64,000 bases of DNA. It comes from Mesobacillus persicus (lineage in GTDB: Bacteria; Bacillota; Bacilli; Bacillales; Cytobacillaceae). The position numbers and the translations under genes are program-made. Under the pieces are notes generated by a model that saw nothing but the letters and a program-made list of their open reading frames with translations, made no database searches and was not told the DNA's origin. Below, piece after piece: positions 1 to 64,000 of the stretch. Within the stretch, counting starts at the first letter, position 1, and each line of letters starts with the position of its first letter. The DNA lies in the NCBI RefSeq assembly GCF_900109925.1, contig NZ_FOBW01000001.1:1-64000 (forward strand). Reading direction: 5' to 3'.

Positions 1-21
1 AACGAAATGCATAGACAATAG

Positions 22-95
<74 letters not shown>

Positions 96-131
96 TTTAT
101 AATAGGTTGCTTTAATACTCCATATATTTTC

Positions 132-165
132 AGGGTGATTGCTTTATCGCAATCACCCTTTTTGT
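132..165 (+). terminator. Rho-independent terminator of the tRNA unit
   Basis: A 10-bp perfect stem (GGGTGATTGC at 133-142 with GCAATCACCC at 149-158) has a 6-nt loop and is followed by a T run. It closes the tRNA transcription unit ahead of the cobalamin leader. Confidence 0.93.
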
Positions 166-295
166 ATATCGTTTTATTAGTAACGGCTCACCCTGTGTCA
201 TTTACTTATTCGCGTAGTTAATTACTGTATGAGGGCAATTCGACAATTTTTCGCAAATTTAGAAAAAAGTCTGTCCATTAAACTCCTTATAGGTG

Positions 296-301
296 TATAA
301 T
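296..301 (+). promoter_or_regulatory. Possible -10 box for the cobalamin operon leader
   Basis: A perfect TATAAT lies about 35-40 nt before the riboswitch aptamer. No good -35 hexamer stands 17 nt upstream, so the promoter is suggested by position only. Confidence 0.4.
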
Positions 302-329
302 TCTTTTTAGCGGAAAATTTCATAATGAA

Positions 330-552
330 GAATGGGTGTCTTTTAAAAAGATTGTATCTTTTTAAGACTTAATAGGGAAGTTGGTGAAATTCCAACGCGG
401 TCCCGCCACTGTAAATGGGAGCTTATTGCATTAGCCACTGTACCATTAGGTATGGGAAGGCGCAAAACGAGCGATGACCATGAGCCAGGAGACCTGCCTG
501 ATTCTTTGCACCACAAACCTACGAGGATAGGAGGTGTTTGGCAGGATTACAT
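330..552 (+). promoter_or_regulatory. Cobalamin (AdoCbl) riboswitch
   Basis: The leader carries the conserved cobalamin-aptamer core: AGGGAAGTTGGTGAAATTCC near 362-382, CGGTCCCGCCACTGTAA near 398-415, and the B12-box-like GAGCCAGGAGACCTGCC at about 482-498. Further hairpins follow up to about 552. It lies directly before a terminator hairpin and btuF, so it most likely stops transcription of the uptake and salvage operon when adenosylcobalamin is plentiful. The outer boundaries are approximate. Confidence 0.95.
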
Positions 553-574
553 ACATACGTAAGTACCTATACAA

Positions 575-608
575 ACATCTCCATGTCTCTAGTGGAGATG
601 TTTTTTTT
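575..608 (+). terminator. Riboswitch expression-platform terminator
   Basis: A 9-bp stem (ACATCTCCA at 575-583 with TGGAGATGT at 593-601) is followed by a run of T to 608. It sits between the cobalamin aptamer and the btuF ribosome binding site, so it is the likely switch point for transcription attenuation. Confidence 0.9.
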
Positions 609-659
609 GTAAAAAGGGAAGAAATAGAGATTCCCAATTACTAAATGGAGGAATGAAGG

Positions 660-1637
660 ATGAAGAAGCTTTACACCTTATTATTTGCCTTATTATTGGC
701 GGTGGGAATCCTCACTGGCTGCGGAGGTAGTCCTGAAGAGCCAACAGTCGAAACCCCAAATGAAGAGAATCAAGCTAGTGAACAAGAGGAAGCAAGTTTT
801 CCTCTTACAATAACGGATGCCCTCGATAATGAGGTTGTCATTGAAGCAAAACCAGAGAAAATTGTGTCTTTAATCCCAAGCAATACTGAGATTGCATATG
901 CATTAGGTTTAGGGGAACAAATTGTCGGGGTGTCTGATTTTGATAATTTCCCTGAAGAAGTAGTAGAAAAAGAAAAGATTGGTAATATGGAGATTAATAT
1001 TGAAAAAATTATTTCTTTATCCCCTAATCTTGTTCTTGCTCATGCATCGAGTGCTCATAACTCAGAAGCTGGTCTACAGCAGCTAAAGGATGCAGGAATT
1101 GCTGTTCTGGTTGTAAACGATGCCCAAAATTTAGAGGATGTGTATAAAGGAATTCTTATGGTAGGAAGTGCGACAGGCGAGTTAGATGAGGCAGAAACAA
1201 TTGTTGCTGATATGAAGGAAAAGATAGAAGAAATTCAAGCAAAAGTAAAAGAAATAAAAGAAACAGATCGTAAGACAGTGTTTGTTGAAGTGTCACCAGC
1301 ACCTGAAATTTATTCTGTAGGTGCTAATACCTTTATGAATGAAATGCTCCAAATCATCAACGCTAAAAACGTAGTAAGCGAAGACGGTTGGCCGAAAATG
1401 GATCCGGAAGCAGTTATCGAGAGAAATCCGGATGTCATTATTACGACTCATGGATATTACACAGGCGATCCTGTAAGTGATGTGGTAAGTCGAGATGGCT
1501 GGCAGGATATTACAGCAGTTAAAAACGAGCAGGTTGTGGATGTCGATTCAGATATGGTTACCCGAACAGGTCCAAGGATTGCTCAAGGAGTAGAGGAAAT
1601 TGCAAAAGCTGTTTACCCGGAAATTTTCAACCAATAA
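660..1637 (+). CDS. btuF: Cobalamin/cobinamide ABC transporter, substrate-binding lipoprotein BtuF
   Basis: This 325-residue periplasmic-binding-type protein captures corrinoids outside the membrane and delivers them to BtuC. It has a lipoprotein signal peptide ending in the lipobox LTGC (Cys21) and then an acidic linker. The class III binding-protein fold follows; PEKIVSLIPSNTEIAYALGLG is typical of BtuF and siderophore-binding relatives. The start ATG has TGGAGG about 8 nt upstream. It is the first gene after the cobalamin riboswitch, which fixes the substrate class, and its end overlaps the start of btuC. A haem or siderophore role is unlikely given the setting. Confidence 0.93.
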   Translation: MKKLYTLLFALLLAVGILTGCGGSPEEPTVETPNEENQASEQEEASFPLTITDALDNEVVIEAKPEKIVSLIPSNTEIAYALGLGEQIVGVSDFDNFPEEVVEKEKIGNMEINIEKIISLSPNLVLAHASSAHNSEAGLQQLKDAGIAVLVVNDAQNLEDVYKGILMVGSATGELDEAETIVADMKEKIEEIQAKVKEIKETDRKTVFVEVSPAPEIYSVGANTFMNEMLQIINAKNVVSEDGWPKMDPEAVIERNPDVIITTHGYYTGDPVSDVVSRDGWQDITAVKNEQVVDVDSDMVTRTGPRIAQGVEEIAKAVYPEIFNQ

Positions 1638-2658
1638 ATATTTAGCTTATTTACTGGCTTCCGTATTTCTTTTAATGGCAATGCTATTAGGAATATCGAT
1701 AGGTACGGTTTCCGTGCCTATCTTGGATATCATTGGAATCATTGGTGCTGAAATTTTCCGCTATTCACTAAATGAAAGCATTGATCCAATGCATAGCAAT
1801 ATCGTCATGAATATTCGGTTGCCACGGGTGATTTTGGCTGGGTTAGTTGGGGCGTCTCTCGCAATTGCGGGAGCCGCCTTTCAAGGTTTATTGAGAAACC
1901 CGTTAGCGGATCCCTATACCCTTGGTGTTTCCTCTGGTGCATCAGTTGGTGCGGTCATTACGCTTTTCTTTGGAGTTTCCATTCCACTAGCGGGAATGTT
2001 TACCCTACCAATATTAAGTATTACTTTCGCCTTTTTAACGATTATGATGGTATTATTTTTTGCTCGTAGAATTGACCGAGGAATGAAGGTAGAAACAATT
2101 ATTTTAACCGGAATTATTTTCAGCTCGTTTTTAGGGGCATTTATTTCCTTGATGATTGCGCTGACCGGCGATGAATTAAGACAGATTATTGGTTGGCTCA
2201 TGGGGAGTGTCTCGATGCGAGGATGGGACTACATTAACATCATCTTCCCATTCTTCTTAATTGGCTCATTCATTCTATTAATGAATGCTAAAGAAATAAA
2301 TGCTATGTCTTTTGGAGAGGAAAGGGCCCAGCATATTGGTGTAAATGTTCAAAGGAGAAAAATGCTTGTCCTTATTGCGGGTTCCATATTAACTGGGGCT
2401 GCTGTTGCCGTTTCTGGGACCATCGGGTTTGTTGGACTAGTTATCCCACATTTAACGCGGCTATTATGGGGACCAGATCATCGCCATTTACTACCATTGT
2501 CTATTTTTACGGGAAGTGGATTTCTTATTTTAGCAGATTTAGTGGCACGCACGATTATATCGCCAACGGAACTCCCGATTGGTGTGATTACATCAATGAT
2601 AGGAGCTCCCGTTTTTGCGGTCATTTTAATGAATAGACGGAAGGAAAGAAGAGGGTAA
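1600..2658 (+). CDS. btuC: Cobalamin ABC transporter permease BtuC
   Basis: A 352-residue FecCD-type permease with about ten hydrophobic segments. It carries family motifs such as RLPRVILAGLVGASLAIAGA near residues 68-87 and GAAVAVSGTIGFVGLVIPHL near 266-285. The chosen TTG start lies 38 nt inside btuF, with AAGGAG 9 nt ahead, which points to translational coupling; a start farther in would remove the N-terminal cytoplasmic stretch. It forms the membrane channel for corrinoid import with the ATPase domain encoded next. Confidence 0.92.
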   Translation: MQKLFTRKFSTNKYLAYLLASVFLLMAMLLGISIGTVSVPILDIIGIIGAEIFRYSLNESIDPMHSNIVMNIRLPRVILAGLVGASLAIAGAAFQGLLRNPLADPYTLGVSSGASVGAVITLFFGVSIPLAGMFTLPILSITFAFLTIMMVLFFARRIDRGMKVETIILTGIIFSSFLGAFISLMIALTGDELRQIIGWLMGSVSMRGWDYINIIFPFFLIGSFILLMNAKEINAMSFGEERAQHIGVNVQRRKMLVLIAGSILTGAAVAVSGTIGFVGLVIPHLTRLLWGPDHRHLLPLSIFTGSGFLILADLVARTIISPTELPIGVITSMIGAPVFAVILMNRRKERRG

Positions 2659-2661
2659 AGG

Positions 2662-4131
2662 ATGCTTAAGATTCAACAATTGACAGGCGGATATACTGGA
2701 GAGGCTATCCTAAAAAATATCTCTTTTGAGGTTGAAAAAGGAGAATTATTTGGAATTCTGGGACCAAATGGGAGTGGGAAAACCACCCTGCTAAAAATGT
2801 TAAGCGGGGTACTTCCTTTCTCTAATGGTAATATTCTTTTAAAAGATAAACCACTAAAACAATATAGTGCAAGGGAACTAGCGAAAATTATCGCTGTCCT
2901 TCCACAGCATTCTAGTCAGGCGTTTTCTTATACCGTCAAAGAAACGGTGTCCCTTGGCAGGTATGCTCATCAACAAGGGTGGTTTCAAACATGGTCAGAA
3001 ATGGATGAACAAATTGTTCGGCAGGTAATGGGACAAACGGGAGTTGCCCAGTTTGAAAATCAGGACATACAACTGCTTTCAGGTGGGGAGAGACAGCGAG
3101 TTTTTTTGGCGCAGGCTCTTGCACAAGAACCGGAGATTTTATTGTTGGATGAACCAACGAATCATCTTGACCTATCGTTTCAAAAGGATTTACTGGACCG
3201 ATTAAAAGGATGGACAAATGAACGCAATTTGACGGTAATTTCCATTTTTCATGACTTGAATTTGGCCGGGTTATATTGTGACCGTCTCCTTCTCATGGAA
3301 AACGGGAAAATTAACCTGGACGATCTCCCAAATGAAGTGCTTCGTGAAGAAAGGATTCGAGCTGTTTATAAAACGAAAATACAAAAACAGTCACATCCAA
3401 AAGTACCTGCTCCGCAAATGGTGTTGTTACCAGAAATAAAGGATAATCAAACTGACGACGTCTCAATCGATGAAGCGCTCTTACAAATTTCAGGAGAGTA
3501 TCTCGCTCTAAAGTCTCCAATTCCTCTTCGCACGATGTCTTCAGGAGTAGTTGGCTCTGGGACTGGTTGGCATAAAGTGTTTATCAACCGTCATGTTGAT
3601 AAGAATTATCATTGTGATGATTATCGTGATGATATGGTTGCCTTTATAAAAGAGAATGACTTTGAACCAGGAGAAACGGTCGGAATGATGACGGCTGTTA
3701 TGATCGAGGATGTTGACTATCAGCTATTACGAGATGTAGATTTTTCCGTGTTAATTGTCGTTACAGCAGGGGTTGGCAATGCCATCGATGCTTCAAGAAG
3801 TATGGAACATACCTTTCAGTTGTCCCCTGGGACAATCAATACGTGGGTGTTTGTCAATGGCCACTTGACCGAGGAAGCTTTTATCCAAAGTATCATGACA
3901 GCTACTGAAGCGAAAACAAAAGCCCTCCATGAACTTGAAGTAAGAGATAAGGTTACAGGTTCAATTGCAACTGGGACTTCAACGGACAGCATTTCGATTG
4001 CGGCTACGCAAAGGGGGCGTCACCTTGAGTTTGCTGGTACAATTACACCTCTAGGTAAGTTAATAGGTAAAGGCGTTTATGATTGTACGATTGAAGCCAT
4101 TAAGAAAAGCCGACAAAGGGTGAAGATATGA
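2662..4131 (+). CDS. BtuD-CbiZ fusion: cobalamin ABC transporter ATPase with adenosylcobinamide amidohydrolase
   Basis: A 489-residue two-domain protein. Residues 1 to about 235 are an ABC ATPase with Walker A GPNGSGKTT, signature LSGGERQR and Walker B EILLLDEPTNHLD. Residues from about 265 to 489 match the CbiZ family, which cuts the aminopropanol group from adenosylcobinamide to give adenosylcobyric acid; characteristic stretches are MSSGVVGSGTGW, TAGVGNA and TGTSTDS. The fusion couples corrinoid import to remodelling at the membrane. The gene starts 3 nt after btuC and overlaps cbiB by 4 nt (ATGA). BtuD-CbiZ fusions are known in Bacillus relatives, so the architecture is not new. Confidence 0.93.
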   Translation: MLKIQQLTGGYTGEAILKNISFEVEKGELFGILGPNGSGKTTLLKMLSGVLPFSNGNILLKDKPLKQYSARELAKIIAVLPQHSSQAFSYTVKETVSLGRYAHQQGWFQTWSEMDEQIVRQVMGQTGVAQFENQDIQLLSGGERQRVFLAQALAQEPEILLLDEPTNHLDLSFQKDLLDRLKGWTNERNLTVISIFHDLNLAGLYCDRLLLMENGKINLDDLPNEVLREERIRAVYKTKIQKQSHPKVPAPQMVLLPEIKDNQTDDVSIDEALLQISGEYLALKSPIPLRTMSSGVVGSGTGWHKVFINRHVDKNYHCDDYRDDMVAFIKENDFEPGETVGMMTAVMIEDVDYQLLRDVDFSVLIVVTAGVGNAIDASRSMEHTFQLSPGTINTWVFVNGHLTEEAFIQSIMTATEAKTKALHELEVRDKVTGSIATGTSTDSISIAATQRGRHLEFAGTITPLGKLIGKGVYDCTIEAIKKSRQRVKI

Positions 4132-5111
4132 TTCTATATCATCTGATTGCTCTTACTTTTGCCGTTCTAATTGATCTCGTAGTTGGCGACCCACCAAATT
4201 GGCCTCATCCTGTAAAATGGTTTGGTTCCCTGATTAGTAAATTAGAGAATAGATGGAATAAAGGAGTGTATCAGAAAGAAAAGGGCCTCATGATGGTGCT
4301 AACGGTATTAGTTGTTGTAGGAGGGTCGTCGTTCCTACTTGTGGTTGGTGCTTATTCTATACACCCTTTGGTGGGGATCGGGATTGAAGCGATTTTAATT
4401 GCGACGACCATTGCCCAAAAGGGTTTAAAAGAAGCGGCGTTAACTATTTATAGGCCACTCGAAAGAAACAACCTTGCGGAGGCCCGTGTCAAGTTATCGT
4501 ATATTGTTGGTCGAGATACCCAACATCTACAAGAAGAAGAAATCACAAGGGGTGCTGTTGAAACGGTTGCTGAAAATACGAGTGACGGAATTACTGCTCC
4601 TTTGTTTTGGGCGCTAATAGGGGGGGCTCCGTTTGCAATGGTGTACCGAGCGATCAATACATGCGATTCGATGGTGGGCTATAAGAACGAAAGATTTCGT
4701 GATTTTGGCTGGGCATCAGCAAGGTTTGATGATATCGTGAACTGGATTCCTAGCCGCCTGACATCCATGTGTATGCTAATAACTAATCAACCAGAGTTAA
4801 TATCCCGCACAAGGGCTAGAAAAATAGTATGGAGGGATGCGAAAAAGCATCCTAGTCCCAATAGTGGCTGGGGAGAAGCAGCGGTTGCCGCAATCCTTGG
4901 TGTCCAGCTTGGGGGGATTAACTATTACAAAGGAGTCATTTCTAATCGAGCAAGGATGGGCGATCCAATAGTCCCATTAGAAAAGAATCATATTTTAAAA
5001 ACCAACCAAATTGTGACGAGAACTTTACCATTCTACTTACTATTATTATGGACAGGAGGGGTATTGATTGAATTGGCCCGAACATGGATCAAATCCGCAT
5101 TATTTATATGA
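4128..5111 (+). CDS. cbiB: Adenosylcobinamide-phosphate synthase CbiB
   Basis: A 327-residue integral membrane enzyme that attaches (R)-1-amino-2-propanol phosphate to adenosylcobyric acid. Hallmarks are the N-terminal DLVVGDPPNWPHPVKW, the core ETVAENTSDG with APLFWA, and NSGWGEAAVA. Several membrane segments are visible. It overlaps the preceding fusion by 4 nt and overlaps cobD, whose product decarboxylates threonine phosphate to make its cosubstrate. It rebuilds what the CbiZ domain removes, now with the correct phosphorylated linker. Confidence 0.95.
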   Translation: MILYHLIALTFAVLIDLVVGDPPNWPHPVKWFGSLISKLENRWNKGVYQKEKGLMMVLTVLVVVGGSSFLLVVGAYSIHPLVGIGIEAILIATTIAQKGLKEAALTIYRPLERNNLAEARVKLSYIVGRDTQHLQEEEITRGAVETVAENTSDGITAPLFWALIGGAPFAMVYRAINTCDSMVGYKNERFRDFGWASARFDDIVNWIPSRLTSMCMLITNQPELISRTRARKIVWRDAKKHPSPNSGWGEAAVAAILGVQLGGINYYKGVISNRARMGDPIVPLEKNHILKTNQIVTRTLPFYLLLLWTGGVLIELARTWIKSALFI

Positions 5112-6156
5112 AGCATTAAACAAGGAGTTTCCAGATAATAGGGTTGATTTCAGTGCCAACATTAATCCGCTTGGACCTCCACCACTAATCAAAGAAAATT
5201 GGAATTCTTTGTTGAGCACCATTAGTGATTACCCTGATCCAAATGGTATCGAGCTAAGAAAAAGGATTGCAAAAACGGAAGGATTGGATGAGAACCAGGT
5301 CCTTATTGGGAATGGTGGTGCCGAAATGATCTCACTTATTGGTCGGCTTCTTACTGGCCAACGGGCACTGATTGTGCAGCCCGCCTTTTCCGAATACGAG
5401 CAAGCCTGTCGGGTGAATGGTGCCATTGTAGATTATCACCAGTTAACATCAGGAAGCTGGGACCTAGATTTAGAGAGTTTGCACAAAAAACTGAGGGATA
5501 CGGATGCGGTATTTATTTGTAATCCTAGCAATCCAACAGGAGTTTATTATTCCAAACCAGTTTTGATGGAATTACTTTTCGCCTGTAGAGAAAATAATTG
5601 TCTCCTTATAATTGACGAGGCATTTTACGATTTTATTTATTATTATGAATCTTTGGTTGAATACATAGAAGAGTTTCCTAATTTACTTATTATTCGTTCG
5701 ATGACGAAAATGTATGCTATGCCTGGCTTGAGACTTGGCTATTTGCTAGCAGACGCAAGGGTAATTGAGAGGGTTGCGAAATTTCAGCCGCAATGGAGCA
5801 TGAATGCGATTGCGCTGAAAGCAGGGGAATGGTGCCTAGAAAGTGAAATTTATAGAAAGGAAACAATAAATCTTATTGTACAGGAAAGAAAGCGACTCTT
5901 TGCTTTCTACCATGGTGTACAATTCAATGTCTCACCGTCTGAGACAAATTTTTATTTACTAAAGGATCCTGTTCTCGATGATCAGATTCCTTTATTTCGA
6001 TTTTTACTTGATAAAGGCATTGTACCTAGACATACAATGAATTTCCCTGGCCTTGAGGGTAAATGGCTTCGGTTTGCGATTAAAGCTCCGGTTGAAAATG
6101 ACCGATTGATGGAGGCGATTGTAGAGTGGCGGAACAATCATTCCTCATCTTTATAA
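5068..6156 (+). CDS. cobD: L-threonine-O-3-phosphate decarboxylase CobD (PLP, fold type I)
   Basis: A 362-residue aminotransferase-like PLP enzyme related to histidinol-phosphate aminotransferase. It has the CobD-type opening VDFSANINPLGPP, the PLP-binding region IDEAFYDF and the Schiff-base lysine in SMTKMYAMPGLRLGY. The TTG start has AGGAGGGG 6 nt upstream and lies 44 nt inside cbiB. Between cbiB and cobU, its role is supply of (R)-1-amino-2-propanol phosphate. No PduX-type (GHMP) threonine kinase is visible in this operon to make its substrate. An amino-transfer role is the alternative, made unlikely by context. Confidence 0.9.
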   Translation: MNWPEHGSNPHYLYEALNKEFPDNRVDFSANINPLGPPPLIKENWNSLLSTISDYPDPNGIELRKRIAKTEGLDENQVLIGNGGAEMISLIGRLLTGQRALIVQPAFSEYEQACRVNGAIVDYHQLTSGSWDLDLESLHKKLRDTDAVFICNPSNPTGVYYSKPVLMELLFACRENNCLLIIDEAFYDFIYYYESLVEYIEEFPNLLIIRSMTKMYAMPGLRLGYLLADARVIERVAKFQPQWSMNAIALKAGEWCLESEIYRKETINLIVQERKRLFAFYHGVQFNVSPSETNFYLLKDPVLDDQIPLFRFLLDKGIVPRHTMNFPGLEGKWLRFAIKAPVENDRLMEAIVEWRNNHSSSL

Positions 6157-6728
6157 GCGGTGGCGTTCGAAGTGGGAAAAGTCAGTTTGCGGAAAAGCTT
6201 GCGGTTGATTTATCAGGATTAACTCCAGATAGAACCGGTAATACTCCATATCAGCTACATTATATCGCCGCAGGTCAGGCAAGTGATGAAGAAATGAAAA
6301 CGAGGATCTTACGACATCAAACAGATCGTCATTTTAGTGGACTAAATTGGATTACCTGGGAACAACCTACTGAGCTAACAAAGCTTTCCGAAGTGTTCAG
6401 TAAACATGATGTTGTGCTCCTAGATTGTTTAACGACCTTACTAAACAATGAATTTTTTAAAGAGGAAAACCTGTGGGGAAATATCCTGTTTCAAGAGCAG
6501 ATAATGGCAGAGATACTCGAAGCTATCGAGAAGATTACGAGTTCTTGCCATGCTTTAATTGTTGTTAGCAATGAGGTTTTCTATGATACAAGCGGAGATC
6601 AAGAGCTCATTTATACATATAAAAAAATACTGGGAAAGCTTCATCAGAAAGTAGTCGCAAAGGCACAAAAGGCCTATCTTGTTGAATCCGGGATTCCTCT
6701 TTTAATGAAAGGGGGAAAGTCCATATGA
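6126..6728 (+). CDS. cobU: Adenosylcobinamide kinase / adenosylcobinamide-phosphate guanylyltransferase CobU
   Basis: A 200-residue P-loop enzyme that activates the corrinoid as adenosylcobinamide-GDP. It has P-loop GGVRSGKS near residue 11, the family motif YIAAGQASDEEMKTRILRHQ with the His region that carries GMP in CobU enzymes, the WITWEQP stretch and the VVLLDCLT strand. The GTG start overlaps cobD by 31 nt. Its TGA overlaps the ATG of a micro-ORF (ATGA). A second, shorter CobU-like protein lies downstream. Confidence 0.92.
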   Translation: MAEQSFLIFISGGVRSGKSQFAEKLAVDLSGLTPDRTGNTPYQLHYIAAGQASDEEMKTRILRHQTDRHFSGLNWITWEQPTELTKLSEVFSKHDVVLLDCLTTLLNNEFFKEENLWGNILFQEQIMAEILEAIEKITSSCHALIVVSNEVFYDTSGDQELIYTYKKILGKLHQKVVAKAQKAYLVESGIPLLMKGGKSI

Positions 6729-6844
6729 AAGGAAATACGTTTCAAGGTAAATCATTTAATGGTGGTAATAGCATAGCTGTAACTCGGATCATTGGTGCGT
6801 ATCGGCTCTATCTGAGAAAATATAATTGGAGAAGCATATCATGA
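6725..6844 (+). CDS. 39-residue micro-ORF stitched between cobU and cobS
   Basis: This small reading frame begins MKGNTFQGKSFNGG and ends RKYNWRSIS. Its ATG shares an ATGA with the cobU stop, and its TGA shares an ATGA with the cobS ATG at 6841. AAAGGGGG stands about 9 nt before its start. The protein is basic, rich in Gly, Asn, Arg and Tyr, and has no recognisable domain or membrane segment. The precise junctions at both ends suggest it is translated, either as a small protein or as a coupling peptide that carries ribosomes from cobU to cobS. It could also be a relic of a lost gene. Confidence 0.5.
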   Translation: MKGNTFQGKSFNGGNSIAVTRIIGAYRLYLRKYNWRSIS

Positions 6845-7635
6845 AATGGCTTAAGGGTTTATTAATCAATTTTCAATTTTTCACAAGCATTCCAGTGCCT
6901 TTTACGATACCTATGGACCGAGAGCATTTGGGGAAGGCGATTAAGACCTTTCCTTTGCTTGGCTTGGTACAGGGGGGGCTTTATGCAGGTATTCTCTTTG
7001 CCCTGACCGAATGGACGATGTTTTCAAGTTTAACAGTGGCCATTGCACTTTGGTTAGCCGGAATTATTTTCACTGGTGGCATTCACCTTGATGGTTGGAT
7101 GGATGCCAGCGATGCCTTTTTCTCGTACCGTGATCAAGAAAAACGTTTAGAAATAATGTCTGATCCAAGGTCTGGCGCTTTTGCGGTCTTGTCGGTCATT
7201 GTCTTGCTAGGTACGAGGTTCTTTTTTATATATGAAATTGTTTTAATGCATGAGCCGATAACCTATATATTAGTAGCATTCATTCCTATTTTAAGCAAAA
7301 TGGTCATGGGGGTTCTTTTATTAACAATACCTTCAGCGAAAAAGGAAGGACTGGGGACGCTTTTTAAAGATGCAGCAACAGATAAGACGTTGCTTGTTTA
7401 CCCCATTTATTTGGTTATATTTATTGCTGCTAGTATCGGATTCATTGGTGATGGGGCCATGTTTGGAATCTGTGCTATGATTCTGGCCGCATTTCTACTT
7501 ATTATTTATTTAAAGAAGAAAACAATTAGCTGGTTTGGAGGTATGACAGGTGATGTTCTTGGAGCCAGTGTGGAAGGGACAGGACAGCTTTTATGGATGA
7601 CATTGTGGTTATTACATTATTTCGCCATGGGGTAA
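6841..7635 (+). CDS. cobS: Cobalamin (5'-phosphate) synthase CobS
   Basis: A 264-residue membrane enzyme joining adenosylcobinamide-GDP to alpha-ribazole or its phosphate. It opens with MKWLKGLLINFQFFTSIPVP and has the family motif GGIHLDGWMDASDAFFS near residue 80, RLEIMSDPRSGAFAV, and several hydrophobic helices; GMTGDVLGA near the end is also typical. The ATG at 6841 is preferred because GGAG lies 9 nt upstream and the micro-ORF stop overlaps it; a TTG at 6826 would add five residues. It overlaps the next gene by 43 nt. Confidence 0.94.
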   Translation: MKWLKGLLINFQFFTSIPVPFTIPMDREHLGKAIKTFPLLGLVQGGLYAGILFALTEWTMFSSLTVAIALWLAGIIFTGGIHLDGWMDASDAFFSYRDQEKRLEIMSDPRSGAFAVLSVIVLLGTRFFFIYEIVLMHEPITYILVAFIPILSKMVMGVLLLTIPSAKKEGLGTLFKDAATDKTLLVYPIYLVIFIAASIGFIGDGAMFGICAMILAAFLLIIYLKKKTISWFGGMTGDVLGASVEGTGQLLWMTLWLLHYFAMG

Positions 7636-8210
7636 CCGAGGAAAATAAACGTCAAGCCTATTTAGGCTGGAATGATTCTCCGCTTCTCTTCGAAGAAAAA
7701 GAGAGGTTATCTAAATTGCAGCTTAGAGATGAAATGGTTTTTTCAAGTGATTTAGGTAGATGCTTGACGACCGCTGCCATTCTATTTCCTCGTACAACAC
7801 CCGAAATAATAACAGAATTGCGTGAACTGCATTTTGGGGAATGGGAAGGGAAGACCTATTCAGAGTTAGTTCAGGATATTCTCTATGAACAATGGCTGAA
7901 CGATTTTTATTCCGTAAGGCCACCTGAGGGTGAATCATTTCAGGAATTTGCTCTACGAGTAAATGGTGGTTGGGAGAAGGTAAAGAAGGACTTGGAAGAG
8001 AATAATCAGACTAGAGCTACAATCATTACCCATGGGGGAGTGATTAAATATTTATTGTCGCAACTTGCTCCAGAAGAGAAGGAGTTTCACGATTGGAAGG
8101 TTCCTCATGGAAATGGATTTGAACTTAAGTGGAACAAAGACCAATGGAGGAGGGGAGAGCGTTGCATTTCGTTACAGGAGGTGCCTTTAATGGCAAATCC
8201 AAATGGGTGA
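7593..8210 (+). CDS. cobC: CobC-like alpha-ribazole / adenosylcobalamin phosphatase (histidine phosphatase family)
   Basis: A 205-residue phosphoglycerate-mutase-like phosphatase with the catalytic FRHGVTEEN at the N-terminus, a second arginine region FSSDLGRCLTTA, the acid region ELHFGEWEG and the second His in ITHGG. By position it should remove the 5' phosphate from cobalamin phosphate or alpha-ribazole phosphate. The start overlaps cobS; an in-frame GTG at 7605 is an alternative. A second member of the family closes the operon, so the two may divide substrates. Confidence 0.85.
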   Translation: MDDIVVITLFRHGVTEENKRQAYLGWNDSPLLFEEKERLSKLQLRDEMVFSSDLGRCLTTAAILFPRTTPEIITELRELHFGEWEGKTYSELVQDILYEQWLNDFYSVRPPEGESFQEFALRVNGGWEKVKKDLEENNQTRATIITHGGVIKYLLSQLAPEEKEFHDWKVPHGNGFELKWNKDQWRRGERCISLQEVPLMANPNG

Positions 8211-8602
8211 AAGAATATTATCAATTAAACAATACACATTATGAGTGGATATCTGCTTATCAGCGAAAGGCTGTTCCCGAAAAGTCGGAGAGACCCGGTA
8301 GCGGAAGCGTAATTGTTTTAGAAGGAATCGAAATGTGGGTAAAGGATTGGGTGGAAATATTTGAGGTTCATGAAATCCGTGAAAAATGGCAGGATCTACT
8401 ACGGCAATGGGTAGAGTGGGAAAAGCAACACCCCTTGTGTAAGGTTATTATAATAGGAAATGACCTTTCTAAAGGGATTGTTCCAATTGATGCCAAACAA
8501 AGGAAATGGCGGGATGTAACGGGATGGATTTACCAAGATACGGTATCTGCATCACAGCGTGTCGATTTGGTTTGGTACGGGATAAATCAACAAATTGGAT
8601 AG
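8162..8602 (+). CDS. Short CobU-like P-loop protein
   Basis: A 146-residue protein related to CobU by its P-loop TGGAFNGKSKW at the very N-terminus and by its C-terminal half, where IIIGNDLSKGIVPIDAKQRKWRD resembles the CobU segment before the last helix. It lacks the CobU region with the DEEM..RI..H motif, so guanylyl transfer through that His seems impossible. The TTG at 8162 is chosen because GGAGGAGGGG ends 6 nt upstream; an ATG at 8129 in frame has no good site. It overlaps cobC by 49 nt. It could be a dedicated kinase in cobalamin assembly or a regulatory paralog. Confidence 0.75.
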   Translation: MHFVTGGAFNGKSKWVKEYYQLNNTHYEWISAYQRKAVPEKSERPGSGSVIVLEGIEMWVKDWVEIFEVHEIREKWQDLLRQWVEWEKQHPLCKVIIIGNDLSKGIVPIDAKQRKWRDVTGWIYQDTVSASQRVDLVWYGINQQIG

Positions 8603-8644
8603 GCAAAAATAGCATCACATATTTTAGGAAAAGGGGAGATTGGA

Positions 8645-9238
8645 ATGAAATTATATACAAGAACAGGGGATAAAGGAAAAACGAGCTTGATTGGGGGCCG
8701 AGTCGATAAGGATGATGTCCGTGTTGAGGCCTATGGAACAGTGGATGAAGTGAATTGCTTTGTTGGCCAGGCCGTGACACAGTTGAACTCGGATATTTTT
8801 CAAGATGTGTTAGCAGACCTTGAAAAAATTCAACATGAGCTTTTTGATTGCGGTGGGGATTTGGCCAATGTATCGAGTAAGCGTGAACTAAAACTGACAA
8901 CAGAATCAATTGACTATCTTGAAAAACGGATTGATGAATTGATTGTCGAAGCTCCTGAACTTGAACGGTTTATTTTACCTGGCGGTGCTCCAGCAGCTGC
9001 ATCCATTCATATTGCAAGAACAGTCACACGAAGAGCTGAGAGATTAGTTGTTACATTAAGTAAGACAGATAGTGAAGTTCCTGAAACAGCGCTCAAGTAC
9101 TTAAATCGGTTATCTGATTACTTTTTTGCTTTAGCAAGGGTGATTAATTTTAGGTTGAATCAGAAGGATGTAGAGTATGTCCGTAGTGCGAAGGTTTTTC
9201 GTGATGGAAAGCGGAAGGAAGAAAAACAAGGTGAGTAA
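8645..9238 (+). CDS. PduO-type cob(I)alamin adenosyltransferase
   Basis: A 197-residue ATP:corrinoid adenosyltransferase of the PduO family (YvqK in B. subtilis). It shows the N-terminal ATP-binding signature LYTRTGDKGKTSLIGG, then AYGTVDEVNCFVG, and the C-terminal VTRRAERLV and LNRLSDYFFALAR. It adds the 5'-deoxyadenosyl ligand, which the downstream steps need. The ATG has AAAAGGGGAG upstream, and a 42-nt gap separates it from the previous gene, the longest spacing in the operon. Confidence 0.95.
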   Translation: MKLYTRTGDKGKTSLIGGRVDKDDVRVEAYGTVDEVNCFVGQAVTQLNSDIFQDVLADLEKIQHELFDCGGDLANVSSKRELKLTTESIDYLEKRIDELIVEAPELERFILPGGAPAAASIHIARTVTRRAERLVVTLSKTDSEVPETALKYLNRLSDYFFALARVINFRLNQKDVEYVRSAKVFRDGKRKEEKQGE

Positions 9239-9722
9239 AAAAATCACACTGACTTCCCTTCTTATCGCGCTAACGGTGGTCGGAGCAACAATCAAGGTTC
9301 CAGCCATTATTGGGAGCGTGGCTTTCGATTCGTTTCCCGCTCTCCTTGCCGCTGCACTGTTGGGTGGCCCTGCTGGTGCTGTCGTGGCTGGTATGGGTCA
9401 TTTGCTCTCCGCTTTGATGGGAGGTTTCCCCCTTGGTGCACTTCATGGACTGGTTGCTATTGAAATGGCCTTGCTCGCTTTTATCTTTTCGTTTTTTTAC
9501 AGCTCAGGGAGAAGTTGGGTTGCAGCGATTCTTTTTGTATTAGGTAACACCTTTGCTGCCCCGCTTCCCTTTTTGTTTATAATGGGAGAAGCCTTTTACT
9601 TAGCGTTACTACCAAGTCTTTTTGTGGGTTCCTTATTAAACATGGCTATTGCTTTGGTGGCAATTCCTAGGTTAATAAGTATTCTTGGGCCGAGACTTTC
9701 AGAAGGTAAGGTTAACTTATGA
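9204..9722 (+). CDS. cblT: ECF transporter substrate-binding component CblT (alpha-ribazole uptake)
   Basis: A hydrophobic protein of about 172 residues with roughly five membrane segments, in the ECF S-component family. TSLLIALTVVGATIKVPA at the start and the Gly/Ala-rich AALLGGPAGAVVAGMGHLLSALMGG are typical. Its pairing with the kinase gene cblS matches the CblT-CblS alpha-ribazole salvage system known from Listeria and Geobacillus. The energising EcfA/EcfT genes are not in the window. The start is uncertain: ATG 9204 has GAAGG 9 nt ahead, while GTG 9231 has GGAAGGA 12 nt ahead. It overlaps the adenosyltransferase gene. Confidence 0.85.
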   Translation: MESGRKKNKVSKKITLTSLLIALTVVGATIKVPAIIGSVAFDSFPALLAAALLGGPAGAVVAGMGHLLSALMGGFPLGALHGLVAIEMALLAFIFSFFYSSGRSWVAAILFVLGNTFAAPLPFLFIMGEAFYLALLPSLFVGSLLNMAIALVAIPRLISILGPRLSEGKVNL

Positions 9723-10450
9723 GGGATGTTTTGTTTATTCCATTTAATCAGGAAGAAGAACTTGTCATCGCTAGTGACAACAGTGGCGCCATCGGGATGA
9801 AAGTAGACGACGAAGTCAAGGTCCCATACGAAACGGTTGCCTATTTCTCGTTTCGGGTGGCGGCAATGGAGTGTATCTCAGCAGGAGGGGAACCATTTGC
9901 TGTAACACTACAAAACTTTTGTGGAGAATTGGCATGGGAACACCTGAGGGCCGGAATTGAAGAAGGCCTAGAAGAGCTGGGACTAGCCGAAGTAGAAATT
10001 ACGGGTAGCACAGAAAGTAATTTTAGCTTAAAACAGTCTGCGATTGGTGTAACAATCCTTGGAAAAAAGAAAATAAGCAAGCTAGACAAACAACTTAATT
10101 ATTCACCTCAATTAGAAATAGCCGTCATTGGCTCACCGCTAGTGGGCAATGAGGTGATTGAAAAGGGGGCGGAAGTTGTCCCATTATCGACGTTTTATGA
10201 GATCAACTCTCTAGAGAACGTCAGCACTTTACCCGTAGGTTCAAAAGGAATCCTGTTTGAACTCAATCAATTGTTTAGCAATCTGAAATTTTCCGAGACT
10301 GATATAAACTCGAACATAGACCTTATGAAATCATCGGGACCATCAACGTGTTTTATCGTTGTTTATCCTATTGAAAAACAGGATGAAATTGAAGGGATAG
10401 CAGGCACTTTATTACATAAAGTTGTAGGAAGGAGGAGCTCTCATGCTTAA
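9719..10450 (+). CDS. cblS: Alpha-ribazole kinase CblS
   Basis: A 243-residue protein of the AIR-synthase-related (PurM-like) kinase type, with N-terminal ASDNSGAIGMKVDDEVKV and AAMECISAGGEPFAVTLQNF. In Listeria, CblS phosphorylates imported alpha-ribazole to give the nucleotide used by CobS, bypassing CobT. The gene overlaps cblT by 4 nt (ATGA) and the last phosphatase gene by 8 nt, and no cobT is visible, which supports dependence on external alpha-ribazole. Confidence 0.88.
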   Translation: MRDVLFIPFNQEEELVIASDNSGAIGMKVDDEVKVPYETVAYFSFRVAAMECISAGGEPFAVTLQNFCGELAWEHLRAGIEEGLEELGLAEVEITGSTESNFSLKQSAIGVTILGKKKISKLDKQLNYSPQLEIAVIGSPLVGNEVIEKGAEVVPLSTFYEINSLENVSTLPVGSKGILFELNQLFSNLKFSETDINSNIDLMKSSGPSTCFIVVYPIEKQDEIEGIAGTLLHKVVGRRSSHA

Positions 10451-11051
10451 GGTATATGTAGTCCGTCACGGTGAAACGGAGTGGAATGCAGAGAAACGAA
10501 CCCAAGGACGGTTGGATTCAAAGCTAACCGAAAAAGGGAAGAGAGATGCCAATTTATTAGGGGAGCGCTTAAAGGGGGTCAACTTTACTCGGATATTCAG
10601 CTCGCCAAGTAACAGGACCATGGAAACAGCAAAACGTGTAAAGGGTACGAGGTCAACTCCAATTGAGACGGATGAAAGATTATATGAAATCGATTTAGGA
10701 GCCTGGCAAGGAAAAACAGAAGAAGAGATAAAAACACAGTATCCGGAGCAGTTTCATTTTTATTGGAATGAGCCACAGCGGTTTGAAAATATACTCGGAG
10801 AAAATTTCTTGGACGTTAAAAAAAGAATTGAGAAATTTTTTAATGAACTTGAGAGAGAGACCCCTACTGGCAATTTACTCGTGATCACCCATGGAGTAGT
10901 TATTAAGTCTTTGTACAGCCTCTGTAGAAATGCTGATGTGGAAAAAATATGGGACCCGCCCTTTATACACGGGACTAGTTTGACAGTTATAGAGATTCAT
11001 GATGGCGTTAAAAAAATTATGCTTGAAGGATGTATAAGCCATAGCAGCTAG
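10443..11051 (+). CDS. Second histidine phosphatase of the cobalamin operon
   Basis: A 202-residue phosphatase with YVVRHGETEWN at the N-terminus, IFSSPSNRTMETA, IDLGAWQGKTEEEI and the second catalytic His in VITHGVVIKSL. It belongs to the same superfamily as CobC and to the PhpB/PspA-like groups of Bacillus. The ATG has AGGAGG 6-9 nt upstream and overlaps cblS by 8 nt. The operon terminator begins within its stop codon. It may act on alpha-ribazole phosphate while the upstream CobC-like protein acts on cobalamin phosphate, or the reverse. Confidence 0.85.
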   Translation: MLKVYVVRHGETEWNAEKRTQGRLDSKLTEKGKRDANLLGERLKGVNFTRIFSSPSNRTMETAKRVKGTRSTPIETDERLYEIDLGAWQGKTEEEIKTQYPEQFHFYWNEPQRFENILGENFLDVKKRIEKFFNELERETPTGNLLVITHGVVIKSLYSLCRNADVEKIWDPPFIHGTSLTVIEIHDGVKKIMLEGCISHSS

Positions 11052-11077
11052 ACTTGTATTTAGAGTCTAGTTTTTTT
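11048..11077 (+). terminator. Terminator of the cobalamin operon
   Basis: CTAGACT (11048-11054) pairs with AGTCTAG (11064-11070) and is followed by seven T. It overlaps the stop codon of the last phosphatase gene. Confidence 0.9.
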
Positions 11078-11262
11078 ATGTTCGATATGTTGGAGGACTA
11101 GTTCATCAAACTCTAAGCAGGATTTTAAAATCCTAAGTAAATCTCTTAAAAATGATGATATAATACCTTCATGTGATAAAAATACAATATGATTAATATT
11201 CTTATCATTTATATAAATGTTATCCAACAACAAGGAGACTGTTTTTTTAGGAGAGAGGTACA

Positions 11263-13968
11263 ATGGTAATCTTTTACGAGAAGGCGCATTACGGTGGTCC
11301 TGTACGCACTGTTTCAATAGATGAAATGAAATCAATGCTAGATTTGCATTCTTTTCTGCTAGGAATGATTACGCGAGGGGATTCTTTGTCCCAAATTTTA
11401 GAGACATTATCTTTAACACTCGAAGAGCACTTTAAACGGAAAATGCATTGTTCGATTCTGTTAGCAGCAGAGGAAAATAACCTAACCGTTGGCTCAGCTC
11501 CAAATCTTCCAAATGAATTTAGTGAGATGCTTCATCCGGTCAAAATAGGGCCATCTGAGGGTTCATGCGGAACAGCTGTTTATCGAAATGAACCAGTAAT
11601 TACAATAGATATCGAAAAGGACCCTTTATGGGACAATTATCGTGATAGGGTGTCAAAGTTTGGAATCAAGGCTTGCTGGTCCATCCCAATTTCAATTGGT
11701 GATCAAGTAATGGGGAGTTTTGCCGTATATCATACAGAAATTTGTAGGCCGACGGAATATGAATTTGAGATCCTTAAAACCTGTGCAAATTTGGCTGGAT
11801 TCGCGATTGAGCGGGATAAGAGGATTCAGCTGGAAAAGCAGTTGAAAGAAAGTGAACAGCGCTTTAAATCATTATTTGACCATTATCCTGAATCCATCCA
11901 TATGATTTCATTAGAGGGGGATTTTTTAGGATGTAACGATAAAGCCCTTTCAGTGTTCGGGTATGAACCGCAAGAGTTTGCAGGGAAAAAGTTCCACTCT
12001 TTCGTACTTGAAGAAAATAAACAGGTTATAACTGCATTTAATAAAGCAATCGAAGGAAACGTTCATCATTGTCAATGTAAAACCATTCATAAAAACGGAA
12101 ACGCGCTCTTTATTAATCTGACCTTTTTACCGATTCTCGTAAAGGATAGCGTAGTAGGAGTATACGGTATTGCTCGGGATGTTACCTATGAGAAGCTTCT
12201 AGAACAGGAGTTGTCCGTTAGCCATAAGGAAATTGAACATATTCTAAAAAATCACCAAGGAATGATTTTTAAATATAAAAAAGAAAATGGTCAGTTTATT
12301 CATACGTTTGGAGCAGGGCAATTATTTGACCGACTTGGAATGCCTTTAGAAGAATTTACTGGTAAAACATTAGCTGATATTCTACCGGCCGATGAGGTAG
12401 CTCGTAAGATTGTTTATTATGAGAAGGCGTGGAAAGGCTTACAAACAAGCTACGAGGCTAGTGTAAGGGATATAGATTATGTAGCAACTTTACGGCCTAT
12501 CTTTGAAGAAGGGAAAGTCACTGAGGTCATTGTTTCTTGTAGTGATATTACCGAACTGAAAAAAACGCATGATGATCTTAGAAAAACACAGGAACTGATG
12601 GAATCCTTTGTCCATAATACAGGCGATGCGATTGCTACAATGGACATAGAAGGGAAACTAACTTTTGCCAATCAAGCTTATGTGGAAATGTTCGGATATC
12701 CTAAAGGAGAAAATTGCATTCCGAGTATACCGGATAATTATCGCAACGAATATCGGCTCCTTTTAGATACAGTTAAAAATGGTACAAAGGTAAAGGGGCA
12801 TGAGACAGTACGTAAAAGGCTAGATGGGGATATCGTTCCTGTAAGCGTCACATATGCTCCCTTAAAGGATAAAAACGGTTCATTTAATGGGTTTTCCGCT
12901 ATTATTCGCGATATAACTGAGCAGAAACGAATAGAAAAGGAGCTAGAAGAAAACAAGCAACGTTACCAATCGTTATTTTTTTCTAATCCTGATTTAGTTT
13001 ACAGCCTTGATTTGGAAGGCGTCATCACGAATATTAACCCTTCAGTTCAGAGGTTAATCGGGTATTCTCCCGAACAAATCATAGGGGAAAACTTTCGTCT
13101 CTTCGTTAATGATCAATCTCTATGTCATACGGAGGCAAGGTTTAAGGAGACGATGAAAGGGATTCCACAGACCTACGAAACGGGGCTTTTCCATAAGAAC
13201 GGCCAAACTGGTTTCTTTCATATAACAAATCTACCTATTATTGTGAATAATCAAATCGTTGGTGTATACGGGATAGCAAAGGATATTTCTGAGATAAAAA
13301 AAGCGGAAGAATATCTCCGGAAATCAGATCGTTTATCTGCGATTGGTCAGTTAGCCGCGGGAATTGCTCATGAAATACGAAATCCGCTTACTTCCATAAA
13401 AGGTTTCTTGCAGTTCCTACAGGAAAAAAGCCAAAATCAGGAATACTTTGAGATTATGCTCCGTGAAATCGACCGGATTGAATTAATTACAAATGAGTTT
13501 CTTATTCTAGCAAAACCACAAGCCAAAAAATATAGCCAGACATCAATCAAGTCTATCCTGCATGGCTTCCTTCCATTGGTGGAAACACAAGCGAACTTGA
13601 GCAATATTGCGATTAAAACGGAAATCGATGAACTGATTCCTGCCATATATTGTGACCCTAACCAAATTAAACAGGTATTCCTAAATATAATGAAGAATTC
13701 AATTGAATCAATGCCGGAAGGCGGAAAAATTAAGATTAGGGTAATGAAGAAAGACGGCCATATAAAAATATTAATTGAGGATAGCGGCTGTGGCATTCCA
13801 CCTGAGCGATTAAAGCGGATTGGTGAACCGTTTTATAGTACGAAGGAAAAGGGAACAGGTCTTGGGCTGATGATTATTTTTAAAATAATAAAAGAGCATA
13901 AAGGAAGTATTCAGATTAACAGTGAATTGAATGAAGGGACCCAGGTGGAAATCTGTATTCCATACTAA
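11263..13968 (+). CDS. Orphan multi-PAS sensor histidine kinase (sporulation-kinase type)
   Basis: A 901-residue soluble sensor kinase without transmembrane segments. In order: a GAF domain (about residues 25-190), four PAS regions (about 195-310, 320-435, 445-560 and 565-685), a HisKA domain with phospho-acceptor His703 in GIAHEIRNPLTSIKG, and a HATPase domain with N box NIMKNSIESMPEGG, DSGCGIP and GTGLGL. No response regulator lies beside it, as with KinA-KinE of B. subtilis, so Spo0F is a plausible but unproven target. The ATG has AGGAGAGAGG 4 nt upstream. A 211-nt leader separates it from the cobalamin terminator. Confidence 0.92.
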   Translation: MVIFYEKAHYGGPVRTVSIDEMKSMLDLHSFLLGMITRGDSLSQILETLSLTLEEHFKRKMHCSILLAAEENNLTVGSAPNLPNEFSEMLHPVKIGPSEGSCGTAVYRNEPVITIDIEKDPLWDNYRDRVSKFGIKACWSIPISIGDQVMGSFAVYHTEICRPTEYEFEILKTCANLAGFAIERDKRIQLEKQLKESEQRFKSLFDHYPESIHMISLEGDFLGCNDKALSVFGYEPQEFAGKKFHSFVLEENKQVITAFNKAIEGNVHHCQCKTIHKNGNALFINLTFLPILVKDSVVGVYGIARDVTYEKLLEQELSVSHKEIEHILKNHQGMIFKYKKENGQFIHTFGAGQLFDRLGMPLEEFTGKTLADILPADEVARKIVYYEKAWKGLQTSYEASVRDIDYVATLRPIFEEGKVTEVIVSCSDITELKKTHDDLRKTQELMESFVHNTGDAIATMDIEGKLTFANQAYVEMFGYPKGENCIPSIPDNYRNEYRLLLDTVKNGTKVKGHETVRKRLDGDIVPVSVTYAPLKDKNGSFNGFSAIIRDITEQKRIEKELEENKQRYQSLFFSNPDLVYSLDLEGVITNINPSVQRLIGYSPEQIIGENFRLFVNDQSLCHTEARFKETMKGIPQTYETGLFHKNGQTGFFHITNLPIIVNNQIVGVYGIAKDISEIKKAEEYLRKSDRLSAIGQLAAGIAHEIRNPLTSIKGFLQFLQEKSQNQEYFEIMLREIDRIELITNEFLILAKPQAKKYSQTSIKSILHGFLPLVETQANLSNIAIKTEIDELIPAIYCDPNQIKQVFLNIMKNSIESMPEGGKIKIRVMKKDGHIKILIEDSGCGIPPERLKRIGEPFYSTKEKGTGLGLMIIFKIIKEHKGSIQINSELNEGTQVEICIPY

Positions 13969-14127
13969 GTAAAATCTGTTGCCTGCTGCGTCTCGCTAGG
14001 TGAGAGGAGGGGGAAATCTAGATATACTCTTATTTTCCTGTTCGTACCTTATCACTCGTATTAGTCCGCAATTTTTTTATACAGGGAACGATAATTTTAT
14101 TATGTAAACTTATGAACTTGTGAGGGT

Positions 14128-14150
14128 GAAAAAGGGGGGATTCCCCTTTT
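14128..14150. terminator. Hairpin after the lipoprotein gene
   Basis: AAAAGGGG and CCCCTTTT form a symmetrical hairpin between the converging kinase and lipoprotein genes. The T runs on either side are short, so it is a modest bidirectional terminator candidate. Confidence 0.5.
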
Positions 14151-14152
14151 CC

Positions 14153-14734
14153 CTACTCATTCGCTCTACCTCCAAGGGTTACGGTGACACTAACTTTTCC
14201 TTGCTGGTTTTTATTTACTATAACGACGAAATTCCCCGGCTCGTCCCCTCTAAAGCTTTGGCTAGAAACAGTATCCCTTAAAGATTCACTTCGATATTGA
14301 ATAATTTCTTGGTCACTATCTTCATTTATTCTTTTTAATTCCATGGCGTCTGCTGGAATTCTTTCTCGTATATACGAATCCATTTGCTCTTCAGTCAAGG
14401 GATGTCCAGGTTTGTATGCAAACTGGTATTGAACATTTACCGCACGGTGTGTTTCGTACGTAACAATCATGAATTCTCCCTGATACCTGGCAATTTCCAA
14501 ATCCCCATAGTTTTTGCCGTAAGCGTGATCAAACTGATGACGGGTAGCACCAATCCCAACTTCTTCTGAAATCAGAGAGGTGTTTTCAGGCTGATCTTGT
14601 GTTTTTGCGCGTATTTCTTCTCGTGAAGGGTTATTTAGGTCTTCGAGAATGACGATTTTTTCCTCATCGGCATTACAAGCCGTTAAAACGGCGAAAAGGA
14701 TTAACGAAATGGCCAAGAACATCATTCTGTTCAT
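14153..14734 (-). CDS. Putative lipoprotein of unknown function
   Basis: A 193-residue protein with a short hydrophobic signal peptide ending in lipobox LTAC (Cys20), so it is probably anchored outside the membrane. The mature part is charged and contains GATRHQFDHAYGKNYGDLEIARYQGEFMIV in broken form, a mixed alpha/beta stretch that I do not recognise, and a C-terminal beta-rich NFVVIVNKNQQGKVSVTVTLG. It stands alone, divergent from the alarmone hydrolase gene. No function is assigned. Confidence 0.75.
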   Translation of the reverse strand: MNRMMFLAISLILFAVLTACNADEEKIVILEDLNNPSREEIRAKTQDQPENTSLISEEVGIGATRHQFDHAYGKNYGDLEIARYQGEFMIVTYETHRAVNVQYQFAYKPGHPLTEEQMDSYIRERIPADAMELKRINEDSDQEIIQYRSESLRDTVSSQSFRGDEPGNFVVIVNKNQQGKVSVTVTLGGRANE

Positions 14735-14930
14735 TCAACGATCTTCCTTTCTAAATATTGTATTTTTTAGCATTCCCAAAATAAGACTGAGTATGAAAAG
14801 GATATCGAACCTCTTATTCTTGTTTAGACGTATTTTTCTGTCCCTAGTTATATTTCCAAAATGAATTACACAACACACAAAAGTGGTAAAATAAGTGAAA
14901 GAAGCAAATTTCGAGGGGGGATAATCTTAA

Positions 14931-15485
14931 ATGGAACTTATAGAGAAAGCACTTCAAGTTGCGACGCAAGCTCATGATGGACAATATCGTAAAAATACAA
15001 AGATTCCTTATATCATGCACCCAGTAGCTGTAGGGATGATATTGATGAAGGCTGGCTATGAGGATAATTTGGTCGCGGCCGGAATCCTTCATGACACTGT
15101 AGAAGATACCTCTTTAACCTTAAATGAAATTAACCAATGGTTTGGGCCGAAAATAGCTGAAATTGTTGATGGGTGCTCAGAACCCAATAAGTCACTCAGT
15201 TGGGAGCAGAGAAAGGAACACACGATTCAATTTTTAGCATCAGCTCCTGAAGAAATTAGAATTGTAGCATGTGCAGATAAATTACATAATATTCGATCCA
15301 TCTTACATGATTTTGTATTAGAGGGGGATGAAGTCTGGTCTCGCTTTAACCGGGGACGAGAGCATCAAGAATGGTATTATCGAAGCATAGTAAAAAGCCT
15401 TGGGCATAAATCGAAGTTTAAGCTGCTTGATTATTTGAATGCAGATGTGGATCAATTATTCGGCGTAAATCCGGAATTTAGATAA
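14931..15485 (+). CDS. HD-domain small alarmone hydrolase-like protein (MESH1/SpoT hydrolase type)
   Basis: A 184-residue stand-alone HD hydrolase. Motifs are AHDGQYRKNTKIPYIMHP, ILHDTVEDT (HD..ED metal ligands) and ADKLHNIRS, the pattern of the (p)ppGpp pyrophosphohydrolase domain of RelA/SpoT without a synthetase domain. It should remove pyrophosphate from (p)ppGpp or a related nucleotide. CGAGGGGGGAT precedes the ATG. An ADP-ribosylglycohydrolase gene follows after 51 nt in the same direction with no terminator, so the two are probably cotranscribed. Confidence 0.88.
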   Translation: MELIEKALQVATQAHDGQYRKNTKIPYIMHPVAVGMILMKAGYEDNLVAAGILHDTVEDTSLTLNEINQWFGPKIAEIVDGCSEPNKSLSWEQRKEHTIQFLASAPEEIRIVACADKLHNIRSILHDFVLEGDEVWSRFNRGREHQEWYYRSIVKSLGHKSKFKLLDYLNADVDQLFGVNPEFR

Positions 15486-15536
15486 GAGAAGGGGATTTTT
15501 CCCTGGCTCAAATGATGAGAACATACGGAGGATAAT

Positions 15537-16562
15537 ATGCAGAATTTGTATCGAGGTTGTTTAATTGGCGGGGCTATTGGCGATGCACTTGGCTGGCCTG
15601 TAGAATTTATGAGGCTCGAGGAAATCAGAAACAAGTACGGGGAAGAAGGAATTAAGACTCTCGATATCCGTCCCGGTGGTCCTGCTGAAATAACGGATGA
15701 CACGCAAATGACGATGTTTACGGCTGAAGGACTGCTTCGTGCAGAAAATCGGGGGAACAATAAAGGAATTGTCGATGTACCAACGATGGTTTATAAAAGT
15801 TATTTGCGTTGGTTGTCAACACAAGGGATTGAAACGGATGTAGAGAAGGATGGCTGGATTTATCCCATTAATGTTTTACATAATAGAAGGGCCCCTGGTA
15901 ACACTTGTTTGAGTGCGTTGCATAGTGGGACCATTGGACAAGTTTCAACGCCAATCAACGACAGTAAAGGTTGTGGTGGTGTGATGCGGACCGCACCTGT
16001 TGGTTTACTTTATCCTAAGGAAAGAGCCTTTCAACTGGGAAGTGAACTAGCAGCGATTACTCATGGGCACCCTAGTGGATTTCTGTCTGCTGGTGGTCTG
16101 AGTTATATAATTGCAAGCATTCTTGAAACTAGAGATTTACCATTAGCGGTAGAGCGGATGGTGGAGGAATTAGCAAATTGGCCGAATCATGAGGAATGTA
16201 GCACACTGGTAGAAATGGCGCTGAAGCTTGCCTACTCTGATGTAGATGACGAAGAAGCCATTCGGACCTTAGGTGAAGGATGGGTTGGCGAAGAAGCATT
16301 GGCGATTTCGATTTTTTGCTCTCTAAGATATCAAGACGACTTTCAAAAAGCAGTCATAGCCTCTGTAAACCATAATGGCGATAGCGATAGTACGGGAGCA
16401 ATTACTGGTAACATTTTGGGAGCCCTATTAGGGTTAGAGGGGATTCCAGTACAGTGGATAAAAGATGTTGAGCTTAAAGATGAAATCATACAGTTGGCGG
16501 ACGATGTTTTGACTAGATATGAAGAGAGTGAATCCTGGCATAGAAAGTATCCTGGATGGTAA
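15537..16562 (+). CDS. ADP-ribosylglycohydrolase family protein (DraG-like)
   Basis: A 341-residue enzyme with the two metal-binding signatures of the family: GAIGDALGWPVEF with ITDDTQMTMFT at the N-terminus, and HNGDSDSTGAITGNILGA near residue 280. The family hydrolyses ADP-ribose links on proteins, nucleic acids or small molecules; the substrate cannot be read from the sequence. CGGAGGA precedes the ATG by 7 nt. It is the second gene of a pair with the alarmone hydrolase and ends before a hairpin. Confidence 0.9.
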   Translation: MQNLYRGCLIGGAIGDALGWPVEFMRLEEIRNKYGEEGIKTLDIRPGGPAEITDDTQMTMFTAEGLLRAENRGNNKGIVDVPTMVYKSYLRWLSTQGIETDVEKDGWIYPINVLHNRRAPGNTCLSALHSGTIGQVSTPINDSKGCGGVMRTAPVGLLYPKERAFQLGSELAAITHGHPSGFLSAGGLSYIIASILETRDLPLAVERMVEELANWPNHEECSTLVEMALKLAYSDVDDEEAIRTLGEGWVGEEALAISIFCSLRYQDDFQKAVIASVNHNGDSDSTGAITGNILGALLGLEGIPVQWIKDVELKDEIIQLADDVLTRYEESESWHRKYPGW

Positions 16563-16566
16563 GGGG

Positions 16567-16607
16567 AAAATGGCACCCGGAGTCAATTTAGTCTCTAGTG
16601 CCATTTC
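16567..16607. terminator. Hairpin between converging genes
   Basis: AAAATGGCAC (16567-16576) pairs with GTGCCATTT (16599-16607) around a 22-nt loop. It is a plausible terminator for both the glycohydrolase gene and the sspH gene that faces it. Confidence 0.55.
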
Positions 16608-16631
16608 TAATTAGGTGGCTTAAAGCTAGAT

Positions 16632-16811
16632 TTATTCTTCCTTTAAATCATTGATAGGTACTGGCATTGGTTCATCCCGAGTATCTCTGCCCGTGACGGT
16701 TGCCATTTGCGATGAATCATCTACATTCTCAATCCAGACGGGTACTCCGTGATAGTTGACAGGAATTTCTGCTTTGGAAGATAAAATTTGTTTGACACGA
16801 TTCAAGTCCAT
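16632..16811 (-). CDS. sspH: H-type small acid-soluble spore protein
   Basis: A 59-residue protein beginning MDLNRVKQILSSKAEIPVNY and containing GVPVWIENVDDSSQMATV, the pattern of SspH spore proteins, which accumulate in the forespore core. It was found by reading the complement strand: the ATG at 16811 follows AGGTGA, and the TAA is at 16632-16634. Transcription by a forespore sigma factor (F or G) is expected from the family, but I did not pick a definite promoter. A second copy lies at 23904-24080. Confidence 0.92.
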   Translation of the reverse strand: MDLNRVKQILSSKAEIPVNYHGVPVWIENVDDSSQMATVTGRDTRDEPMPVPINDLKEE

Positions 16812-16935
16812 AAATAATCACCTCGAAATTTAGTTTCTTTGGAAGTCAAAGTAAAGCCCTAATATGAAACTAAACATTAGTATTTTCTATTTACCGTAGA
16901 TTATCAGGAGTTTACATGTAAATTTATGTAAAGTG

Positions 16936-16968
16936 GCAGGCACCATCCAATTTCTGGATGGTGCCTGC
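16936..16968. repeat. Palindromic GTGCC repeat, copy 1
   Basis: A 14-bp stem (GCAGGCACCATCCA at 16936-16949 with its complement at 16955-16968) has a 5-nt loop. It lies just after the stop of the ASCH-like gene and shares GGCACCATCCA with the copies at 23855 and 34272. In this position it may act as a terminator for the minus-strand gene. Confidence 0.85.
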
Positions 16969-16973
16969 ATAGG

Positions 16974-17324
16974 TTATTGGGTGATTGGGCTAAATTCGTG
17001 GACCCAGACGACTGTTTCTGGATTCCATGTCATGCCGTGATGGGAGGATAAGACAGCCTTCTTATAGTCTTCTACTGTGCTAAACCCATCTTGAAGAACA
17101 TCTTCATCCGTAAGGCTTCCTAACGTCATAGAGTAGACTCGGTTGATGACAAACTTTTTATTGCTAAGAGTGAATATTTCGCCGACATCGGCATAGCGAC
17201 CATTTCTGCGGACAACGGTTCTAGTGCCATTAATTACATTTTCAATGTCTTGTGGTCTTACGACAAGACGCTCAATTGGACCCGTCTTTGGTGACAACTC
17301 GTTAAGTGTTTTTTGATTATCCAT
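16974..17324 (-). CDS. ASCH/PUA-like domain protein
   Basis: A 116-residue soluble protein. The stretch RPQDIENVINGTRTVVRRNGRYADVGE followed by FVINRVYSMTLGSLTDED and the final VWVHEFSP resembles the ASCH domain, a PUA-like fold thought to bind RNA or nucleotides. The assignment rests on pattern rather than a catalytic motif. It is a single gene divergent from the PH-domain gene, with AAGAGG before its ATG. Function unknown. Confidence 0.65.
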   Translation of the reverse strand: MDNQKTLNELSPKTGPIERLVVRPQDIENVINGTRTVVRRNGRYADVGEIFTLSNKKFVINRVYSMTLGSLTDEDVLQDGFSTVEDYKKAVLSSHHGMTWNPETVVWVHEFSPITQ

Positions 17325-17480
17325 TGAAAAACCTCTTTCTATCTTAATTACCTTTATAATGTAACATAAAAAGAAATTAGATCAGGAAAGTACAAGCGAA
17401 CATTTTATGAACAAACAAGAGGGATACTAATGTGGTAAGTAGAATATAAACAGTAATAAAGATGGGGAAGGTGGATGTAA

Positions 17481-17858
17481 ATGGGATTCTTAGATGGTCT
17501 ATTAGGGAATGTATCCGAGGTTGATGTCAAAGAGGTAGAGCGCGAATTAGAGATCATTGTTACCGATGATGAGCAGGTTGAGAAGGCCTATAAATTAATT
17601 CGTGATTTAATTGTGTTTACAAATCTACGCCTGATTTTAATTGATAAACAAGGAATGACAGGGAAGAAAGTGGAGTATCATTCTATTCCATATAAAAGCA
17701 TTACCCATTTTAGTGTAGAAACAGCGGGCAGTTTCGATCTCGATGCAGAATTGAAGATTTGGCTATCCGGGTCACAACAGCCAATCTCCAAGCAGTTTAA
17801 AAAAGATAAAAATATCTATGACGTACAAAAGGCACTCGCAACATATATAGCAAAATAA
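17481..17858 (+). CDS. Bacterial PH-domain protein (YozO/YvbH type)
   Basis: A 125-residue protein that is almost entirely one bacterial pleckstrin-homology domain; FTNLRLILIDKQGMTGKKVEYHSIPYKSI, read in parts, is the typical central strand pair. Such proteins are widespread in Bacillus and of unknown role. GGGGAAGGTGGA stands before the ATG. A strong terminator follows immediately. Confidence 0.85.
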   Translation: MGFLDGLLGNVSEVDVKEVERELEIIVTDDEQVEKAYKLIRDLIVFTNLRLILIDKQGMTGKKVEYHSIPYKSITHFSVETAGSFDLDAELKIWLSGSQQPISKQFKKDKNIYDVQKALATYIAK

Positions 17859-17860
17859 AG

Positions 17861-17890
17861 AGAAGTTTGCCGGTTGGCAAACTTCTTTTA
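17861..17890. terminator. Terminator between PH-domain gene and Mn catalase gene
   Basis: AGAAGTTTGCC (17861-17871) pairs with GGCAAACTTCT (17876-17886) around GGTT, followed by T. It lies between converging genes and can serve both. Confidence 0.9.
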
Positions 17891-17891
17891 T

Positions 17892-18737
17892 TTAGTGTGC
17901 AGATGGTGGTGGGGGCATATCGCTTGGAATGGTCCCGTGAACGTATAATGGAGCCGGCTTTAAAATCGGAATTTGTCCCATTGCTTCGGGGTCAGAAATG
18001 TATTCAAATTCACCCTTGCCATCAAAGCTCGGACCCGATGCCCAACGTCCTTTCTTGCTCTCATTCCCTTTTGAGAAATCCATAAAGGAGTATGAAACTT
18101 CTTGTTTTTCGTACTCAGTGTTAAAAGTACTTGGTACTACAGGTCCCTCACGTTCTTCTAATTCATGGATAGCAGCTAACCATTGATTCTGGTGCATCGT
18201 GTCTCTTGCAATTAAAAAGGAAAGCATATCGCGTACACCCGGGTCATCCGTGATTTCATAAAGACGGACTGCCTGTAGTCTACCTTGAGATTCTGCATTA
18301 AGATTCGCTCTAAAGTCGGCCAATAAGTTGCCGCTAGCAATTGTATAGCGAGCCGTCCAAGGATAACCTACACTATCATCTGGTTTAGCACCAAGACCAC
18401 CGACAATCGCATGCTGTGGGTTCATTCCACCCATAACTGCGCCAATAACAGGATCCTTCGCTGCTTGTTCCTGTTCTTCGATTGGTGCATTATCAAGGAG
18501 CTGCGCAATCATTGTAGCTAACATTTCAACATGGGCAATTTCTTCTGTTCCAATGTCAAGAATCATGTCACGATATTTTTGGTCAGCACGGCAGTTCCAG
18601 CCTTGGAATAGATACTGCATCATAACGGAAATCTCACCAAACTGCCCACCTAAAATTTCTTGAAGTTTTTTCGCATAAACTGGATCTGGACGCTCTGGCT
18701 TTGCATTGTATTGAAGCTCTTTAATATGATAAAACAT
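17892..18737 (-). CDS. Manganese catalase
   Basis: A 281-residue ferritin-like dimanganese catalase that removes hydrogen peroxide. Metal-ligand helices are visible in LGGQFGEISVMMQYLFQGWN, GTEEIAHVEMLATMI, LNAESQGRLQAVRLYE and RDTMHQNQWLAAI. Its length fits the YdbD/KatN group; the CotJC coat proteins are shorter. The C-terminus is rich in Pro. A good Shine-Dalgarno sequence (GGAGGA) lies upstream of the ATG. It is a single gene. Confidence 0.93.
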   Translation of the reverse strand: MFYHIKELQYNAKPERPDPVYAKKLQEILGGQFGEISVMMQYLFQGWNCRADQKYRDMILDIGTEEIAHVEMLATMIAQLLDNAPIEEQEQAAKDPVIGAVMGGMNPQHAIVGGLGAKPDDSVGYPWTARYTIASGNLLADFRANLNAESQGRLQAVRLYEITDDPGVRDMLSFLIARDTMHQNQWLAAIHELEEREGPVVPSTFNTEYEKQEVSYSFMDFSKGNESKKGRWASGPSFDGKGEFEYISDPEAMGQIPILKPAPLYVHGTIPSDMPPPPSAH

Positions 18738-18917
18738 TTCAAATCCTCCATTTCATTACGCAGTCATTTTATTATTTCGTAATTTGGCCAGGAGTATGTG
18801 TGAATTAGTACGTAAGAAAGAGGAATCACTGTCTAGCTTGGAAATAAGGTTTTAGAATTTGCCCGTAAAACCACGTGGGCTTGCCCAGTGGAGTAAGTCA
18901 GAAAATCTCGAAGATGT

Positions 18918-19211
18918 CTAATGTAAAAGATTTTTACACTCATTAATAAACAATGACCCATCCTGTTGGACTTCAGCATGAATAACATCTGATACCGAGT
19001 GTATCCCAAGTTGTTTTAATTGCTGGTCAAGCCATTGTTCATCAAGGTTTAGCTTCTCTAAGTTAGTTGTATTGGTGACACCGTTAGAAATAACTTCCGT
19101 AGGGTATGGATAATGTATGTTTTCAAAATGGCTCATATCAATATAATCTGACTGGTATTTCGGTTGGAGAAAAGATTTGACCACTTGAACTAGTACTTGC
19201 TGCAAACCCAT
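18918..19211 (-). CDS. Stand-alone YetF C-terminal-like domain protein
   Basis: A 97-residue protein whose second half, YPTEVISNGVTNTTNLEKL followed by LDEQWLDQQLKQLGIHSVSDV and AEVQQDGSLF, closely matches the C-terminal cytoplasmic domain of the YetF-type (DUF421) protein encoded just upstream, but it lacks the membrane part and the first half of the domain. GGTGGTGATTTA precedes the ATG. It probably arose by partial duplication of its neighbour and is cotranscribed with it; it may pair with the full-length protein. Confidence 0.75.
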   Translation of the reverse strand: MGLQQVLVQVVKSFLQPKYQSDYIDMSHFENIHYPYPTEVISNGVTNTTNLEKLNLDEQWLDQQLKQLGIHSVSDVIHAEVQQDGSLFINECKNLLH

Positions 19212-19255
19212 TAAATCACCACCTAATATTATTTTTAGAGAGGTATCTCAATCAT

Positions 19256-19948
19256 CTAAGGAACAAAATCCTGCCGCTTATCGATATATAATGACCCATC
19301 CTGTTGGACCTCAGCGTAAAAAACTTCAGAGACCGAGTGAACTCCTGATTGTTGTAATTGTCTATGTAACCATTTTTTATCAAGGTTGAGTTTTGACAAA
19401 TTATTTGTGTTAACAATACCGTCTGAAATGACTTCTGTTGGGACGGGGAAGTGTGTGTCTTCCTGTTTATCTTTTAAGTTGCTTCTATTCGTTTGGATGG
19501 ATTCGTTTTTCATAACTGAAAGAGTACCGTCCACCTCAAAAATGGCGAACTTCACATCAGTTAGTGAAAAAACATCTTTCTCCCTAAGCATGGCACGAAG
19601 AGAATCGACGTCAAGTTGAACTTTCCTTAGGGCTCTTTCCATTATTCTCCCTTGTTTGATGACAATAACCGGATCGCCGTCAATAAATTTCCGGAAGGCC
19701 CTAGACTTCATGTCAATATATCCTATCAATAAGGTTAGTAGAGTCCATCCTACTAGGGCGAGGATTCCATTCCTTATGCTAAGCGAATGGTCAATAATGA
19801 GAGAGCCACCTAGAGTACCAATTGCCATAGCTGAAACAAAGTTAAATAAAGTTAACTGACTTATCTCTTTTCTCCCCATAAACATGGTCAACAATAACAA
19901 GGCGAAGAAGGAAACAGTCAACCGAATGAACAATTCTTGTAGCTCCAC
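19256..19948 (-). CDS. YetF-type (DUF421) membrane protein
   Basis: A 230-residue protein with three N-terminal membrane segments (about residues 8-80) and two cytoplasmic subdomains; GRKEISQLTLFNFVSAMAIG and the closing FYAEVQQDGSLY are family marks. In B. subtilis YetF-type proteins occur in spore formers and have no settled biochemical role. The GTG start at 19948 is preferred since AGGTGGAG stands 5 nt before it; an upstream ATG at 19981 is possible. Another full-length member is at 36884-37582. Confidence 0.88.
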   Translation of the reverse strand: MELQELFIRLTVSFFALLLLTMFMGRKEISQLTLFNFVSAMAIGTLGGSLIIDHSLSIRNGILALVGWTLLTLLIGYIDMKSRAFRKFIDGDPVIVIKQGRIMERALRKVQLDVDSLRAMLREKDVFSLTDVKFAIFEVDGTLSVMKNESIQTNRSNLKDKQEDTHFPVPTEVISDGIVNTNNLSKLNLDKKWLHRQLQQSGVHSVSEVFYAEVQQDGSLYIDKRQDFVP

Positions 19949-20105
19949 AAGAACTCCACCTTTCAGTGTAATGTTGCACAAAGAATCATAAAATCAGGAT
20001 GAAAAGGGGGCCATTTTCTAAAAATGGTTGAATTGAGAACGATTTAGAAGGACATCGAAAAGATAAATGTAACGTGGCGAGCAAATCAGATGGTTATTAA
20101 TAGAG

Positions 20106-20130
20106 GGGCTAGAGTGTAAAACTCTAGCCC
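20106..20130. terminator. Hairpin after the coat-protein pair
   Basis: GGGCTAGAGT (20106-20115) pairs perfectly with ACTCTAGCCC (20121-20130). It lies just past the stop of the CotF-like gene; the T run on the minus strand is poor, so termination strength is uncertain. Confidence 0.55.
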
Positions 20131-20139
20131 ATTTCAAGT

Positions 20140-20490
20140 TTATTGATACGGAAATTGCGAAGAGTAATTGCTAAACTGTTGATAGGCTTGGTCAATCGTT
20201 TGTTGTTTTTCAGCTTCTAGCTTATACACACCATTCTTAAACATCAGATTGAAAAGCTGACGACAGCTATCATGGGTCTCTTGAAGAATTTGAGTCATAT
20301 CGTTATACAACTGGTCATGGCTGGCTTCACGAACGGCGATATTCAAACTATCTGTAATATATTTACAGGTACTTAGGCCATCGTTAATAAAATCCCGATC
20401 ATTCATTTCAGGACCTTTAACTTGTGGCAAATCTAGGCCTTTTGGATTTTTAATCGTACTGCTGTTTTGCGATTGCTGTTGGTTTTGCAT
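20140..20490 (-). CDS. CotF-like spore coat protein
   Basis: A 116-residue Gln-rich protein with the CotF-type ferritin-like helical pair: NDRDFINDGLSTCKYITDSLNIAVREA and LYNDMTQILQETHDSCRQLFNLMFKNG. The family is found in the outer spore coat of Bacillus. It follows a second small helical protein gene by 19 nt and the two are probably one mother-cell operon. AGGTGA-like sites precede the ATG. Confidence 0.82.
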   Translation of the reverse strand: MQNQQQSQNSSTIKNPKGLDLPQVKGPEMNDRDFINDGLSTCKYITDSLNIAVREASHDQLYNDMTQILQETHDSCRQLFNLMFKNGVYKLEAEKQQTIDQAYQQFSNYSSQFPYQ

Positions 20491-20509
20491 CCATTTTCAC
20501 CTCGTTTTA

Positions 20510-20800
20510 TTAATGCTGTTGGTTTTGGTTTTGATTCTGATTTGGACTAGGGACATTAGCCATAGTTGCATCGTTATTTGTCTGTAAGTGTGCCAATAAT
20601 CTTTGATAGTGATTTTGATGCATTCTTCCTGCGTTGTCGAGAGCTTGTTTCATTTCCTGATCAGATACTTGCTGAGCAAGATGATGGAACTTTTTTAAAG
20701 CGAGTAGTTCCCAAGATAGGGCATCTTTCAAGTAAAGCATATCCTTAGTTGTAATAACTTGAGGAGGAGTTTGCATAGGTGCTTGTTGAGTATTATCCAT
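20510..20800 (-). CDS. Small coat-associated helical protein (CotF family)
   Basis: A 96-residue protein with Gln/Pro-rich ends around a helical core, TTKDMLYLKDALSWELLALKKFHHLAQQ and MKQALDNAGRMHQNHYQRLLAHL, similar in pattern to the CotF N-terminal half. The ATG at 20800 has AGGAGC 6 nt upstream; a longer frame to 20887 lacks a ribosome site. The tail NQNQNQNQQ is low-complexity. Its pairing with the next gene matches coat-protein pairs seen again at 34353-35606. Confidence 0.78.
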   Translation of the reverse strand: MDNTQQAPMQTPPQVITTKDMLYLKDALSWELLALKKFHHLAQQVSDQEMKQALDNAGRMHQNHYQRLLAHLQTNNDATMANVPSPNQNQNQNQQH

Positions 20801-21166
20801 AATTTCGCTCCTTGCATTGTAATATTTTGACAAGGTTAGAGTGAGCATATTCATGTGTAAATATTCGTAATTTGTGTGATTGAACACGTTTAAAATTTCT
20901 TAGGTAGTCTTTTTTTAGTTTCACCTAAGATCAAAATAGATCAACACAAGTGTCCTGAACTGTGATTAAACTAGCACCTTGTTTAAATAGCGCGCAAACA
21001 GATGCTTTCGTAGTAATAAGTAAATGGACAAGTGTCCACAGAGTAATGGAGACAAAAGCTGCTAAACTATTCAAAAAAAATAATACTATAATGTGGTGGT
21101 TTATATTAAAATACAAATGAACGTACTAGGATAGTTATATTTGAACAACGTGAAAGGAGTCAGGCA

Positions 21167-21451
21167 ATGAAAAACGGAATCAGTGATAAAGATCCGCGCT
21201 TTAAAATAGCCCAAAGGGAAGCTTGGATTGGCGTTATTTTGGTAATTATTAATTTTGTTTGGTGGTTTGGGTTTGCGTACGGAATGGGTTCCGAATCTGT
21301 CGAAAGCTATACGTATATCTTCGGTTTGCCAGCTTGGTTTTTCTTCAGCTGTGTAGGTGGGTTTGTTTTAATGGTGATTTTAGTAATATTAGCCGTTAAG
21401 CTTCTTTTTAAAGAGGTCCCATTCGATGACGAAACGGAGGGGACAAGATGA
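21167..21451 (+). CDS. YhdT-family small membrane partner of PanF
   Basis: A 94-residue protein with two membrane segments (about residues 20-40 and 55-80) and the pattern DPRFKIAQREAWIGV..NFVWWFGFAYG typical of the YhdT family. These small proteins occur beside sodium:pantothenate symporter genes, as here, where it overlaps panF by 4 nt (ATGA). A role as an accessory subunit is inferred from this coupling. AAAGGAG precedes its ATG. Confidence 0.85.
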   Translation: MKNGISDKDPRFKIAQREAWIGVILVIINFVWWFGFAYGMGSESVESYTYIFGLPAWFFFSCVGGFVLMVILVILAVKLLFKEVPFDDETEGTR

Positions 21452-22893
21452 ACTGGGCGGTAATAATCCCTTTACTTCTTTTCTTAGTCATCATCTTTAT
21501 TATTGGATTTTGGGCGAGTACTTACTTGAAGTCTTCGAGCTCATTTTTACAAGAATATTTTCTTGGTGGTCGTCAGCTCGGTGGATTTATTTTAGCGATG
21601 ACGATGACAGCAACTTATGGTAGTGCGAGTAGCTTTATTGGTGGGCCTGGAGCTGCTTATACTCAAGGATTAGGCTGGGTATTGCTCTCCATGGCACAAC
21701 TTGCAACTGGATATTTCGTTTTAATGATTCTAGGTAAGAAATTCGCTATTGTAACTCGGAAATACAAGGCGATAACACTTGTCGACTTTTTAAAAGAGCG
21801 ATATCAAAGCAAATGGGTGGTACTTTTATCTGCTGCGAGTATTATCATTTTCTTGTTTTCAGCGATGGCTGCGCAATGGGTCGGTGGTGCTAGATTAATT
21901 GAATCACTAACTGGGCTTTCCTATACGAGTGCATTATTTATTTTTGCAGTATCTGTCCTTATTTATGTTATTATCGGTGGTTTTAGAGCGGTTGCACTCA
22001 CGGATGCTGTGCAAGGGACGGTGATGTTTTTTGGGACGCTCATACTATTGGTGGCGACGATTATTGCTGGTGGAGGGATCTCGAACATCGTTTCGGATTT
22101 AACGGCAGAAAATCCAAACCTTATTACCCCATATGGTTTTGATGGCGGATTGACTCCATTATATGTCTCGTCTTTTTGGATCTTAGTCGGTGTCGGGGTA
22201 GTCGGACTTCCGCAAATAACGGTTCGAGCAATGTCTTATAAAAATGCAAAATCGATGCATCGAGCGATTATTATCGGAACGATTGTCATTGGGTTTATTA
22301 TGTTAGGAATGCATTTAATCGGTGTGTTTGCTCGTCCAATATTGCCTGGAATAGAAGTAGGAGATACAGTCATGCCGTTATTGGCAATGGAAGTTCTCCC
22401 AGCTTGGCTCGCGGGACTCGTACTTGCAGCACCAATGGCTGCCATTATGTCAACGGTTGACTCTTTACTATTACTAGTTAGCTCGGCCGTTGTCAAAGAT
22501 ATCTATTTAAATTATATAAAACCTGATGCTAGCAACCAAACAGTGAAAAATATGAGTTTTGGAGTGACAACGATTCTTGGGGTTCTAGTCTTTTTAATGG
22601 CCCTTAGCCCTCCAGACTTAATTATTTGGTTAAACTTATTCTCGTTTGGTGGTCTTGAAGCGGCGTTTATTTGGCCAGTCGTCATGGGGTTGTATTGGCG
22701 CACCGGAAACAAATATGGTGCGATTTCCTCGATGATTGTAGGTGTTGGGTCTTATATTCTGTTCCACCTATACTTTCCTAATCCATTTGGAGTTCATACG
22801 GTTGTTCTACCTATTATTTTATCCCTTGTTGCTTTTATTGTGGGGAGCTTGGTGGGAAAACAACGGATTACGGAGTCGGTCAAGGTTGCATAA
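21448..22893 (+). CDS. panF: Sodium/pantothenate symporter PanF (SSS family)
   Basis: A 481-residue sodium:solute symporter with about thirteen membrane segments. MTMTATYGSASSFIGGPGAAY near residue 50 and the run LAAPMAAIMSTVDSLLLLVSSAVVKDIY near 330 are typical of PanF-type members of the SSS family. It takes up pantothenate for coenzyme A synthesis if the assignment holds; the YhdT gene upstream supports PanF over proline or sialic acid relatives. A terminator follows. Confidence 0.88.
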   Translation: MNWAVIIPLLLFLVIIFIIGFWASTYLKSSSSFLQEYFLGGRQLGGFILAMTMTATYGSASSFIGGPGAAYTQGLGWVLLSMAQLATGYFVLMILGKKFAIVTRKYKAITLVDFLKERYQSKWVVLLSAASIIIFLFSAMAAQWVGGARLIESLTGLSYTSALFIFAVSVLIYVIIGGFRAVALTDAVQGTVMFFGTLILLVATIIAGGGISNIVSDLTAENPNLITPYGFDGGLTPLYVSSFWILVGVGVVGLPQITVRAMSYKNAKSMHRAIIIGTIVIGFIMLGMHLIGVFARPILPGIEVGDTVMPLLAMEVLPAWLAGLVLAAPMAAIMSTVDSLLLLVSSAVVKDIYLNYIKPDASNQTVKNMSFGVTTILGVLVFLMALSPPDLIIWLNLFSFGGLEAAFIWPVVMGLYWRTGNKYGAISSMIVGVGSYILFHLYFPNPFGVHTVVLPIILSLVAFIVGSLVGKQRITESVKVA

Positions 22894-22895
22894 AA

Positions 22896-22930
22896 AGAAA
22901 CGCTTGGAGTGGGTCCAGGCGTTTCTCTCT
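22896..22930 (+). terminator. Terminator after panF
   Basis: AGAAACGC-TGGA and TCCA-GCGTTTCT pair with one bulge on each side around a short loop, followed by a T-rich stretch. Confidence 0.7.
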
Positions 22931-22982
22931 CTAATTTAGTAAGTTATAAACCATAAACATTAAGAATTCGGAGGTCCATTAA

Positions 22983-23360
22983 ATGAAAGAAGTACAAGCT
23001 TTTGCTGATACGTTTCAGAAAGAGATGGGGTGGGTGATTAGTGATGAGAGCTTTGAGAAGAGTAGGGCCTCCCTGCTAAACAATTATATGCTACTGACAA
23101 CGGAAATGGCTGAAGTAGCTGAGGAGCTGCGCAAGGCGTTTAATATAGCCTACCGCTCCATTCAGAACGGGATGGAAGAGAAACAGGCGTTTGAAGAGGC
23201 AAAGGGTTTGGTGAAGGAAAATATCGGAAAAGAGCTCGCTGACTGTCTAGCCTATATAATGAAGTTTTATAATTATTTTGACATAGACGCCGAAGATAGC
23301 TTCTATCAAAAAATGGAGGAAGTGAAAAACCGGACGAATAAAGACGTAACCAGAAAATAG
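22983..23360 (+). CDS. MazG-like nucleotide pyrophosphohydrolase
   Basis: A 125-residue all-helical protein with the MazG-like pattern: MLLTTEMAEVAEELRKAF (first EExxE-like metal site) and IGKELADCLAYIMKF (ExxD site). Members cleave NTPs or dNTPs to monophosphates. CGGAGGT stands 7-8 nt before the ATG. A degenerate copy of the GGATGG palindrome lies directly after the stop codon. Confidence 0.8.
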   Translation: MKEVQAFADTFQKEMGWVISDESFEKSRASLLNNYMLLTTEMAEVAEELRKAFNIAYRSIQNGMEEKQAFEEAKGLVKENIGKELADCLAYIMKFYNYFDIDAEDSFYQKMEEVKNRTNKDVTRK

Positions 23361-23373
23361 GATGGCACCATCC
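23360..23373. repeat. Degenerate GTGCC-family repeat, copy 2
   Basis: GGATGGCACCATCC is a 14-nt palindrome that carries only the inner arms of the repeat seen complete at 23855-23900. It touches the stop of the MazG-like gene. Confidence 0.55.
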
Positions 23374-23421
23374 AGTTTGTGGAATTCGAACGCAGGTATT
23401 ATACATAGGGAGATGGAGTAG

Positions 23422-23853
23422 GTGAAATTGATTTTTTCTCTACTGGCTTTAGCTGGTGGAATTGCTATGGGAATCCAAGCAGTCGTAAATGGGGGATTAG
23501 GAAAGAAAGTCGGAACGTTAGAGGCTTCTTTTATTTCTTTTTTTATTGGAACAGCTGCCTTATTTTTTCTTGTCCTCTTTTTGGGAAAGGGGAATCTACT
23601 AGCAATATCCGAAGTACCCAAGGGACAACTAATCGGCGGGTTACTCGGGGCATTCTTTGTCGTTGTGCTAGTGATTGTTTCACCAGAGATTGGTGTCACA
23701 GCAACACTTATTTCAGTCATTGTTGGTCAATTATTAATCGGATCTTTAATCGATCATTTTGGCTTGTTCGGAGGAGAACGGTTTCCGATAGATTTTAAAA
23801 AGGGGATTGCTTTATTGCTAATGCTTGCCTCTATCTATATATTCCAAAAATAG
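23422..23853 (+). CDS. DMT-family (YdcZ/DUF606) transporter
   Basis: A 143-residue membrane protein with five hydrophobic segments and the pattern GGIAMGIQAVVNGGLGKKVGT..ASFISFFIGT, the mark of the DUF606/YdcZ branch of drug/metabolite transporters, which are half the usual DMT length and act as pairs. The GTG start has GGAGATGGAG upstream. No partner gene is adjacent. Substrate unknown. Confidence 0.83.
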   Translation: MKLIFSLLALAGGIAMGIQAVVNGGLGKKVGTLEASFISFFIGTAALFFLVLFLGKGNLLAISEVPKGQLIGGLLGAFFVVVLVIVSPEIGVTATLISVIVGQLLIGSLIDHFGLFGGERFPIDFKKGIALLLMLASIYIFQK

Positions 23854-23854
23854 T

Positions 23855-23900
23855 AAAGTGCCAGGCACCATCCAGATAACTGGATGGTGCCTGGCACTTT
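23855..23900. repeat. Palindromic GTGCC repeat, copy 3 (perfect 21-bp stem)
   Basis: The left arm at 23855-23875 and the right arm at 23880-23900 are exact reverse complements with an ATAA loop. The outer part reads AAAGTGCCAGGCACC. It fills the gap between the converging DMT and sspH genes, so it may end both transcripts. Confidence 0.9.
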
Positions 23901-23903
23901 ACA

Positions 23904-24080
23904 TTATTCTTCCAATCCATCGATGCTAACGAGCTGTTTTTCTTCGTGTGTTCCTCGTGCTGTGATAACGGCCATGCTGGATGTTTGGTCGACGCTTTCA
24001 ATCCAGATGGGTATGCCGTGGAAATGAACAGATATCTCTTCTTCAGAAGCAAGGATTTCTTTCACACGCTCTAGGTCCAT
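23904..24080 (-). CDS. sspH: H-type small acid-soluble spore protein, second copy
   Basis: A 58-residue protein starting MDLERVKEILASEEEISVHF and carrying GIPIWIESVDQTSSMAVI. It matches the SspH pattern and is about half identical to the product at 16632-16811. The ATG at 24080 follows AGGTGAG. It sits downstream of, and in the same direction as, the FAD oxidoreductase gene, separated by 20 nt, so read-through is possible in addition to a forespore promoter. Confidence 0.9.
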   Translation of the reverse strand: MDLERVKEILASEEEISVHFHGIPIWIESVDQTSSMAVITARGTHEEKQLVSIDGLEE

Positions 24081-24100
24081 TTGAACTCACCTCGATGGTA

Positions 24101-25495
24101 TTATGTCCGAATTGTATGGTCATTATGAGCACTGGAAGTTCCTGTTGCTACTTTCTTAAACAGAATGGCTTTTAATACTTTCGGACTAAACAATTTCACC
24201 GGATGTGCTTTAAGATGCAGGACATGGATAAAGGTTTCATAAACATCTTTGTTTGTTGCACTAGCGGTTACGACCTTTTTTATATAGGATTGCAAAAATG
24301 GTAAACCAAGAAATCTCTTTCCTGTTGTATGGTTGAACCGAAAATCCTCCGTTAAAGCGATCATCCATGGAATATCAAGAAGTTTACTAAACTTACGGTG
24401 TGCAAATTGAGATATTTGGTTAAGAGATCGATTTTTGGTTGCTTTTTCTAAGACTTCCTTTAATGCCGTTGCCTCAAGGGCAGAGAGACTCATCCCTTGG
24501 GCAAATACTGGATCAATCCGGCAAAAGGCATCACCCATGACCACTAATCCGTTTGGAAATTTTTTTAGTTTGTCATAATGATATCTTCGTAAGGAAGGAA
24601 AACGATAGATACTTACTTCTGATGATGGTTTCCCGCGGTCTATCGCTTGATAAATCGTCGGATGGTCTAGGGCTGCTGCATACTCTAGAAATGAATGGTC
24701 ATCGGCAGGGGGATTTTCAATACCATAGCCAAGCAAAGTAACCATCCACTTATTATCCTCGATTTTATAGATGCCCCCTCCACGTGCTTGTCCTGGTGGG
24801 TTCGGATAAATGAGTAATCCTTTCCAATCTTTTTCTATTGGTGAGAGTGTGTGGTAGGCCCTACTAGCATAAAACAGATCCACTTTTACTTCTGTTTTTT
24901 CAGGCTGAGGATAACCCAACTGCTTCAACCATTTTGGCGTTTGCGTGGCTGCACCAGAAGCATCGATGATTAAATCAGCATTGAATTCTTTGATTACTCC
25001 AAAATTTGTTCGGTATGTAACGCCGGTGATTTTAGTTTTATCAGGATTCGTTAGAATCGTCGACACCTTTGCACCATAGATAAAATGGATATTATTAATC
25101 TGTTCAAGTCTGCGCTGAAGGTGGCCTTCTAAGAACGGTCGACTTTGTTGTAAGGTTTGAATATCTGAATGATGCTTAATTTTCCAGCTTCCATGATGGT
25201 ACCAGGAAATGTCTTTTGAAAAATTAGATGGAATGGCTCCTGAAGTCAGAAGTTCATTTGTAATTCCAGGGAAAAGATCTTCAAGAATGTCCTCGCCACT
25301 TTTTAATAGAGCATGACCATGTGATCCTTGAGGAACTCCACTTCGCAAAGAAGTTTGGTCGCTCTCTTTATTTTTATCTAGTACCATTACTTCGTTAAAA
25401 TAATCGGAAAGCACTCGAGCTGCTAATTTACCAGCTATACCTCCGCCAATTACAATGGCACGTTGCCCAAGTCTAGACTTACTTCCTGTTGCCAT
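24101..25495 (-). CDS. FAD-dependent oxidoreductase/monooxygenase-like protein
   Basis: A 464-residue flavoprotein with the dinucleotide-binding motif IVIGGGIAGKLAARVLSDYF at the N-terminus, DADLIIDASGA in the middle (here NADLIIDASGA) and GDAFCRIDPVFAQGMS at the third FAD site. This is the pattern of the p-hydroxybenzoate-hydroxylase/geranylgeranyl-reductase/halogenase superfamily. The substrate is unknown and there are no biosynthetic neighbours. GAGGAT precedes the ATG by about 8 nt. Confidence 0.82.
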   Translation of the reverse strand: MATGSKSRLGQRAIVIGGGIAGKLAARVLSDYFNEVMVLDKNKESDQTSLRSGVPQGSHGHALLKSGEDILEDLFPGITNELLTSGAIPSNFSKDISWYHHGSWKIKHHSDIQTLQQSRPFLEGHLQRRLEQINNIHFIYGAKVSTILTNPDKTKITGVTYRTNFGVIKEFNADLIIDASGAATQTPKWLKQLGYPQPEKTEVKVDLFYASRAYHTLSPIEKDWKGLLIYPNPPGQARGGGIYKIEDNKWMVTLLGYGIENPPADDHSFLEYAAALDHPTIYQAIDRGKPSSEVSIYRFPSLRRYHYDKLKKFPNGLVVMGDAFCRIDPVFAQGMSLSALEATALKEVLEKATKNRSLNQISQFAHRKFSKLLDIPWMIALTEDFRFNHTTGKRFLGLPFLQSYIKKVVTASATNKDVYETFIHVLHLKAHPVKLFSPKVLKAILFKKVATGTSSAHNDHTIRT

Positions 25496-25571
25496 ATTGA
25501 ATAATCCTCACTTTAGTTCAATTTACCTACCAGTATACCAAGTTACTAAACCATGCACCACCAATGAAGTG

Positions 25572-25618
25572 ATGGAAGATAACTGGAAGGTGCCAGGCAC
25601 CTTCCAGTTATCTTCCAT
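25572..25618. repeat. Palindromic GTGCC repeat, copy 4 (23-bp arms, 1-nt centre)
   Basis: Positions 25572-25594 and 25596-25618 are perfect reverse complements around A25595, with GGTGCCAGGCACC at the centre. Unlike the other copies it lies upstream of two divergent genes (FAD oxidoreductase and PucR-type regulator), so it is not an obvious terminator. Confidence 0.9.
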
Positions 25619-25813
25619 TTCAGGTCGCGTATGAAATAAGTAAAATTCATATTATATGTTTTTTAACAATACGTATGTAGTATATATTGTATTGGTTGGT
25701 TGCAACTTGGTTGTCGTTTTCATATTGTTGCCGAACAACATAAATCCTATCTTGTTCACGATAGTCACTGTCGAATCCTTAGCCATAGGGGTTATAGGTC
25801 AAAGGGGGATATT

Positions 25814-27526
25814 ATGAAGCTTACAATCGGCGATGTTTTAAAATTAGATATTATGAAAACCGCTAGCATAAGAACGGGTGAAGAGCATGTTAACGAACGG
25901 TATGTTCAATGGATTTCTGTCATTGAAACACCCGTTGAGAACTTTGTTCGTCAAAACGAATTAGTGTTGAGCACAGCGATTGGCAGTGGGCACGATTTAA
26001 TTCTGTTTAAAAAATTTGTTGAAGATATAATTGAATCCGAAGCATCAGCCCTCTTGGTCGCATTAGGGCGACATATTTTTGATATTCCGAAGGAGGTATT
26101 GGATTTAGCAGAAGCACATGACTTCATTTTAATTGAAATCCCTTGGGAAGTTCGGTTCGGAAATATCATTGAAGAGGTTATGAGAGAACTAAACAATCGT
26201 CAGCAAAAAGATAGGGAAAGGTCGGAAAAGATTCAACAGGAGCTATTAAAATTAATTCTGCAAGAAAAGGGCCTTAAGCAAATCCTGCATTTCATTGAAA
26301 AACAGGTTGGTTATCCTCTTGTTATTACCGATCGCGGAGGGATCATTCATGAGCATTACAATCACTCTCATAGGCTTATAAAAAGTTGGAATGATTATGT
26401 AATAGAAGGTGTCATACCGGTTAAAGAAGGGACTTCACTATTACCGCATGATCCAATGCTCCACAAATTTCAACTGATTAAACTTGAAGGATACACAGCT
26501 CTTCAACTCCCAGTATTTCAAGTTTCAGGCGACATCCAAGGATATTTGTATTTGTTATTACCTCCCCAAGTGCCTGTCGACTCCTTTTTAACAAACTACA
26601 TTGTTACCGTGTTAGAACATTCCACTACTACCATAGCTCTCTGGCTATCTCGTAAAAATGCAATCGAAAAGACGGAAATGCGTCTTCGCAGTGACTTTGT
26701 TTTAGAACTGGCTAAGGGGAACATTCATTCGTGGAATCAAGCAAACTCTCGAGCTAAATTATTAGGGTATAATTTAAGGTTACCCTATTTTTGTATTTTG
26801 GGTTATCCAGAAAATTTACAAAATTTATATGAGAAAATCAAAAGAGAAGAAGGTTCATTTAAGCAATGGATTGAGAGTATGATTCGTTATATCGAAGAAG
26901 AAATTTATTACGCTGCACAATCGTTAAAACGAGAAATTATGATGACTTATGAGGAGGATCAATTGCTTATTTTTATCGAAACTCTACCAGGTCAAACAAA
27001 TGAAAACCCCGCTGCGTTTCTGGATCTTGTAGAGCGTCGCCTTAGAAATTTATTGCCTGATGTCGTTCTATCTTGGGGGATTGGCAATTACCATGAAGAC
27101 CTTAATGGATTTAAAAAAAGCTATGAAAATGCCAAGTTAGCTTTAACAATTGGTCAACGGAAAAACGGAGCAGGTAACCGTACATTATACGAACAAACAC
27201 ATATCGACCGAATCCTCCTTGCCATTGCTCAGAATGAGGAAATGAAGGAAGTGATCTTGTCAACGATTAAACCTCTTGTCCTATATGACCAGCAAAGAAA
27301 TATGGATTTAATCGGGACCTTAAACTCTTATCATCAATGTCATGGAAATGTGAGTCAAACCGCCCGATTTCTAAATCTTCATCGACAGTCCCTTTTATAT
27401 CGGCTCCGTAAGATTGAATCATTGACTGGGTTATCTCTTGTCGATCCAGATGATCTATTTTTATTAGATTTAAGCATTAGGATTTGGAAGATGGGTCACT
27501 ATGAGGGGAGTAGAATAGACACATAA
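25814..27526 (+). CDS. PucR-family transcriptional regulator
   Basis: A 570-residue regulator. The N-terminal PucR domain begins MKLTIGDVLKLDIMKTASIR, a central region of about 350 residues follows, and the C-terminal PucR-type helix-turn-helix is GNVSQTARFLNLHRQSLLYRLRKIE. The ATG at 25814 has AAGGGGG 5-6 nt upstream; the open frame extends farther up but without a site. It is followed by a terminator and then by the five-gene catabolic cluster in the same direction, so it is the obvious candidate to control it. Confidence 0.88.
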   Translation: MKLTIGDVLKLDIMKTASIRTGEEHVNERYVQWISVIETPVENFVRQNELVLSTAIGSGHDLILFKKFVEDIIESEASALLVALGRHIFDIPKEVLDLAEAHDFILIEIPWEVRFGNIIEEVMRELNNRQQKDRERSEKIQQELLKLILQEKGLKQILHFIEKQVGYPLVITDRGGIIHEHYNHSHRLIKSWNDYVIEGVIPVKEGTSLLPHDPMLHKFQLIKLEGYTALQLPVFQVSGDIQGYLYLLLPPQVPVDSFLTNYIVTVLEHSTTTIALWLSRKNAIEKTEMRLRSDFVLELAKGNIHSWNQANSRAKLLGYNLRLPYFCILGYPENLQNLYEKIKREEGSFKQWIESMIRYIEEEIYYAAQSLKREIMMTYEEDQLLIFIETLPGQTNENPAAFLDLVERRLRNLLPDVVLSWGIGNYHEDLNGFKKSYENAKLALTIGQRKNGAGNRTLYEQTHIDRILLAIAQNEEMKEVILSTIKPLVLYDQQRNMDLIGTLNSYHQCHGNVSQTARFLNLHRQSLLYRLRKIESLTGLSLVDPDDLFLLDLSIRIWKMGHYEGSRIDT

Positions 27527-27564
27527 GCCATAGTAATAAGAGGCTTAATAATTAAGGTCCAACG

Positions 27565-27606
27565 ACGGCGGTTGCTCAATATTTGTTGAGCAATCGCCGT
27601 ATTTTT
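27565..27606 (+). terminator. Terminator after the PucR-type gene
   Basis: A 15-bp stem with one G-T pair (27565-27579 with 27586-27600) is followed by ATTTTTAT. It separates the regulator from the catabolic cluster. Confidence 0.92.
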
Positions 27607-27760
27607 ATATCCAATTTTGCCCTTAATGGGGAGAATCCCGAATTAGGTATCTACCTATTTTCAGATAATTTGACAGGGGTGCTAGCTAAAAGTTCATACA
27701 TGTTGACGAATGACCATTTATTCCCTTTTTTACTATTATAAAATTAATCAATTGATTTAA

Positions 27761-28987
27761 ATGCTTAATACAGGAGAGAGCAGGAGGAATGTTCCTATGG
27801 GTTTTGGAACAGCAGAATATCTGGAGAGAATTCGTAAAACGAAGGAAAGAATGGCAGAAAAGGGAATAGAAGTGTTACTTGTGACCGACCCAGCGAATAT
27901 GAACTATTTATCTGGCTATGATGCATGGTCCTTTTATGTTCATCAAATGTTAGTAGTCATTGATGACGAGGATCAGCCACTTTGGATTGGAAGGGGGCAG
28001 GACGCCAATGGAGCCAAGTTAACAACCTGGCTGTTTCATGAAAATATCTTTCCCTATCCAGATGATTATGTTCAATCTACCACAAAACACCCAATGGACT
28101 ATGTTGCAGAAATTTTAAAACAAATCGGTCAAGATCAACGGTCCATAGGAGTCGAAATGGAACATTATTATTTTACGGCTCAATGTTATATGAGATTAAG
28201 TGCCGGACTACCTAATGCCACCTTTAAAGATGCCTCCCATCTCGTCAACTGGGTACGTATCGTGAAATCAGATGTCGAGATTGAGTATATAAAGCGTGCG
28301 GCGAAAATATCTGAGTTAGCGATGAATAAAGGAATCGAGTTAATTGATATAGGAGTGCGGGAATGTGATGTCGCTGCTGAAATCTTTCAAACACAAATTA
28401 AGGGTACTGCTGAATTTGGTGGCGACTATCCAGCAATCGTTCCTTTGCTTCCCTCAGGAGAGAGAACGAGCACACCACATTTAACATGGACCGATGAAAG
28501 GTACGAAAAAGGAGATATTGTCACTTTAGAGTTGGCAGGCTGCTATAAAAGGTATCATTCTCCACTTGCGAGGACGGTTAGCATCGGAAAGCCAGAGCAG
28601 AAGGTTCAGACACTGTCAGATATTGTCGTCGAAGGACTAAATGCTTGTCTAGATATGATTAAACCCGGAGTCTCTTGTGAGGAGATTGAAGAGACTTTTA
28701 GGAAAACCATAGCAAAAATTGGTGCAACAAAGGAATCACGACTTGGATATTCAATGGGTCTAAATTACCCACCTGATTGGGGAGAGCACACAGCAAGTAT
28801 CCGTCAGGGGGATAAGACTATCCTAAAGCCAAATATGACCTTTCATCTCATTCCTGGTATATGGTTGGATCAGTACGGGTTTGAGGCGAGCGAGTCGATT
28901 CGAATCACAGAAACTGGCTGTGAAACATTTGCATCCTTACCAAGGCATTTAATTATAAAAGATGGATATTTAGAGGGCATTAGCTAG
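27761..28987 (+). CDS. Ectoine-hydrolase-like M24 enzyme (DoeA/EutD type)
   Basis: A 408-residue M24 (creatinase/aminopeptidase P) protein. DPANMNYLSGYDAWSFYVHQ in the N-terminal domain, GGDYPAIVPLLPSGE, and NYPPDWGEHTASIRQGD are the stretches I associate with ectoine hydrolase DoeA/EutD, which opens the ectoine ring to N-acetyl-diaminobutyrate. Length agrees. Several metal ligands of true M24 peptidases appear replaced, as in DoeA. An internal ATG at 27797 behind GGAATGTTCCT is an alternative start. It leads the cluster after a 234-nt gap; AGGAGAG sits near the chosen start. Confidence 0.8.
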   Translation: MLNTGESRRNVPMGFGTAEYLERIRKTKERMAEKGIEVLLVTDPANMNYLSGYDAWSFYVHQMLVVIDDEDQPLWIGRGQDANGAKLTTWLFHENIFPYPDDYVQSTTKHPMDYVAEILKQIGQDQRSIGVEMEHYYFTAQCYMRLSAGLPNATFKDASHLVNWVRIVKSDVEIEYIKRAAKISELAMNKGIELIDIGVRECDVAAEIFQTQIKGTAEFGGDYPAIVPLLPSGERTSTPHLTWTDERYEKGDIVTLELAGCYKRYHSPLARTVSIGKPEQKVQTLSDIVVEGLNACLDMIKPGVSCEEIEETFRKTIAKIGATKESRLGYSMGLNYPPDWGEHTASIRQGDKTILKPNMTFHLIPGIWLDQYGFEASESIRITETGCETFASLPRHLIIKDGYLEGIS

Positions 28988-29090
28988 CGTAGCGAAAACT
29001 CGGCCATCCACTTACGTTAGATCGATGGATTGCGAAAATGGGACGTTCGATTCTGTAGTCCCAGTGGAAATTTTTGTGAGGAGTGATCTT

Positions 29091-30284
29091 ATGAAAGATA
29101 GTAAAGTTGGAACAAAAGCTGTTTGGGCTGGAGAAAAGGATTATTTGGTTCATGGAGCGACCCAGGTTCCCGTCGTGTTGAGCGTAGCGTACGGGTACGA
29201 TGACATGGATGAATGGTACGATGTAGCGGTCGGAAAGAAAAAGGGGCATATTTATGGTCGTAACACGAACCCTACCGTCCAATCATTTGAGGATAAAGTG
29301 AAAATTTTAGAAGGGGCGGAAAGTGCAACGAGCTTTTCTACTGGGATGGCAGCCATTAGCAATACGTTGTCAACGTTTTTAGTTCCTGGTGACCGGATTG
29401 TCTCCATTAAAGATACGTATGGTGGGACAAATAAAATTTTCACAGAATTTCTACCAAGGCAGCAGGTTGAGGTCGTTCTTTGTGATACAGGTGACCATGA
29501 ACAAATGCTGAAGGAAGTCGCGAAAGGTTGTAAGATTCTCTACTTAGAGTCGCCTACAAATCCGACTGTAAAAATTACCGACATTGAGCGAATGGCTAAG
29601 GCTGGAAAAGAAGTAGGTGCATTGGTGATTGTCGATAATACTTTTGCTACACCTTTGAATCAAAATCCGCTATCACTAGGAGCTGATTTGGTTCTCCATA
29701 GTGCAACGAAATTCTTAGGTGGTCATGCAGATGCATTAGGGGGAGTTATTTGCGGTCCAGAAGAGCTTATCGAGAAAATTTACCATTACCGGGAAATTAA
29801 CGGGGCAACGATGGATCCAATGGCGGCTTATCTGATGTTACGTGGGATGAAGACTTTGCATCTACGAGTTCGTCAGCAATGTGAAAACGCAATGGCACTG
29901 GCAAAGTATCTACAAACGGAAGAGTTAGTTGAAGGGGTTTATTACCCGGGGCTAGAAACGCATCCGAACCATGATATCGCCAAGAAACAAATGAAGGATT
30001 TTGGTGGCATGCTTAGCTTTGCCGTGAAAGGCGGAGTTGACACCGTACGAAACCTGCTTCCTAAATTGCAATATGCGAATCGTGCGGCAAACCTTGGTGC
30101 AGTGGAAACCACAGTTGGTCCTGCTCGGACAACAAGCCATGTAGAATGTACCCCGGAGGAAAGGGCGGCAATGGGAATTCCTGAAGGGTTGATTCGCGTT
30201 TCTTGTGGGATTGAAGAAATTGAGGATATTATTGCTGATTTTGAACAGGCGTTTAATTTTATTAAAGAGAATGAGCTTTGTTAA
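29091..30284 (+). CDS. Trans-sulfuration-type PLP enzyme (cystathionine gamma-synthase/beta-lyase family)
   Basis: A 397-residue Cys/Met-metabolism PLP enzyme. It has HIYGRNTNPTVQSFE, the YESPTNP-like YLESPTNPTVKI, IVDNTFATPLN and the PLP lysine Lys207 in HSATKFLGGHADALGG; the C-terminus has VETTVGPARTTSH and RVSCGIEEIEDI. The ATG at 29091 has GAGGAG about 8 nt upstream. Its place between the M24 and M20 genes suggests a catabolic lyase acting on a 4-carbon amino acid, such as gamma-elimination, not methionine synthesis. The reaction is inferred, not read from the sequence. Confidence 0.85.
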   Translation: MKDSKVGTKAVWAGEKDYLVHGATQVPVVLSVAYGYDDMDEWYDVAVGKKKGHIYGRNTNPTVQSFEDKVKILEGAESATSFSTGMAAISNTLSTFLVPGDRIVSIKDTYGGTNKIFTEFLPRQQVEVVLCDTGDHEQMLKEVAKGCKILYLESPTNPTVKITDIERMAKAGKEVGALVIVDNTFATPLNQNPLSLGADLVLHSATKFLGGHADALGGVICGPEELIEKIYHYREINGATMDPMAAYLMLRGMKTLHLRVRQQCENAMALAKYLQTEELVEGVYYPGLETHPNHDIAKKQMKDFGGMLSFAVKGGVDTVRNLLPKLQYANRAANLGAVETTVGPARTTSHVECTPEERAAMGIPEGLIRVSCGIEEIEDIIADFEQAFNFIKENELC

Positions 30285-30518
30285 AAGGGGATTCCCCCAA
30301 AATGGAGCTTACTGGACTTCTGCGGTAGTAGGGACAGAAGAGACGTTACATTATGTCTAAAGGGTGAGGGGACTGCATAGTCCCCAGGCAGATCCTATTG
30401 TGCACAAATGTCCCATTCTGAAATGAGTACACAAGTTTAATAGGAGCTGACGATTAAATAATTATCTACGAAATTAGGTGTGAATTCCGTATCTTTTATA
30501 GAAAGAAGGGGGAGATTG
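30285..30518. other. Intergenic leader within the catabolic cluster
   Basis: This 234-nt gap contains a small perfect hairpin, GGGGACT (30368-30374) and AGTCCCC (30379-30385) around GCAT, without a T run. No coding frame was found. It may carry a second promoter for the M20, dehydrogenase and ALDH genes, but no clear promoter boxes were picked. Confidence 0.4.
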
Positions 30519-31736
30519 ATGGCACAGTCTGACCTTATTTTGGAGAAAGTAAGTTCATTGTCCGATCGATTGGTTGAATGGCGCCGTATGTTTCATCAAA
30601 ATCCGGAACTCAGTTTTCAAGAGTTCAAAACCTCACGTTTGGTTGCTGAAACGTTACGTTCGATAGCTGGGATGAAGGTTGAAACCGGTATTGGCGTGGA
30701 AACTAGTGTAGTAGGGACGTTAACTTATGGTGAAGGACCCACTATTGCGATTCGAGCGGATATGGATGCCTTACCTATCACCGAGGAAAACCGTGTCATT
30801 TACGCTTCTAAAAATGATGGAGTGATGCATGCGTGCGGGCATGACGCTCATACTGCTATATTGCTAGGGGTAGCACATGTCCTTGGAGAGGTGTTTCAAA
30901 AAGGTCAAATGTCGGGTACGGTGAAATTCATTTTTCAACCGGCAGAGGAGAACACAGATGAAAACGGCCTGTCGGGTTCTCCATACTTGATTCAAGCGGG
31001 CGTTTATGATGGTGTCGATGTAGCGTTAGCTCTTCATATGTGTCCGTGGCTTGAAGTGGGGGCCTTTCAAGTGAATGATGGTTACAGCATGGCAAATATC
31101 GATGTATTTGAAGGAAGAATTTATGGCACAGGAGGACACGGGGCTTATCCGGAGCTAGGGACAGATCCGATTTGGATGCTTGGTCCAGTAATGCAAGCGT
31201 TGCATGGAATTATTTCACGGAGAATTTCTGCTTTAGATTCCGGAGTAGTTAGCATCGGGCAAATTCATGGAGGTACAGCCAGTAATATTATCCCATCAGA
31301 GGTCTCCCTCGAAGGGACGATTCGAAGTTATTCTCCAGAAGTTCGCGATCTATTAGCTGTAGAATTGGATAAGGCGTTTTCGATTGTAGAGAATTTTGGT
31401 GGACGTTATTCCCTTCAAGTTCATAAAGGGGAACCAGCATTGAAGAATAGTTCGATTGTTAATTCGTGGTTGGTTGAGACCATCAAGGAGCTTTATCCAG
31501 AATTTGTTATTACCGACGGCCAATTCGGTATGGGGGGAGAAGATTTCGGATATGTGACACAAAATCTACCGGGCTCGATGTTTTTCCTCGGGTGTGCTCG
31601 TTGTGAGGGAAGTCATCGGGATTTACACACGCCCATCTTCGATATTGATGAAGCTTGTTTACCTATAGGAACGGCAGTTTTATCACAAACGGCTGCGAAG
31701 TTTTTAAGAGGGGAAGTGACTCTCTCAGAATCTTAA
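30519..31736 (+). CDS. M20-family metal-dependent amidohydrolase (N-acyl amino acid deacylase type)
   Basis: A 405-residue M20D peptidase-like enzyme. Metal ligands appear in MHACGHDAHTAILLG and FQPAEENTDENG, and later in GGEDFGYV and HTPIFDIDEACL. This is the hippurate hydrolase/IAA-amino-acid hydrolase branch, which releases acyl groups from amino acids. The ATG at 30519 has AAGGGGGAG upstream. In ectoine pathways a deacetylase must act after DoeA; the known DoeB belongs to the succinylglutamate desuccinylase family, so this enzyme could be a non-homologous replacement. Confidence 0.85.
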   Translation: MAQSDLILEKVSSLSDRLVEWRRMFHQNPELSFQEFKTSRLVAETLRSIAGMKVETGIGVETSVVGTLTYGEGPTIAIRADMDALPITEENRVIYASKNDGVMHACGHDAHTAILLGVAHVLGEVFQKGQMSGTVKFIFQPAEENTDENGLSGSPYLIQAGVYDGVDVALALHMCPWLEVGAFQVNDGYSMANIDVFEGRIYGTGGHGAYPELGTDPIWMLGPVMQALHGIISRRISALDSGVVSIGQIHGGTASNIIPSEVSLEGTIRSYSPEVRDLLAVELDKAFSIVENFGGRYSLQVHKGEPALKNSSIVNSWLVETIKELYPEFVITDGQFGMGGEDFGYVTQNLPGSMFFLGCARCEGSHRDLHTPIFDIDEACLPIGTAVLSQTAAKFLRGEVTLSES

Positions 31737-31757
31737 TCTAGTGGGGGTGTTTAGAGG

Positions 31758-32804
31758 ATGACTAAAAGGTTAGCTTTTATTGGTTTTGGCGTAGTTGGCC
31801 AAGGGCTTGTTGAAATTTTACGCGATAAAAAAGAAGTTCTGAAACGAGAAGAAGAATTCGACCCTGAAATTGTCGCAATCTCGGACTTAATGAAGGGGTC
31901 GATCTACCATCCAGATGGTCTAGATATCGATACCGCAATCAAGGTATTACAGGAAACGGGGAATCTTGAAAACTATCCAGCTAATTCTGGGTTAATAACA
32001 GGTTGGGATAGCTTAAGGACGATTCGGGAATCGAATGCCGATACGATCATCGAAGTTTCTTATACAGATGTTAAAACAGGGCAACCGGCAATTGACCATT
32101 GTAAAGCTGCATTTGAGAGTGGGAAAAATGTTGTGATGACCAATAAAGGACCTGTTGCACTTGCATATAAAGAGTTAAATGAAATGGCTCAAAAACATAA
32201 TGTGTCCTGGGAATTTGAAGGCACGGTCATGAGTGGAACTCCCGCATTAAGAATGCCGATTGCGACACTTGCTGGTAATGAAATTACGGAAGTGCGCGGA
32301 ATTTTGAATGGCACGACAAATTTTATCTTAACGAAGATGGAAACTGATAGAATGAGCTACGAAGAGGCATTAAGGCAAGCTCAAGAATTAGGGTACGCTG
32401 AGGCTGATCCAACAAGCGATGTTGAGGGCTATGATGCACGGTATAAAATTGTGATTCTATCGAACCATGTGATGAAGGCCCCACTAACGGTTGAGGAGGT
32501 TGCATGCAAGGGAATTACAGATCTGACGATAAAAGACATCGAAGAGGCGAAGGCAGAAGGAAAGCGTTGGAAGCTAATAGCGAAAGCCCGTACAGAGCGA
32601 GGAAAGGTGCTAGCCTCGATTGGTCCAGAAAAAGTAGATCTATTAGACCCGCTTGCTTCAATCAGTGGTGCGACGAACGCGATTAGCTATGAATGTGATC
32701 TTTTAGGAACCGTGACATTAAGCGGTGCAGGGGCTGGAAAAAAGGAAACGGGATTTTCCTTGTTAATCGATCTCCTAACCATTCATCGTGAAAAGCGTCC
32801 TTAA
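31758..32804 (+). CDS. Homoserine dehydrogenase-like oxidoreductase
   Basis: A 348-residue NAD(P)-dependent enzyme with N-terminal Rossmann motif FIGFGVVGQGLVEIL, the substrate-domain stretch VRGILNGTTNFILTKM and AEADPTSDVEGYDARYK, all typical of homoserine dehydrogenase. It lacks the C-terminal ACT domain of the biosynthetic enzyme. In this setting it may interconvert homoserine and aspartate semialdehyde, which the ALDH encoded next could oxidise. GTGGGGGTG precedes the ATG. It lies 21 nt after the M20 gene. Confidence 0.85.
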   Translation: MTKRLAFIGFGVVGQGLVEILRDKKEVLKREEEFDPEIVAISDLMKGSIYHPDGLDIDTAIKVLQETGNLENYPANSGLITGWDSLRTIRESNADTIIEVSYTDVKTGQPAIDHCKAAFESGKNVVMTNKGPVALAYKELNEMAQKHNVSWEFEGTVMSGTPALRMPIATLAGNEITEVRGILNGTTNFILTKMETDRMSYEEALRQAQELGYAEADPTSDVEGYDARYKIVILSNHVMKAPLTVEEVACKGITDLTIKDIEEAKAEGKRWKLIAKARTERGKVLASIGPEKVDLLDPLASISGATNAISYECDLLGTVTLSGAGAGKKETGFSLLIDLLTIHREKRP

Positions 32805-32834
32805 AGATTAATTCATGGAAAGGCGGGAAGGCTG

Positions 32835-34268
32835 ATGAGAACGCAAATGACTGGTCGCAAAATGTTTTTTGCTGGGAAGTGGGTTGGAAGGAATAGAAGC
32901 ATTGACGTAAGGGACCCACAGGATAACAGCCTTATTGACACAGTACCAGCTGCTACAGCCGAAGATATTCTTCAATGTGTTGAGGAGGCAAAAGAGGGAG
33001 CGAAAATGGCTGCTGCGATGTCTGTTCATGAGCGAATGTCGGTGATTAATAAAGCGGCAGCTTATATTGAGGCAAATCAGGAAGTCTATGCTTATACGAT
33101 TTCCCGTGAAGGGAGTAAAACGATACGTGAAGCAACAAAAGAAGTAGAGAGATGCATACAAACCTTGAGAATTAGTGCTGAAGAGGCGAGGAGAATCCAC
33201 GGTGAGACGATTTCGTTCGATCAAATGCCAGGGAGCGAAAATCGGGTAGGGTACTATCAGCGAATTCCGATCGGAATCATTGGCGCAATCACTCCGTTTA
33301 ATGATCCTTTAAATTTGGTTGCACACAAGGTTGGGCCTGCGATTGCCGCTGGCAATGCTATCATTGTCAAGCCTGCAACGGTCACGCCACTTAGTGCATT
33401 ACTGCTAGCTGAAGCATTTGCTGAAGCTGGACTGCCAGCGAGGGTGTTATCGGTTATTACTGGCTATGGAAGTGAAATTGGCGATGCTCTCGTTACTCAT
33501 CCTGCAGTTCGAATGATTTCGTTTACTGGAGGCCTCGAAGCGGGTGAAGGAATTGTTCGCAAAGCGGGACTTAAAAAAATCAGCATGGAGCTGGGGTCGA
33601 ACTCTCCAGTTATTGTTCTAGAAGACGCCAATCTAGAAGAAGCAGTAGCTGCAACAGTTTCCGGTGCGTTTTGGGCGGCAGGACAAAATTGTCTAGGTGT
33701 CCAGCGAGTATATATTCAAGAGCAAATTATGGAAGCATTTCAGCTTGCGTTTGTTGAAATGACCAATCAGTATCGTGTTGGGAATAAACTATCTGAGCAA
33801 ACGGACATGGGACCTTTAATAAGTGAAAAGGAAGCAATTCGTGTTGAAAACATCGTCAATGAAGCAATTGAAAAAGGTGCTCGGTTGTTAACGGGTGGAA
33901 TTCGTGAGGGTGCATTTTATTCACCGACTGTTTTAACAGATGTACCGGAGAATTGTACGATTTCGAAGGAAGAAATCTTTGGTCCGGTTGTTCTTCTGTA
34001 TTCGGTCGAGAATCTTGATTTAGCAATAAAGAAAGCAAACGATGTGGAATACGGATTACAAGCCGGTATTTTCACAAATGATGTGCGGAAAGCACATGAA
34101 GCGATTGCCAAGCTAGATGTTGGTGGCATTATGGTTAACGACAGTAGTGACTACCGTATTGATGCAATGCCTTTTGGAGGAGTGAAAAAATCTGGCCTCG
34201 GCCGCGAAGGGATCAAATATGCCATCGAAGAAATGACAGAACCAAAAGTCGTGTGCTTCAAATTATAG
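32835..34268 (+). CDS. Aldehyde dehydrogenase, candidate aspartate-semialdehyde dehydrogenase (oxidising)
   Basis: A 477-residue ALDH with substrate-entry motif ITPFNDPLNLVAHKVGPAIA, NAD-binding FTGGLEAGE, catalytic Glu in SMELGSNSP and catalytic Cys in FWAAGQNCLGVQR; EIFGPVV and the closing FGGVKKSGLGREG are also present. It is the last gene of the cluster, 30 nt after the dehydrogenase-like gene. By analogy with DoeC it may turn aspartate semialdehyde into aspartate, but lactaldehyde- or phosphonoacetaldehyde-type ALDHs look similar. Confidence 0.85.
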   Translation: MRTQMTGRKMFFAGKWVGRNRSIDVRDPQDNSLIDTVPAATAEDILQCVEEAKEGAKMAAAMSVHERMSVINKAAAYIEANQEVYAYTISREGSKTIREATKEVERCIQTLRISAEEARRIHGETISFDQMPGSENRVGYYQRIPIGIIGAITPFNDPLNLVAHKVGPAIAAGNAIIVKPATVTPLSALLLAEAFAEAGLPARVLSVITGYGSEIGDALVTHPAVRMISFTGGLEAGEGIVRKAGLKKISMELGSNSPVIVLEDANLEEAVAATVSGAFWAAGQNCLGVQRVYIQEQIMEAFQLAFVEMTNQYRVGNKLSEQTDMGPLISEKEAIRVENIVNEAIEKGARLLTGGIREGAFYSPTVLTDVPENCTISKEEIFGPVVLLYSVENLDLAIKKANDVEYGLQAGIFTNDVRKAHEAIAKLDVGGIMVNDSSDYRIDAMPFGGVKKSGLGREGIKYAIEEMTEPKVVCFKL

Positions 34269-34271
34269 ACG

Positions 34272-34327
34272 GGTGCCAGGCGCCATCCAGAAACTGGATG
34301 GTGCCAAACTGGATGGTGCCTGGCACC
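34272..34327. repeat. Palindromic GTGCC repeat, copy 5 (compound)
   Basis: The left arm (34272-34290) can pair with the right arm (34309-34327) with one mismatch. Between them is an extra partial right arm (34294-34305), and both right arms are preceded by AAA. It is a complete repeat with its right half duplicated, lying between the converging ALDH and coat genes. Confidence 0.88.
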
Positions 34328-34352
34328 TTACATTTATATACATAATGCAAGA

Positions 34353-34658
34353 TTACATCATTTTATTTGCGAGATTGAGGGCGGTTTTGGATGCTGTTAG
34401 GTCAACTTGTAATTGGTCGGCCAAATGATGTGGGTGATAATACCCTTTGGCGACCATATAATTAGTGATTTTTTCATGTGTTTCGATTGCATCTCGTAGT
34501 TGTTCTCTTAAAGCTTCTTTTAACTCAGGTGTGGCTGTTTCTGTAATCGCAACCGCATAGTTTCTAATCCCAGATTTAATGGAAATTAAAAAATCAGTTG
34601 CAATGACTTGATCGGTCATACCGCCCATTCCCATCATATTTTGCATTAACTGATTCAT
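34353..34658 (-). CDS. CotF-like spore coat protein (YraF type)
   Basis: A 101-residue protein with the CotF helical pattern: IATDFLISIKSGIRNYAVAITETATPELKEALREQL in its first half and HEKITNYMVAKGYYHP in the second. It closely resembles the product at 35247-35606 (MDFLLTVKNGIRNYSFALTETASPEL). It overlaps the preceding small gene by 4 nt. Role in the spore coat is from the family. Confidence 0.85.
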   Translation of the reverse strand: MNQLMQNMMGMGGMTDQVIATDFLISIKSGIRNYAVAITETATPELKEALREQLRDAIETHEKITNYMVAKGYYHPHHLADQLQVDLTASKTALNLANKMM

Positions 34659-34861
34659 GCCTGTTCCTCCCGATTTGTTAAAAACTTTGTCAATTGGTGT
34701 ATATGTTGACTACAAAGAGTCGCATCGCTTTCTAGGATTGTTTTCAACTCTTCATCCTGAGCAAGTTTGCTCATCGTTGATGACTTTGTAAGGCTAAGAT
34801 TTTTGAAGGTCAATATCTCATGGACATCAAGTGTCTCGTGTAAGCCTAAGAACTTTGTCAT
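34655..34861 (-). CDS. Small CotF-associated spore protein (YraG type)
   Basis: A 68-residue helical protein with LGLHETLDVHEILTFKNLSLTKSS, nearly the same layout as the 35016-35225 product (LALHETLEAHEILNFKTVCL). The ATG at 34861 has GGAG about 8 nt upstream; a GTG 9 nt earlier is possible. It is the first gene of a minus-strand pair, divergent from the matching plus-strand pair. Confidence 0.8.
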   Translation of the reverse strand: MTKFLGLHETLDVHEILTFKNLSLTKSSTMSKLAQDEELKTILESDATLCSQHIHQLTKFLTNREEQA

Positions 34862-34961
34862 GTTATTCACTCCATTTTCCCATTTTTACTCTCTTTTATT
34901 ATCCATGTTGGCCTCAAGTTTATACCGAACACCTTAATGTAAGAATATCCCACAGAAATCT

Positions 34962-34969
34962 CATAACTA
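34962..34969 (+). promoter_or_regulatory. Possible mother-cell sigma (E/K) -10 box
   Basis: CATAACTA fits the CATAnnnT -10 pattern of sigma E/sigma K promoters and lies 54 nt before the coat-gene pair. The -35 side is not convincing, so this is tentative. Confidence 0.3.
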
Positions 34970-35015
34970 ATGGGGGAAAATACATTTGTCGATAACCATT
35001 TTGGAGGTGGCTTTT

Positions 35016-35225
35016 ATGGAAAAGGAAACTTTGGCACTGCACGAAACACTCGAAGCCCATGAAATTTTAAATTTTAAAACGGTTTGCTTGCTAAGGTCCA
35101 AATTAATGCAAGGAATTTGTTTTGATAATGATTTAAAAGCTTTGATGGAAAAAGATGTTCAACAATCTATTAAGGATATAAATGAGCTAGTTGGCTATTA
35201 CAAACAAAACGAATTACTACACTAA
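35016..35225 (+). CDS. Small CotF-associated spore protein (YraG type)
   Basis: A 69-residue helical protein starting MEKETLALHETLEAHEIL. The ATG at 35016 has GGAGGTGG 5-6 nt upstream; the frame opens earlier without a site. It is followed by a CotF-like gene and adhB, the order known as yraG-yraF-adhB in B. subtilis, which supports a spore-coat assignment. It is a paralog of the 34655-34861 gene. Confidence 0.82.
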   Translation: MEKETLALHETLEAHEILNFKTVCLLRSKLMQGICFDNDLKALMEKDVQQSIKDINELVGYYKQNELLH

Positions 35226-35246
35226 TGATTTCGGAGGTGATAAAAC

Positions 35247-35606
35247 ATGAAAGATTACTTAGATCCGAGAAATGCAGAAGGGATGCCAAACCTAGCTGAT
35301 TCTGCATTCGCTATGGACTTTTTATTAACAGTTAAAAACGGAATACGTAATTATAGTTTTGCCCTCACTGAAACAGCTAGTCCTGAACTAAGGAAGGTAC
35401 TAACGAGACAAATGGAGGCTGCAATGGATTTACATGGTGAGATTGCAGATTTAATGATTGAAAAGGGATGGTTAAATCCTAATGATTTTAAGGCGCAATA
35501 TGAGGTGGATTTAAAGGCAGCAGAGACGGCCGTTCAAATTGCCGAGTTAAATTTATATCCGAACGATACAGACCGAAGAGGTATGTTCGCTACACCAGAT
35601 AAATAA
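35247..35606 (+). CDS. CotF-like spore coat protein (YraF type)
   Basis: A 119-residue CotF-domain protein: DSAFAMDFLLTVKNGIRNYSFALTETASPEL, then MDLHGEIADLMIEKGWLNP, with a hydrophilic tail ending RRGMFATPDK that the divergent paralog lacks. TCGGAGGTGAT precedes the ATG. It is 21 nt after the small partner gene and 16 nt before adhB. Confidence 0.86.
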   Translation: MKDYLDPRNAEGMPNLADSAFAMDFLLTVKNGIRNYSFALTETASPELRKVLTRQMEAAMDLHGEIADLMIEKGWLNPNDFKAQYEVDLKAAETAVQIAELNLYPNDTDRRGMFATPDK

Positions 35607-35622
35607 AAGGAGGGATGCACTA

Positions 35623-36762
35623 GTGAAAGCTGTAACGTACCAAGGCATTAAAAACATAGAAGTCAGAGAGGTTAAGACTCCTGATATAAAAAATGCGGAT
35701 GATATTATTGTGAAAGTCACTACATCAGCAATCTGTGGTTCTGATTTGCATCTGATACATGGGATGATTCCTAACTCACCTACAGATTTCGTCATTGGTC
35801 ATGAACCGTTAGGAATTGTTGAAGAAGTAGGTCCAGAAGTAACTAAAGTCAAAAAGGGAGACCGTGTAATTATTCCGTTCCAAGCGGCTTGTGGACACTG
35901 CTGGTACTGTAACCATGATCTGACGAGTCAGTGTGACAATTCAAACCCTCATGGGGAAATGGGCGGATTTTTTGGTTATTCGGAAACAACAGGAGGCATC
36001 GCTGGTGGACAGGCCGAATATTTGCGTGTCCCTTATGGCAACTTTACGCCATTTAAAATTCCCGAGGATTGTGAAGTTGAGGATGAAAAGCTGGTTCTAC
36101 TCGCTGATGCAGCAGGTACCGCCTATTGGAGTGTGGAACATTCGGGGGTAAAAGAAGGGGATACGGTGGTCATACTTGGCTGTGGACCAATAGGCCTTTT
36201 GGCGCAAAAGTTTGCTTGGTTAAAAGGAGCGAAACGGGTAATTGCCGTTGATTACATTGATTACCGTCTCCAACATGCTAAACGGACCAATAAAGTTGAA
36301 ATCATTAATTTTGAACAGCATCAAAACACAGGAGAATATATTAAGGAAATCACTCAAGGTGGAGCAGATATCGTAATCGATGCAGTTGGTATGGATGGAA
36401 AATTCACCCCGATGGAATTTCTAGCCACGGGTATAAAAATGCAAGGTGGTGCAATGGGAGCACTTGTTATCGCTAGTCAGGCCGTTCGTAAAGGGGGAAC
36501 GATTCAGGTAACGGGCGTTTATGGTGGGAGATATAATGCCTTTCCGCTAGGAGATATCTTTCAACGGAACGTTGATTTAAAGACAGGACAAGCTCCAGTT
36601 ATTCCTTATATGCCAATTCTTTATGATTTAGCTAATAAAGGTACTGTAGACATGGCAGACATAATTACCCATGTCCTTCCATTAGATCAAGCAAAACATG
36701 GGTATGAAGTCTTTGATACGAAAACCGAGGATTGTATAAAAGTGGTTTTGAAACCACATTAA
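35623..36762 (+). CDS. adhB: Zinc-dependent alcohol dehydrogenase AdhB-like
   Basis: A 379-residue medium-chain dehydrogenase. The catalytic-zinc region is CGSDLHLIHGM with GHEPLGIVEEVG; structural-zinc cysteines are in CGHCWYCNHDLTSQC; the nucleotide site is VVILGCGPIGLLA. It is of the class related to glutathione-independent formaldehyde dehydrogenases. The GTG start has AAAGGAGG upstream. Placement after coat genes matches the B. subtilis adhB locus and suggests expression during sporulation. Confidence 0.88.
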   Translation: MKAVTYQGIKNIEVREVKTPDIKNADDIIVKVTTSAICGSDLHLIHGMIPNSPTDFVIGHEPLGIVEEVGPEVTKVKKGDRVIIPFQAACGHCWYCNHDLTSQCDNSNPHGEMGGFFGYSETTGGIAGGQAEYLRVPYGNFTPFKIPEDCEVEDEKLVLLADAAGTAYWSVEHSGVKEGDTVVILGCGPIGLLAQKFAWLKGAKRVIAVDYIDYRLQHAKRTNKVEIINFEQHQNTGEYIKEITQGGADIVIDAVGMDGKFTPMEFLATGIKMQGGAMGALVIASQAVRKGGTIQVTGVYGGRYNAFPLGDIFQRNVDLKTGQAPVIPYMPILYDLANKGTVDMADIITHVLPLDQAKHGYEVFDTKTEDCIKVVLKPH

Positions 36763-36836
36763 AAAAGGGTGTTTCCGTAAAAATTGGGTATTAAATCCTA
36801 AAGGCGAAGCAGATGTTCTTATTAGGTTCATAAAAC

Positions 36837-36885
36837 AAAAAAAGAACTGCTTACTTAATAATAAAGAGTAAGCAGTTCTTTTTTT
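36837..36885. terminator. Bidirectional terminator between adhB and yetF-type gene
   Basis: A long perfect stem, AAAAAAAGAACTGCTTACT with AGTAAGCAGTTCTTTTTTT, works on both strands and overlaps the 3' end of the YetF-type gene. Confidence 0.93.
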
Positions 36886-37582
36886 AATGTAATAAGTTCT
36901 GTTTACTGTCAGTGAAAAGTGTACCATCCTGCTGGACTTCTGCATAAAAAACATCAGAAACGGAGTTTACACCTGCTTGTTGTAATTGTTGTTCTAACCA
37001 TTTTTCATCAAGGTTTAGTTTGGATAAGTTATTTGTTAAAATCCTACCATCAGTAACTACCTCAGTTGGAATTGGAACAGCCTTTTTAGTCGAACTTACC
37101 TTATTCATATCACTCTTTGTAAGTGGTTGCCTGGGTTCCTTTGGCATCACCGATAGCTTCCCATTTGTTTCGAAAATTGCATAATCGACATCAGCTACTG
37201 AAAAAATACTGTTTTGTCTTAACATCGCTTTCAGTGAGTCAATATCTAGTCGGCTTTTACCTAGAGCCCGCTCAACAATCTTTCCTTCTTTGATGACTGT
37301 AATGGGGTCACCGGTAATAACCTTTCGAGCTTTTTTGGATTTGATATCAATATAATCCATTAAAAGAGTGAAAGCTGACCAGCCTACTAAAGCTAGTACT
37401 CCATTTTGAATGCTCAGATTTTGATTCACAACAAGATTCGCCGCAATGGAACCAATTGCAATTGCAGAAACGAAATTAAAAAACGTCATTTGACTAATTT
37501 CTTTTCTTCCTAGAGATCTTGTTAGGAAAAATAACACAATAAAGCCTATAGCAATACGAATAATTAGTTCAGGAATATCCAT
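36884..37582 (-). CDS. YetF-type (DUF421) membrane protein, second full-length copy
   Basis: A 232-residue protein with three N-terminal membrane segments, GRKEISQMTFFNFVSAIAIGS, GDPITVIKEGKIVERALGKSR and C-terminal AEVQQDGTLF. It is a clear paralog of the product at 19256-19948, with the same domain layout. GGATGGTG stands before the ATG. It is a single gene with its own terminator. Confidence 0.88.
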   Translation of the reverse strand: MDIPELIIRIAIGFIVLFFLTRSLGRKEISQMTFFNFVSAIAIGSIAANLVVNQNLSIQNGVLALVGWSAFTLLMDYIDIKSKKARKVITGDPITVIKEGKIVERALGKSRLDIDSLKAMLRQNSIFSVADVDYAIFETNGKLSVMPKEPRQPLTKSDMNKVSSTKKAVPIPTEVVTDGRILTNNLSKLNLDEKWLEQQLQQAGVNSVSDVFYAEVQQDGTLFTDSKQNLLH

Positions 37583-37761
37583 TATGCACCATCCTTTTTA
37601 GTTTCCAACATATGTTATTTATTTGTTGACTAAAGGCATTTTATTCACAAATGATGAGAGGAAATGGATAATTTACCACCGAGTATTGGTCACTTGAGCC
37701 CAAACATAAAATAGACAAATTACATAATTTAATAGTGATTTAAAACCATGGAGGTGTAGTT

Positions 37762-37905
37762 ATGAGTGGAGTGAAAGGTGGATACGGAGCAGGATTTGCT
37801 TTGCTTGTAGTCTTATTTATTCTTCTAATCGTCGTTGGTGCCGGAGGATATGCTGGTGGTGGAGGATACGGATATGGTCCAGGATATGGTTATGGAGTTT
37901 GGTAA
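37762..37905 (+). CDS. YjcZ-family sporulation mini-protein
   Basis: A 47-residue protein: MSGVKGGYGAGFALLVVLFI begins it, a hydrophobic membrane segment follows, and the tail is Gly/Tyr-rich (GGGGYGYGPGYGYG). This is the YjcZ/SscA-like family of spore-former mini-proteins, linked in B. subtilis to spore assembly. GGAGGTG precedes the ATG. A CATAATTTA box at 37723-37731 could be a sigma K -10. A terminator follows directly. Confidence 0.88.
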   Translation: MSGVKGGYGAGFALLVVLFILLIVVGAGGYAGGGGYGYGPGYGYGVW

Positions 37906-37916
37906 ACTATGAACGT

Positions 37917-37948
37917 AAAAAGCAAGCTTCGCCTAGAAGCTTGCTTTT
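37917..37948. terminator. Terminator after the YjcZ-type gene
   Basis: AAAAGCAAGCTT and AAGCTTGCTTTT pair around a 7-nt loop between converging genes; both strands have T runs. Confidence 0.9.
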
Positions 37949-37959
37949 GAATTTATGGA

Positions 37960-38796
37960 TTAATGGACCTCTACTTCGAGGAATTTCTTCAACGTAAGTT
38001 GCAGTGTCCCTCTTGTCTCCACATTTTCTCTAAAGGAAATACCTGAGTGGATCATATTCTTGACTAACTCAGGGCGTAATCCCGTAAGGACTGACTCACA
38101 CCCCATCATTGAAATTCCATTTAGGATTTTTTGAAAATGGTCAATAATATTTTTCTCCATTGTAACGATACCCGAAAGGTCAATAATCAGGGTTTGAACC
38201 TTTAAATCGGCGATTTCCATTAGTACTTTCTCTTCAATTGTCTTAATTCGATAAGAATCTATCATTCCGATTAAAGGCAAAACAGATACATTTGAACTGA
38301 CTGGAATAATCGGAACTGATAAATGTTCAACTAATTTTCTTTGTTCACTAATTAACTCATCTTTGTAATGAGAATAACTCAGAAAAAAATTATTTAGAAA
38401 CTGATCAATTTGATCGTTGATTCGTTTTTCTTGGGTATAAAACCGATCAAGATCGTTCGACTTATTGGTTAAACGATCGAACTGGTATAGGAAATACCAC
38501 AGTGTACGCCTAATGGCTTGAACCCATTCTAATTTGAAGGCGAGTGTAAGCGAATGCTTCGCCCAAACAATCCCTTCTTGTTCAGCGAACTTGACAAGTT
38601 CATCCTCTTTTTGTTCAACAGCGTATAATACTAATTTTTGGGCATTGGCTAAGAGGTCAATATTACCGGTTTTCAATATATCTTTTATTTTGGATGCTAC
38701 ATTAACTGCTTCAGATAAGAGTTTTTTCTCAAAGCTGGGTTTATTATCGACGATAAATTCTGTTATATAATCCCTCGAGTTAAAAGTTAAGTCCAC
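37960..38796 (-). CDS. RsbR-type stressosome paralog (STAS domain)
   Basis: A protein of about 278 residues: an N-terminal non-haem globin-like helical sensor (about residues 1-140) and a C-terminal STAS domain from about 155, beginning SVLPLIGMIDSYR and LIIDLSGIVTMEK. In RsbRA the residues phosphorylated by RsbT are the Thr in DIDT and in VVDTM. Here the first is Ser and the second is replaced (TMEK). The GTG at 38796 is chosen because AGAGGTGA lies 5 nt ahead; an ATG at 38817 has no site. It may be a sensor subunit of a stressosome. Confidence 0.82.
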   Translation of the reverse strand: MDLTFNSRDYITEFIVDNKPSFEKKLLSEAVNVASKIKDILKTGNIDLLANAQKLVLYAVEQKEDELVKFAEQEGIVWAKHSLTLAFKLEWVQAIRRTLWYFLYQFDRLTNKSNDLDRFYTQEKRINDQIDQFLNNFFLSYSHYKDELISEQRKLVEHLSVPIIPVSSNVSVLPLIGMIDSYRIKTIEEKVLMEIADLKVQTLIIDLSGIVTMEKNIIDHFQKILNGISMMGCESVLTGLRPELVKNMIHSGISFRENVETRGTLQLTLKKFLEVEVH

Positions 38797-38856
38797 AAAG
38801 GTCACCTCTTTTACCATTTCTTGTAAAAATCAATATCGAACACCTTTTGTTTTTAG

Positions 38857-38882
38857 AGCTCTGTTAATGGACATTGTTGATT
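38857..38882. repeat. Relic end of the 165-bp dispersed element
   Basis: AGCTCTGTTAATGGACATTG and the next six bases match the left end of the element at 61130-61155 with three mismatches in 26. The rest of the element is absent, so this is a solo end or a decayed copy. Confidence 0.6.
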
Positions 38883-38915
38883 TTACTAACCAAAAGGGGA
38901 TGGAGCAAAAACAAC

Positions 38916-39014
38916 ATGATAGAAAACAGAAGTCCTTTACAAGGAATTATTTCCACAATTGGGATTTTACACTATGAATATAGTGGAAAGCAATGTGATT
39001 TAACAAAAAAATGA
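38916..39014 (+). CDS. Possible 32-residue small protein
   Basis: A small frame beginning MIENRSPLQGIISTIGILHY and ending CDLTKK. GGAG stands 10 nt before the ATG, with AAAGGGGAT just upstream. It has one Cys and no clear domain. It lies alone between divergent minus-strand genes. Translation is plausible from the site but unsupported otherwise. Confidence 0.35.
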   Translation: MIENRSPLQGIISTIGILHYEYSGKQCDLTKK

Positions 39015-39038
39015 CATTTATCCTAGTAGATTCTAAGT

Positions 39039-39863
39039 TTAGTGCTGGTATAGATATCTATTCAAATGACTGATTAGTTCATTTGCAAATAAACTGGGAT
39101 TATCCAACATCGAATAGTGTCCACTGTTTGGAAGAATTTTTAGTTGAGAACCTGGAATGGTTTTGTGTAAAAGCAAGCCCCAGTATGGAACTAGATAACG
39201 ATCATGTTGGCCCCATATTAGAGTGGTTGGAAAGGGTAAACTTGTTAATTTTGGCACAAGCCATTCCGTTTGGCTGTGGTGGAGGGCCAGTGATGCTTGT
39301 TGGAGGTGCTTGGGTCCATCAGGGTATGAAAATGGGGCGACAAAATTTTCAATTATTTTTGGTGTTAATACTTGTGGGTAATAGAGACCTTCCCGAAGCA
39401 TACGTTCTATAAATAATGGAGAGGGTTCAAATTCAAAGGCAATCGGCCAGCGAATAGAGACAACTTTTGGCAAAGGCCAGTTGGCAAATGCAACTCCATC
39501 TGCAATCACCATACTTTTCATAACCTGAGGATAGGAAACAGCGATATTCTGAACAACCCCACCACCTAAGTCGTGTCCGACAAAATGGGCTTTAGGTATA
39601 CCAAGTTTATTTAGGAGTTGAACAACGTAATCAGCTTGTTTAGGTAAAGTTAATTCCGAGGCGCTGGCGCGGTCAGACTTTCCATAACCAATCATATCAA
39701 CCGCAATGAGTTTGAACTTCCCGTGCAAGAAAGGAATCACTTGGTCCCATAAATGAGAGTTAGTTGGAATTCCATGTATAAAAACAACTACATTATTTGA
39801 TGGCGCGTCATAAAAACGATAATTCATCTGGAAATTTCCGACCTGCATTTTATATTCCGGCAA
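39039..39863 (-). CDS. Alpha/beta hydrolase with an aspartate nucleophile
   Basis: A 274-residue alpha/beta hydrolase. It has oxyanion region VVVFIHGIPTNSHLWDQV, nucleophile elbow VGHDLGGGV with Asp in place of Ser, acid region IWGQHDRYLVP and catalytic His in NSGHYSML. Asp at the elbow is the mark of haloalkane dehalogenases, epoxide hydrolases and fluoroacetate dehalogenases. Substrate unknown. The start is a TTG at 39863 with AAGGAG about 10 nt ahead. It is a single gene. Confidence 0.85.
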   Translation of the reverse strand: MPEYKMQVGNFQMNYRFYDAPSNNVVVFIHGIPTNSHLWDQVIPFLHGKFKLIAVDMIGYGKSDRASASELTLPKQADYVVQLLNKLGIPKAHFVGHDLGGGVVQNIAVSYPQVMKSMVIADGVAFANWPLPKVVSIRWPIAFEFEPSPLFIERMLREGLYYPQVLTPKIIENFVAPFSYPDGPKHLQQASLALHHSQTEWLVPKLTSLPFPTTLIWGQHDRYLVPYWGLLLHKTIPGSQLKILPNSGHYSMLDNPSLFANELISHLNRYLYQH

Positions 39864-39984
39864 AATACACTCACTCCTTAAAATTTGTACTGTAATCAGA
39901 GTAAATGGTATGCAATTAGTGCTAATATATTGCCTGTCAGTGTAGGTAGAGAGAATATTTTCGGTATGCTTTGTACCCGCATAT

Positions 39985-40020
39985 AAAAAAGCAAGCCCCT
40001 ATATCTAGAAGCTTGCTTTG
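39985..40020 (-). terminator. Terminator of the minus-strand YjcZ-type gene
   Basis: AAAGCAAGC (39988-39996) pairs with GCTTGCTTT (40011-40019); on the minus strand it ends in a T run. The arm sequence resembles the terminator at 37917. Confidence 0.85.
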
Positions 40021-40040
40021 ATATTCTATCGTTTTATATT

Positions 40041-40139
40041 CTAAAATGTGAAATATCCGCTAGCCCCTACGATGATTAACAGAATGAAAAGCACCACGAT
40101 AAGGGCGAAACCTGTACCTGCATATCCTGTTCCGCTCAT
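40041..40139 (-). CDS. YjcZ-family sporulation mini-protein, short form
   Basis: A 32-residue protein: MSGTGYAGTGFALIVVLFIL, then a continued hydrophobic stretch and the end GASGYFTF. It was read on the complement strand; GGAGGTGATTACGA precedes the ATG at 40139. It shares the start and membrane segment with the product at 37762-37905 but lacks its Gly/Tyr tail. The family is confined to spore formers. Confidence 0.88.
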   Translation of the reverse strand: MSGTGYAGTGFALIVVLFILLIIVGASGYFTF

Positions 40140-40369
40140 TCGTAATCACCTCCTAACTTTCTACACTACATACTCTATGCAGTTAACGGAATTGCGTTCA
40201 TGTATTCCTACCCTTTGAAACTTTTAATTTTTATTTAGAGCTTATCCCGATTAGTTGGGGGGCAATTGGTGAGGGATCAACTAGAAAAAGGCTGGTAATT
40301 GTCGAAATTTGTTGGCAGATTTTGTATGTTAACCTATTGTAATAATTTTCATAATAATATATAAATTAA

Positions 40370-40389
40370 GTTAGTAAGTATTCACTAAC
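40370..40389 (+). promoter_or_regulatory. Likely TetR-type operator ahead of the P450 locus
   Basis: GTTAGT and ACTAAC are perfect inverted half-sites separated by 8 nt, lying 19 nt before the TetR-family start codon. The layout TTAGTnnnTnnnnACTAA is common for TetR-family operators, so autoregulation of the TetR-P450 pair is likely. Confidence 0.6.
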
Positions 40390-40407
40390 CGAAAGAGTGG
40401 GGTTGCG

Positions 40408-40995
40408 ATGGGAGCGAAAACAGACACGAAGAAAAAAATCATTCAGAAGGCGCGAAAGCTGTTTGCCGAACGAGGGTTTAGTGGCGCGACTACGGCTGAA
40501 ATTGCTCGTCGTGTTGGAGTATCCGAAGCAGCTCTTTATAAGCATTTTAAGAGCAAGAAAGAGATTTTTCTAGCTTGCATCACTCCTTCTGTCCATGTGA
40601 AATTGGATGAAAATAAAGAACCTGATGTTCAGGATATTATTCAAGCTAGAATGGATCTAGTTCGTAACAATCTGGACAGCTTTAATATTCTTTTTCGAGA
40701 GTCACCCTACCATCCCGAGCTTGCGAAAATGTTTTTAGATCAAGTCTACGCACAAGATCAGAATATGAAGCAACTGATGAGCAAGGTCTCAGACGGGAAT
40801 TTAACTACTGCCCAATCCCTTCTTTACGAAATTGCGATAACGAGTGCAATCTGGGCAATCCTTAACTTTGAGAAAATACAGGAGCAGGTCACATCTGAGC
40901 CTTCAGAGAAAATGACTTTTGGAAATGTGGCAGAAGAAATTGCCGGATTCGTTTTAAATGGTGTGTCAGGAAAACAGGAAATCAATAATGGGTAA
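40408..40995 (+). CDS. TetR/AcrR-family regulator of the P450 gene (FatR-like)
   Basis: A 195-residue regulator with an N-terminal helix-turn-helix, ERGFSGATTAEIARRVGVSEAALYKHFKSKKEIF, and a helical ligand-binding domain. It lies 91 nt upstream of the CYP102-type gene in the same direction, the arrangement of fatR-cypB in B. subtilis, where the repressor responds to fatty acids. AAAGAGTGGGG precedes the ATG. The operator candidate at 40370-40389 supports self-control. Confidence 0.88.
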   Translation: MGAKTDTKKKIIQKARKLFAERGFSGATTAEIARRVGVSEAALYKHFKSKKEIFLACITPSVHVKLDENKEPDVQDIIQARMDLVRNNLDSFNILFRESPYHPELAKMFLDQVYAQDQNMKQLMSKVSDGNLTTAQSLLYEIAITSAIWAILNFEKIQEQVTSEPSEKMTFGNVAEEIAGFVLNGVSGKQEINNG

Positions 40996-41086
40996 AAAGA
41001 TTTGGCTTATGCTTATCGGAGTTTATAAAAAATAACTCGGTGAGGGCCTTTCTTTAGATATAAAAATATGTTTGGGGGAAATTTTT

Positions 41087-43606
41087 ATGGAGAAGCTCAT
41101 GCGACTTCCACAGCCGAAAACGTTTGGGCCGCTTGGCAACGTGCCTTTAATTGACAAAGATGCGCCAACCTTATCATTATGCAAGCTGGCAGAGGAGTAT
41201 GGCCCCATTTTCCGAATGGAGTTTTTTGGGGGATTTTCAACGATTTTTCTTTCTGGCCACGAATGGGTAGCTGAAGTATGCAATGATTCGAATTTTGACA
41301 AGAGTCTTGCCGGCGGCTTGCATTTTGTTCGTGCCTTTGCGGGAGATGGCCTGTTTACAGGGAAGACACCGGAACCAAATTGGCAAAAAGCTCATAACAT
41401 CCTTGTTCCTTCTTTTAGCCAGCAAGCGATGAAAGGGTATCATTCCATGATGGTCGATATAGCTTTGCAGCTTGTCCAAAAATGGGCACGGCTGGATAAG
41501 AATGAGAGTATTGACGTGCCTGATAATATGACAAGGCTGACCCTAGATACCATTGGTCTATGCGGATTTAACTATCGATTTAATAGTTTTTATCAAGAAT
41601 CCCATAATCCTTTTATTCTAAGTATGGTAAATGCGTTGGATGAAGCGATGCATCAGAGTGTCCGGCTACCAATCCAAAACAAATTATTACTCTCTAAGAA
41701 ACGACAGTTTGAAAGTGACATTCAATCGATGTTTTCGCTTGTTGATAAGTTAATTAAGGAAAGACGGGAAAATGGAGATCAAGGGGAGACGGACCTGCTA
41801 GCTCGTATGTTAAGCGCCAAAGATCCTCAGACTGGGGAACAACTAGACGATGAAAATATTCGCTATCAGATCATTACCTTCCTAATTGCAGGGCATGAAA
41901 CAACAAGTGGACTTTTATCATTCGCTCTTTATCTGATGTTAAAGGACCCAGATGTGATGAAGAAGGCGTATGAAGAAGTCGATTCGACTTTGACTAGTCA
42001 CCTTCCAAGCTATGAACAGGTAACAAAGTTAAAATATATTAGGATGATTTTGAATGAAGCATTACGCCTATATCCAACAGCTCCGCAATTTACACTGTTC
42101 GCCAAGGAGGATACCGTTTTAGGCGGTAAGTATCCGATTAAGAAACGGCAAAATGTTGCGATACTCCTACCTCAGCTTCATCGTGACAAAAATGCGTGGG
42201 GTGAAGATGCTGAAGAGTTCCGTCCAGAGCGGTTTGAGGATCCGAAGAAGGTCCCACACGATGCCTATAAGCCATTTGGAAATGGACAGCGAGCCTGTAT
42301 TGGAATGCAGTTCGCTCTCCACGAAGCAACATTGGTTCTAGGAATGATTCTACAACACTTTGAATTAATTGATCATACAAACTATGAGTTAAAGATAAAA
42401 CAAACAATGACTCTGAAACCAGGCGATTTTACGATGCGCGTCAAATTAAGAGATAAAAAAATCTTAGACCCATTTGCTACAACAACAGTTACGAGCTCGG
42501 CAAAGCCGAAACAGCAGGCTCAGAGCGGCAAACTTATCGGGGTAAATAATCGTCCTTTACTTGTGCTCTATGGTTCTAACATGGGAACAGCAGAGGGAAT
42601 TGCCCGTGAAGTTGCAGACGTTGCTAGTCTACATGGGATTAGAAGTGAGGTTGCAACGCTTGATGATAAAATTGATCAATTACCAACAGACGGTGCCGTT
42701 ATCATAGTCACGTCCTCATATAATGGAAAACCACCAAAAAATGCACGGAAATTTGTCAAGTGGTTGGATACCGTTGAGCCCGGACAGCTAAAAGGAGTTC
42801 AATACGCAGTGTTTGGGGCAGGGGATCGAAACTGGGCAAACACTTATCAAAATGTTCCGAGCTTAATTGATGAGCAACTTGCACTTAAGGGGGCTACAAG
42901 GTTCTCTGTACGAGGTGAGGCGGATGCAAGTGGTGAGTTTGAAAAGCAATTGAAAGCATGGAAAATGCGCCTATGGGAAGAAGCATTACAAGCATTTGAA
43001 TTAAAGTGGGAATCAGATGAAAAGCAGCCCGATAGTGGACTAATTATCGAGTATATCTCGAACCAAGAAAAGACAGTAGAGGACAACACGTTAAATCCTA
43101 ATTTGCATGAGGTTTTAAATATCTCAACATCTGAAGGGATTGAGTTCCAGGAAGGTGATAAAATTGGGGTTTTCCCAAGCAATTCTCCAGAACTTGTTAA
43201 CCGTGTGATAAAACGCTTTAAACTAGAGGGGAAGGAGCAGGTTATTTTAAAAGCTAGCGCGGGTACTTTCGGACACTTCATTTTGGATCGACCTGTGACG
43301 CTTAAGGACATTCTTAAAAATAGGGTGAATCTGCAACAACCTGCAACCCGTAAACAATTACAGGAACTCGCGGTTTATACAGTTTGTCCTCCTCATAAAT
43401 TTGAACTAGAAGCAATAATGGAAGAGGGGATATACGAGAACCGGGTCTTAGAGAAGCAATTATCGATGCTCGACCTTCTAGAAAAATACGAAGCGTGTGA
43501 ACTACCATTCGAACGGTTTTTGGAGCTAGTGCCTCCCCTTAAGCCAACATACTATTCTGTTGCACCTGCAAAACAAACAAGTGATACAGGGTCTGTTTTC
43601 GTGTAA
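41087..43606 (+). CDS. CYP102-type P450-reductase fusion, truncated at the NADPH-binding end
   Basis: An 839-residue relative of P450 BM3, which has about 1049. The haem domain is complete: LFAGDGLFT-like active-site loop, I-helix [18 protein letters not shown] and the haem-ligand Cys404 in [10 protein letters not shown]. The FMN domain (about 485-630) is present with [13 protein letters not shown]. The FAD domain runs to PTYYSVAP, where the conserved Arg of RxYS is Thr, then stops after about 15 further residues. The NADPH-binding module (about 200 residues) is absent, and none of the frames after the stop restores it. The ATG at 41087 has GGGGGAA upstream. Confidence 0.9.
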
Positions 43607-43646
43607 GTATTTGGTCCATTAGATAACAGGAAAACGGTCATGTTGT

Positions 43647-43681
43647 GTGTTCCATGAAACTATTCATGGGGCACTTTTTTT
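43647..43681 (+). terminator. Terminator after the truncated P450 gene
   Basis: GTGTTCCATGAA and TTCATGGGGCAC pair imperfectly and are followed by seven T. Confidence 0.7.
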
Positions 43682-43720
43682 GTGCAGTTTCCACCCATCT
43701 GGGGGAATAGTCACAAATAC

Positions 43721-43762
43721 AAAAAAAGCAGAGAGATAGGGTAAAGTCAGTTCTCTCTGCTT
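43721..43762 (-). terminator. Terminator of the GPH symporter gene
   Basis: AAGCAGAGAGA and TCTCTCTGCTT form an 11-bp stem; on the minus strand it is followed by a T run (A at 43721-43727). Confidence 0.85.
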
Positions 43763-43768
43763 CATCGC

Positions 43769-45151
43769 TTATTTTATTTTACGTTTGTGTAAATCAGCAA
43801 GGATTTGCGGGTATAGTTTATCGAGTTTGTACATTGACATTAAGATTGCCTGAAGAACTGCTAAACCTAATGGGAGGTAGATATTTAGAACAATTATCAT
43901 CGATGTTGCTGCGGGTGTTTGTTCTTCCGCGGCACCTACATAACCTCCAAATGCCAGTAACCAACCGATCAAGGCCCCACCAAGACCGGCGCCCACTTTC
44001 ATTCCAAAACTAGCTGCACTATTTACAAGACCTTGTGTTCTAAAGCCGAATTTCCATTCTCCATATTCAGCGGTGTCATTGATCATGGCATATAAGAACA
44101 TAATGGTAGGGACTAAGCCAAAACCTTGAACGACTGTTCCTGTAAGGAAGATTGGAAGACTTGTTAGGTCAATTAATTTAATAATTGGGCCGAAAATACC
44201 AATAATTGAGACAATAAGAGCAATATTCCGCTTTCCAAATTTGTCAGTAAGTTTTGCTGCAAAGAAAAATCCAATCATAGATGGTAAAAACAACAATAAG
44301 CTAGCGATAGAAAAATAAGCGGCATTCCCCAGGATGTACGTTGTATAGTACAATCCTGCTCCTGTTACGAGGGCATTAAGCGTATATGTGATAACACAGT
44401 AAAGGGTCATGATCAGCCAATACTTGTTTGTGAATAAGGCCTTTAATCCGATTTTAAGTGGAACGATCTCTTTGTTTAGGGCAGCAGAGCCCTGTCCAAC
44501 TCGTTCCTTTGTTGACCGGAAAGCTAGATAACTTGTTACCATGATCGTGACCCCACTAAATGCGGCAACGACCGTCCATCCTGTTTTCCCCCCGATCGCA
44601 CTTGCTACAGGCTGAGCTAGGATCATAATTGAGAGTGTAGCCAACATCGTAAAAATGCCAGTATAAATGTTAAGGATTGAACGCCCCTGAGGTTCTTGTG
44701 TCATTAGACCAAGCAGCGTTTTGAAAGGAATCGAGATGGCTGTATAAACCAAAATTACGAGAATATAAGTCACATAGGCATAAACGATTTTACCAGAAGT
44801 ACCAATATCTGGAACTGAGAAGAGTAGAATCGTGGCTAAACCGAGTGGTACCCCCATCCATAATAACCAAGGACGAGCCTTTCCATGTTTGGATTTCGTT
44901 CGGTCTACGAGCGTACCCATTCCAATATCCGTTACCCCGTCAAACAGCCGGGCAACAAGCATAAGTGTTCCGACTACCCCAGCGGATATTCCGGCCACAT
45001 CTGTGTAGTAATAGGTCAAAAACGTTCCCACTAATGTCCAGGTTAATATTACCCCAAAAAAACCAAGTCCATAATTCACCATCTCCTTATGACCTGGTCT
45101 TTCAACTTGAACTACTGTTGATGGTTGAACCTGTTGTTTTTCTGCAATCAT
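43769..45151 (-). CDS. GPH-family (glycoside-pentoside-hexuronide) cation symporter
   Basis: A 460-residue transporter with twelve membrane segments and the GPH motifs YYYTDVAGISAGVVGTLMLVARLFDGVTDIGMGTLVDRT at the N-terminus (Asp-rich cation site) and FGKRNIAL in the middle. GPH members carry sugars or glycosides with Na+ or H+. No sugar enzyme lies next to it, so the substrate is open. AGGGGGAT precedes the ATG. A TetR-like palindrome lies upstream. Confidence 0.88.
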   Translation of the reverse strand: MIAEKQQVQPSTVVQVERPGHKEMVNYGLGFFGVILTWTLVGTFLTYYYTDVAGISAGVVGTLMLVARLFDGVTDIGMGTLVDRTKSKHGKARPWLLWMGVPLGLATILLFSVPDIGTSGKIVYAYVTYILVILVYTAISIPFKTLLGLMTQEPQGRSILNIYTGIFTMLATLSIMILAQPVASAIGGKTGWTVVAAFSGVTIMVTSYLAFRSTKERVGQGSAALNKEIVPLKIGLKALFTNKYWLIMTLYCVITYTLNALVTGAGLYYTTYILGNAAYFSIASLLLFLPSMIGFFFAAKLTDKFGKRNIALIVSIIGIFGPIIKLIDLTSLPIFLTGTVVQGFGLVPTIMFLYAMINDTAEYGEWKFGFRTQGLVNSAASFGMKVGAGLGGALIGWLLAFGGYVGAAEEQTPAATSMIIVLNIYLPLGLAVLQAILMSMYKLDKLYPQILADLHKRKIK

Positions 45152-45220
45152 TTCTACATCCCCCTGTAAGTGTAATCTTTCTATCGTTGTATGCGGTTAC
45201 ATTTCACCTAAAAATGAAAC

Positions 45221-45241
45221 GTACTAACCGTTCGGTATGTA
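45221..45241 (-). promoter_or_regulatory. Possible TetR-type operator upstream of the GPH symporter gene
   Basis: ACTAACCG-TT-CGGTATGT forms an inverted repeat (ACCG/CGGT core with matching AC/GT outside), 70-90 nt before the symporter start. No regulator gene is adjacent, so the binding protein is unknown. Confidence 0.4.
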
Positions 45242-46008
45242 AAGTATAACTCACATTTTCAGATAATTCTACATATTTTTTATAGTTTTTATTTTTAATT
45301 TTTAAGGGTGTTATAAAGGATGATTCGAAAGGTAAGTGTTGTGAAAATAGAAACCTGTTAATAATCAACGAGAACTCGTCTTCATTAAGACGTTAAAGAT
45401 GAAAGTGGGCGAGGAATTAGTGGAAACCATCTTCATTTAATAATGAAGATGAAACCCAGTCAACATCAACTTTGAGGATGCCCTGCTAACGCTATGGGTA
45501 CTCTGGTTTCGAAAGGCTCAGAGGGTACCTACGAAAACATATGGATTAGGTTCCGAAGGTTTCAGAGGGAGCTACGAATTTCAAGTGGATTGGGTTTCGA
45601 AGGTTTCAGAGGGAGCTTGCGAATGCCAAGGGAATGCGGTTCTAAAGGGGATTGAGAGATATCCCTAAAGTGATTATTCAGTAAATGAAAAAAATGATTG
45701 GATCTTTTCAGAGATTGAAACTCTAGATTTGATTTAAAATAAAGTATTCCTATTTGTTCACTTGTATTTATTTTAAAAATGAGCTTTTAATGATAAAATG
45801 AATAACGAGAGGAGAAGAAGCTACATGGGGTCAATTAAAAAGTTAGACAAAATAATCGTTTAATGTATAAAACCGACTTGACTTATAGGAATAGTAAAAT
45901 TATTATAAACTTAATCATTTTTTGACTTTAAACTTATTTTGCATTATGAATCTAGCGAAATAATGACAAAGTACGACAAGTATAGAATCCTTTGTGAGGT
46001 GGATATTG
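45242..46008. other. Repeat-rich non-coding region upstream of cysJI
   Basis: No coding frame of note was found. Two small hairpins are visible: CGTCTT/AAGACG near 45377-45392 and ATCTTCAT/ATGAAGAT near 45429-45450. They are followed by the 44-bp tandem repeat and about 330 nt of AT-rich DNA up to cysJ. Parts could form an RNA leader, but the distance to cysJ argues against a simple attenuator. Confidence 0.6.
45505..45655. repeat. 44-45-bp tandem repeat, about 3.5 copies
   Basis: Units begin at 45505, 45549, 45593 and 45638 with GGTTTCGAAAGG, GGTTCCGAAGG, GGTTTCGAAGG and GGTTCTAAAGG. Most continue as TTTCAGAGGGAGCT.CGAA. The period is not a multiple of three and the copies are diverged, so it is non-coding. 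Confidence 0.85.
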
Positions 46009-47859
46009 TTGCAACTTCAGGTATTGAACAGTCCGTTTAACCAGGAGCAGGCAGAGCTCCTTAACCGTCTTCTGCCGACCTTAACTGAATCACAAAAAGT
46101 CTGGTTGAGTGGTTTTCTTGCTGCCTCTCAGTCGGTTTCCTCAGCTGCTGCACCTATAGATACACCATTAGCACAAGCGGTAGAACACCCTAACCAGAAC
46201 AAAATGCAAGCAATTTCTAAAGAGGTGACGGTTCTTTACGGTTCACAAACAGGAAATGCGCAAGGGCTTGCAAAAAAGGCAGCTAGCAAGCTTGAAGAGA
46301 AAGATTTCCAAGTTACGGTTTCGTCGATGAGCGATTTCAAACCGAATAACTTAAAGAAAGTAAAGAACCTACTCATTCTTGTTAGTACACATGGGGAAGG
46401 GGACCCGCCAGATAATGCGCTGTCTTTCCATGAATTTCTGCACGGAAGACGAGCACCTAAGCTAGAAGATCTCCATTTCTCTGTATTATCACTTGGGGAC
46501 AGCTCGTATGAGTTTTTCTGTGAGACAGGAAAACAATTTGATCAGCGACTTGAAGAACTTGGAGGTACGAGGCTTTATCCGCGTTTTGATTGCGACCTGG
46601 ATTTTGATGAGCCGGCGGCGGAGTGGCTTGAAGGTGTCCTTAGCAGTTTAACTGAAGTGCAGGGCGGAACCGAAGCCCAATCAGGAAATGCATCTCCTGA
46701 CGTTCCAACGACAACTCAAGTGGCTGAATCTGTGTACTCGCGAACGAATCCATTTAAAGCTGAAGTTCTTGAAAATTTAAACATAAATGGTCGTGGTTCC
46801 AATAAAGAAACACGCCATCTTGAATTATCACTAGAAGGGTCTGGTCTTTCCTTTAAACCCGGAGATAGCCTAGGAGTCTATCCTGAGAATGACCCCGAAC
46901 TAGTACAAATGTTAATTGAAACATTGAACTGGAGCCCAGAACAAACGGTGACCATTAATAAACAGGGTGACATCCGCTCCTTAAAAGAAGCGCTGATTTC
47001 CTATTATGAAATTACTGTTTTAACAAAGCCACTATTACAAAAGGTGGCTGACCTTTCGAAGCATGAAGATTTGCATGCGCTTTTGGCTAAAGGAAATGAA
47101 GAACAACTTAAAGCCTATATCGATGGCCGTGATTTGCTTGATTTAGTTCGTGACTTCGGACCATGGGGGAGCTCGGCACAAGAGTTCGTTTCCATTCTTC
47201 GAAAAATGCCATCTCGGTTATATTCAATAGCCAGCAGTTTAACGTCCAATCCAGATGAAGTTCATTTAACGATTGGCGCTGTCCGCTACGATGCACATGG
47301 CCGCGAGCGCAAAGGGGTTGCCTCTATTCTATGTGCAGAGCGTATACAACCAGGGGACACTTTGCCTGTTTATATTCAACATAACGATAACTTCGCTCTT
47401 CCAGAGAATCCGGAAACGCCAATAATTATGGTGGGACCGGGAACAGGTGTAGCGCCTTTCCGTTCGTTTATGCAGGAGCGAGAAGAAATTGGCGCAGAGG
47501 GAAAGTCTTGGATGTTCTTCGGAGATCAGCATTTTGTCACGGATTTCCTTTATCAAACAGAATGGCAGCAGTGGTTGAAAGACGGTGTCTTAACGAAAAT
47601 GGATGTCGCATTTTCTCGTGATACGGACGAAAAGGTCTATGTGCAACACAGGATGCTTGAGCAAAGCCAGGAGTTATTCGCATGGCTACAAGAAGGAGCA
47701 GTGGTATACATCTGCGGGGATGAGAAGAACATGGCCCATGACGTCCACAATACCTTGATTGAAATTATTGAAAAAGAAGGCAGTATGAGCCGTGAAGAAG
47801 CGGAAAACTATCTAGCCGAGATGCAACAGCAAAAACGTTATCAACGTGATGTATACTGA
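46009..47859 (+). CDS. cysJ: Sulfite reductase (NADPH) flavoprotein alpha subunit CysJ
   Basis: A 616-residue diflavin reductase: FMN (flavodoxin) domain with [27 protein letters not shown] and [15 protein letters not shown] domain with the RLYSIASS motif; NADPH domain with [14 protein letters not shown] and [13 protein letters not shown]. It passes electrons from NADPH to CysI for sulfide production in assimilation. The TTG at 46009 ([10 protein letters not shown]) is chosen from AGGTGG 6 nt ahead and from the usual CysJ beginning; a GTG at 45994 opens the frame. It lies 26 nt before cysI. Confidence 0.93.
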
Positions 47860-47885
47860 TTGGATTTGAAAGGAGATTTATCAAC

Positions 47886-49607
47886 ATGGTGAAACAAATT
47901 TTAGCAAGACCAGATGGCCCACCAAGCGATGTTGAGGACATAAAAGAACGAAGCGATTATTTGCGTGGGACATTAAAAGAAGTCATGCTAGATCGTATTA
48001 GCGCAGGAATTCCTGACGATGACAACCGATTAATGAAACATCATGGGAGCTACTTACAGGATGACCGTGATGTGCGGAATGAACGTCAGAAGCAAAAGTT
48101 AGAACCAGCGTATCAATTTATGCTTCGCGTTCGTATGCCCGGTGGTGTATCAACCCCATCTCAATGGCTAGTAATGGATGATTTGGCTGATAAATATGGA
48201 AACGGAACGTTAAAGCTAACAACACGTGAGACCTTTCAAATGCATGGAATTTTAAAATGGAATATGAAAAACACGATTCAGGAAATCAACGGCGCCCTTT
48301 TAGATACCATTGCTGCCTGTGGGGATGTGAACCGTAATGTCATGTGTACATCGAACCCCTACCAATCTGAGATACATGCTGAAGTTTATGAATGGTCGAA
48401 AAAATTAAGCGATGATTTATTACCACGCACGAGAGCTTATCATGAAATCTGGCTCGATGAGGAAAAAGTGGCTGGCACTCCGGACGTAGAGGAAGAAGTG
48501 GAACCTATGTATGGCCCACTCTACTTGCCTCGTAAGTTTAAGATTGGAATTGCTGTTCCACCATCAAATGATATTGATGTTTTCTCACAGGATCTTGGAT
48601 TTATTGCGGTTATTGAAGACGATAAGCTAGTCGGATTTAACGTCGCAATTGGTGGAGGGATGGGCATGTCCCATGGGGATACATCTACGTATCCACAGCT
48701 TGCCAAAGTAATTGGTTTCTGTCAGCCAGATAAACTCTATGAGGTTGCCGAAAAGGTTATTACAATCCAACGTGATTACGGGAATCGTTCCGCACGTAAA
48801 AATGCTCGCTTCAAATATACAGTCGATCGACTAGGGTTAAATACTGTGAAGGAAGAATTGGAAAACCGCCTTGGCTGGACTTTAGGGGAGGCTAAAGCCT
48901 ATCAGTTTGACCATAACGGTGACAGATATGGCTGGGTTAAAGGTGTAAAAGGTAAATGGCACTTAACGTTATTTATTGAAGGTGGACGCATTGCAGATTT
49001 TGACGATTATAAGTTGAAGACAGGCTTGCGTGAAATTGCTAAAATCCATACAGGGGATTTCCGCTTAACCTCAAATCAAAACCTGATAATCGGGGATGTT
49101 TCTACTCAGAAAAAGAAAAAAATAATCGAATTGGTGGAAAAATACGGTTTAACGGATGGCCAGCAATATTCGGCGCTGCGCCGCAGTTCGATGGCTTGTG
49201 TTGCTCTTCCAACATGTGGATTAGCAATGGCAGAAGCAGAACGTTATTTGCCCACTCTAGTAGATAAAATAGATGAAATAATTGAAGCAAACGGCCTACA
49301 CAACGAAGAAATTACGATACGGATGACCGGGTGTCCAAATGGCTGTGCTCGTCACGCCCTTGGTGAAATTGGTTTTATCGGAAAAGCTCCTGGCAAATAC
49401 AATATGTATTTAGGTGCAGCTTTCGATGGTAGTCGCTTAAGCAAAATGTATCGGGAAAACATTGGTGAAGAAGAAATCTTAAATGAACTTCAACAGATCC
49501 TTCCACGTTATGCAAAAGAACGTGAGGATGGAGAGCACTTTGGAGACTTTGTCATCCGTGCTGGTATCATTAAAGCAACAACTGACGGTACGAATTTTCA
49601 TGAATAA
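47886..49607 (+). CDS. cysI: Sulfite reductase hemoprotein beta subunit CysI
   Basis: A 573-residue sirohaem/4Fe-4S protein that reduces sulfite to sulfide. The cluster-binding Cys residues lie in [17 protein letters not shown] and [34 protein letters not shown] and [12 protein letters not shown] are substrate-side motifs. AAAGGAGAT precedes the ATG. It forms an operon with cysJ and ends at a strong terminator. Confidence 0.96.
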
Positions 49608-49612
49608 TAGTT

Positions 49613-49643
49613 AAAAAGGCAGGTTATTCAACCTGCCTTTTTT
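49613..49643 (+). terminator. Terminator of the cysJI operon
   Basis: AAAAAGGCAGGTT and AACCTGCCTTTTTT pair around a 4-nt loop, with the T run built in. Confidence 0.94.
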
Positions 49644-49866
49644 AATGTTTTCAAAATATTCATTTTTACACAAAAAAGTATATTGTATTCCTCATGTCTT
49701 ACGGTGTAAAATTATGGAGAAATTAGGAATTTTTAAGGGAAATTAAATGTATGGGCGTGATAATGGGTGCATATAAGATGTTAGCTATTGTCACCAAAGG
49801 ATTTATTTTTTTGAAATAAAAATGAATGACTATTCATTCGAGACAAATTAATAGGGGTGAAGGGAA

Positions 49867-50472
49867 ATGTCTGATGAAAATATGAATAATCCTTATGAGT
49901 CTTTTAGACGATTAAGTGAAATGTGGGAAAAAGGCTTAAATGACCTATTGATTCAATCAATCGACAATCGTGAGTTGATTCGCATGACACAACTTGGGGT
50001 TGGGGTTCACTCAAGGTATATAGAGAGGCTAAAAAGAAATCAGGAATTGATGGCTAATATCATGAACATTCCTACTAAAAATGATGTAGCGAATGTAGCA
50101 AAGCTTACTGTACAAGCAGAAGAAAAGGTAGACACTCTCCAACAGCAAATTTGGAGTTTACAAGATAGCTTCGCTCTAGCGAATCAAGAGCAACACAAGC
50201 TTCTTGCTGAAATCATGGAATTTACCAAACAACTCCATACTGAATGGGTTCATTCGGCAAAGGATTTAGCAGAAGCTAAAAAAATCACCACCGAAATGAA
50301 GAAAATGAGGCAAGAGCTTGTAGAGGCAAGGGACTTGAAGACAAACCTTTTAGAATTAAAGCAGGAACTCATTCATTTTTCTGATCTGAAAAATGAAGTC
50401 AATGTTTTAAGAGAGCTATTGAAAAAGGAAAAAGAAGATACTGCACTAGCTGTAGCAGGTGCAAAAGAATAA
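49867..50472 (+). CDS. phaR: Class IV polyhydroxyalkanoate synthase subunit PhaR
   Basis: A 201-residue largely helical, coiled-coil protein (MGVGVHSRYIERLKRN-like stretch and a long Lys/Glu-rich tail) that pairs with PhaC in Bacillus to make the active polymer synthase on PHA granules. NPYESFRRLSEMWEKGLNDLL at the start is typical. GGGGTGAAGGG precedes the ATG. It is 21 nt upstream of phaC; phaB, which usually sits between them in Bacillus, is missing. Confidence 0.9.
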   Translation: MSDENMNNPYESFRRLSEMWEKGLNDLLIQSIDNRELIRMTQLGVGVHSRYIERLKRNQELMANIMNIPTKNDVANVAKLTVQAEEKVDTLQQQIWSLQDSFALANQEQHKLLAEIMEFTKQLHTEWVHSAKDLAEAKKITTEMKKMRQELVEARDLKTNLLELKQELIHFSDLKNEVNVLRELLKKEKEDTALAVAGAKE

Positions 50473-50493
50473 CCTGAGGGGGAGTAGGACGGT

Positions 50494-51549
50494 ATGGCGG
50501 CAATCACTCGATTCAAACTACCAGTAACGAATTTAGAAACAGAACGTGAACGTTGGCATCAACTTTATAATGTTTTACATGAGCCAAAGCCTGAAATCAA
50601 GTCTTCACCTAGACAGTCAGTCTGGAGGAAGAACAAGTCAGTTTTATGGTTTTATCCGGCTCAAGAGAAAAAACACGATGTTCCTATCTTTATGGTTTAT
50701 TCGCTTCTAAACAAACCGTATATCCTTGATATTTCAGAGGAAACTAGCGTGATTGGAAACCTCAATAAACAGGGGTATGATGTCTATATGTTTGATTGGG
50801 GTTCGCCGGGGCTAGAAGACAAGGGAATAACCTTGGATAACTACGTTCTAGATTATTTGGAAATGGCAGTTAGGGTAGCTTTACGACATGCTAAAGCCCC
50901 GGAGATTTCCTTAGTTGGTTACTGTATAGGTGGGACTTTGTCGGCTATGCTGGCTTCGATAACAGATCTGCCAATTAAAAATTTAGTTTTAGCAGCTGTT
51001 CCCATTGACTATAGCGATTTTATTTTACCTGATAAATGGGTTAAAGCCATGCATGACGGAACCTTAAGTCTGGATCGAATGATTGATGCTTACGAAGTTA
51101 TCCCTTCCGAATTTTTGTATACAACCTTTTTAGCTCTACAGGGTTTCAACATCGGACCTAATGTTAACTTAGTTACTCGGGCACATGATAGAAAATATGT
51201 TGATAAATGGCGGAGAATGGACAAGTGGACGAGGGATGCGGTTACGTTTTCGGGAGCTGCCTTCAAGCAAATGCTAAATGACTTATACAAAGATAACAAG
51301 CTTGTTAAAGGAGAAATGACTCTTGCTGGAAAGAAAGTAGACTTAAGCAAAATTAAATGCAGCCTTCTTGTCATTACGTCTACCAGGGATGAGCTAGTAC
51401 TAGAAAGCCAGAGTCTCCCTGTTATGGAGCTTGTTTCAAGTGAAGACAAAACGTATCAGCTTGTGGAAGCTGGACATGTGTCAATTTGTTTGACAGGCCA
51501 GTTCGCTTTTGCTGTTGAACCATGGCTTTCTACTCGGTCCAAGTTTTAG
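50494..51549 (+). CDS. phaC: Class IV polyhydroxyalkanoate synthase PhaC
   Basis: A 351-residue alpha/beta-hydrolase-type polymerase. The lipase-like box is GYCIGG with catalytic Cys144; the catalytic Asp is in ITSTRDELV and the His in AGHVSICL. It polymerises (R)-3-hydroxyacyl-CoA into storage polyester together with PhaR. The residue SYLLNKPYILDI-like (VYSLLNKPYILDI) and FDWGSPG are family marks. GGGGGAG precedes the ATG. A terminator follows. Confidence 0.94.
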   Translation: MAAITRFKLPVTNLETERERWHQLYNVLHEPKPEIKSSPRQSVWRKNKSVLWFYPAQEKKHDVPIFMVYSLLNKPYILDISEETSVIGNLNKQGYDVYMFDWGSPGLEDKGITLDNYVLDYLEMAVRVALRHAKAPEISLVGYCIGGTLSAMLASITDLPIKNLVLAAVPIDYSDFILPDKWVKAMHDGTLSLDRMIDAYEVIPSEFLYTTFLALQGFNIGPNVNLVTRAHDRKYVDKWRRMDKWTRDAVTFSGAAFKQMLNDLYKDNKLVKGEMTLAGKKVDLSKIKCSLLVITSTRDELVLESQSLPVMELVSSEDKTYQLVEAGHVSICLTGQFAFAVEPWLSTRSKF

Positions 51550-51572
51550 GGAGATTAATATAAGAAGAATTG

Positions 51573-51612
51573 AAAAAGCGGGAAGACATTATCATGTCCT
51601 CCCGTTTTATTT
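51573..51612 (+). terminator. Terminator of phaRC
   Basis: AAAAGCGGGAAGACA and TGTCCTCCCGTTTT pair with one mismatch and a small bulge, followed by ATTTT. Confidence 0.82.
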
Positions 51613-51653
51613 TATATATAAGACAAATTAAATCGCCATAAATAAACAATGTC

Positions 51654-51827
51654 TTAAATAGGATATTGTTCAAGATTATTTTTCATAGCAAGAGTAATTA
51701 GTTTGTCTAAATCTTGGCTTATTTTTAATGTTTCATGGGAGGAGATCCCTGTTATAGAGGCAGTATGGGTCATTTCTAACCGTTTCACTTCAATCGACCG
51801 TTCAAGGTTTACGTGATTGTTTACCAT
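51654..51827 (-). CDS. Spo0E-like aspartyl-phosphate phosphatase
   Basis: A 57-residue protein read on the complement strand. The C-terminal half, ETLKISQDLDKLITLAM, carries the SQ.LD.LI motif of Spo0E-family phosphatases, which remove phosphate from Spo0A~P and restrain sporulation. GGAGGTGCTTTA precedes the ATG at 51827. It has a longer, charged N-terminal part than the smallest members. It is a single gene, convergent with phaC. Confidence 0.8.
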   Translation of the reverse strand: MVNNHVNLERSIEVKRLEMTHTASITGISSHETLKISQDLDKLITLAMKNNLEQYPI

Positions 51828-52297
51828 TAAAGCACCTCCAGATTTTTAATCACCAATCAATATTGTCACCATATAAATCCATATTACAAGGTATAGATTA
51901 CTAGTTTTAACCGAATTGATGAAATTTTTGTGTCAGTTTTTATTTTGCTGAATAGATTAGTTACAAATGTAAGCGTATACATTTTTTCGAATATATGACA
52001 AGTACTAAGAATAAAAATCTTATACAAAGCTTTTTTGAATAGAAAAGGCAAGAAAATAAGGTGCATTAAATGTGCCAATTCAAATAGTATGTTCTTTAAC
52101 CAAATTTTCAGGGACAAACAATATTCGAACAAAGAAAAATCCTGTTAGAAATGTTTACAAAACCAGTGACTTTTCACTCTAGTTATATTATATTTTGATT
52201 AGTCAGAATTTTTAATTAATGTTTGGTAAACATGCATTTTTATTTTTTTAAAATATGTAAGAGCAAATAAAAGTTTATTTGAAAAGGAGATGTCGAT
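51828..52297. other. AT-rich intergenic region
   Basis: About 470 nt of AT-rich DNA between the spo0E-like gene and the small DUF2187-like gene. I see no convincing coding frame, hairpin or operator in it; the GAAAAGGAGAT near 52281-52291 is the ribosome site of the next gene. Confidence 0.5.
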
Positions 52298-52474
52298 ATG
52301 GGGACTAGAAAAGCAGTTGTTGGTGATAAAATTATCTCAGTTAAAGGGATTAAAGGCAAAGTCGAAAAGGTAAAAGAGAATTCTGTTATTGTTGAAATTA
52401 TCGAGAATTTATCTGAGTATGAGTTCATGAATAACCGGACAGTTGTTTCCCATAAAAATTATATGGTTATATGA
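52298..52474 (+). CDS. DUF2187-like small protein (YkvS type)
   Basis: A 58-residue protein: VVGDKIISVKGIKGKVEKVKENSVIVEI reads as a small KOW/SH3-like beta barrel, then YEFMNNRTVVSHKNY. This pattern fits the DUF2187/YkvS family found in Bacillus. AAAAGGAGATG lies 6-7 nt before the ATG. Function unknown. Confidence 0.8.
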   Translation: MGTRKAVVGDKIISVKGIKGKVEKVKENSVIVEIIENLSEYEFMNNRTVVSHKNYMVI

Positions 52475-52630
52475 ACATTTGATGAGTTTTAATATTTAGA
52501 CTAATATTTGCCTTTCTCAAGGTTAAATCCACTTTAGGATTTCAACAATCCTTACGAAAACAGCCTAACATAATATTTCTTTATATTGGAAAACTATGCC
52601 CATCTTCAAAATAGTGGGAGGTAGTTTGCG

Positions 52631-52780
52631 ATGGATAAGGAAAAGCTTGATGAACTTCTTCGTGAATATGGATATCCGCAAGAGGCAATTAATCGGTTTA
52701 TGAAGGAAACTGAGGAATTAGACTTTGAGGAAGCAAAGAAACGAATCATGCCTTATCGGGACATAACAGCTGATAGATAG
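52631..52780 (+). CDS. 49-residue acidic small protein
   Basis: A small frame beginning MDKEKLDELLREYGYPQEAI and ending MPYRDITADR. It is helical and strongly charged. GGGAGG stands about 10 nt upstream. I do not recognise a family. It is the second of three very small genes in a row in the same direction. Confidence 0.65.
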   Translation: MDKEKLDELLREYGYPQEAINRFMKETEELDFEEAKKRIMPYRDITADR

Positions 52781-52831
52781 AAAACGAAGCGGTGGCTTAT
52801 TATTCGATTTACTTAGAAGAAAGGTGATCCA

Positions 52832-52987
52832 ATGACCAAAAAGCAAGAGCGCAAGGAGCAGGAACATAAAAAGCCTGAAAACGGACTTTATGGGATAGAT
52901 GCAGACACCAGCTTGCAGTCAGTTAACTTCGCGACAACCGAGAATGCCTATTTGAACGAGCATTTTCAAGAGGAAGCGGATGATTAA
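52832..52987 (+). CDS. 51-residue hydrophilic small protein
   Basis: A small frame starting MTKKQERKEQEHKKPENGLY and ending FQEEADD. It is hydrophilic and probably disordered, with a basic start and an acidic end. AAAGGTGATCC precedes the ATG by about 6 nt. It is 51 nt after the previous small gene. Unknown function; small spore-associated proteins often look like this, which is only a guess. Confidence 0.6.
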   Translation: MTKKQERKEQEHKKPENGLYGIDADTSLQSVNFATTENAYLNEHFQEEADD

Positions 52988-53108
52988 TGATTATTTTGAG
53001 GCTTGTAAGAGGTAACCAACCTTTTTACAGGCTTTTTTGCCTTTTCTACCAATTTTATGACATTTTTGTAGTTGAAGATGTTACAATGTAGGGGTTAGGG
53101 GGGATTGT

Positions 53109-53309
53109 ATGGTTATTCAGTCAAATATGTCTTCGAAAGCAATCATCGAAATTTGGGGAACGACAATAGATGTGTTTAAAAAGTTTAATGTCCCGATTGC
53201 TGGGGATCCGCTTAAGACACTAGTTGATGATGACAAACTTCCAGAGATACTTAAAGAACTGAACCAAACAATTGGGAGCTCTAGTGTTACTTGTACCGAA
53301 GGTGGTTGA
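53109..53309 (+). CDS. Small protein resembling the ScdA/RIC N-terminal domain
   Basis: A 66-residue protein. SSKAIIEIWGTTIDVFKKFNVPIAGDPLKTLVDD resembles the small helical DUF1858/ScdA-N domain (pattern I.EIW..T..VF.KF.I), which in iron-sulfur repair proteins carries a CCGG. Here the Cys pair is absent and a single Cys lies near the end in VTCTEGG. GGGGGAT precedes the ATG by 4-5 nt. The assignment is by pattern only. Confidence 0.6.
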   Translation: MVIQSNMSSKAIIEIWGTTIDVFKKFNVPIAGDPLKTLVDDDKLPEILKELNQTIGSSSVTCTEGG

Positions 53310-53397
53310 CATATACAGTTGGATAGGGTAGGTAACCCCAGTTAAATAACTCGTTGTTCGTTAAAATCTGACTATTTTTATATAATAAAATAATACG

Positions 53398-53435
53398 AAA
53401 AAGACTTGAGGAATGTAAGCCTTAAGTCTTTTTTT
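53398..53435. terminator. Bidirectional terminator before the HIT-like gene
   Basis: AAAAAGACTTGAGG and CCTTAAGTCTTTTTTT pair with one mismatch between converging genes. Confidence 0.88.
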
Positions 53436-53439
53436 AGTA

Positions 53440-53928
53440 TTAGAATGAGGTTAGAGCGATTTTTAATTTTTTAGTCGCTTCAAGCACCACTCTAATATTT
53501 TCATGATTGTTCATTTTGTGTCTAGCATGGAGCAGGACAGGTCGTACGGATTCCACCGATCGTCCAAACTCGTTCATCCACTCATATCTTGGAACCATCC
53601 AAGTATGAAAGTGGTGGGTCGTATCTTCATTATAAAAATAATAAACATGTTCGATACCTAAAACTTCCCGTTGCGCCTTCCTAATTTTCGTGATGGTATT
53701 TATATAATCAAGCTTCTCCTCATCAGTCAGTTCATCAAAACTCTTAATATGTCGTTTGGAAGCGAGGATGATTAAGCCTTTAATTGGATAGGCAACATCT
53801 TGATGGGCATGAAAATGATTGGTTTCAATCACCGCACCTCCATCTGGCTTAACCAAACCGCTAGTTAAAGCACAGCTTAGACATTCAACCTCGACCGTTT
53901 TTCCAGTTGATAAAGTAATACTTCTCAT
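53440..53928 (-). CDS. HIT-like hydrolase
   Basis: A 162-residue protein of the histidine-triad superfamily. The second half carries THHFHTWMVPRYEWM, a HxHxH-like triad variant, and YPIKGLIILASKRHIKSFDEL is the HIT-type core strand region. HIT proteins act on nucleotide conjugates. CxxC in VECLSCAL could bind metal. GGAGGGCATCGA precedes the ATG. It is a single gene. Confidence 0.82.
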   Translation of the reverse strand: MRSITLSTGKTVEVECLSCALTSGLVKPDGGAVIETNHFHAHQDVAYPIKGLIILASKRHIKSFDELTDEEKLDYINTITKIRKAQREVLGIEHVYYFYNEDTTHHFHTWMVPRYEWMNEFGRSVESVRPVLLHARHKMNNHENIRVVLEATKKLKIALTSF

Positions 53929-54432
53929 TCGATGCCCTCCTTCATTGAATTCTAGTGATTCACACTAGGCTTATTGCTGCCTTATTAATTATAATTCTTT
54001 TTTATTGAGACATTCAGTTTAATTACAACAACCTACCTCTGTATTTCTAAATATTGCTGACGTAGGCTTACTGTGAAATCCTTTATGTAAGGGTTAACTT
54101 TTTTCTGGATTTTCCTTGTTTTCTAGGACTTTTTAAATAACGCTCTTTTCGGAAGAATTCCGCTTAGTTAGTAATTTTTATAAAAAATAGCTTAGTTAGA
54201 CGGAGAAATTCCGCTTATTGACTCGAAAAACGTGAAAATGTGGCATTTTGCTTGCATAACCGGAAAATCTCCCCTTATTTACCTAGAAACGAGCTCCATT
54301 CTGTAATTAACCGGAGAACCTCCGCTTATTTTTCTTTTGCTGGTTTATCAATATTTCAAAAAGCAACAAACTTTGAGAAGAGAGCCTTAAATAAAGATTA
54401 GCAACAGTCATCTAGATTGTTAAAAAAATAAT
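53929..54432. other. Long intergenic region with degenerate repeats
   Basis: About 500 nt without a coding frame, divergent side of the HIT-like gene and upstream of the HTH-AtpD gene. Its second half holds the GGAGAA..TCCGCTTA repeats (separate entry); the first 200 nt show nothing I can name. Confidence 0.6.
54151..54328. repeat. Four copies of GGAGAAnnTCCGCTTA
   Basis: Copies at 54151 (GGAAGAATTCCGCTTA), 54202 (GGAGAAATTCCGCTTA), 54262 (GGAAAATCTCCCCTTA) and 54313 (GGAGAACCTCCGCTTA) are spaced by 51, 60 and 51 nt. Each is an imperfect palindrome (GGA..TCC) followed by GCTTA; the spacers are not alike. The last two share TAACC just before. Confidence 0.8.
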
Positions 54433-54448
54433 TACGTTTAAAAGTAAC
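54433..54448 (+). promoter_or_regulatory. Upstream 16-bp palindrome of the HTH-AtpD gene
   Basis: TTACGTTTAAAAGTAA matches the downstream palindrome at 54478-54493 in 15 of 16 positions. It is a probable operator half of a two-site array. Confidence 0.65.
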
Positions 54449-54477
54449 TACCGCTTGCTCTTTAGAGTAATATGTAT

Positions 54478-54493
54478 TACTTTTAAAAGTAAG
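54478..54493 (+). promoter_or_regulatory. Downstream 16-bp perfect palindrome at the ribosome site
   Basis: TTACTTTTAAAAGTAA is a perfect palindrome ending at the AAGGAGGGG ribosome binding site of the HTH-AtpD gene. Together with the copy 45 bp upstream it brackets the likely promoter, so autoregulation by the HTH protein is a natural proposal. Confidence 0.7.
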
Positions 54494-54505
54494 GAGGGGA
54501 ATAAA

Positions 54506-55549
54506 ATGGAAAACTTAAGATTAAATGTTCCGTTGCTAAGGCGAAGGGTACCAAATCTTACGAGTGCTGCACGTTCAGTTGGATTAAGGCCTGCAACAGT
54601 TTCAAACCTGTGTACAGGCAAAATACCAGTTGGCCGCTCCGAGGTGCGTACCTTAGTGGCACTTGCGTCATTGGCCCAATGTACTTTAGACGAGTTAATT
54701 TTGAGAGGGGAGACGGTTGAAATGATTGAAACGAAAATTAAAACATTAGATTTGTTTGCGCCTATTGTTAAAGGGGGAACGGTTGGACTTGTTGCTCGAC
54801 CAGGTATGGGGCAATTAGTTGTGCTTACTGAGTTGTTTTACAGATTAACAAGAGAAGGATATAAAACCATCTTTCTAAAACCCCAGGAAAACTATCCCGA
54901 ATTAAGTGACACGATTAGTGAAGTAGATATAGTAGTTGACTCCATTGAAAAAGCGTTTGAAGACATCAAGGCAGTCGGAGGAAGTCATGATGTGATTTTT
55001 GCTGCCGATCGGTCGCATGTTCTGACCGGAGAAATCTATGACTTGCAACAAAAGATAGAGGAAGCCGGTGTTCAATCGGTGACGACCTTCCTTCTTGATT
55101 TAAAAGGAGCGTCTGTTGATGAGGATTTACCATATGGTCCATTAGAAACATTATGGCAATTTGACGCCGACCTATCTGCTCGTCATAAATATCCAGCTGT
55201 TAACCCAATTTACTCAACATCATCCGTATTAGAAGGAGCCCACCTAGATCAAACCCATCTTACCATTCAACAAAGAGCCCAAAAACTTTTGCGCCGTTAC
55301 CGTGAATTACGTTCGCTGGTTAATGTAAAAGGGATAGACGGAATCCCGGCTTCAGAAATTCAAGTCTTCAATCGAGGGGAACGCTTAGAAGCCTACCTTA
55401 CCCAGCCATTTTATGTCGCAGAAACCTTTACAGGGCAAAAAGGAGAAAGTGTCGAGCTTGAAACGACAATTAACGATGTACGGAAGATTATAGACGGAGG
55501 GACAGATTCTAAAGAGCTTGAGAAACTGAACTTCATCGGGAGCTTATAA
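54506..55549 (+). CDS. HTH domain fused to an inactive F1-ATPase beta-subunit-like domain
   Basis: A 347-residue protein. Residues about 1-65 form an XRE-like helix-turn-helix: LTSAARSVGLRPATVSNLC and LASLAQCTLDELILRGE. Residues about 68-335 follow the AtpD nucleotide-binding and C-terminal domains in order: METKIKTLDLFAPIVKGGTVGL matches the region before the P-loop (read here from MIETKIK), then YPAVNPIYSTSSVL, RAQKLLRRYRELRSLV and FLSQPFF-like YLTQPFYVAETFTG. The P-loop GGAGVGKT is replaced by ARPGMGQL, so the Lys is gone; the catalytic Glu region is also lost. The beta-barrel domain is absent. The ATG at 54506 follows AAGGAGGGG. Probably a DNA-binding regulator using a recycled ATPase fold. 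Confidence 0.85.
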   Translation: MENLRLNVPLLRRRVPNLTSAARSVGLRPATVSNLCTGKIPVGRSEVRTLVALASLAQCTLDELILRGETVEMIETKIKTLDLFAPIVKGGTVGLVARPGMGQLVVLTELFYRLTREGYKTIFLKPQENYPELSDTISEVDIVVDSIEKAFEDIKAVGGSHDVIFAADRSHVLTGEIYDLQQKIEEAGVQSVTTFLLDLKGASVDEDLPYGPLETLWQFDADLSARHKYPAVNPIYSTSSVLEGAHLDQTHLTIQQRAQKLLRRYRELRSLVNVKGIDGIPASEIQVFNRGERLEAYLTQPFYVAETFTGQKGESVELETTINDVRKIIDGGTDSKELEKLNFIGSL

Positions 55550-55570
55550 ATGCTTCACCAAGAGGCTTTA

Positions 55571-55613
55571 ACCATGAAAATGGAAGGTGCCAGGCACCTT
55601 CCATTTTCATGGT
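55571..55613. repeat. Palindromic GTGCC repeat, copy 6 (21-bp arms, 1-nt centre)
   Basis: 55571-55591 and 55593-55613 are exact reverse complements around A55592, with GGTGCCAGGCACC at the centre. It lies between the converging HTH-AtpD and ALDH genes. Confidence 0.9.
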
Positions 55614-55616
55614 AAC

Positions 55617-56987
55617 TTACTTAATGAATTTTTTAATTTTTTTGAGTCCGTCTTTCATATTTGGGTAGCGGAATGGGAGGTCGAATTTGGTTGTTTGTTT
55701 TAGAACGCTTTTTTCATGTGAGAATGTGTCAAAGCTACCCTTTCCATGATAGGCTCCAATTCCACTTGTACCGACGCCACCAAACGGGAGGTGGGGGGAA
55801 CCAAGGTGGTAGACGGTATCATTAATGCAACCACCACCAAACGTTACTTGGTTCAACACTTTGGTCTGTATATCGTCATTTTCCGAAAACAGATATAGCG
55901 CTAATGGCTTTGGATGGTTGTCGATTCCTTCAATGGCTTCCGCTAAATTCTCATATTCCAGGATTGGTAGAATCGGTCCAAAGATTTCATCCTCCATGAC
56001 AGCATCTCCCCAATTGATTTCAGTAAGGACAGTTGGTTCGATCCTTAGCCTCTCAGGGTTAGAGCTTCCTCCAATTAAAACCTTGCCATTATCTAGAAAT
56101 GTTTTAAGTCGGTTAAAATGCCTTTCACTAACAATTCGTGTGAAATCGGGATTTTCTAATGGCGTATTTCCATATAACTCCTTAATTGCATCTTTAAATA
56201 ATTCAATAAAGGGATCTCTAATGCGCTTATGAAGGTAAAGATAATCAGGCGCAACACAGGTTTGGCCAGCGTTGACAAACTTGCCCCATGCGATTCGTTT
56301 CGCTGCTAACTTCAGATTCGCGTCTTCGTGAACGATACATGGACTCTTTCCACCTAACTCCAAAGTAACTGGAGTTAAGTTTTTAGCCGCAGCTTCCATA
56401 ATGACCTTCCCAACCGGCACACTCCCGGTAAAAAAGATGTAATCAAACTTTTCTTCAAGCAAAACTTGGCTCGTTTCGACCCCACCTTGAACAACCGCGA
56501 TAAACTCTTCAGGGAAGGTTTCTGCGATGAGTTGAGCGAACACTTCAGACGTGTTTGGAGTTAACTCTGAAGGTTTAATAACCGCACAATTTCCCGCCGC
56601 TATAGCCCCGATTAATGGAGCCACAGCTAGCTGAAATGGATAGTTCCAAGGAGCAATAATAAGCGCTACGCCGTAGGGTTCTGGATAAATATAACTGGCA
56701 GACCCAATATGAGTAATAGGCGTTTTAACCTTTCTAGGTTTTGCCCATGATTTTAAGTGGTTTATGGTAAACTTGATTTCTTCAAGTACAATCATGATTT
56801 CGGTTGTGTAGGCATCAAATTCTGACTTGTTTAAATCAGAACGTAGGGCTTCCATTAGAGGTTTTTCATAGTCTCTAACGGCACTTCGTAATTTTTCAAG
56901 AGCTTCGAGACGGTAAGATAGATCTTTTGTTTTTTCTGTACGGAAGAAGGATTTTTGTCTTGTAAGTAGTGAGCTGTAGTTTTCCAT
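55617..56987 (-). CDS. Class 3-type aldehyde dehydrogenase (YwdH-like)
   Basis: A 456-residue ALDH without the long N-terminus of class 1/2 enzymes. It has IAPWNYPFQLAVAPLIGAIAAGN, FTGSVPVGK, catalytic Glu in TLELGGKSP, and catalytic Cys in VNAGQTCVAPDY; the end has a hydrophilic helix, DGLKKIKKFIK, that may touch the membrane as in fatty aldehyde dehydrogenases. It is the last gene of a TetR-ADH-ALDH set on the minus strand and probably oxidises a fatty or aromatic aldehyde. Confidence 0.9.
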   Translation of the reverse strand: MENYSSLLTRQKSFFRTEKTKDLSYRLEALEKLRSAVRDYEKPLMEALRSDLNKSEFDAYTTEIMIVLEEIKFTINHLKSWAKPRKVKTPITHIGSASYIYPEPYGVALIIAPWNYPFQLAVAPLIGAIAAGNCAVIKPSELTPNTSEVFAQLIAETFPEEFIAVVQGGVETSQVLLEEKFDYIFFTGSVPVGKVIMEAAAKNLTPVTLELGGKSPCIVHEDANLKLAAKRIAWGKFVNAGQTCVAPDYLYLHKRIRDPFIELFKDAIKELYGNTPLENPDFTRIVSERHFNRLKTFLDNGKVLIGGSSNPERLRIEPTVLTEINWGDAVMEDEIFGPILPILEYENLAEAIEGIDNHPKPLALYLFSENDDIQTKVLNQVTFGGGCINDTVYHLGSPHLPFGGVGTSGIGAYHGKGSFDTFSHEKSVLKQTTKFDLPFRYPNMKDGLKKIKKFIK

Positions 56988-57038
56988 CTACACAGCCTCC
57001 TCAATTCAAATAAATTTTTAGCTTAATCATAAGTATAC

Positions 57039-58238
57039 CTAATTTTTAATGATTTGATAGAGAGAATACAAATCCCCTTTGGAGAGTATCTTCGGTACTG
57101 GGTAAAGCGGATTCGCTTCTTTGTAGGCCCTGTCAATCATTAACGGAAGATCAGACTCATTAATCCCATTAACCTTATTTGGAATATCCATTTTTTCATT
57201 TAATTTCTTAATTGCTTCAATAAACTGTTGGGCTTTTCTTTTGTTCGTGTCATCGGCATGACCAACTCCGACCACATCTGCAAGATCTGCTAAACGTTCA
57301 TATACACTATCGCCATAGTACTCTAGGACGTGTGGGAGAATAATCGCATTGGCAAGACCATGGGGAACCGAGTAAAAGCCTCCAAGGGTATGAGCAATCG
57401 CATGTACATATCCAACATAGGCACGGGTAAAAGCGATTCCCGCCAAATAAGCTGCCCTTTGCATATTTGTTCGGGCCTCAAGGTTCGCCCCATTGTTATA
57501 GGCCTCCTCGAGGTTTTGAAAAATTAACTTAACCGCTTCTCGACTACATTGTTCAGTTTCAGCTGTATTGCTCTTGCCAATATATGCTTCAACTGCGTGG
57601 GTTAAAGCATCCATGCCTGTTGTTGATGTAATATGTGTGGGGAGGTTAACAGTCAGTAAGGGATCGAGAATCGCATGGTGGGGAATAAGGGACATATCAT
57701 TAATTGCATACTTCTCATGGGTCTTACTGTTGGAGATGACGGCCGCAACGGTTGCTTCACTCCCAGTACCTGCTGTGGTTGGAACTGCAAACAGGGGAGG
57801 AATCTCTTTGCGCACCTTTAATTGCCCCTTTAGCTGGGAAAGCGTCTTATTTGGTCTGGCCACACGGGCGCCAACTGCCTTTGCACAATCCATCGGTGAC
57901 CCGCCCCCAAAGGCGATAATCGCCTCGCAATGCTTTGCGATATAAATTTTCAAAGCTTCCTCGATGTTTTCGATTGTCGGATTTGGCACTGTCTCGTCGT
58001 AAACTGAAAACTCTACCCCTCTCTCTGTTAGGCCTTCAAGCAACCCTTCCATTATTCCAAGGGTGACAATGCCTTGATCAGTGACGATTAATACGTTTTT
58101 AATCCCTCTGTCTTTCAACAGGTTCGGGAGCTCAAGTACACTATTTGCTCCTTCCAACAACTCGGGCTTTCGCCAGGGGAGGAGTGGGGAAATCAGTCTG
58201 AATGACTTCTGGTACAGCCTGTAATAAAGGGTTTTCAT
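57039..58238 (-). CDS. Iron-containing alcohol dehydrogenase
   Basis: A 399-residue group III (Fe-ADH) enzyme. The NAD-binding FGGGSPMDCAKAVGA and TTAGTGSEATVAAVI, and the metal-binding stretch TGMDALTHAVEAYIG with HAIAHTLGGFYSVPHGLANA, are all present. The N-terminal 30 residues (LYQKSFRLISPLLPWRKPEL) form an extension seen in long-chain members. AGGGAATAATT precedes the ATG. It lies 51 nt upstream of the ALDH gene. Confidence 0.92.
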   Translation of the reverse strand: MKTLYYRLYQKSFRLISPLLPWRKPELLEGANSVLELPNLLKDRGIKNVLIVTDQGIVTLGIMEGLLEGLTERGVEFSVYDETVPNPTIENIEEALKIYIAKHCEAIIAFGGGSPMDCAKAVGARVARPNKTLSQLKGQLKVRKEIPPLFAVPTTAGTGSEATVAAVISNSKTHEKYAINDMSLIPHHAILDPLLTVNLPTHITSTTGMDALTHAVEAYIGKSNTAETEQCSREAVKLIFQNLEEAYNNGANLEARTNMQRAAYLAGIAFTRAYVGYVHAIAHTLGGFYSVPHGLANAIILPHVLEYYGDSVYERLADLADVVGVGHADDTNKRKAQQFIEAIKKLNEKMDIPNKVNGINESDLPLMIDRAYKEANPLYPVPKILSKGDLYSLYQIIKN

Positions 58239-58277
58239 CTAATTATTCCCTCGCTTTCGATTAAATTAATTATCTCT

Positions 58278-58904
58278 CTACCGATACAAACCGTTCACAT
58301 ACATTTGTGCTAGACTACTAGCGATGACTCGATAGTCCTTATCTGTTTGTTTGAGGGCAACTTTCCACATATACTTTTCACCTGTGTAAAATAACACTCC
58401 AGCGACTACTTCAGGATCAAAATCCTTATGTCGTGTTAGACCTTTTTCCATTGCCTGTTTAACATTGTCGGAAATGCGTTCAATGAATTTTTTGATGAAA
58501 TTCTGCCAGTTTTCATTGATTATATGCGACAACCCGATAGCTTCATGTAAAACTTTCAAAGCCAGTTGATATTTAATTGCAAGTTTAAGAAAGTTTTCTA
58601 TGTTTCTTTGGGTGACCGCTAGGGACTCCTCCTTCGAATTGACAGTAAATTCTCCATTAGCAATCTGGTAAAACTCCTCCAAAACTTCTTTTATTATCGT
58701 TAAAAAAATTTCTTCCTTTCCCCCTGGGAAATGGGTATAAGCAGTTCCATATCCAATTGATGCCTTCTTAGAGACCATGGCAATTGTAGTCTCTTTAAAG
58801 CCAAATTCAATGAATAACTTTTTAGCGGATTCAAGGATCTTGGTTCTGGAATGTTCACCTCTGACCTTTCGTTTATCTTCTAGATTGTGGGTCAATTTAA
58901 TCAA
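58278..58904 (-). CDS. TetR-family regulator of the alcohol/aldehyde genes
   Basis: A 208-residue regulator with helix-turn-helix SAKKLFIEFGFKETTIAMVSKKASIGYGTAYTHFPGGKEEIF and a helical sensor domain. It is the first gene of the minus-strand set and divergent from the 2-oxoacid dehydrogenase operon, so it could control both. The start is a TTG at 58904 with AGGAG upstream, or another TTG nine nucleotides later. Confidence 0.88.
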   Translation of the reverse strand: MIKLTHNLEDKRKVRGEHSRTKILESAKKLFIEFGFKETTIAMVSKKASIGYGTAYTHFPGGKEEIFLTIIKEVLEEFYQIANGEFTVNSKEESLAVTQRNIENFLKLAIKYQLALKVLHEAIGLSHIINENWQNFIKKFIERISDNVKQAMEKGLTRHKDFDPEVVAGVLFYTGEKYMWKVALKQTDKDYRVIASSLAQMYVNGLYR

Positions 58905-58978
58905 CTCCTGCTCCTATTCTTTTTTTGTCGAAATCAAAGGTTTTGTTGTCTGAAAACTTAAAAGATTATAAAAATAAA

Positions 58979-59008
58979 TTGACTCGATCATAACATAGAC
59001 ACTATACT
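58979..59008 (+). promoter_or_regulatory. Sigma A-type promoter for the E1/E2 operon
   Basis: TTGACT (58979-58984) and TATACT (59003-59008) are 18 nt apart and lie about 70 nt before the E1 alpha start. Just after, GATAT and ATATC (59019-59033) form an inverted repeat that could be an operator for the divergent TetR protein. Confidence 0.55.
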
Positions 59009-59079
59009 AAAATCAAAAGATATTGACACCATATCAACTTCTTTTTTTATATTAATCTATTTAAGAATGGGGGATTTGT

Positions 59080-60147
59080 ATGTGGTTGGAACCGAATGAA
59101 ACGATTGTGAACAAGGTTCAGGTTTTGGATGAAACAGGAAAGTTAATTGGATCACACCCTGATGTGAATGATGATGAACTGTTGGCACTATATAAATGGA
59201 TGGTTCAGGCGAGAACCTTTGACCAGCGCGCGCTTAAGCTACAGCGTCAGGGGAGAATCGGTACATATGCACCAATGATAGGGCAAGAGGCGGCACAGGT
59301 TGGAAGCGCTTTCGCTTTGAAGAAACAGGATTGGATTTACCCTAGCTATCGGGAAGTCGGTGCCTGTCTTGTTCACGGAGTGTCAATGGAGAACTTTTTC
59401 TTATATACAATGGGCCACATAAAAGGTGGAACTTCAGCACAAGGAACCAATGTTTTTCCTGTACAAATCATTATAGGTGCGCAGTGTTTGCACGCTGTCG
59501 GTAGTGCGTGGGCATCAAAGTATAAGGATGAAAGCAGTGTCAGTGTGGCTTACATCGGTGATGGCGGAACATCGCAGGGTGATTTTCATGAGGCGTTGAA
59601 CTTTGCAGGTGTTTATAAATTGCCTACGGTCTTCTTTGTTCAAAATAACCAATGGGCCATTAGTGTACCTAGGTCGAAACAAACGGCGAGTGCGACGATT
59701 GCCCAAAAAGCAGCTGCCTATGGGATCACAGGAATCCAAGTAGATGGAAATGATGTGCTAGCGGTTTACTCAACGATGAAAGAGGCATTAAGACGTGCCC
59801 GTGAAGGAAAGCCAGTGTTGGTAGAAGCAGTTACCTATCGTCAAGGTCCGCATACGACAGCTGACGATCCAACCAAGTATCGTCAAAATGGTGAGCTCGA
59901 ACAATGGCTTGCAAAAGATCCCCTTAAGCGCATGAAAGCCTTTCTTATTGAACGTGGGATTTGGAATGAAGAGTTAGAACAAGTAGAGTTTGAAACTGCA
60001 AATGACAAGGTGACAAAGGCATTCGAGATAGCGGCAAGCACTCCTAGCAGTAAAACTGTTGAAGTGTTTGATTTCGTCTATGAACAAAAGCCAAGCCAGC
60101 TTGCTGAACAACAAAACTCAATTCAGGTAGAGGGGGTAGTAAAATGA
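59080..60147 (+). CDS. 2-oxoacid dehydrogenase E1 component, alpha subunit
   Basis: A 355-residue thiamine-diphosphate enzyme subunit. The TPP motif is GDGGTSQGDFHEALNFAGVYKLPTVFFVQNN (GDG to NN), with QARTFDQRALKLQRQGRIGTYAP before it and YRQGPHTTADDPTKYR after it. It decarboxylates pyruvate or a branched-chain 2-oxoacid together with the beta subunit. GAATGGGGGAT precedes the ATG. It overlaps the beta-subunit gene by 4 nt. Choice between PdhA-type and BkdA-type substrates cannot be made from the sequence. Confidence 0.9.
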   Translation: MWLEPNETIVNKVQVLDETGKLIGSHPDVNDDELLALYKWMVQARTFDQRALKLQRQGRIGTYAPMIGQEAAQVGSAFALKKQDWIYPSYREVGACLVHGVSMENFFLYTMGHIKGGTSAQGTNVFPVQIIIGAQCLHAVGSAWASKYKDESSVSVAYIGDGGTSQGDFHEALNFAGVYKLPTVFFVQNNQWAISVPRSKQTASATIAQKAAAYGITGIQVDGNDVLAVYSTMKEALRRAREGKPVLVEAVTYRQGPHTTADDPTKYRQNGELEQWLAKDPLKRMKAFLIERGIWNEELEQVEFETANDKVTKAFEIAASTPSSKTVEVFDFVYEQKPSQLAEQQNSIQVEGVVK

Positions 60148-61124
60148 CAGCGATGACAATGATTGAAGCGATAAATTTTACGCTAAAAAAAGAAATGGAG
60201 CGAGATCAAAATGTCATTTGTTTAGGAGAAGATATTGGGAAAAATGGTGGGGTGTTTCGAGCCACCGATGGCCTGCAAGAACTTTTTGGAGAAAACCGTG
60301 TTGTCGATACTCCCATTGCTGAATCCGCAATTGTTGGTGCTGCTGTTGGGATGGCGACAAGAGGGTTGAGGCCAGTAGCTGAAATCCAGTTCCTCGGCTT
60401 CATTTATGAAGCGATGGATCAAATGGCAGCACAAGCTTCACGGATTCGCTTTAGATCTGGGGGAACAATTACCGCACCCATGGTTGTTCGTGCACCGTTT
60501 GGTGGCGGAGTAAGAACACCTGAGCTTCATTCTGATAGTTTAGAAGGGTTGTTTTTACACTCGCCTGGGATGAAAGTCGTTATGCCAAGCTCAGCCTATG
60601 ATGCGAAAGGCTTACTGGCATCTGCGATAAGGGATAATGATCCGGTGCTATTCTTGGAACCGATGAAACTATATAGAGCGTTTAAAGAAGAAGTACCTGA
60701 AGAGGATTATCTGCTTGGAATTGGTAAGGCAAACATTTTAAAAGAGGGAGAAGACTTAACGATTATTACCTACGGTCCAACGGTACCACTCGTAAAAAAT
60801 GTCGTTGCAGAAATCGAGAAAACTCAAGGTCTATCAATTGAAATTATCGATTTAAGAACCATTTCCCCTCTAGATGAAGAAACGATTCTTTCTTCTGTCC
60901 AGAAAACAGGCCGTGCCGTCATTGTTCATGAAGCGGTGAAAGCGGGAGGACCAGGTGCAGAGATATCAGCGTTGATCAATGAAAAGGCATTATTCCATCT
61001 AACTGCTCCAATCATTCGTGTTACCGGGTTCGATACACCATACCCAGTTCCATCGGTTGAAGATGACTGGTTGCCGAATGCGACTAGAATTGGCCAAGGA
61101 ATAAGAGAAGTGTTATCTCACTAA
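60144..61124 (+). CDS. 2-oxoacid dehydrogenase E1 component, beta subunit
   Basis: A 326-residue transketolase-like subunit: ICLGEDIGKNGGVFRATDGLQ, VDTPIAESAIVGAAVGMA, EIQFLGFIYEAMDQ, and VRAPFGGGVRTPELHSDSLE are standard. It forms the alpha2beta2 E1 with the product encoded just upstream (ATGA overlap). The E2 gene follows after a gap filled by a 165-bp repeat element. Confidence 0.94.
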   Translation: MTAMTMIEAINFTLKKEMERDQNVICLGEDIGKNGGVFRATDGLQELFGENRVVDTPIAESAIVGAAVGMATRGLRPVAEIQFLGFIYEAMDQMAAQASRIRFRSGGTITAPMVVRAPFGGGVRTPELHSDSLEGLFLHSPGMKVVMPSSAYDAKGLLASAIRDNDPVLFLEPMKLYRAFKEEVPEEDYLLGIGKANILKEGEDLTIITYGPTVPLVKNVVAEIEKTQGLSIEIIDLRTISPLDEETILSSVQKTGRAVIVHEAVKAGGPGAEISALINEKALFHLTAPIIRVTGFDTPYPVPSVEDDWLPNATRIGQGIREVLSH

Positions 61125-61130
61125 TTTTAA

Positions 61131-61295
61131 GCTTTGTTAAAGGACACTGTTGATTGGAGCGGAAGGCACTCGACTCCTGCGGGAGTACGGGGCAGGGGAG
61201 ACCCCACAGGCGCGTTAAGCGCCGAGGAGGCTCCCCGGCACGCCCGCGGAAAGCGAGTGCCTGGAGTGGAAATCAACAACCAAGTTTAACAGAGC
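61131..61295. repeat. 165-bp GC-rich structured dispersed element inside the operon
   Basis: The ends GCTTTGTTAAA and TTTAACAGAGC are imperfect inverted repeats, followed inwards by TGTTGATT and AATCAACA. The inside is GC-rich with several nested stems (GGCACTCG/CGAGTGCC, GGCGCGTTAAGCGCC). AATTTTAA stands on both sides (61123-61130, 61297-61304), like a target duplication. Related elements (CTCCTGCGGGA... CGCGGAAAGCGAGTGCC) are common between genes in Bacillaceae. Confidence 0.85.
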
Positions 61296-61319
61296 AAATT
61301 TTAAAAGGAGTTGCATCAT

Positions 61320-62657
61320 ATGGCGTACGAATTTAAACTCCCTGACATTGGGGAAGGTTTACATGAGGCACAGGTCCTTGCGTGGTTCATCAAGGTCGGC
61401 GACTATGTAAACGAAAATGACAATATTGTTGAGGTTCAAACAGATAAAGCGGTTGTTGAAATCTCTTCCCCTGTATCCGGAACCGTCCAGGCTCTAGGAG
61501 CGGAGGAAGGTGAAGTCGTAAAAGTAGGTAATACATTGGTTACGGTCCTTGAGGAGGCTAAAATAGGGAGTCATCCTCAGCAAGAACAAACAGAAAATTC
61601 GCCCCAACAAGATTCAACGCATTTAAATTCACTACAAAGTTCAACAGCACAGCAAAAAGAAGTCACAGCTACTCAACCTAAACAACAGCATATTTCAATT
61701 CAAGCATCAAATGCACCAGCAACTCGTCCGATAAAAAAACGCGTGATTGCAGCACCGTCTGTTAGAAAGTTGGCTAGAGAATTAGGGATTGATATAACCG
61801 ATGTTCCCCCAACAGGAAAAGCAGGGAAGGTAACCGATGAAGATGTGCGGAACTTCCAGAGGCAATCGGCACAAGAGACAGCGGCAGCCCTAGCACCTGA
61901 AATCGAGGTTAAAGAAACGGAACAGACGGTAGATATACCAAAAGCGTTGGAGAATAGTGATCGTAGAGAAGCAATCCAAGGGATCAGGAAGGTTATCTAC
62001 GATAATATGAGAAAGTCAAAATCAACAGCCATCCATTGTACAGGAATGGACGAAGTGGTCATCACCAAACTCGTTGACGTGAAAAAACAGCTGCAACCCT
62101 ATGCTGAAACGATGGGTGTGAAACTGACTTATTTGCCGTTTTTTGTAAAAGCTCTATCGAAAGCATTAAAGCATCACCCGATATTTAATGCATCAGTTGA
62201 TGATGAAAAAATGGAAATCGTTTACAAAAAAGACATCCATATTGGGATTGCTACCGCAACCAATGAAGGACTGATCGTACCTGTAATTAAACATGCAGAT
62301 CGCAAGACAGTATTGGAAATTGCTCAAGAAATTCAGGACCTTTCCAAACGATCACGGGAACGTAAGCTAAAACCGGCCGAGTTGACTGGCAGTACGTTTA
62401 CGATTTCAAACACGGGTGCTAGCGGTGGTTGGTTTGCAACACCAATCATTAATTACCCAGAAGTAGCGATATTAGGAGTACATTCGATAAAGAAACGCCC
62501 AATTGTCGTGAACGATGAAATTGTGATTGGGCATGTAATGGGTACGTCGTTAACGTTTGATCATCGCATCATTGATGGTGAGCCGGCGAATAACTTTATG
62601 GCACGTGTCCATGCCTATATTGAAAACCCTGAAAGGTTGATTTTAGAGAGTTATTAA
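61320..62657 (+). CDS. 2-oxoacid dehydrogenase E2 component (dihydrolipoamide acyltransferase)
   Basis: A 445-residue acyltransferase: lipoyl domain (residues 1-78, lipoyl Lys in VQTDKAVVEI), Gln/Ser-rich linker, subunit-binding domain (AAPSVRKLARELGIDITDVPPTGKAGK about residues 140-180), second linker, and catalytic domain ending in TFDHRIIDGEPANNF with catalytic His. The ATG at 61320 has AAAGGAG upstream. It carries acyl groups from E1 to CoA. The matching E3 gene is not in the window. Confidence 0.94.
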   Translation: MAYEFKLPDIGEGLHEAQVLAWFIKVGDYVNENDNIVEVQTDKAVVEISSPVSGTVQALGAEEGEVVKVGNTLVTVLEEAKIGSHPQQEQTENSPQQDSTHLNSLQSSTAQQKEVTATQPKQQHISIQASNAPATRPIKKRVIAAPSVRKLARELGIDITDVPPTGKAGKVTDEDVRNFQRQSAQETAAALAPEIEVKETEQTVDIPKALENSDRREAIQGIRKVIYDNMRKSKSTAIHCTGMDEVVITKLVDVKKQLQPYAETMGVKLTYLPFFVKALSKALKHHPIFNASVDDEKMEIVYKKDIHIGIATATNEGLIVPVIKHADRKTVLEIAQEIQDLSKRSRERKLKPAELTGSTFTISNTGASGGWFATPIINYPEVAILGVHSIKKRPIVVNDEIVIGHVMGTSLTFDHRIIDGEPANNFMARVHAYIENPERLILESY

Positions 62658-62714
62658 ATGCTTGTTGGTAGGACGGGCTAGGAACCTATATTAGTAGATT
62701 CGGAGGTTGCCTTT

Positions 62715-64000
62715 ATGACATTGATGTATGATCAATTATTAAACATCATCCGAGATGTAGACAGAATCTCTCTTAATGAAACGATTCTTGAACAGCATAG
62801 CAAAGGAATGACCTACCATACTCCACAAAAACCTGAACTAGTGGTGTACCCGCAAACGAAAGAGGAAGTAAGTCAAATTCTTACTTATGCAAATGAAAGG
62901 TGTATACCTGTCACGCCATTCGGAGTGGGAAGTAGTCTTGAGGGGCACATCATCCCTGCCCAAGGCGGAATTACAGTCAATCTTTCACTAATGAACAAGG
63001 TGGTGGAAGTTCGCCCAGAAGACTTTTTGGTAAAAGTCCAGCCAGGAGTAACCAGAAGTCAGTTAAATAAGGAATTGAAAAGGCATGGGCTGTTCTTTCC
63101 GGTCGACCCTGGAGCTGATGCAACGATTGGTGGAATGGCCTCGACAAACGCCAGTGGCACGAATAGCGTTAAATATGGAACAATGAAAGACCAAGTGTTA
63201 GGACTAGAAGTTGTTCTGGCTGATGGTCGTGTTGTCAGGACTGGGGGAATGGCTGTTAAATCATCTGCTGGCTATAACTTGACTAGTTTGCTCGTCGGCT
63301 CTGAAGGAACTCTAGGAATTATTACGGAGATTACGTTACGCCTTCAGGGCATTCCTGAAATAATCGTAGCAAGTAGAGCCCTTTTTGCTTCCATTGAGGC
63401 AGCGGGTAATGCTGCAGCAGCTATGTTGAAATCGGGCCTTGATTTAGGAAAGGTTGAGTTAGTAGACCAAGCAACGATTCAGGCTGTTAATGCTTATAAA
63501 AACACCGATTATCAAGAAGTTCCAACCTTGTTCATTGAAATGAGCGGCAGTGAGCAAGCCGTTAAAAAGGATATGGAGCTAGCTCAGGAAATAGCGGTGG
63601 AAGAAGGCTGTCAATTGTTTGAATCTGAAAGTGACTCACTTGCAAGAGCAAAGCTTTGGGAGGCAAGACATCATGTTGCCTTTGCCATTCAGGCTGCTAA
63701 TCCAGGAAAAGGTTTGTTATCAACAGATGTGTGCGTCCCGATTTCGGAACTTCCTAATGCGATCAAGGAAACGAGGAAGTTGATTGAACGGCACGGAGTG
63801 GAAGCCGCAATCTTTGGTCATGTTGGAGACGGAAATTATCATGCGGTGCTTTCAATTGATGCAAACGATCCGGAAAGTGTGAAAAAAATTGAAGAGATTA
63901 ATCAACAGATTGTGGCTTATGCGTTAGCAAAGGGTGGAACATGCACTGGAGAGCATGGAATCGGTTTAGGGAAAAAACAGTTTTTACGTTTAGAGCATGG
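62715..64000 (+). CDS. GlcD-type FAD-linked oxidase (D-lactate/glycolate dehydrogenase family), cut by the window end
   Basis: At least 428 residues are visible from ATG 62715, which has GGAGG 9-10 nt upstream; the stop is beyond the window. The FAD-binding PCMH domain has VTPFGVGSSLEGHIIPAQGGI, DPGADATIGGMASTNASGTNS and GSEGTLGIITEIT. The C-terminal oxidase domain has FGHVGDGNYHAVL and GTCTGEHGIG. It should oxidise a 2-hydroxyacid to a 2-oxoacid, which the E1/E2 complex encoded upstream could then decarboxylate. Confidence 0.92.
   Translation, partial: MTLMYDQLLNIIRDVDRISLNETILEQHSKGMTYHTPQKPELVVYPQTKEEVSQILTYANERCIPVTPFGVGSSLEGHIIPAQGGITVNLSLMNKVVEVRPEDFLVKVQPGVTRSQLNKELKRHGLFFPVDPGADATIGGMASTNASGTNSVKYGTMKDQVLGLEVVLADGRVVRTGGMAVKSSAGYNLTSLLVGSEGTLGIITEITLRLQGIPEIIVASRALFASIEAAGNAAAAMLKSGLDLGKVELVDQATIQAVNAYKNTDYQEVPTLFIEMSGSEQAVKKDMELAQEIAVEEGCQLFESESDSLARAKLWEARHHVAFAIQAANPGKGLLSTDVCVPISELPNAIKETRKLIERHGVEAAIFGHVGDGNYHAVLSIDANDPESVKKIEEINQQIVAYALAKGGTCTGEHGIGLGKKQFLRLEH

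Follow-up and report, generated by a model that had tools for sequence, protein, structure and literature searches.

A helix-turn-helix protein built on a pseudo-F1-ATPase β-subunit body in Bacillales and a candidate operator array at its own promoter

The window analysed here is a stretch of 64,000 nucleotides from Mesobacillus persicus (contig NZ_FOBW01000001.1, positions 1 to 64,000), and one of its genes, at positions 54506–55549, encodes a protein in which a helix-turn-helix (HTH) domain is joined to the nucleotide-binding and C-terminal parts of the F1-ATPase β subunit (AtpD). Three palindromes are arrayed over the likely promoter of this gene, and similar arrays accompany its relatives. 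The protein is probably a cooperative autoregulator, and more specifically an autorepressor, whose pseudo-ATPase body would act as a ligand-binding or oligomerisation module. The open reading frame is intact and uninterrupted, and the gene and its product have the following features.

54506–55549, plus strand: HTH-pseudo-F1-β gene, 347 amino acids (sequence, profile and PDB comparisons).
54493–54497, plus strand: ribosome-binding site GGAGG, with the ATG eight bases on (sequence).
54506–54703, plus strand: HTH domain, residues 1–66 (Pfam, family alignment, structure model).
54704–55225, plus strand: pseudo nucleotide-binding domain of F1 β, residues 67–240 (AtpD profile, PDB alignments, profile-profile comparison).
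54794–54817, plus strand: altered P-loop ARPGMGQL, residues 97–104 (family alignment).
55007–55009, plus strand: kept Walker B Asp, D168 (alignment, profile-profile comparison).
55226–55546, plus strand: C-terminal helical domain of F1 β, residues 241–347, with most DELSEED charges lost (Pfam, TIGR01039, alignment, profile-profile comparison).
55571–55613, plus strand: hairpin of 43 bases with a 20-bp stem, directly 3' of the stop codon (folding z −6.7); a possible transcript end of the gene, absent from the list produced by the terminator scan.

The AtpD model TIGR01039 matches the protein in two stretches in the NCBIfam search (118.4 bits, E 3.5e-34), with a score far under the AtpD cut-off of 462.85 bits. 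The NCBIfam matches comprise F1, V/A, FliI, type III and F1-like gliding ATPases, together with a weak match to a DNA helicase (E 0.006). The top sequence matches in the PDB are F1 β chains (best E 4.2e-29), and alignments with PDB chains place the two AtpD-like stretches in the AtpD order. Consistently, a profile-profile comparison of 70 family proteins with 26 AtpD sequences gives a probability of 99.9 with an E-value of 7.9e-33. In Pfam, ATP-synt_VA_C scores above its cut-off and ATP-synt_ab slightly below. All of the HTH models in Pfam score below threshold (HTH_26, 17.0 bits against 22, E 0.007; HTH_31, 16.7 against 27). The structure model has five helices at residues 8–64, in a block with pLDDT values of 65–86, and GLRPATVSNLCTGK in the recognition segment of the HTH is invariant or almost so in the family alignment. 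The N-terminal β-barrel of AtpD is absent, and both the alignments and the model show the HTH in its place. An earlier, sequence-only reading of this DNA had described an HTH joined to F1-β parts in the AtpD order with the barrel missing, and these comparisons bear out that description.

The model built from family sequences alone has a pLDDT of 66.5 and a pTM of 0.40, with a poor middle part; with one AtpD row added to the alignment, these values are 70.3 and 0.51, and the middle is still of low confidence. In the Foldseek search with the family-only model, the best 50 matches are solely F1- or F1-like (G1) ATPase chains, mostly β, at low TM-scores on the query (0.31–0.37). With the AtpD-row model, the TM-scores on the query are 0.55–0.62 among the best 50; this result is partly circular because an AtpD row was in the alignment, whereas the family-only result is not. 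Therefore, the AtpD profile, PDB, profile-profile and Foldseek matches together indicate that the protein is an F1-β derivative with an HTH replacing the barrel.

The P-loop, previously read as ARPGMGQL instead of GGAGVGKT, is found as such at residues 97–104. Its Lys is replaced by Gln and the following Thr by Leu, Ile or Val in 70/70 proteins, so that no relative has an intact Walker A motif, while residue 98 is an invariant Arg in all 70. The GERTREGND loop is gone, and so is the one that follows Walker B. The earlier description needs one correction: the Walker B Asp, which had been missed, is kept as D168 in 69/70 (DVIFAAD versus DVLFFMD in AtpD), the profile-profile comparison correcting the MAFFT alignment, which puts the Asp elsewhere. 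A Glu at the catalytic position is not invariant, being present in 3/70 at residue 128 and in 53/70 at residue 127, where the alignment is ambiguous. Most of the DELSEED charges are gone from the family alignment, and the part shared with AtpD is about 50 residues shorter, the difference coming from the nucleotide domain. The PAV-P and QPF-VAE motifs are kept as in AtpD. The loss of the P-loop Lys and Thr throughout the family suggests that the ATPase is dead. An active nucleotide hydrolase, in which Gln would be tolerated in place of the P-loop Lys, or an autoactivator would fit the nearly invariant Walker B Asp; the missing Lys and Thr and the variable catalytic Glu argue against it, and we consider it extremely unlikely.

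The residues that we take to form the adenine pocket of F1 β (Y345, F418, A421, F424 and T425) correspond to family columns with Tyr/Phe in 70/70, Phe in 70/70, Ala in 68/70, Phe/Tyr in 69/70 and Thr/Ser in 70/70, respectively. The C-terminal end is well conserved in general, its last part keeping 15 of 29 columns that are conserved in AtpD versus 44 of 203 overall, and hence the retention of the pocket is not independent evidence. The pseudo-β body may hold an adenine ligand without hydrolysing it, and the nucleotide sensing suggested earlier would be compatible with the pocket residues and the Walker B Asp.

A genome scan gives 71 loci, 69 of which hold full-length relatives at 66–86% identity, all from Bacillales; the gene is widely conserved. 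These relatives and the copy at 54506–55549 make up the 70 proteins analysed; a partial copy (L071) and an ordinary AtpD of Bdellovibrio (L074) stand outside the counts. The relatives come from Mesobacillus, Neobacillus, Cytobacillus, Sporosarcina, Lysinibacillus, Halobacillus, Thalassobacillus, Oceanobacillus, Ornithinibacillus, Gottfriedia, Bhargavaea, Paenibacillus and others, and an annotated relative is called a hypothetical protein. The distribution is patchy: a search for the N-terminal part matches 63 of 299 genomes of the order, spread over 19 family labels, once per genome and in one case in a broken copy; among 398 genomes of the phylum, three have a match, two of these being the source genome and a genome of the same family. 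Diverged copies with 55–59% identity (L114, L115 and a Paenibacillus plasmid copy) each carry two sites and still have the MGQL loop; MGQL is also present in a copy from another class (L127), which shows one site only. Broken or partial copies occur in nature (L102, L071 and G248:C145:63217-63390) and suggest repeated gene loss. Across ten selected pairs of relatives, the HTH, nucleotide and C-terminal parts all show dN below dS, with a ratio of about 0.3 or less wherever dS can be estimated, dS being saturated in some pairs. The fastest-evolving part is residues 117–190, where the mean majority share in the family alignment is 0.61. The dN/dS values and the residues invariant across the family rule out a decaying relic. 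In a tree with AtpD, the family sits on a single very long branch, and the supports near its attachment are low (15 and 50, taken after re-rooting, with the AtpD of the source genome present twice).

The sequence-only reading had pointed to the DNA at 54433–54493 as a likely binding site, and this coincides with an array of three TTRC-N8-GTAA palindromes 5' of the gene, at 54432, 54455 and 54477. The putative promoter elements lie within the same array.

54432–54447, plus strand: candidate operator site O1, TTACGTTTAAAAGTAA, 5' of the likely −35 (palindrome search, comparison of loci).
54455–54470, plus strand: candidate operator site O2, TTGCTCTTTAGAGTAA, whose first hexamer TTGCTC (54455–54460) is the likely −35 (palindrome search).
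54477–54492, plus strand: candidate operator site O3, TTACTTTTAAAAGTAA, which holds the likely −10, TACTTT (54478–54483) (palindrome search).

The likely −35 and −10 are separated by 17 bp, and the counterpart of the −10 is TACTAT in many relatives; the TTGCTC/TACTTT pair is absent from the list of the consensus promoter scan. Exact TTRC-N8-GTAA sites number 153 within 150 bp 5' of the 70 genes, against a background of 0.008 per 150 bp in the rest of these loci. When one mismatch is allowed, the spacings are mostly 21–23, 44–45 and 66–67 bp, and within 700 bp upstream, pairs 21–24 bp apart are found in 69/70 loci and triples in 52/70, as against 9/1907 and 0/1907 control windows, respectively. 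The sole locus without a pair lies on a contig that has just 51 bases upstream of the gene. In several of the pairs of relatives compared, silent positions are close to saturation, so that selection is the likely reason why the array is kept, although the relatives are not independent of one another.

The placement of the array varies in two groups of relatives. In three Lederbergia loci (L030, L032 and L033), the array lies 361–638 bp upstream with a spacing of 22–24 bp, and the −35, TTGACA or TTGACG, is at the O2 position. A small open reading frame ending in RIxISIEIQ is seen in each of these loci (−234 to −36 in L030, −242 to −35 in L032 and −199 to −16 in L033, relative to the gene start); being situated downstream of the operator array and ahead of the gene, it may be co-transcribed. 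In Gottfriedia-like loci (L046, L049, L050, L057, L059 and L062), the −10 is free of sites, a site at the −35, where there is one, does not have the inner consensus, and two good sites are left upstream. Such a layout would also fit activation, and these mostly upstream sites are a second point in favour of the hydrolase or autoactivator.

These observations lead to a plausible model of cooperative autoregulation through the candidate operator at 54432–54492. Dimers of the N-terminal XRE-like HTH would sit next to one another on TTAC-N8-GTAA palindromes, approximately on the same face of the helix, and in most relatives two to four such palindromes, about two helical turns apart, would overlap both the −35 and the −10 of the protein's own gene. 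Because the sites cover these elements, bound protein would be expected to shut off its own transcription cooperatively, and repression with a steep response is preferred to activation. The pseudo-β body would supply the dimer–dimer contacts, most likely as an oligomerisation module, and would gate DNA binding, probably via an adenine-containing ligand and without hydrolysis. A more elaborate oligomer, an F1-like or mixed ring in which six HTHs would sit on the six half-sites of the three palindromes and subunit exchange or the nucleotide state would open the ring, seems very unlikely; if it were true, transcription would be switched in direct response to energy charge or to free F1 subunits.

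The search for further targets bears on how far this autoregulation extends. The source genome has a single two-site array, the one at the 54506–55549 gene. Looser single sites there amount to 15 matches, including five at the gene itself, versus 19 for the reversed control and thus no excess, and the genes adjoining the stray sites are unrelated and share no visible theme. Of the 39 rows listed in the 151-genome family survey, 29 arrays were examined in their context, 19 directly upstream of a relative and 10 without one; the rest are the own copy, second rows and further places. Across 63 gene-bearing genomes (one with a broken copy), single TTACNYTWWARNGTAA sites number 120 in the forward pattern and 128 in the reversed control, even though the own promoters alone contribute 51 sites of the TTACNYTWWARNGTAA type in 70 loci. 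A wider regulon, sought by two-site arrays and by single sites, was rejected, as neither exceeds its reversed-pattern controls. One-component regulators mostly control more than their own genes, and the protein might be a wider regulator that acts on its other targets through sites that are weaker or arranged in another way; the genome-wide patterns were exact only and can miss weak sites, so that a small wider regulon is conceivable. With the forward counts no higher than the control, we judge such a regulator to be quite unlikely.

Regulation of the atp operon was likewise rejected, since no array stands before the operon in a 19-kb stretch (L076). This stretch has one exact TTRC-N8-GTAA site (7890–7905), which lies about 70 bp beyond atpC, is devoid of the inner consensus and has weaker sites only around it; the genes about 500 bp after it are presumably nuo genes. 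One loose pair, with one mismatch allowed, lies inside a gene. The genuine atpD of the source genome is on contig C36, and the 54506–55549 gene is not in the atp operon. The earlier proposal of docking to F1 finds no backing in these results, with neither an array at the atp operon nor a neighbour common to most loci. In another reading, the HTH would serve only to hold the protein at a steady level, in the way that ParA or antitoxins control their own genes, while the pseudo-β body would do the real work on a partner protein such as free F1 subunits. This would agree with the absence of a detected operator target beyond the own promoter and with selection on the C-terminal domain; the loss of most DELSEED charges and of the loop after Walker B is against it, as is the lack of a conserved neighbour, the most shared neighbour cluster being of a generic type and present in 13/71 loci. 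We regard this alternative as unlikely and prefer the cooperative autoregulator.

Compared with AtpD, the protein has the same order and sequence relationship of the nucleotide-binding and C-terminal domains, the Walker B Asp and the adenine-pocket residues; AtpD differs in having the barrel, the canonical Walker A GGAGVGKT and DELSEED, and in having no HTH. PurR of Bacillus subtilis combines an HTH with an inactive phosphoribosyltransferase fold, which has a nucleotide precursor as its ligand, and it controls a broad purine regulon. It thus resembles the present protein in joining an HTH to an inactive enzyme fold and differs in the fold itself and in the breadth of the regulon. MocR proteins join an HTH to an aminotransferase-like sensor and so reuse an enzyme fold in a one-component regulator (PMC5320631); their HTH is of the GntR type, their fold binds PLP and they control metabolic genes.

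The nearest working parallel is type Ia ParA of plasmid F, which carries an N-terminal HTH on a P-loop ATPase body and of which three dimers bind cooperatively over its own −35 and −10 in the apo or ADP-bound state (PMC8465637). Both proteins thus pair an HTH with a P-loop-type body, and coverage of its own promoter by three ParA dimers matches the arrangement proposed here. ParA, as described there, differs in its P-loop family, its operon with ParB, its centromere and its inverted hexamers spaced 28 bp apart. A ParA-type P-loop was not found in the NCBIfam search, nor a recurrent neighbour such as a ParB partner gene in the 71 neighbourhoods. NrdR senses nucleotides through an ATP-cone, a mobile domain found also in the enzyme it regulates, and its oligomers bind paired boxes in helical phase, often at its own promoter (PMC9110341, PMC12051234). 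The likeness lies in nucleotide-gated oligomers on phased boxes; the differences are a Zn-ribbon joined to the ATP-cone, ribonucleotide reductase genes as targets and an unrelated fold. The HTH-pseudo-F1-β protein is a member of neither ParA nor NrdR and can be filed among the enzyme-fold one-component regulators. Such regulators are known, and the literature search found none on a rotary-ATPase catalytic subunit and no description of an HTH–F1-β fusion among its best matches, most subscription journals lying outside its scope. The fixed non-canonical P-loop and the precisely defined own operator make the family a ready test system for two questions: whether a rotary-ATPase subunit can become a transcriptional switch that responds to nucleotides, and what signal the cell would read through it.

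A mobile or phage origin was rejected: PADLOC and the viral contigs give no match, and the phage matches listed look like ordinary AtpD. PHROGs gives one weak match to a regulator (E 0.004). The best 15 of 19 phage records have less than 29% identity over at most residues 60–347, and the four annotated ones among these 15 are named ATP synthase β. Plasmid records with a match number 110; among the best 15 of these, one, on a Paenibacillus megaplasmid, is a true relative with 54.7% identity. Beside this plasmid copy (L188, 131–7687) there are an ABC transporter and two pairs of FAD-binding protein and ferredoxin genes, a set not apparent at the other Paenibacillus loci L056 and L065. About 3 kb upstream of the 54506–55549 gene, at 49867–51549, lie a coiled-coil gene, open to a phasin- or PhaR-like reading, and a PhaC-like gene, which matches Pfam PhaC_N at the cut-off; these two are not among the neighbour clusters common to six or more loci. 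The gene adjoining the 54506–55549 gene is divergent and encodes a HIT-domain-like protein (53440–53928; E 0.007, under the cut-off). Between these two genes, at 54150–54328, there are four hairpin-like copies of CGGARAAWTCCGCTTA with a spacing of 51–60 bp.
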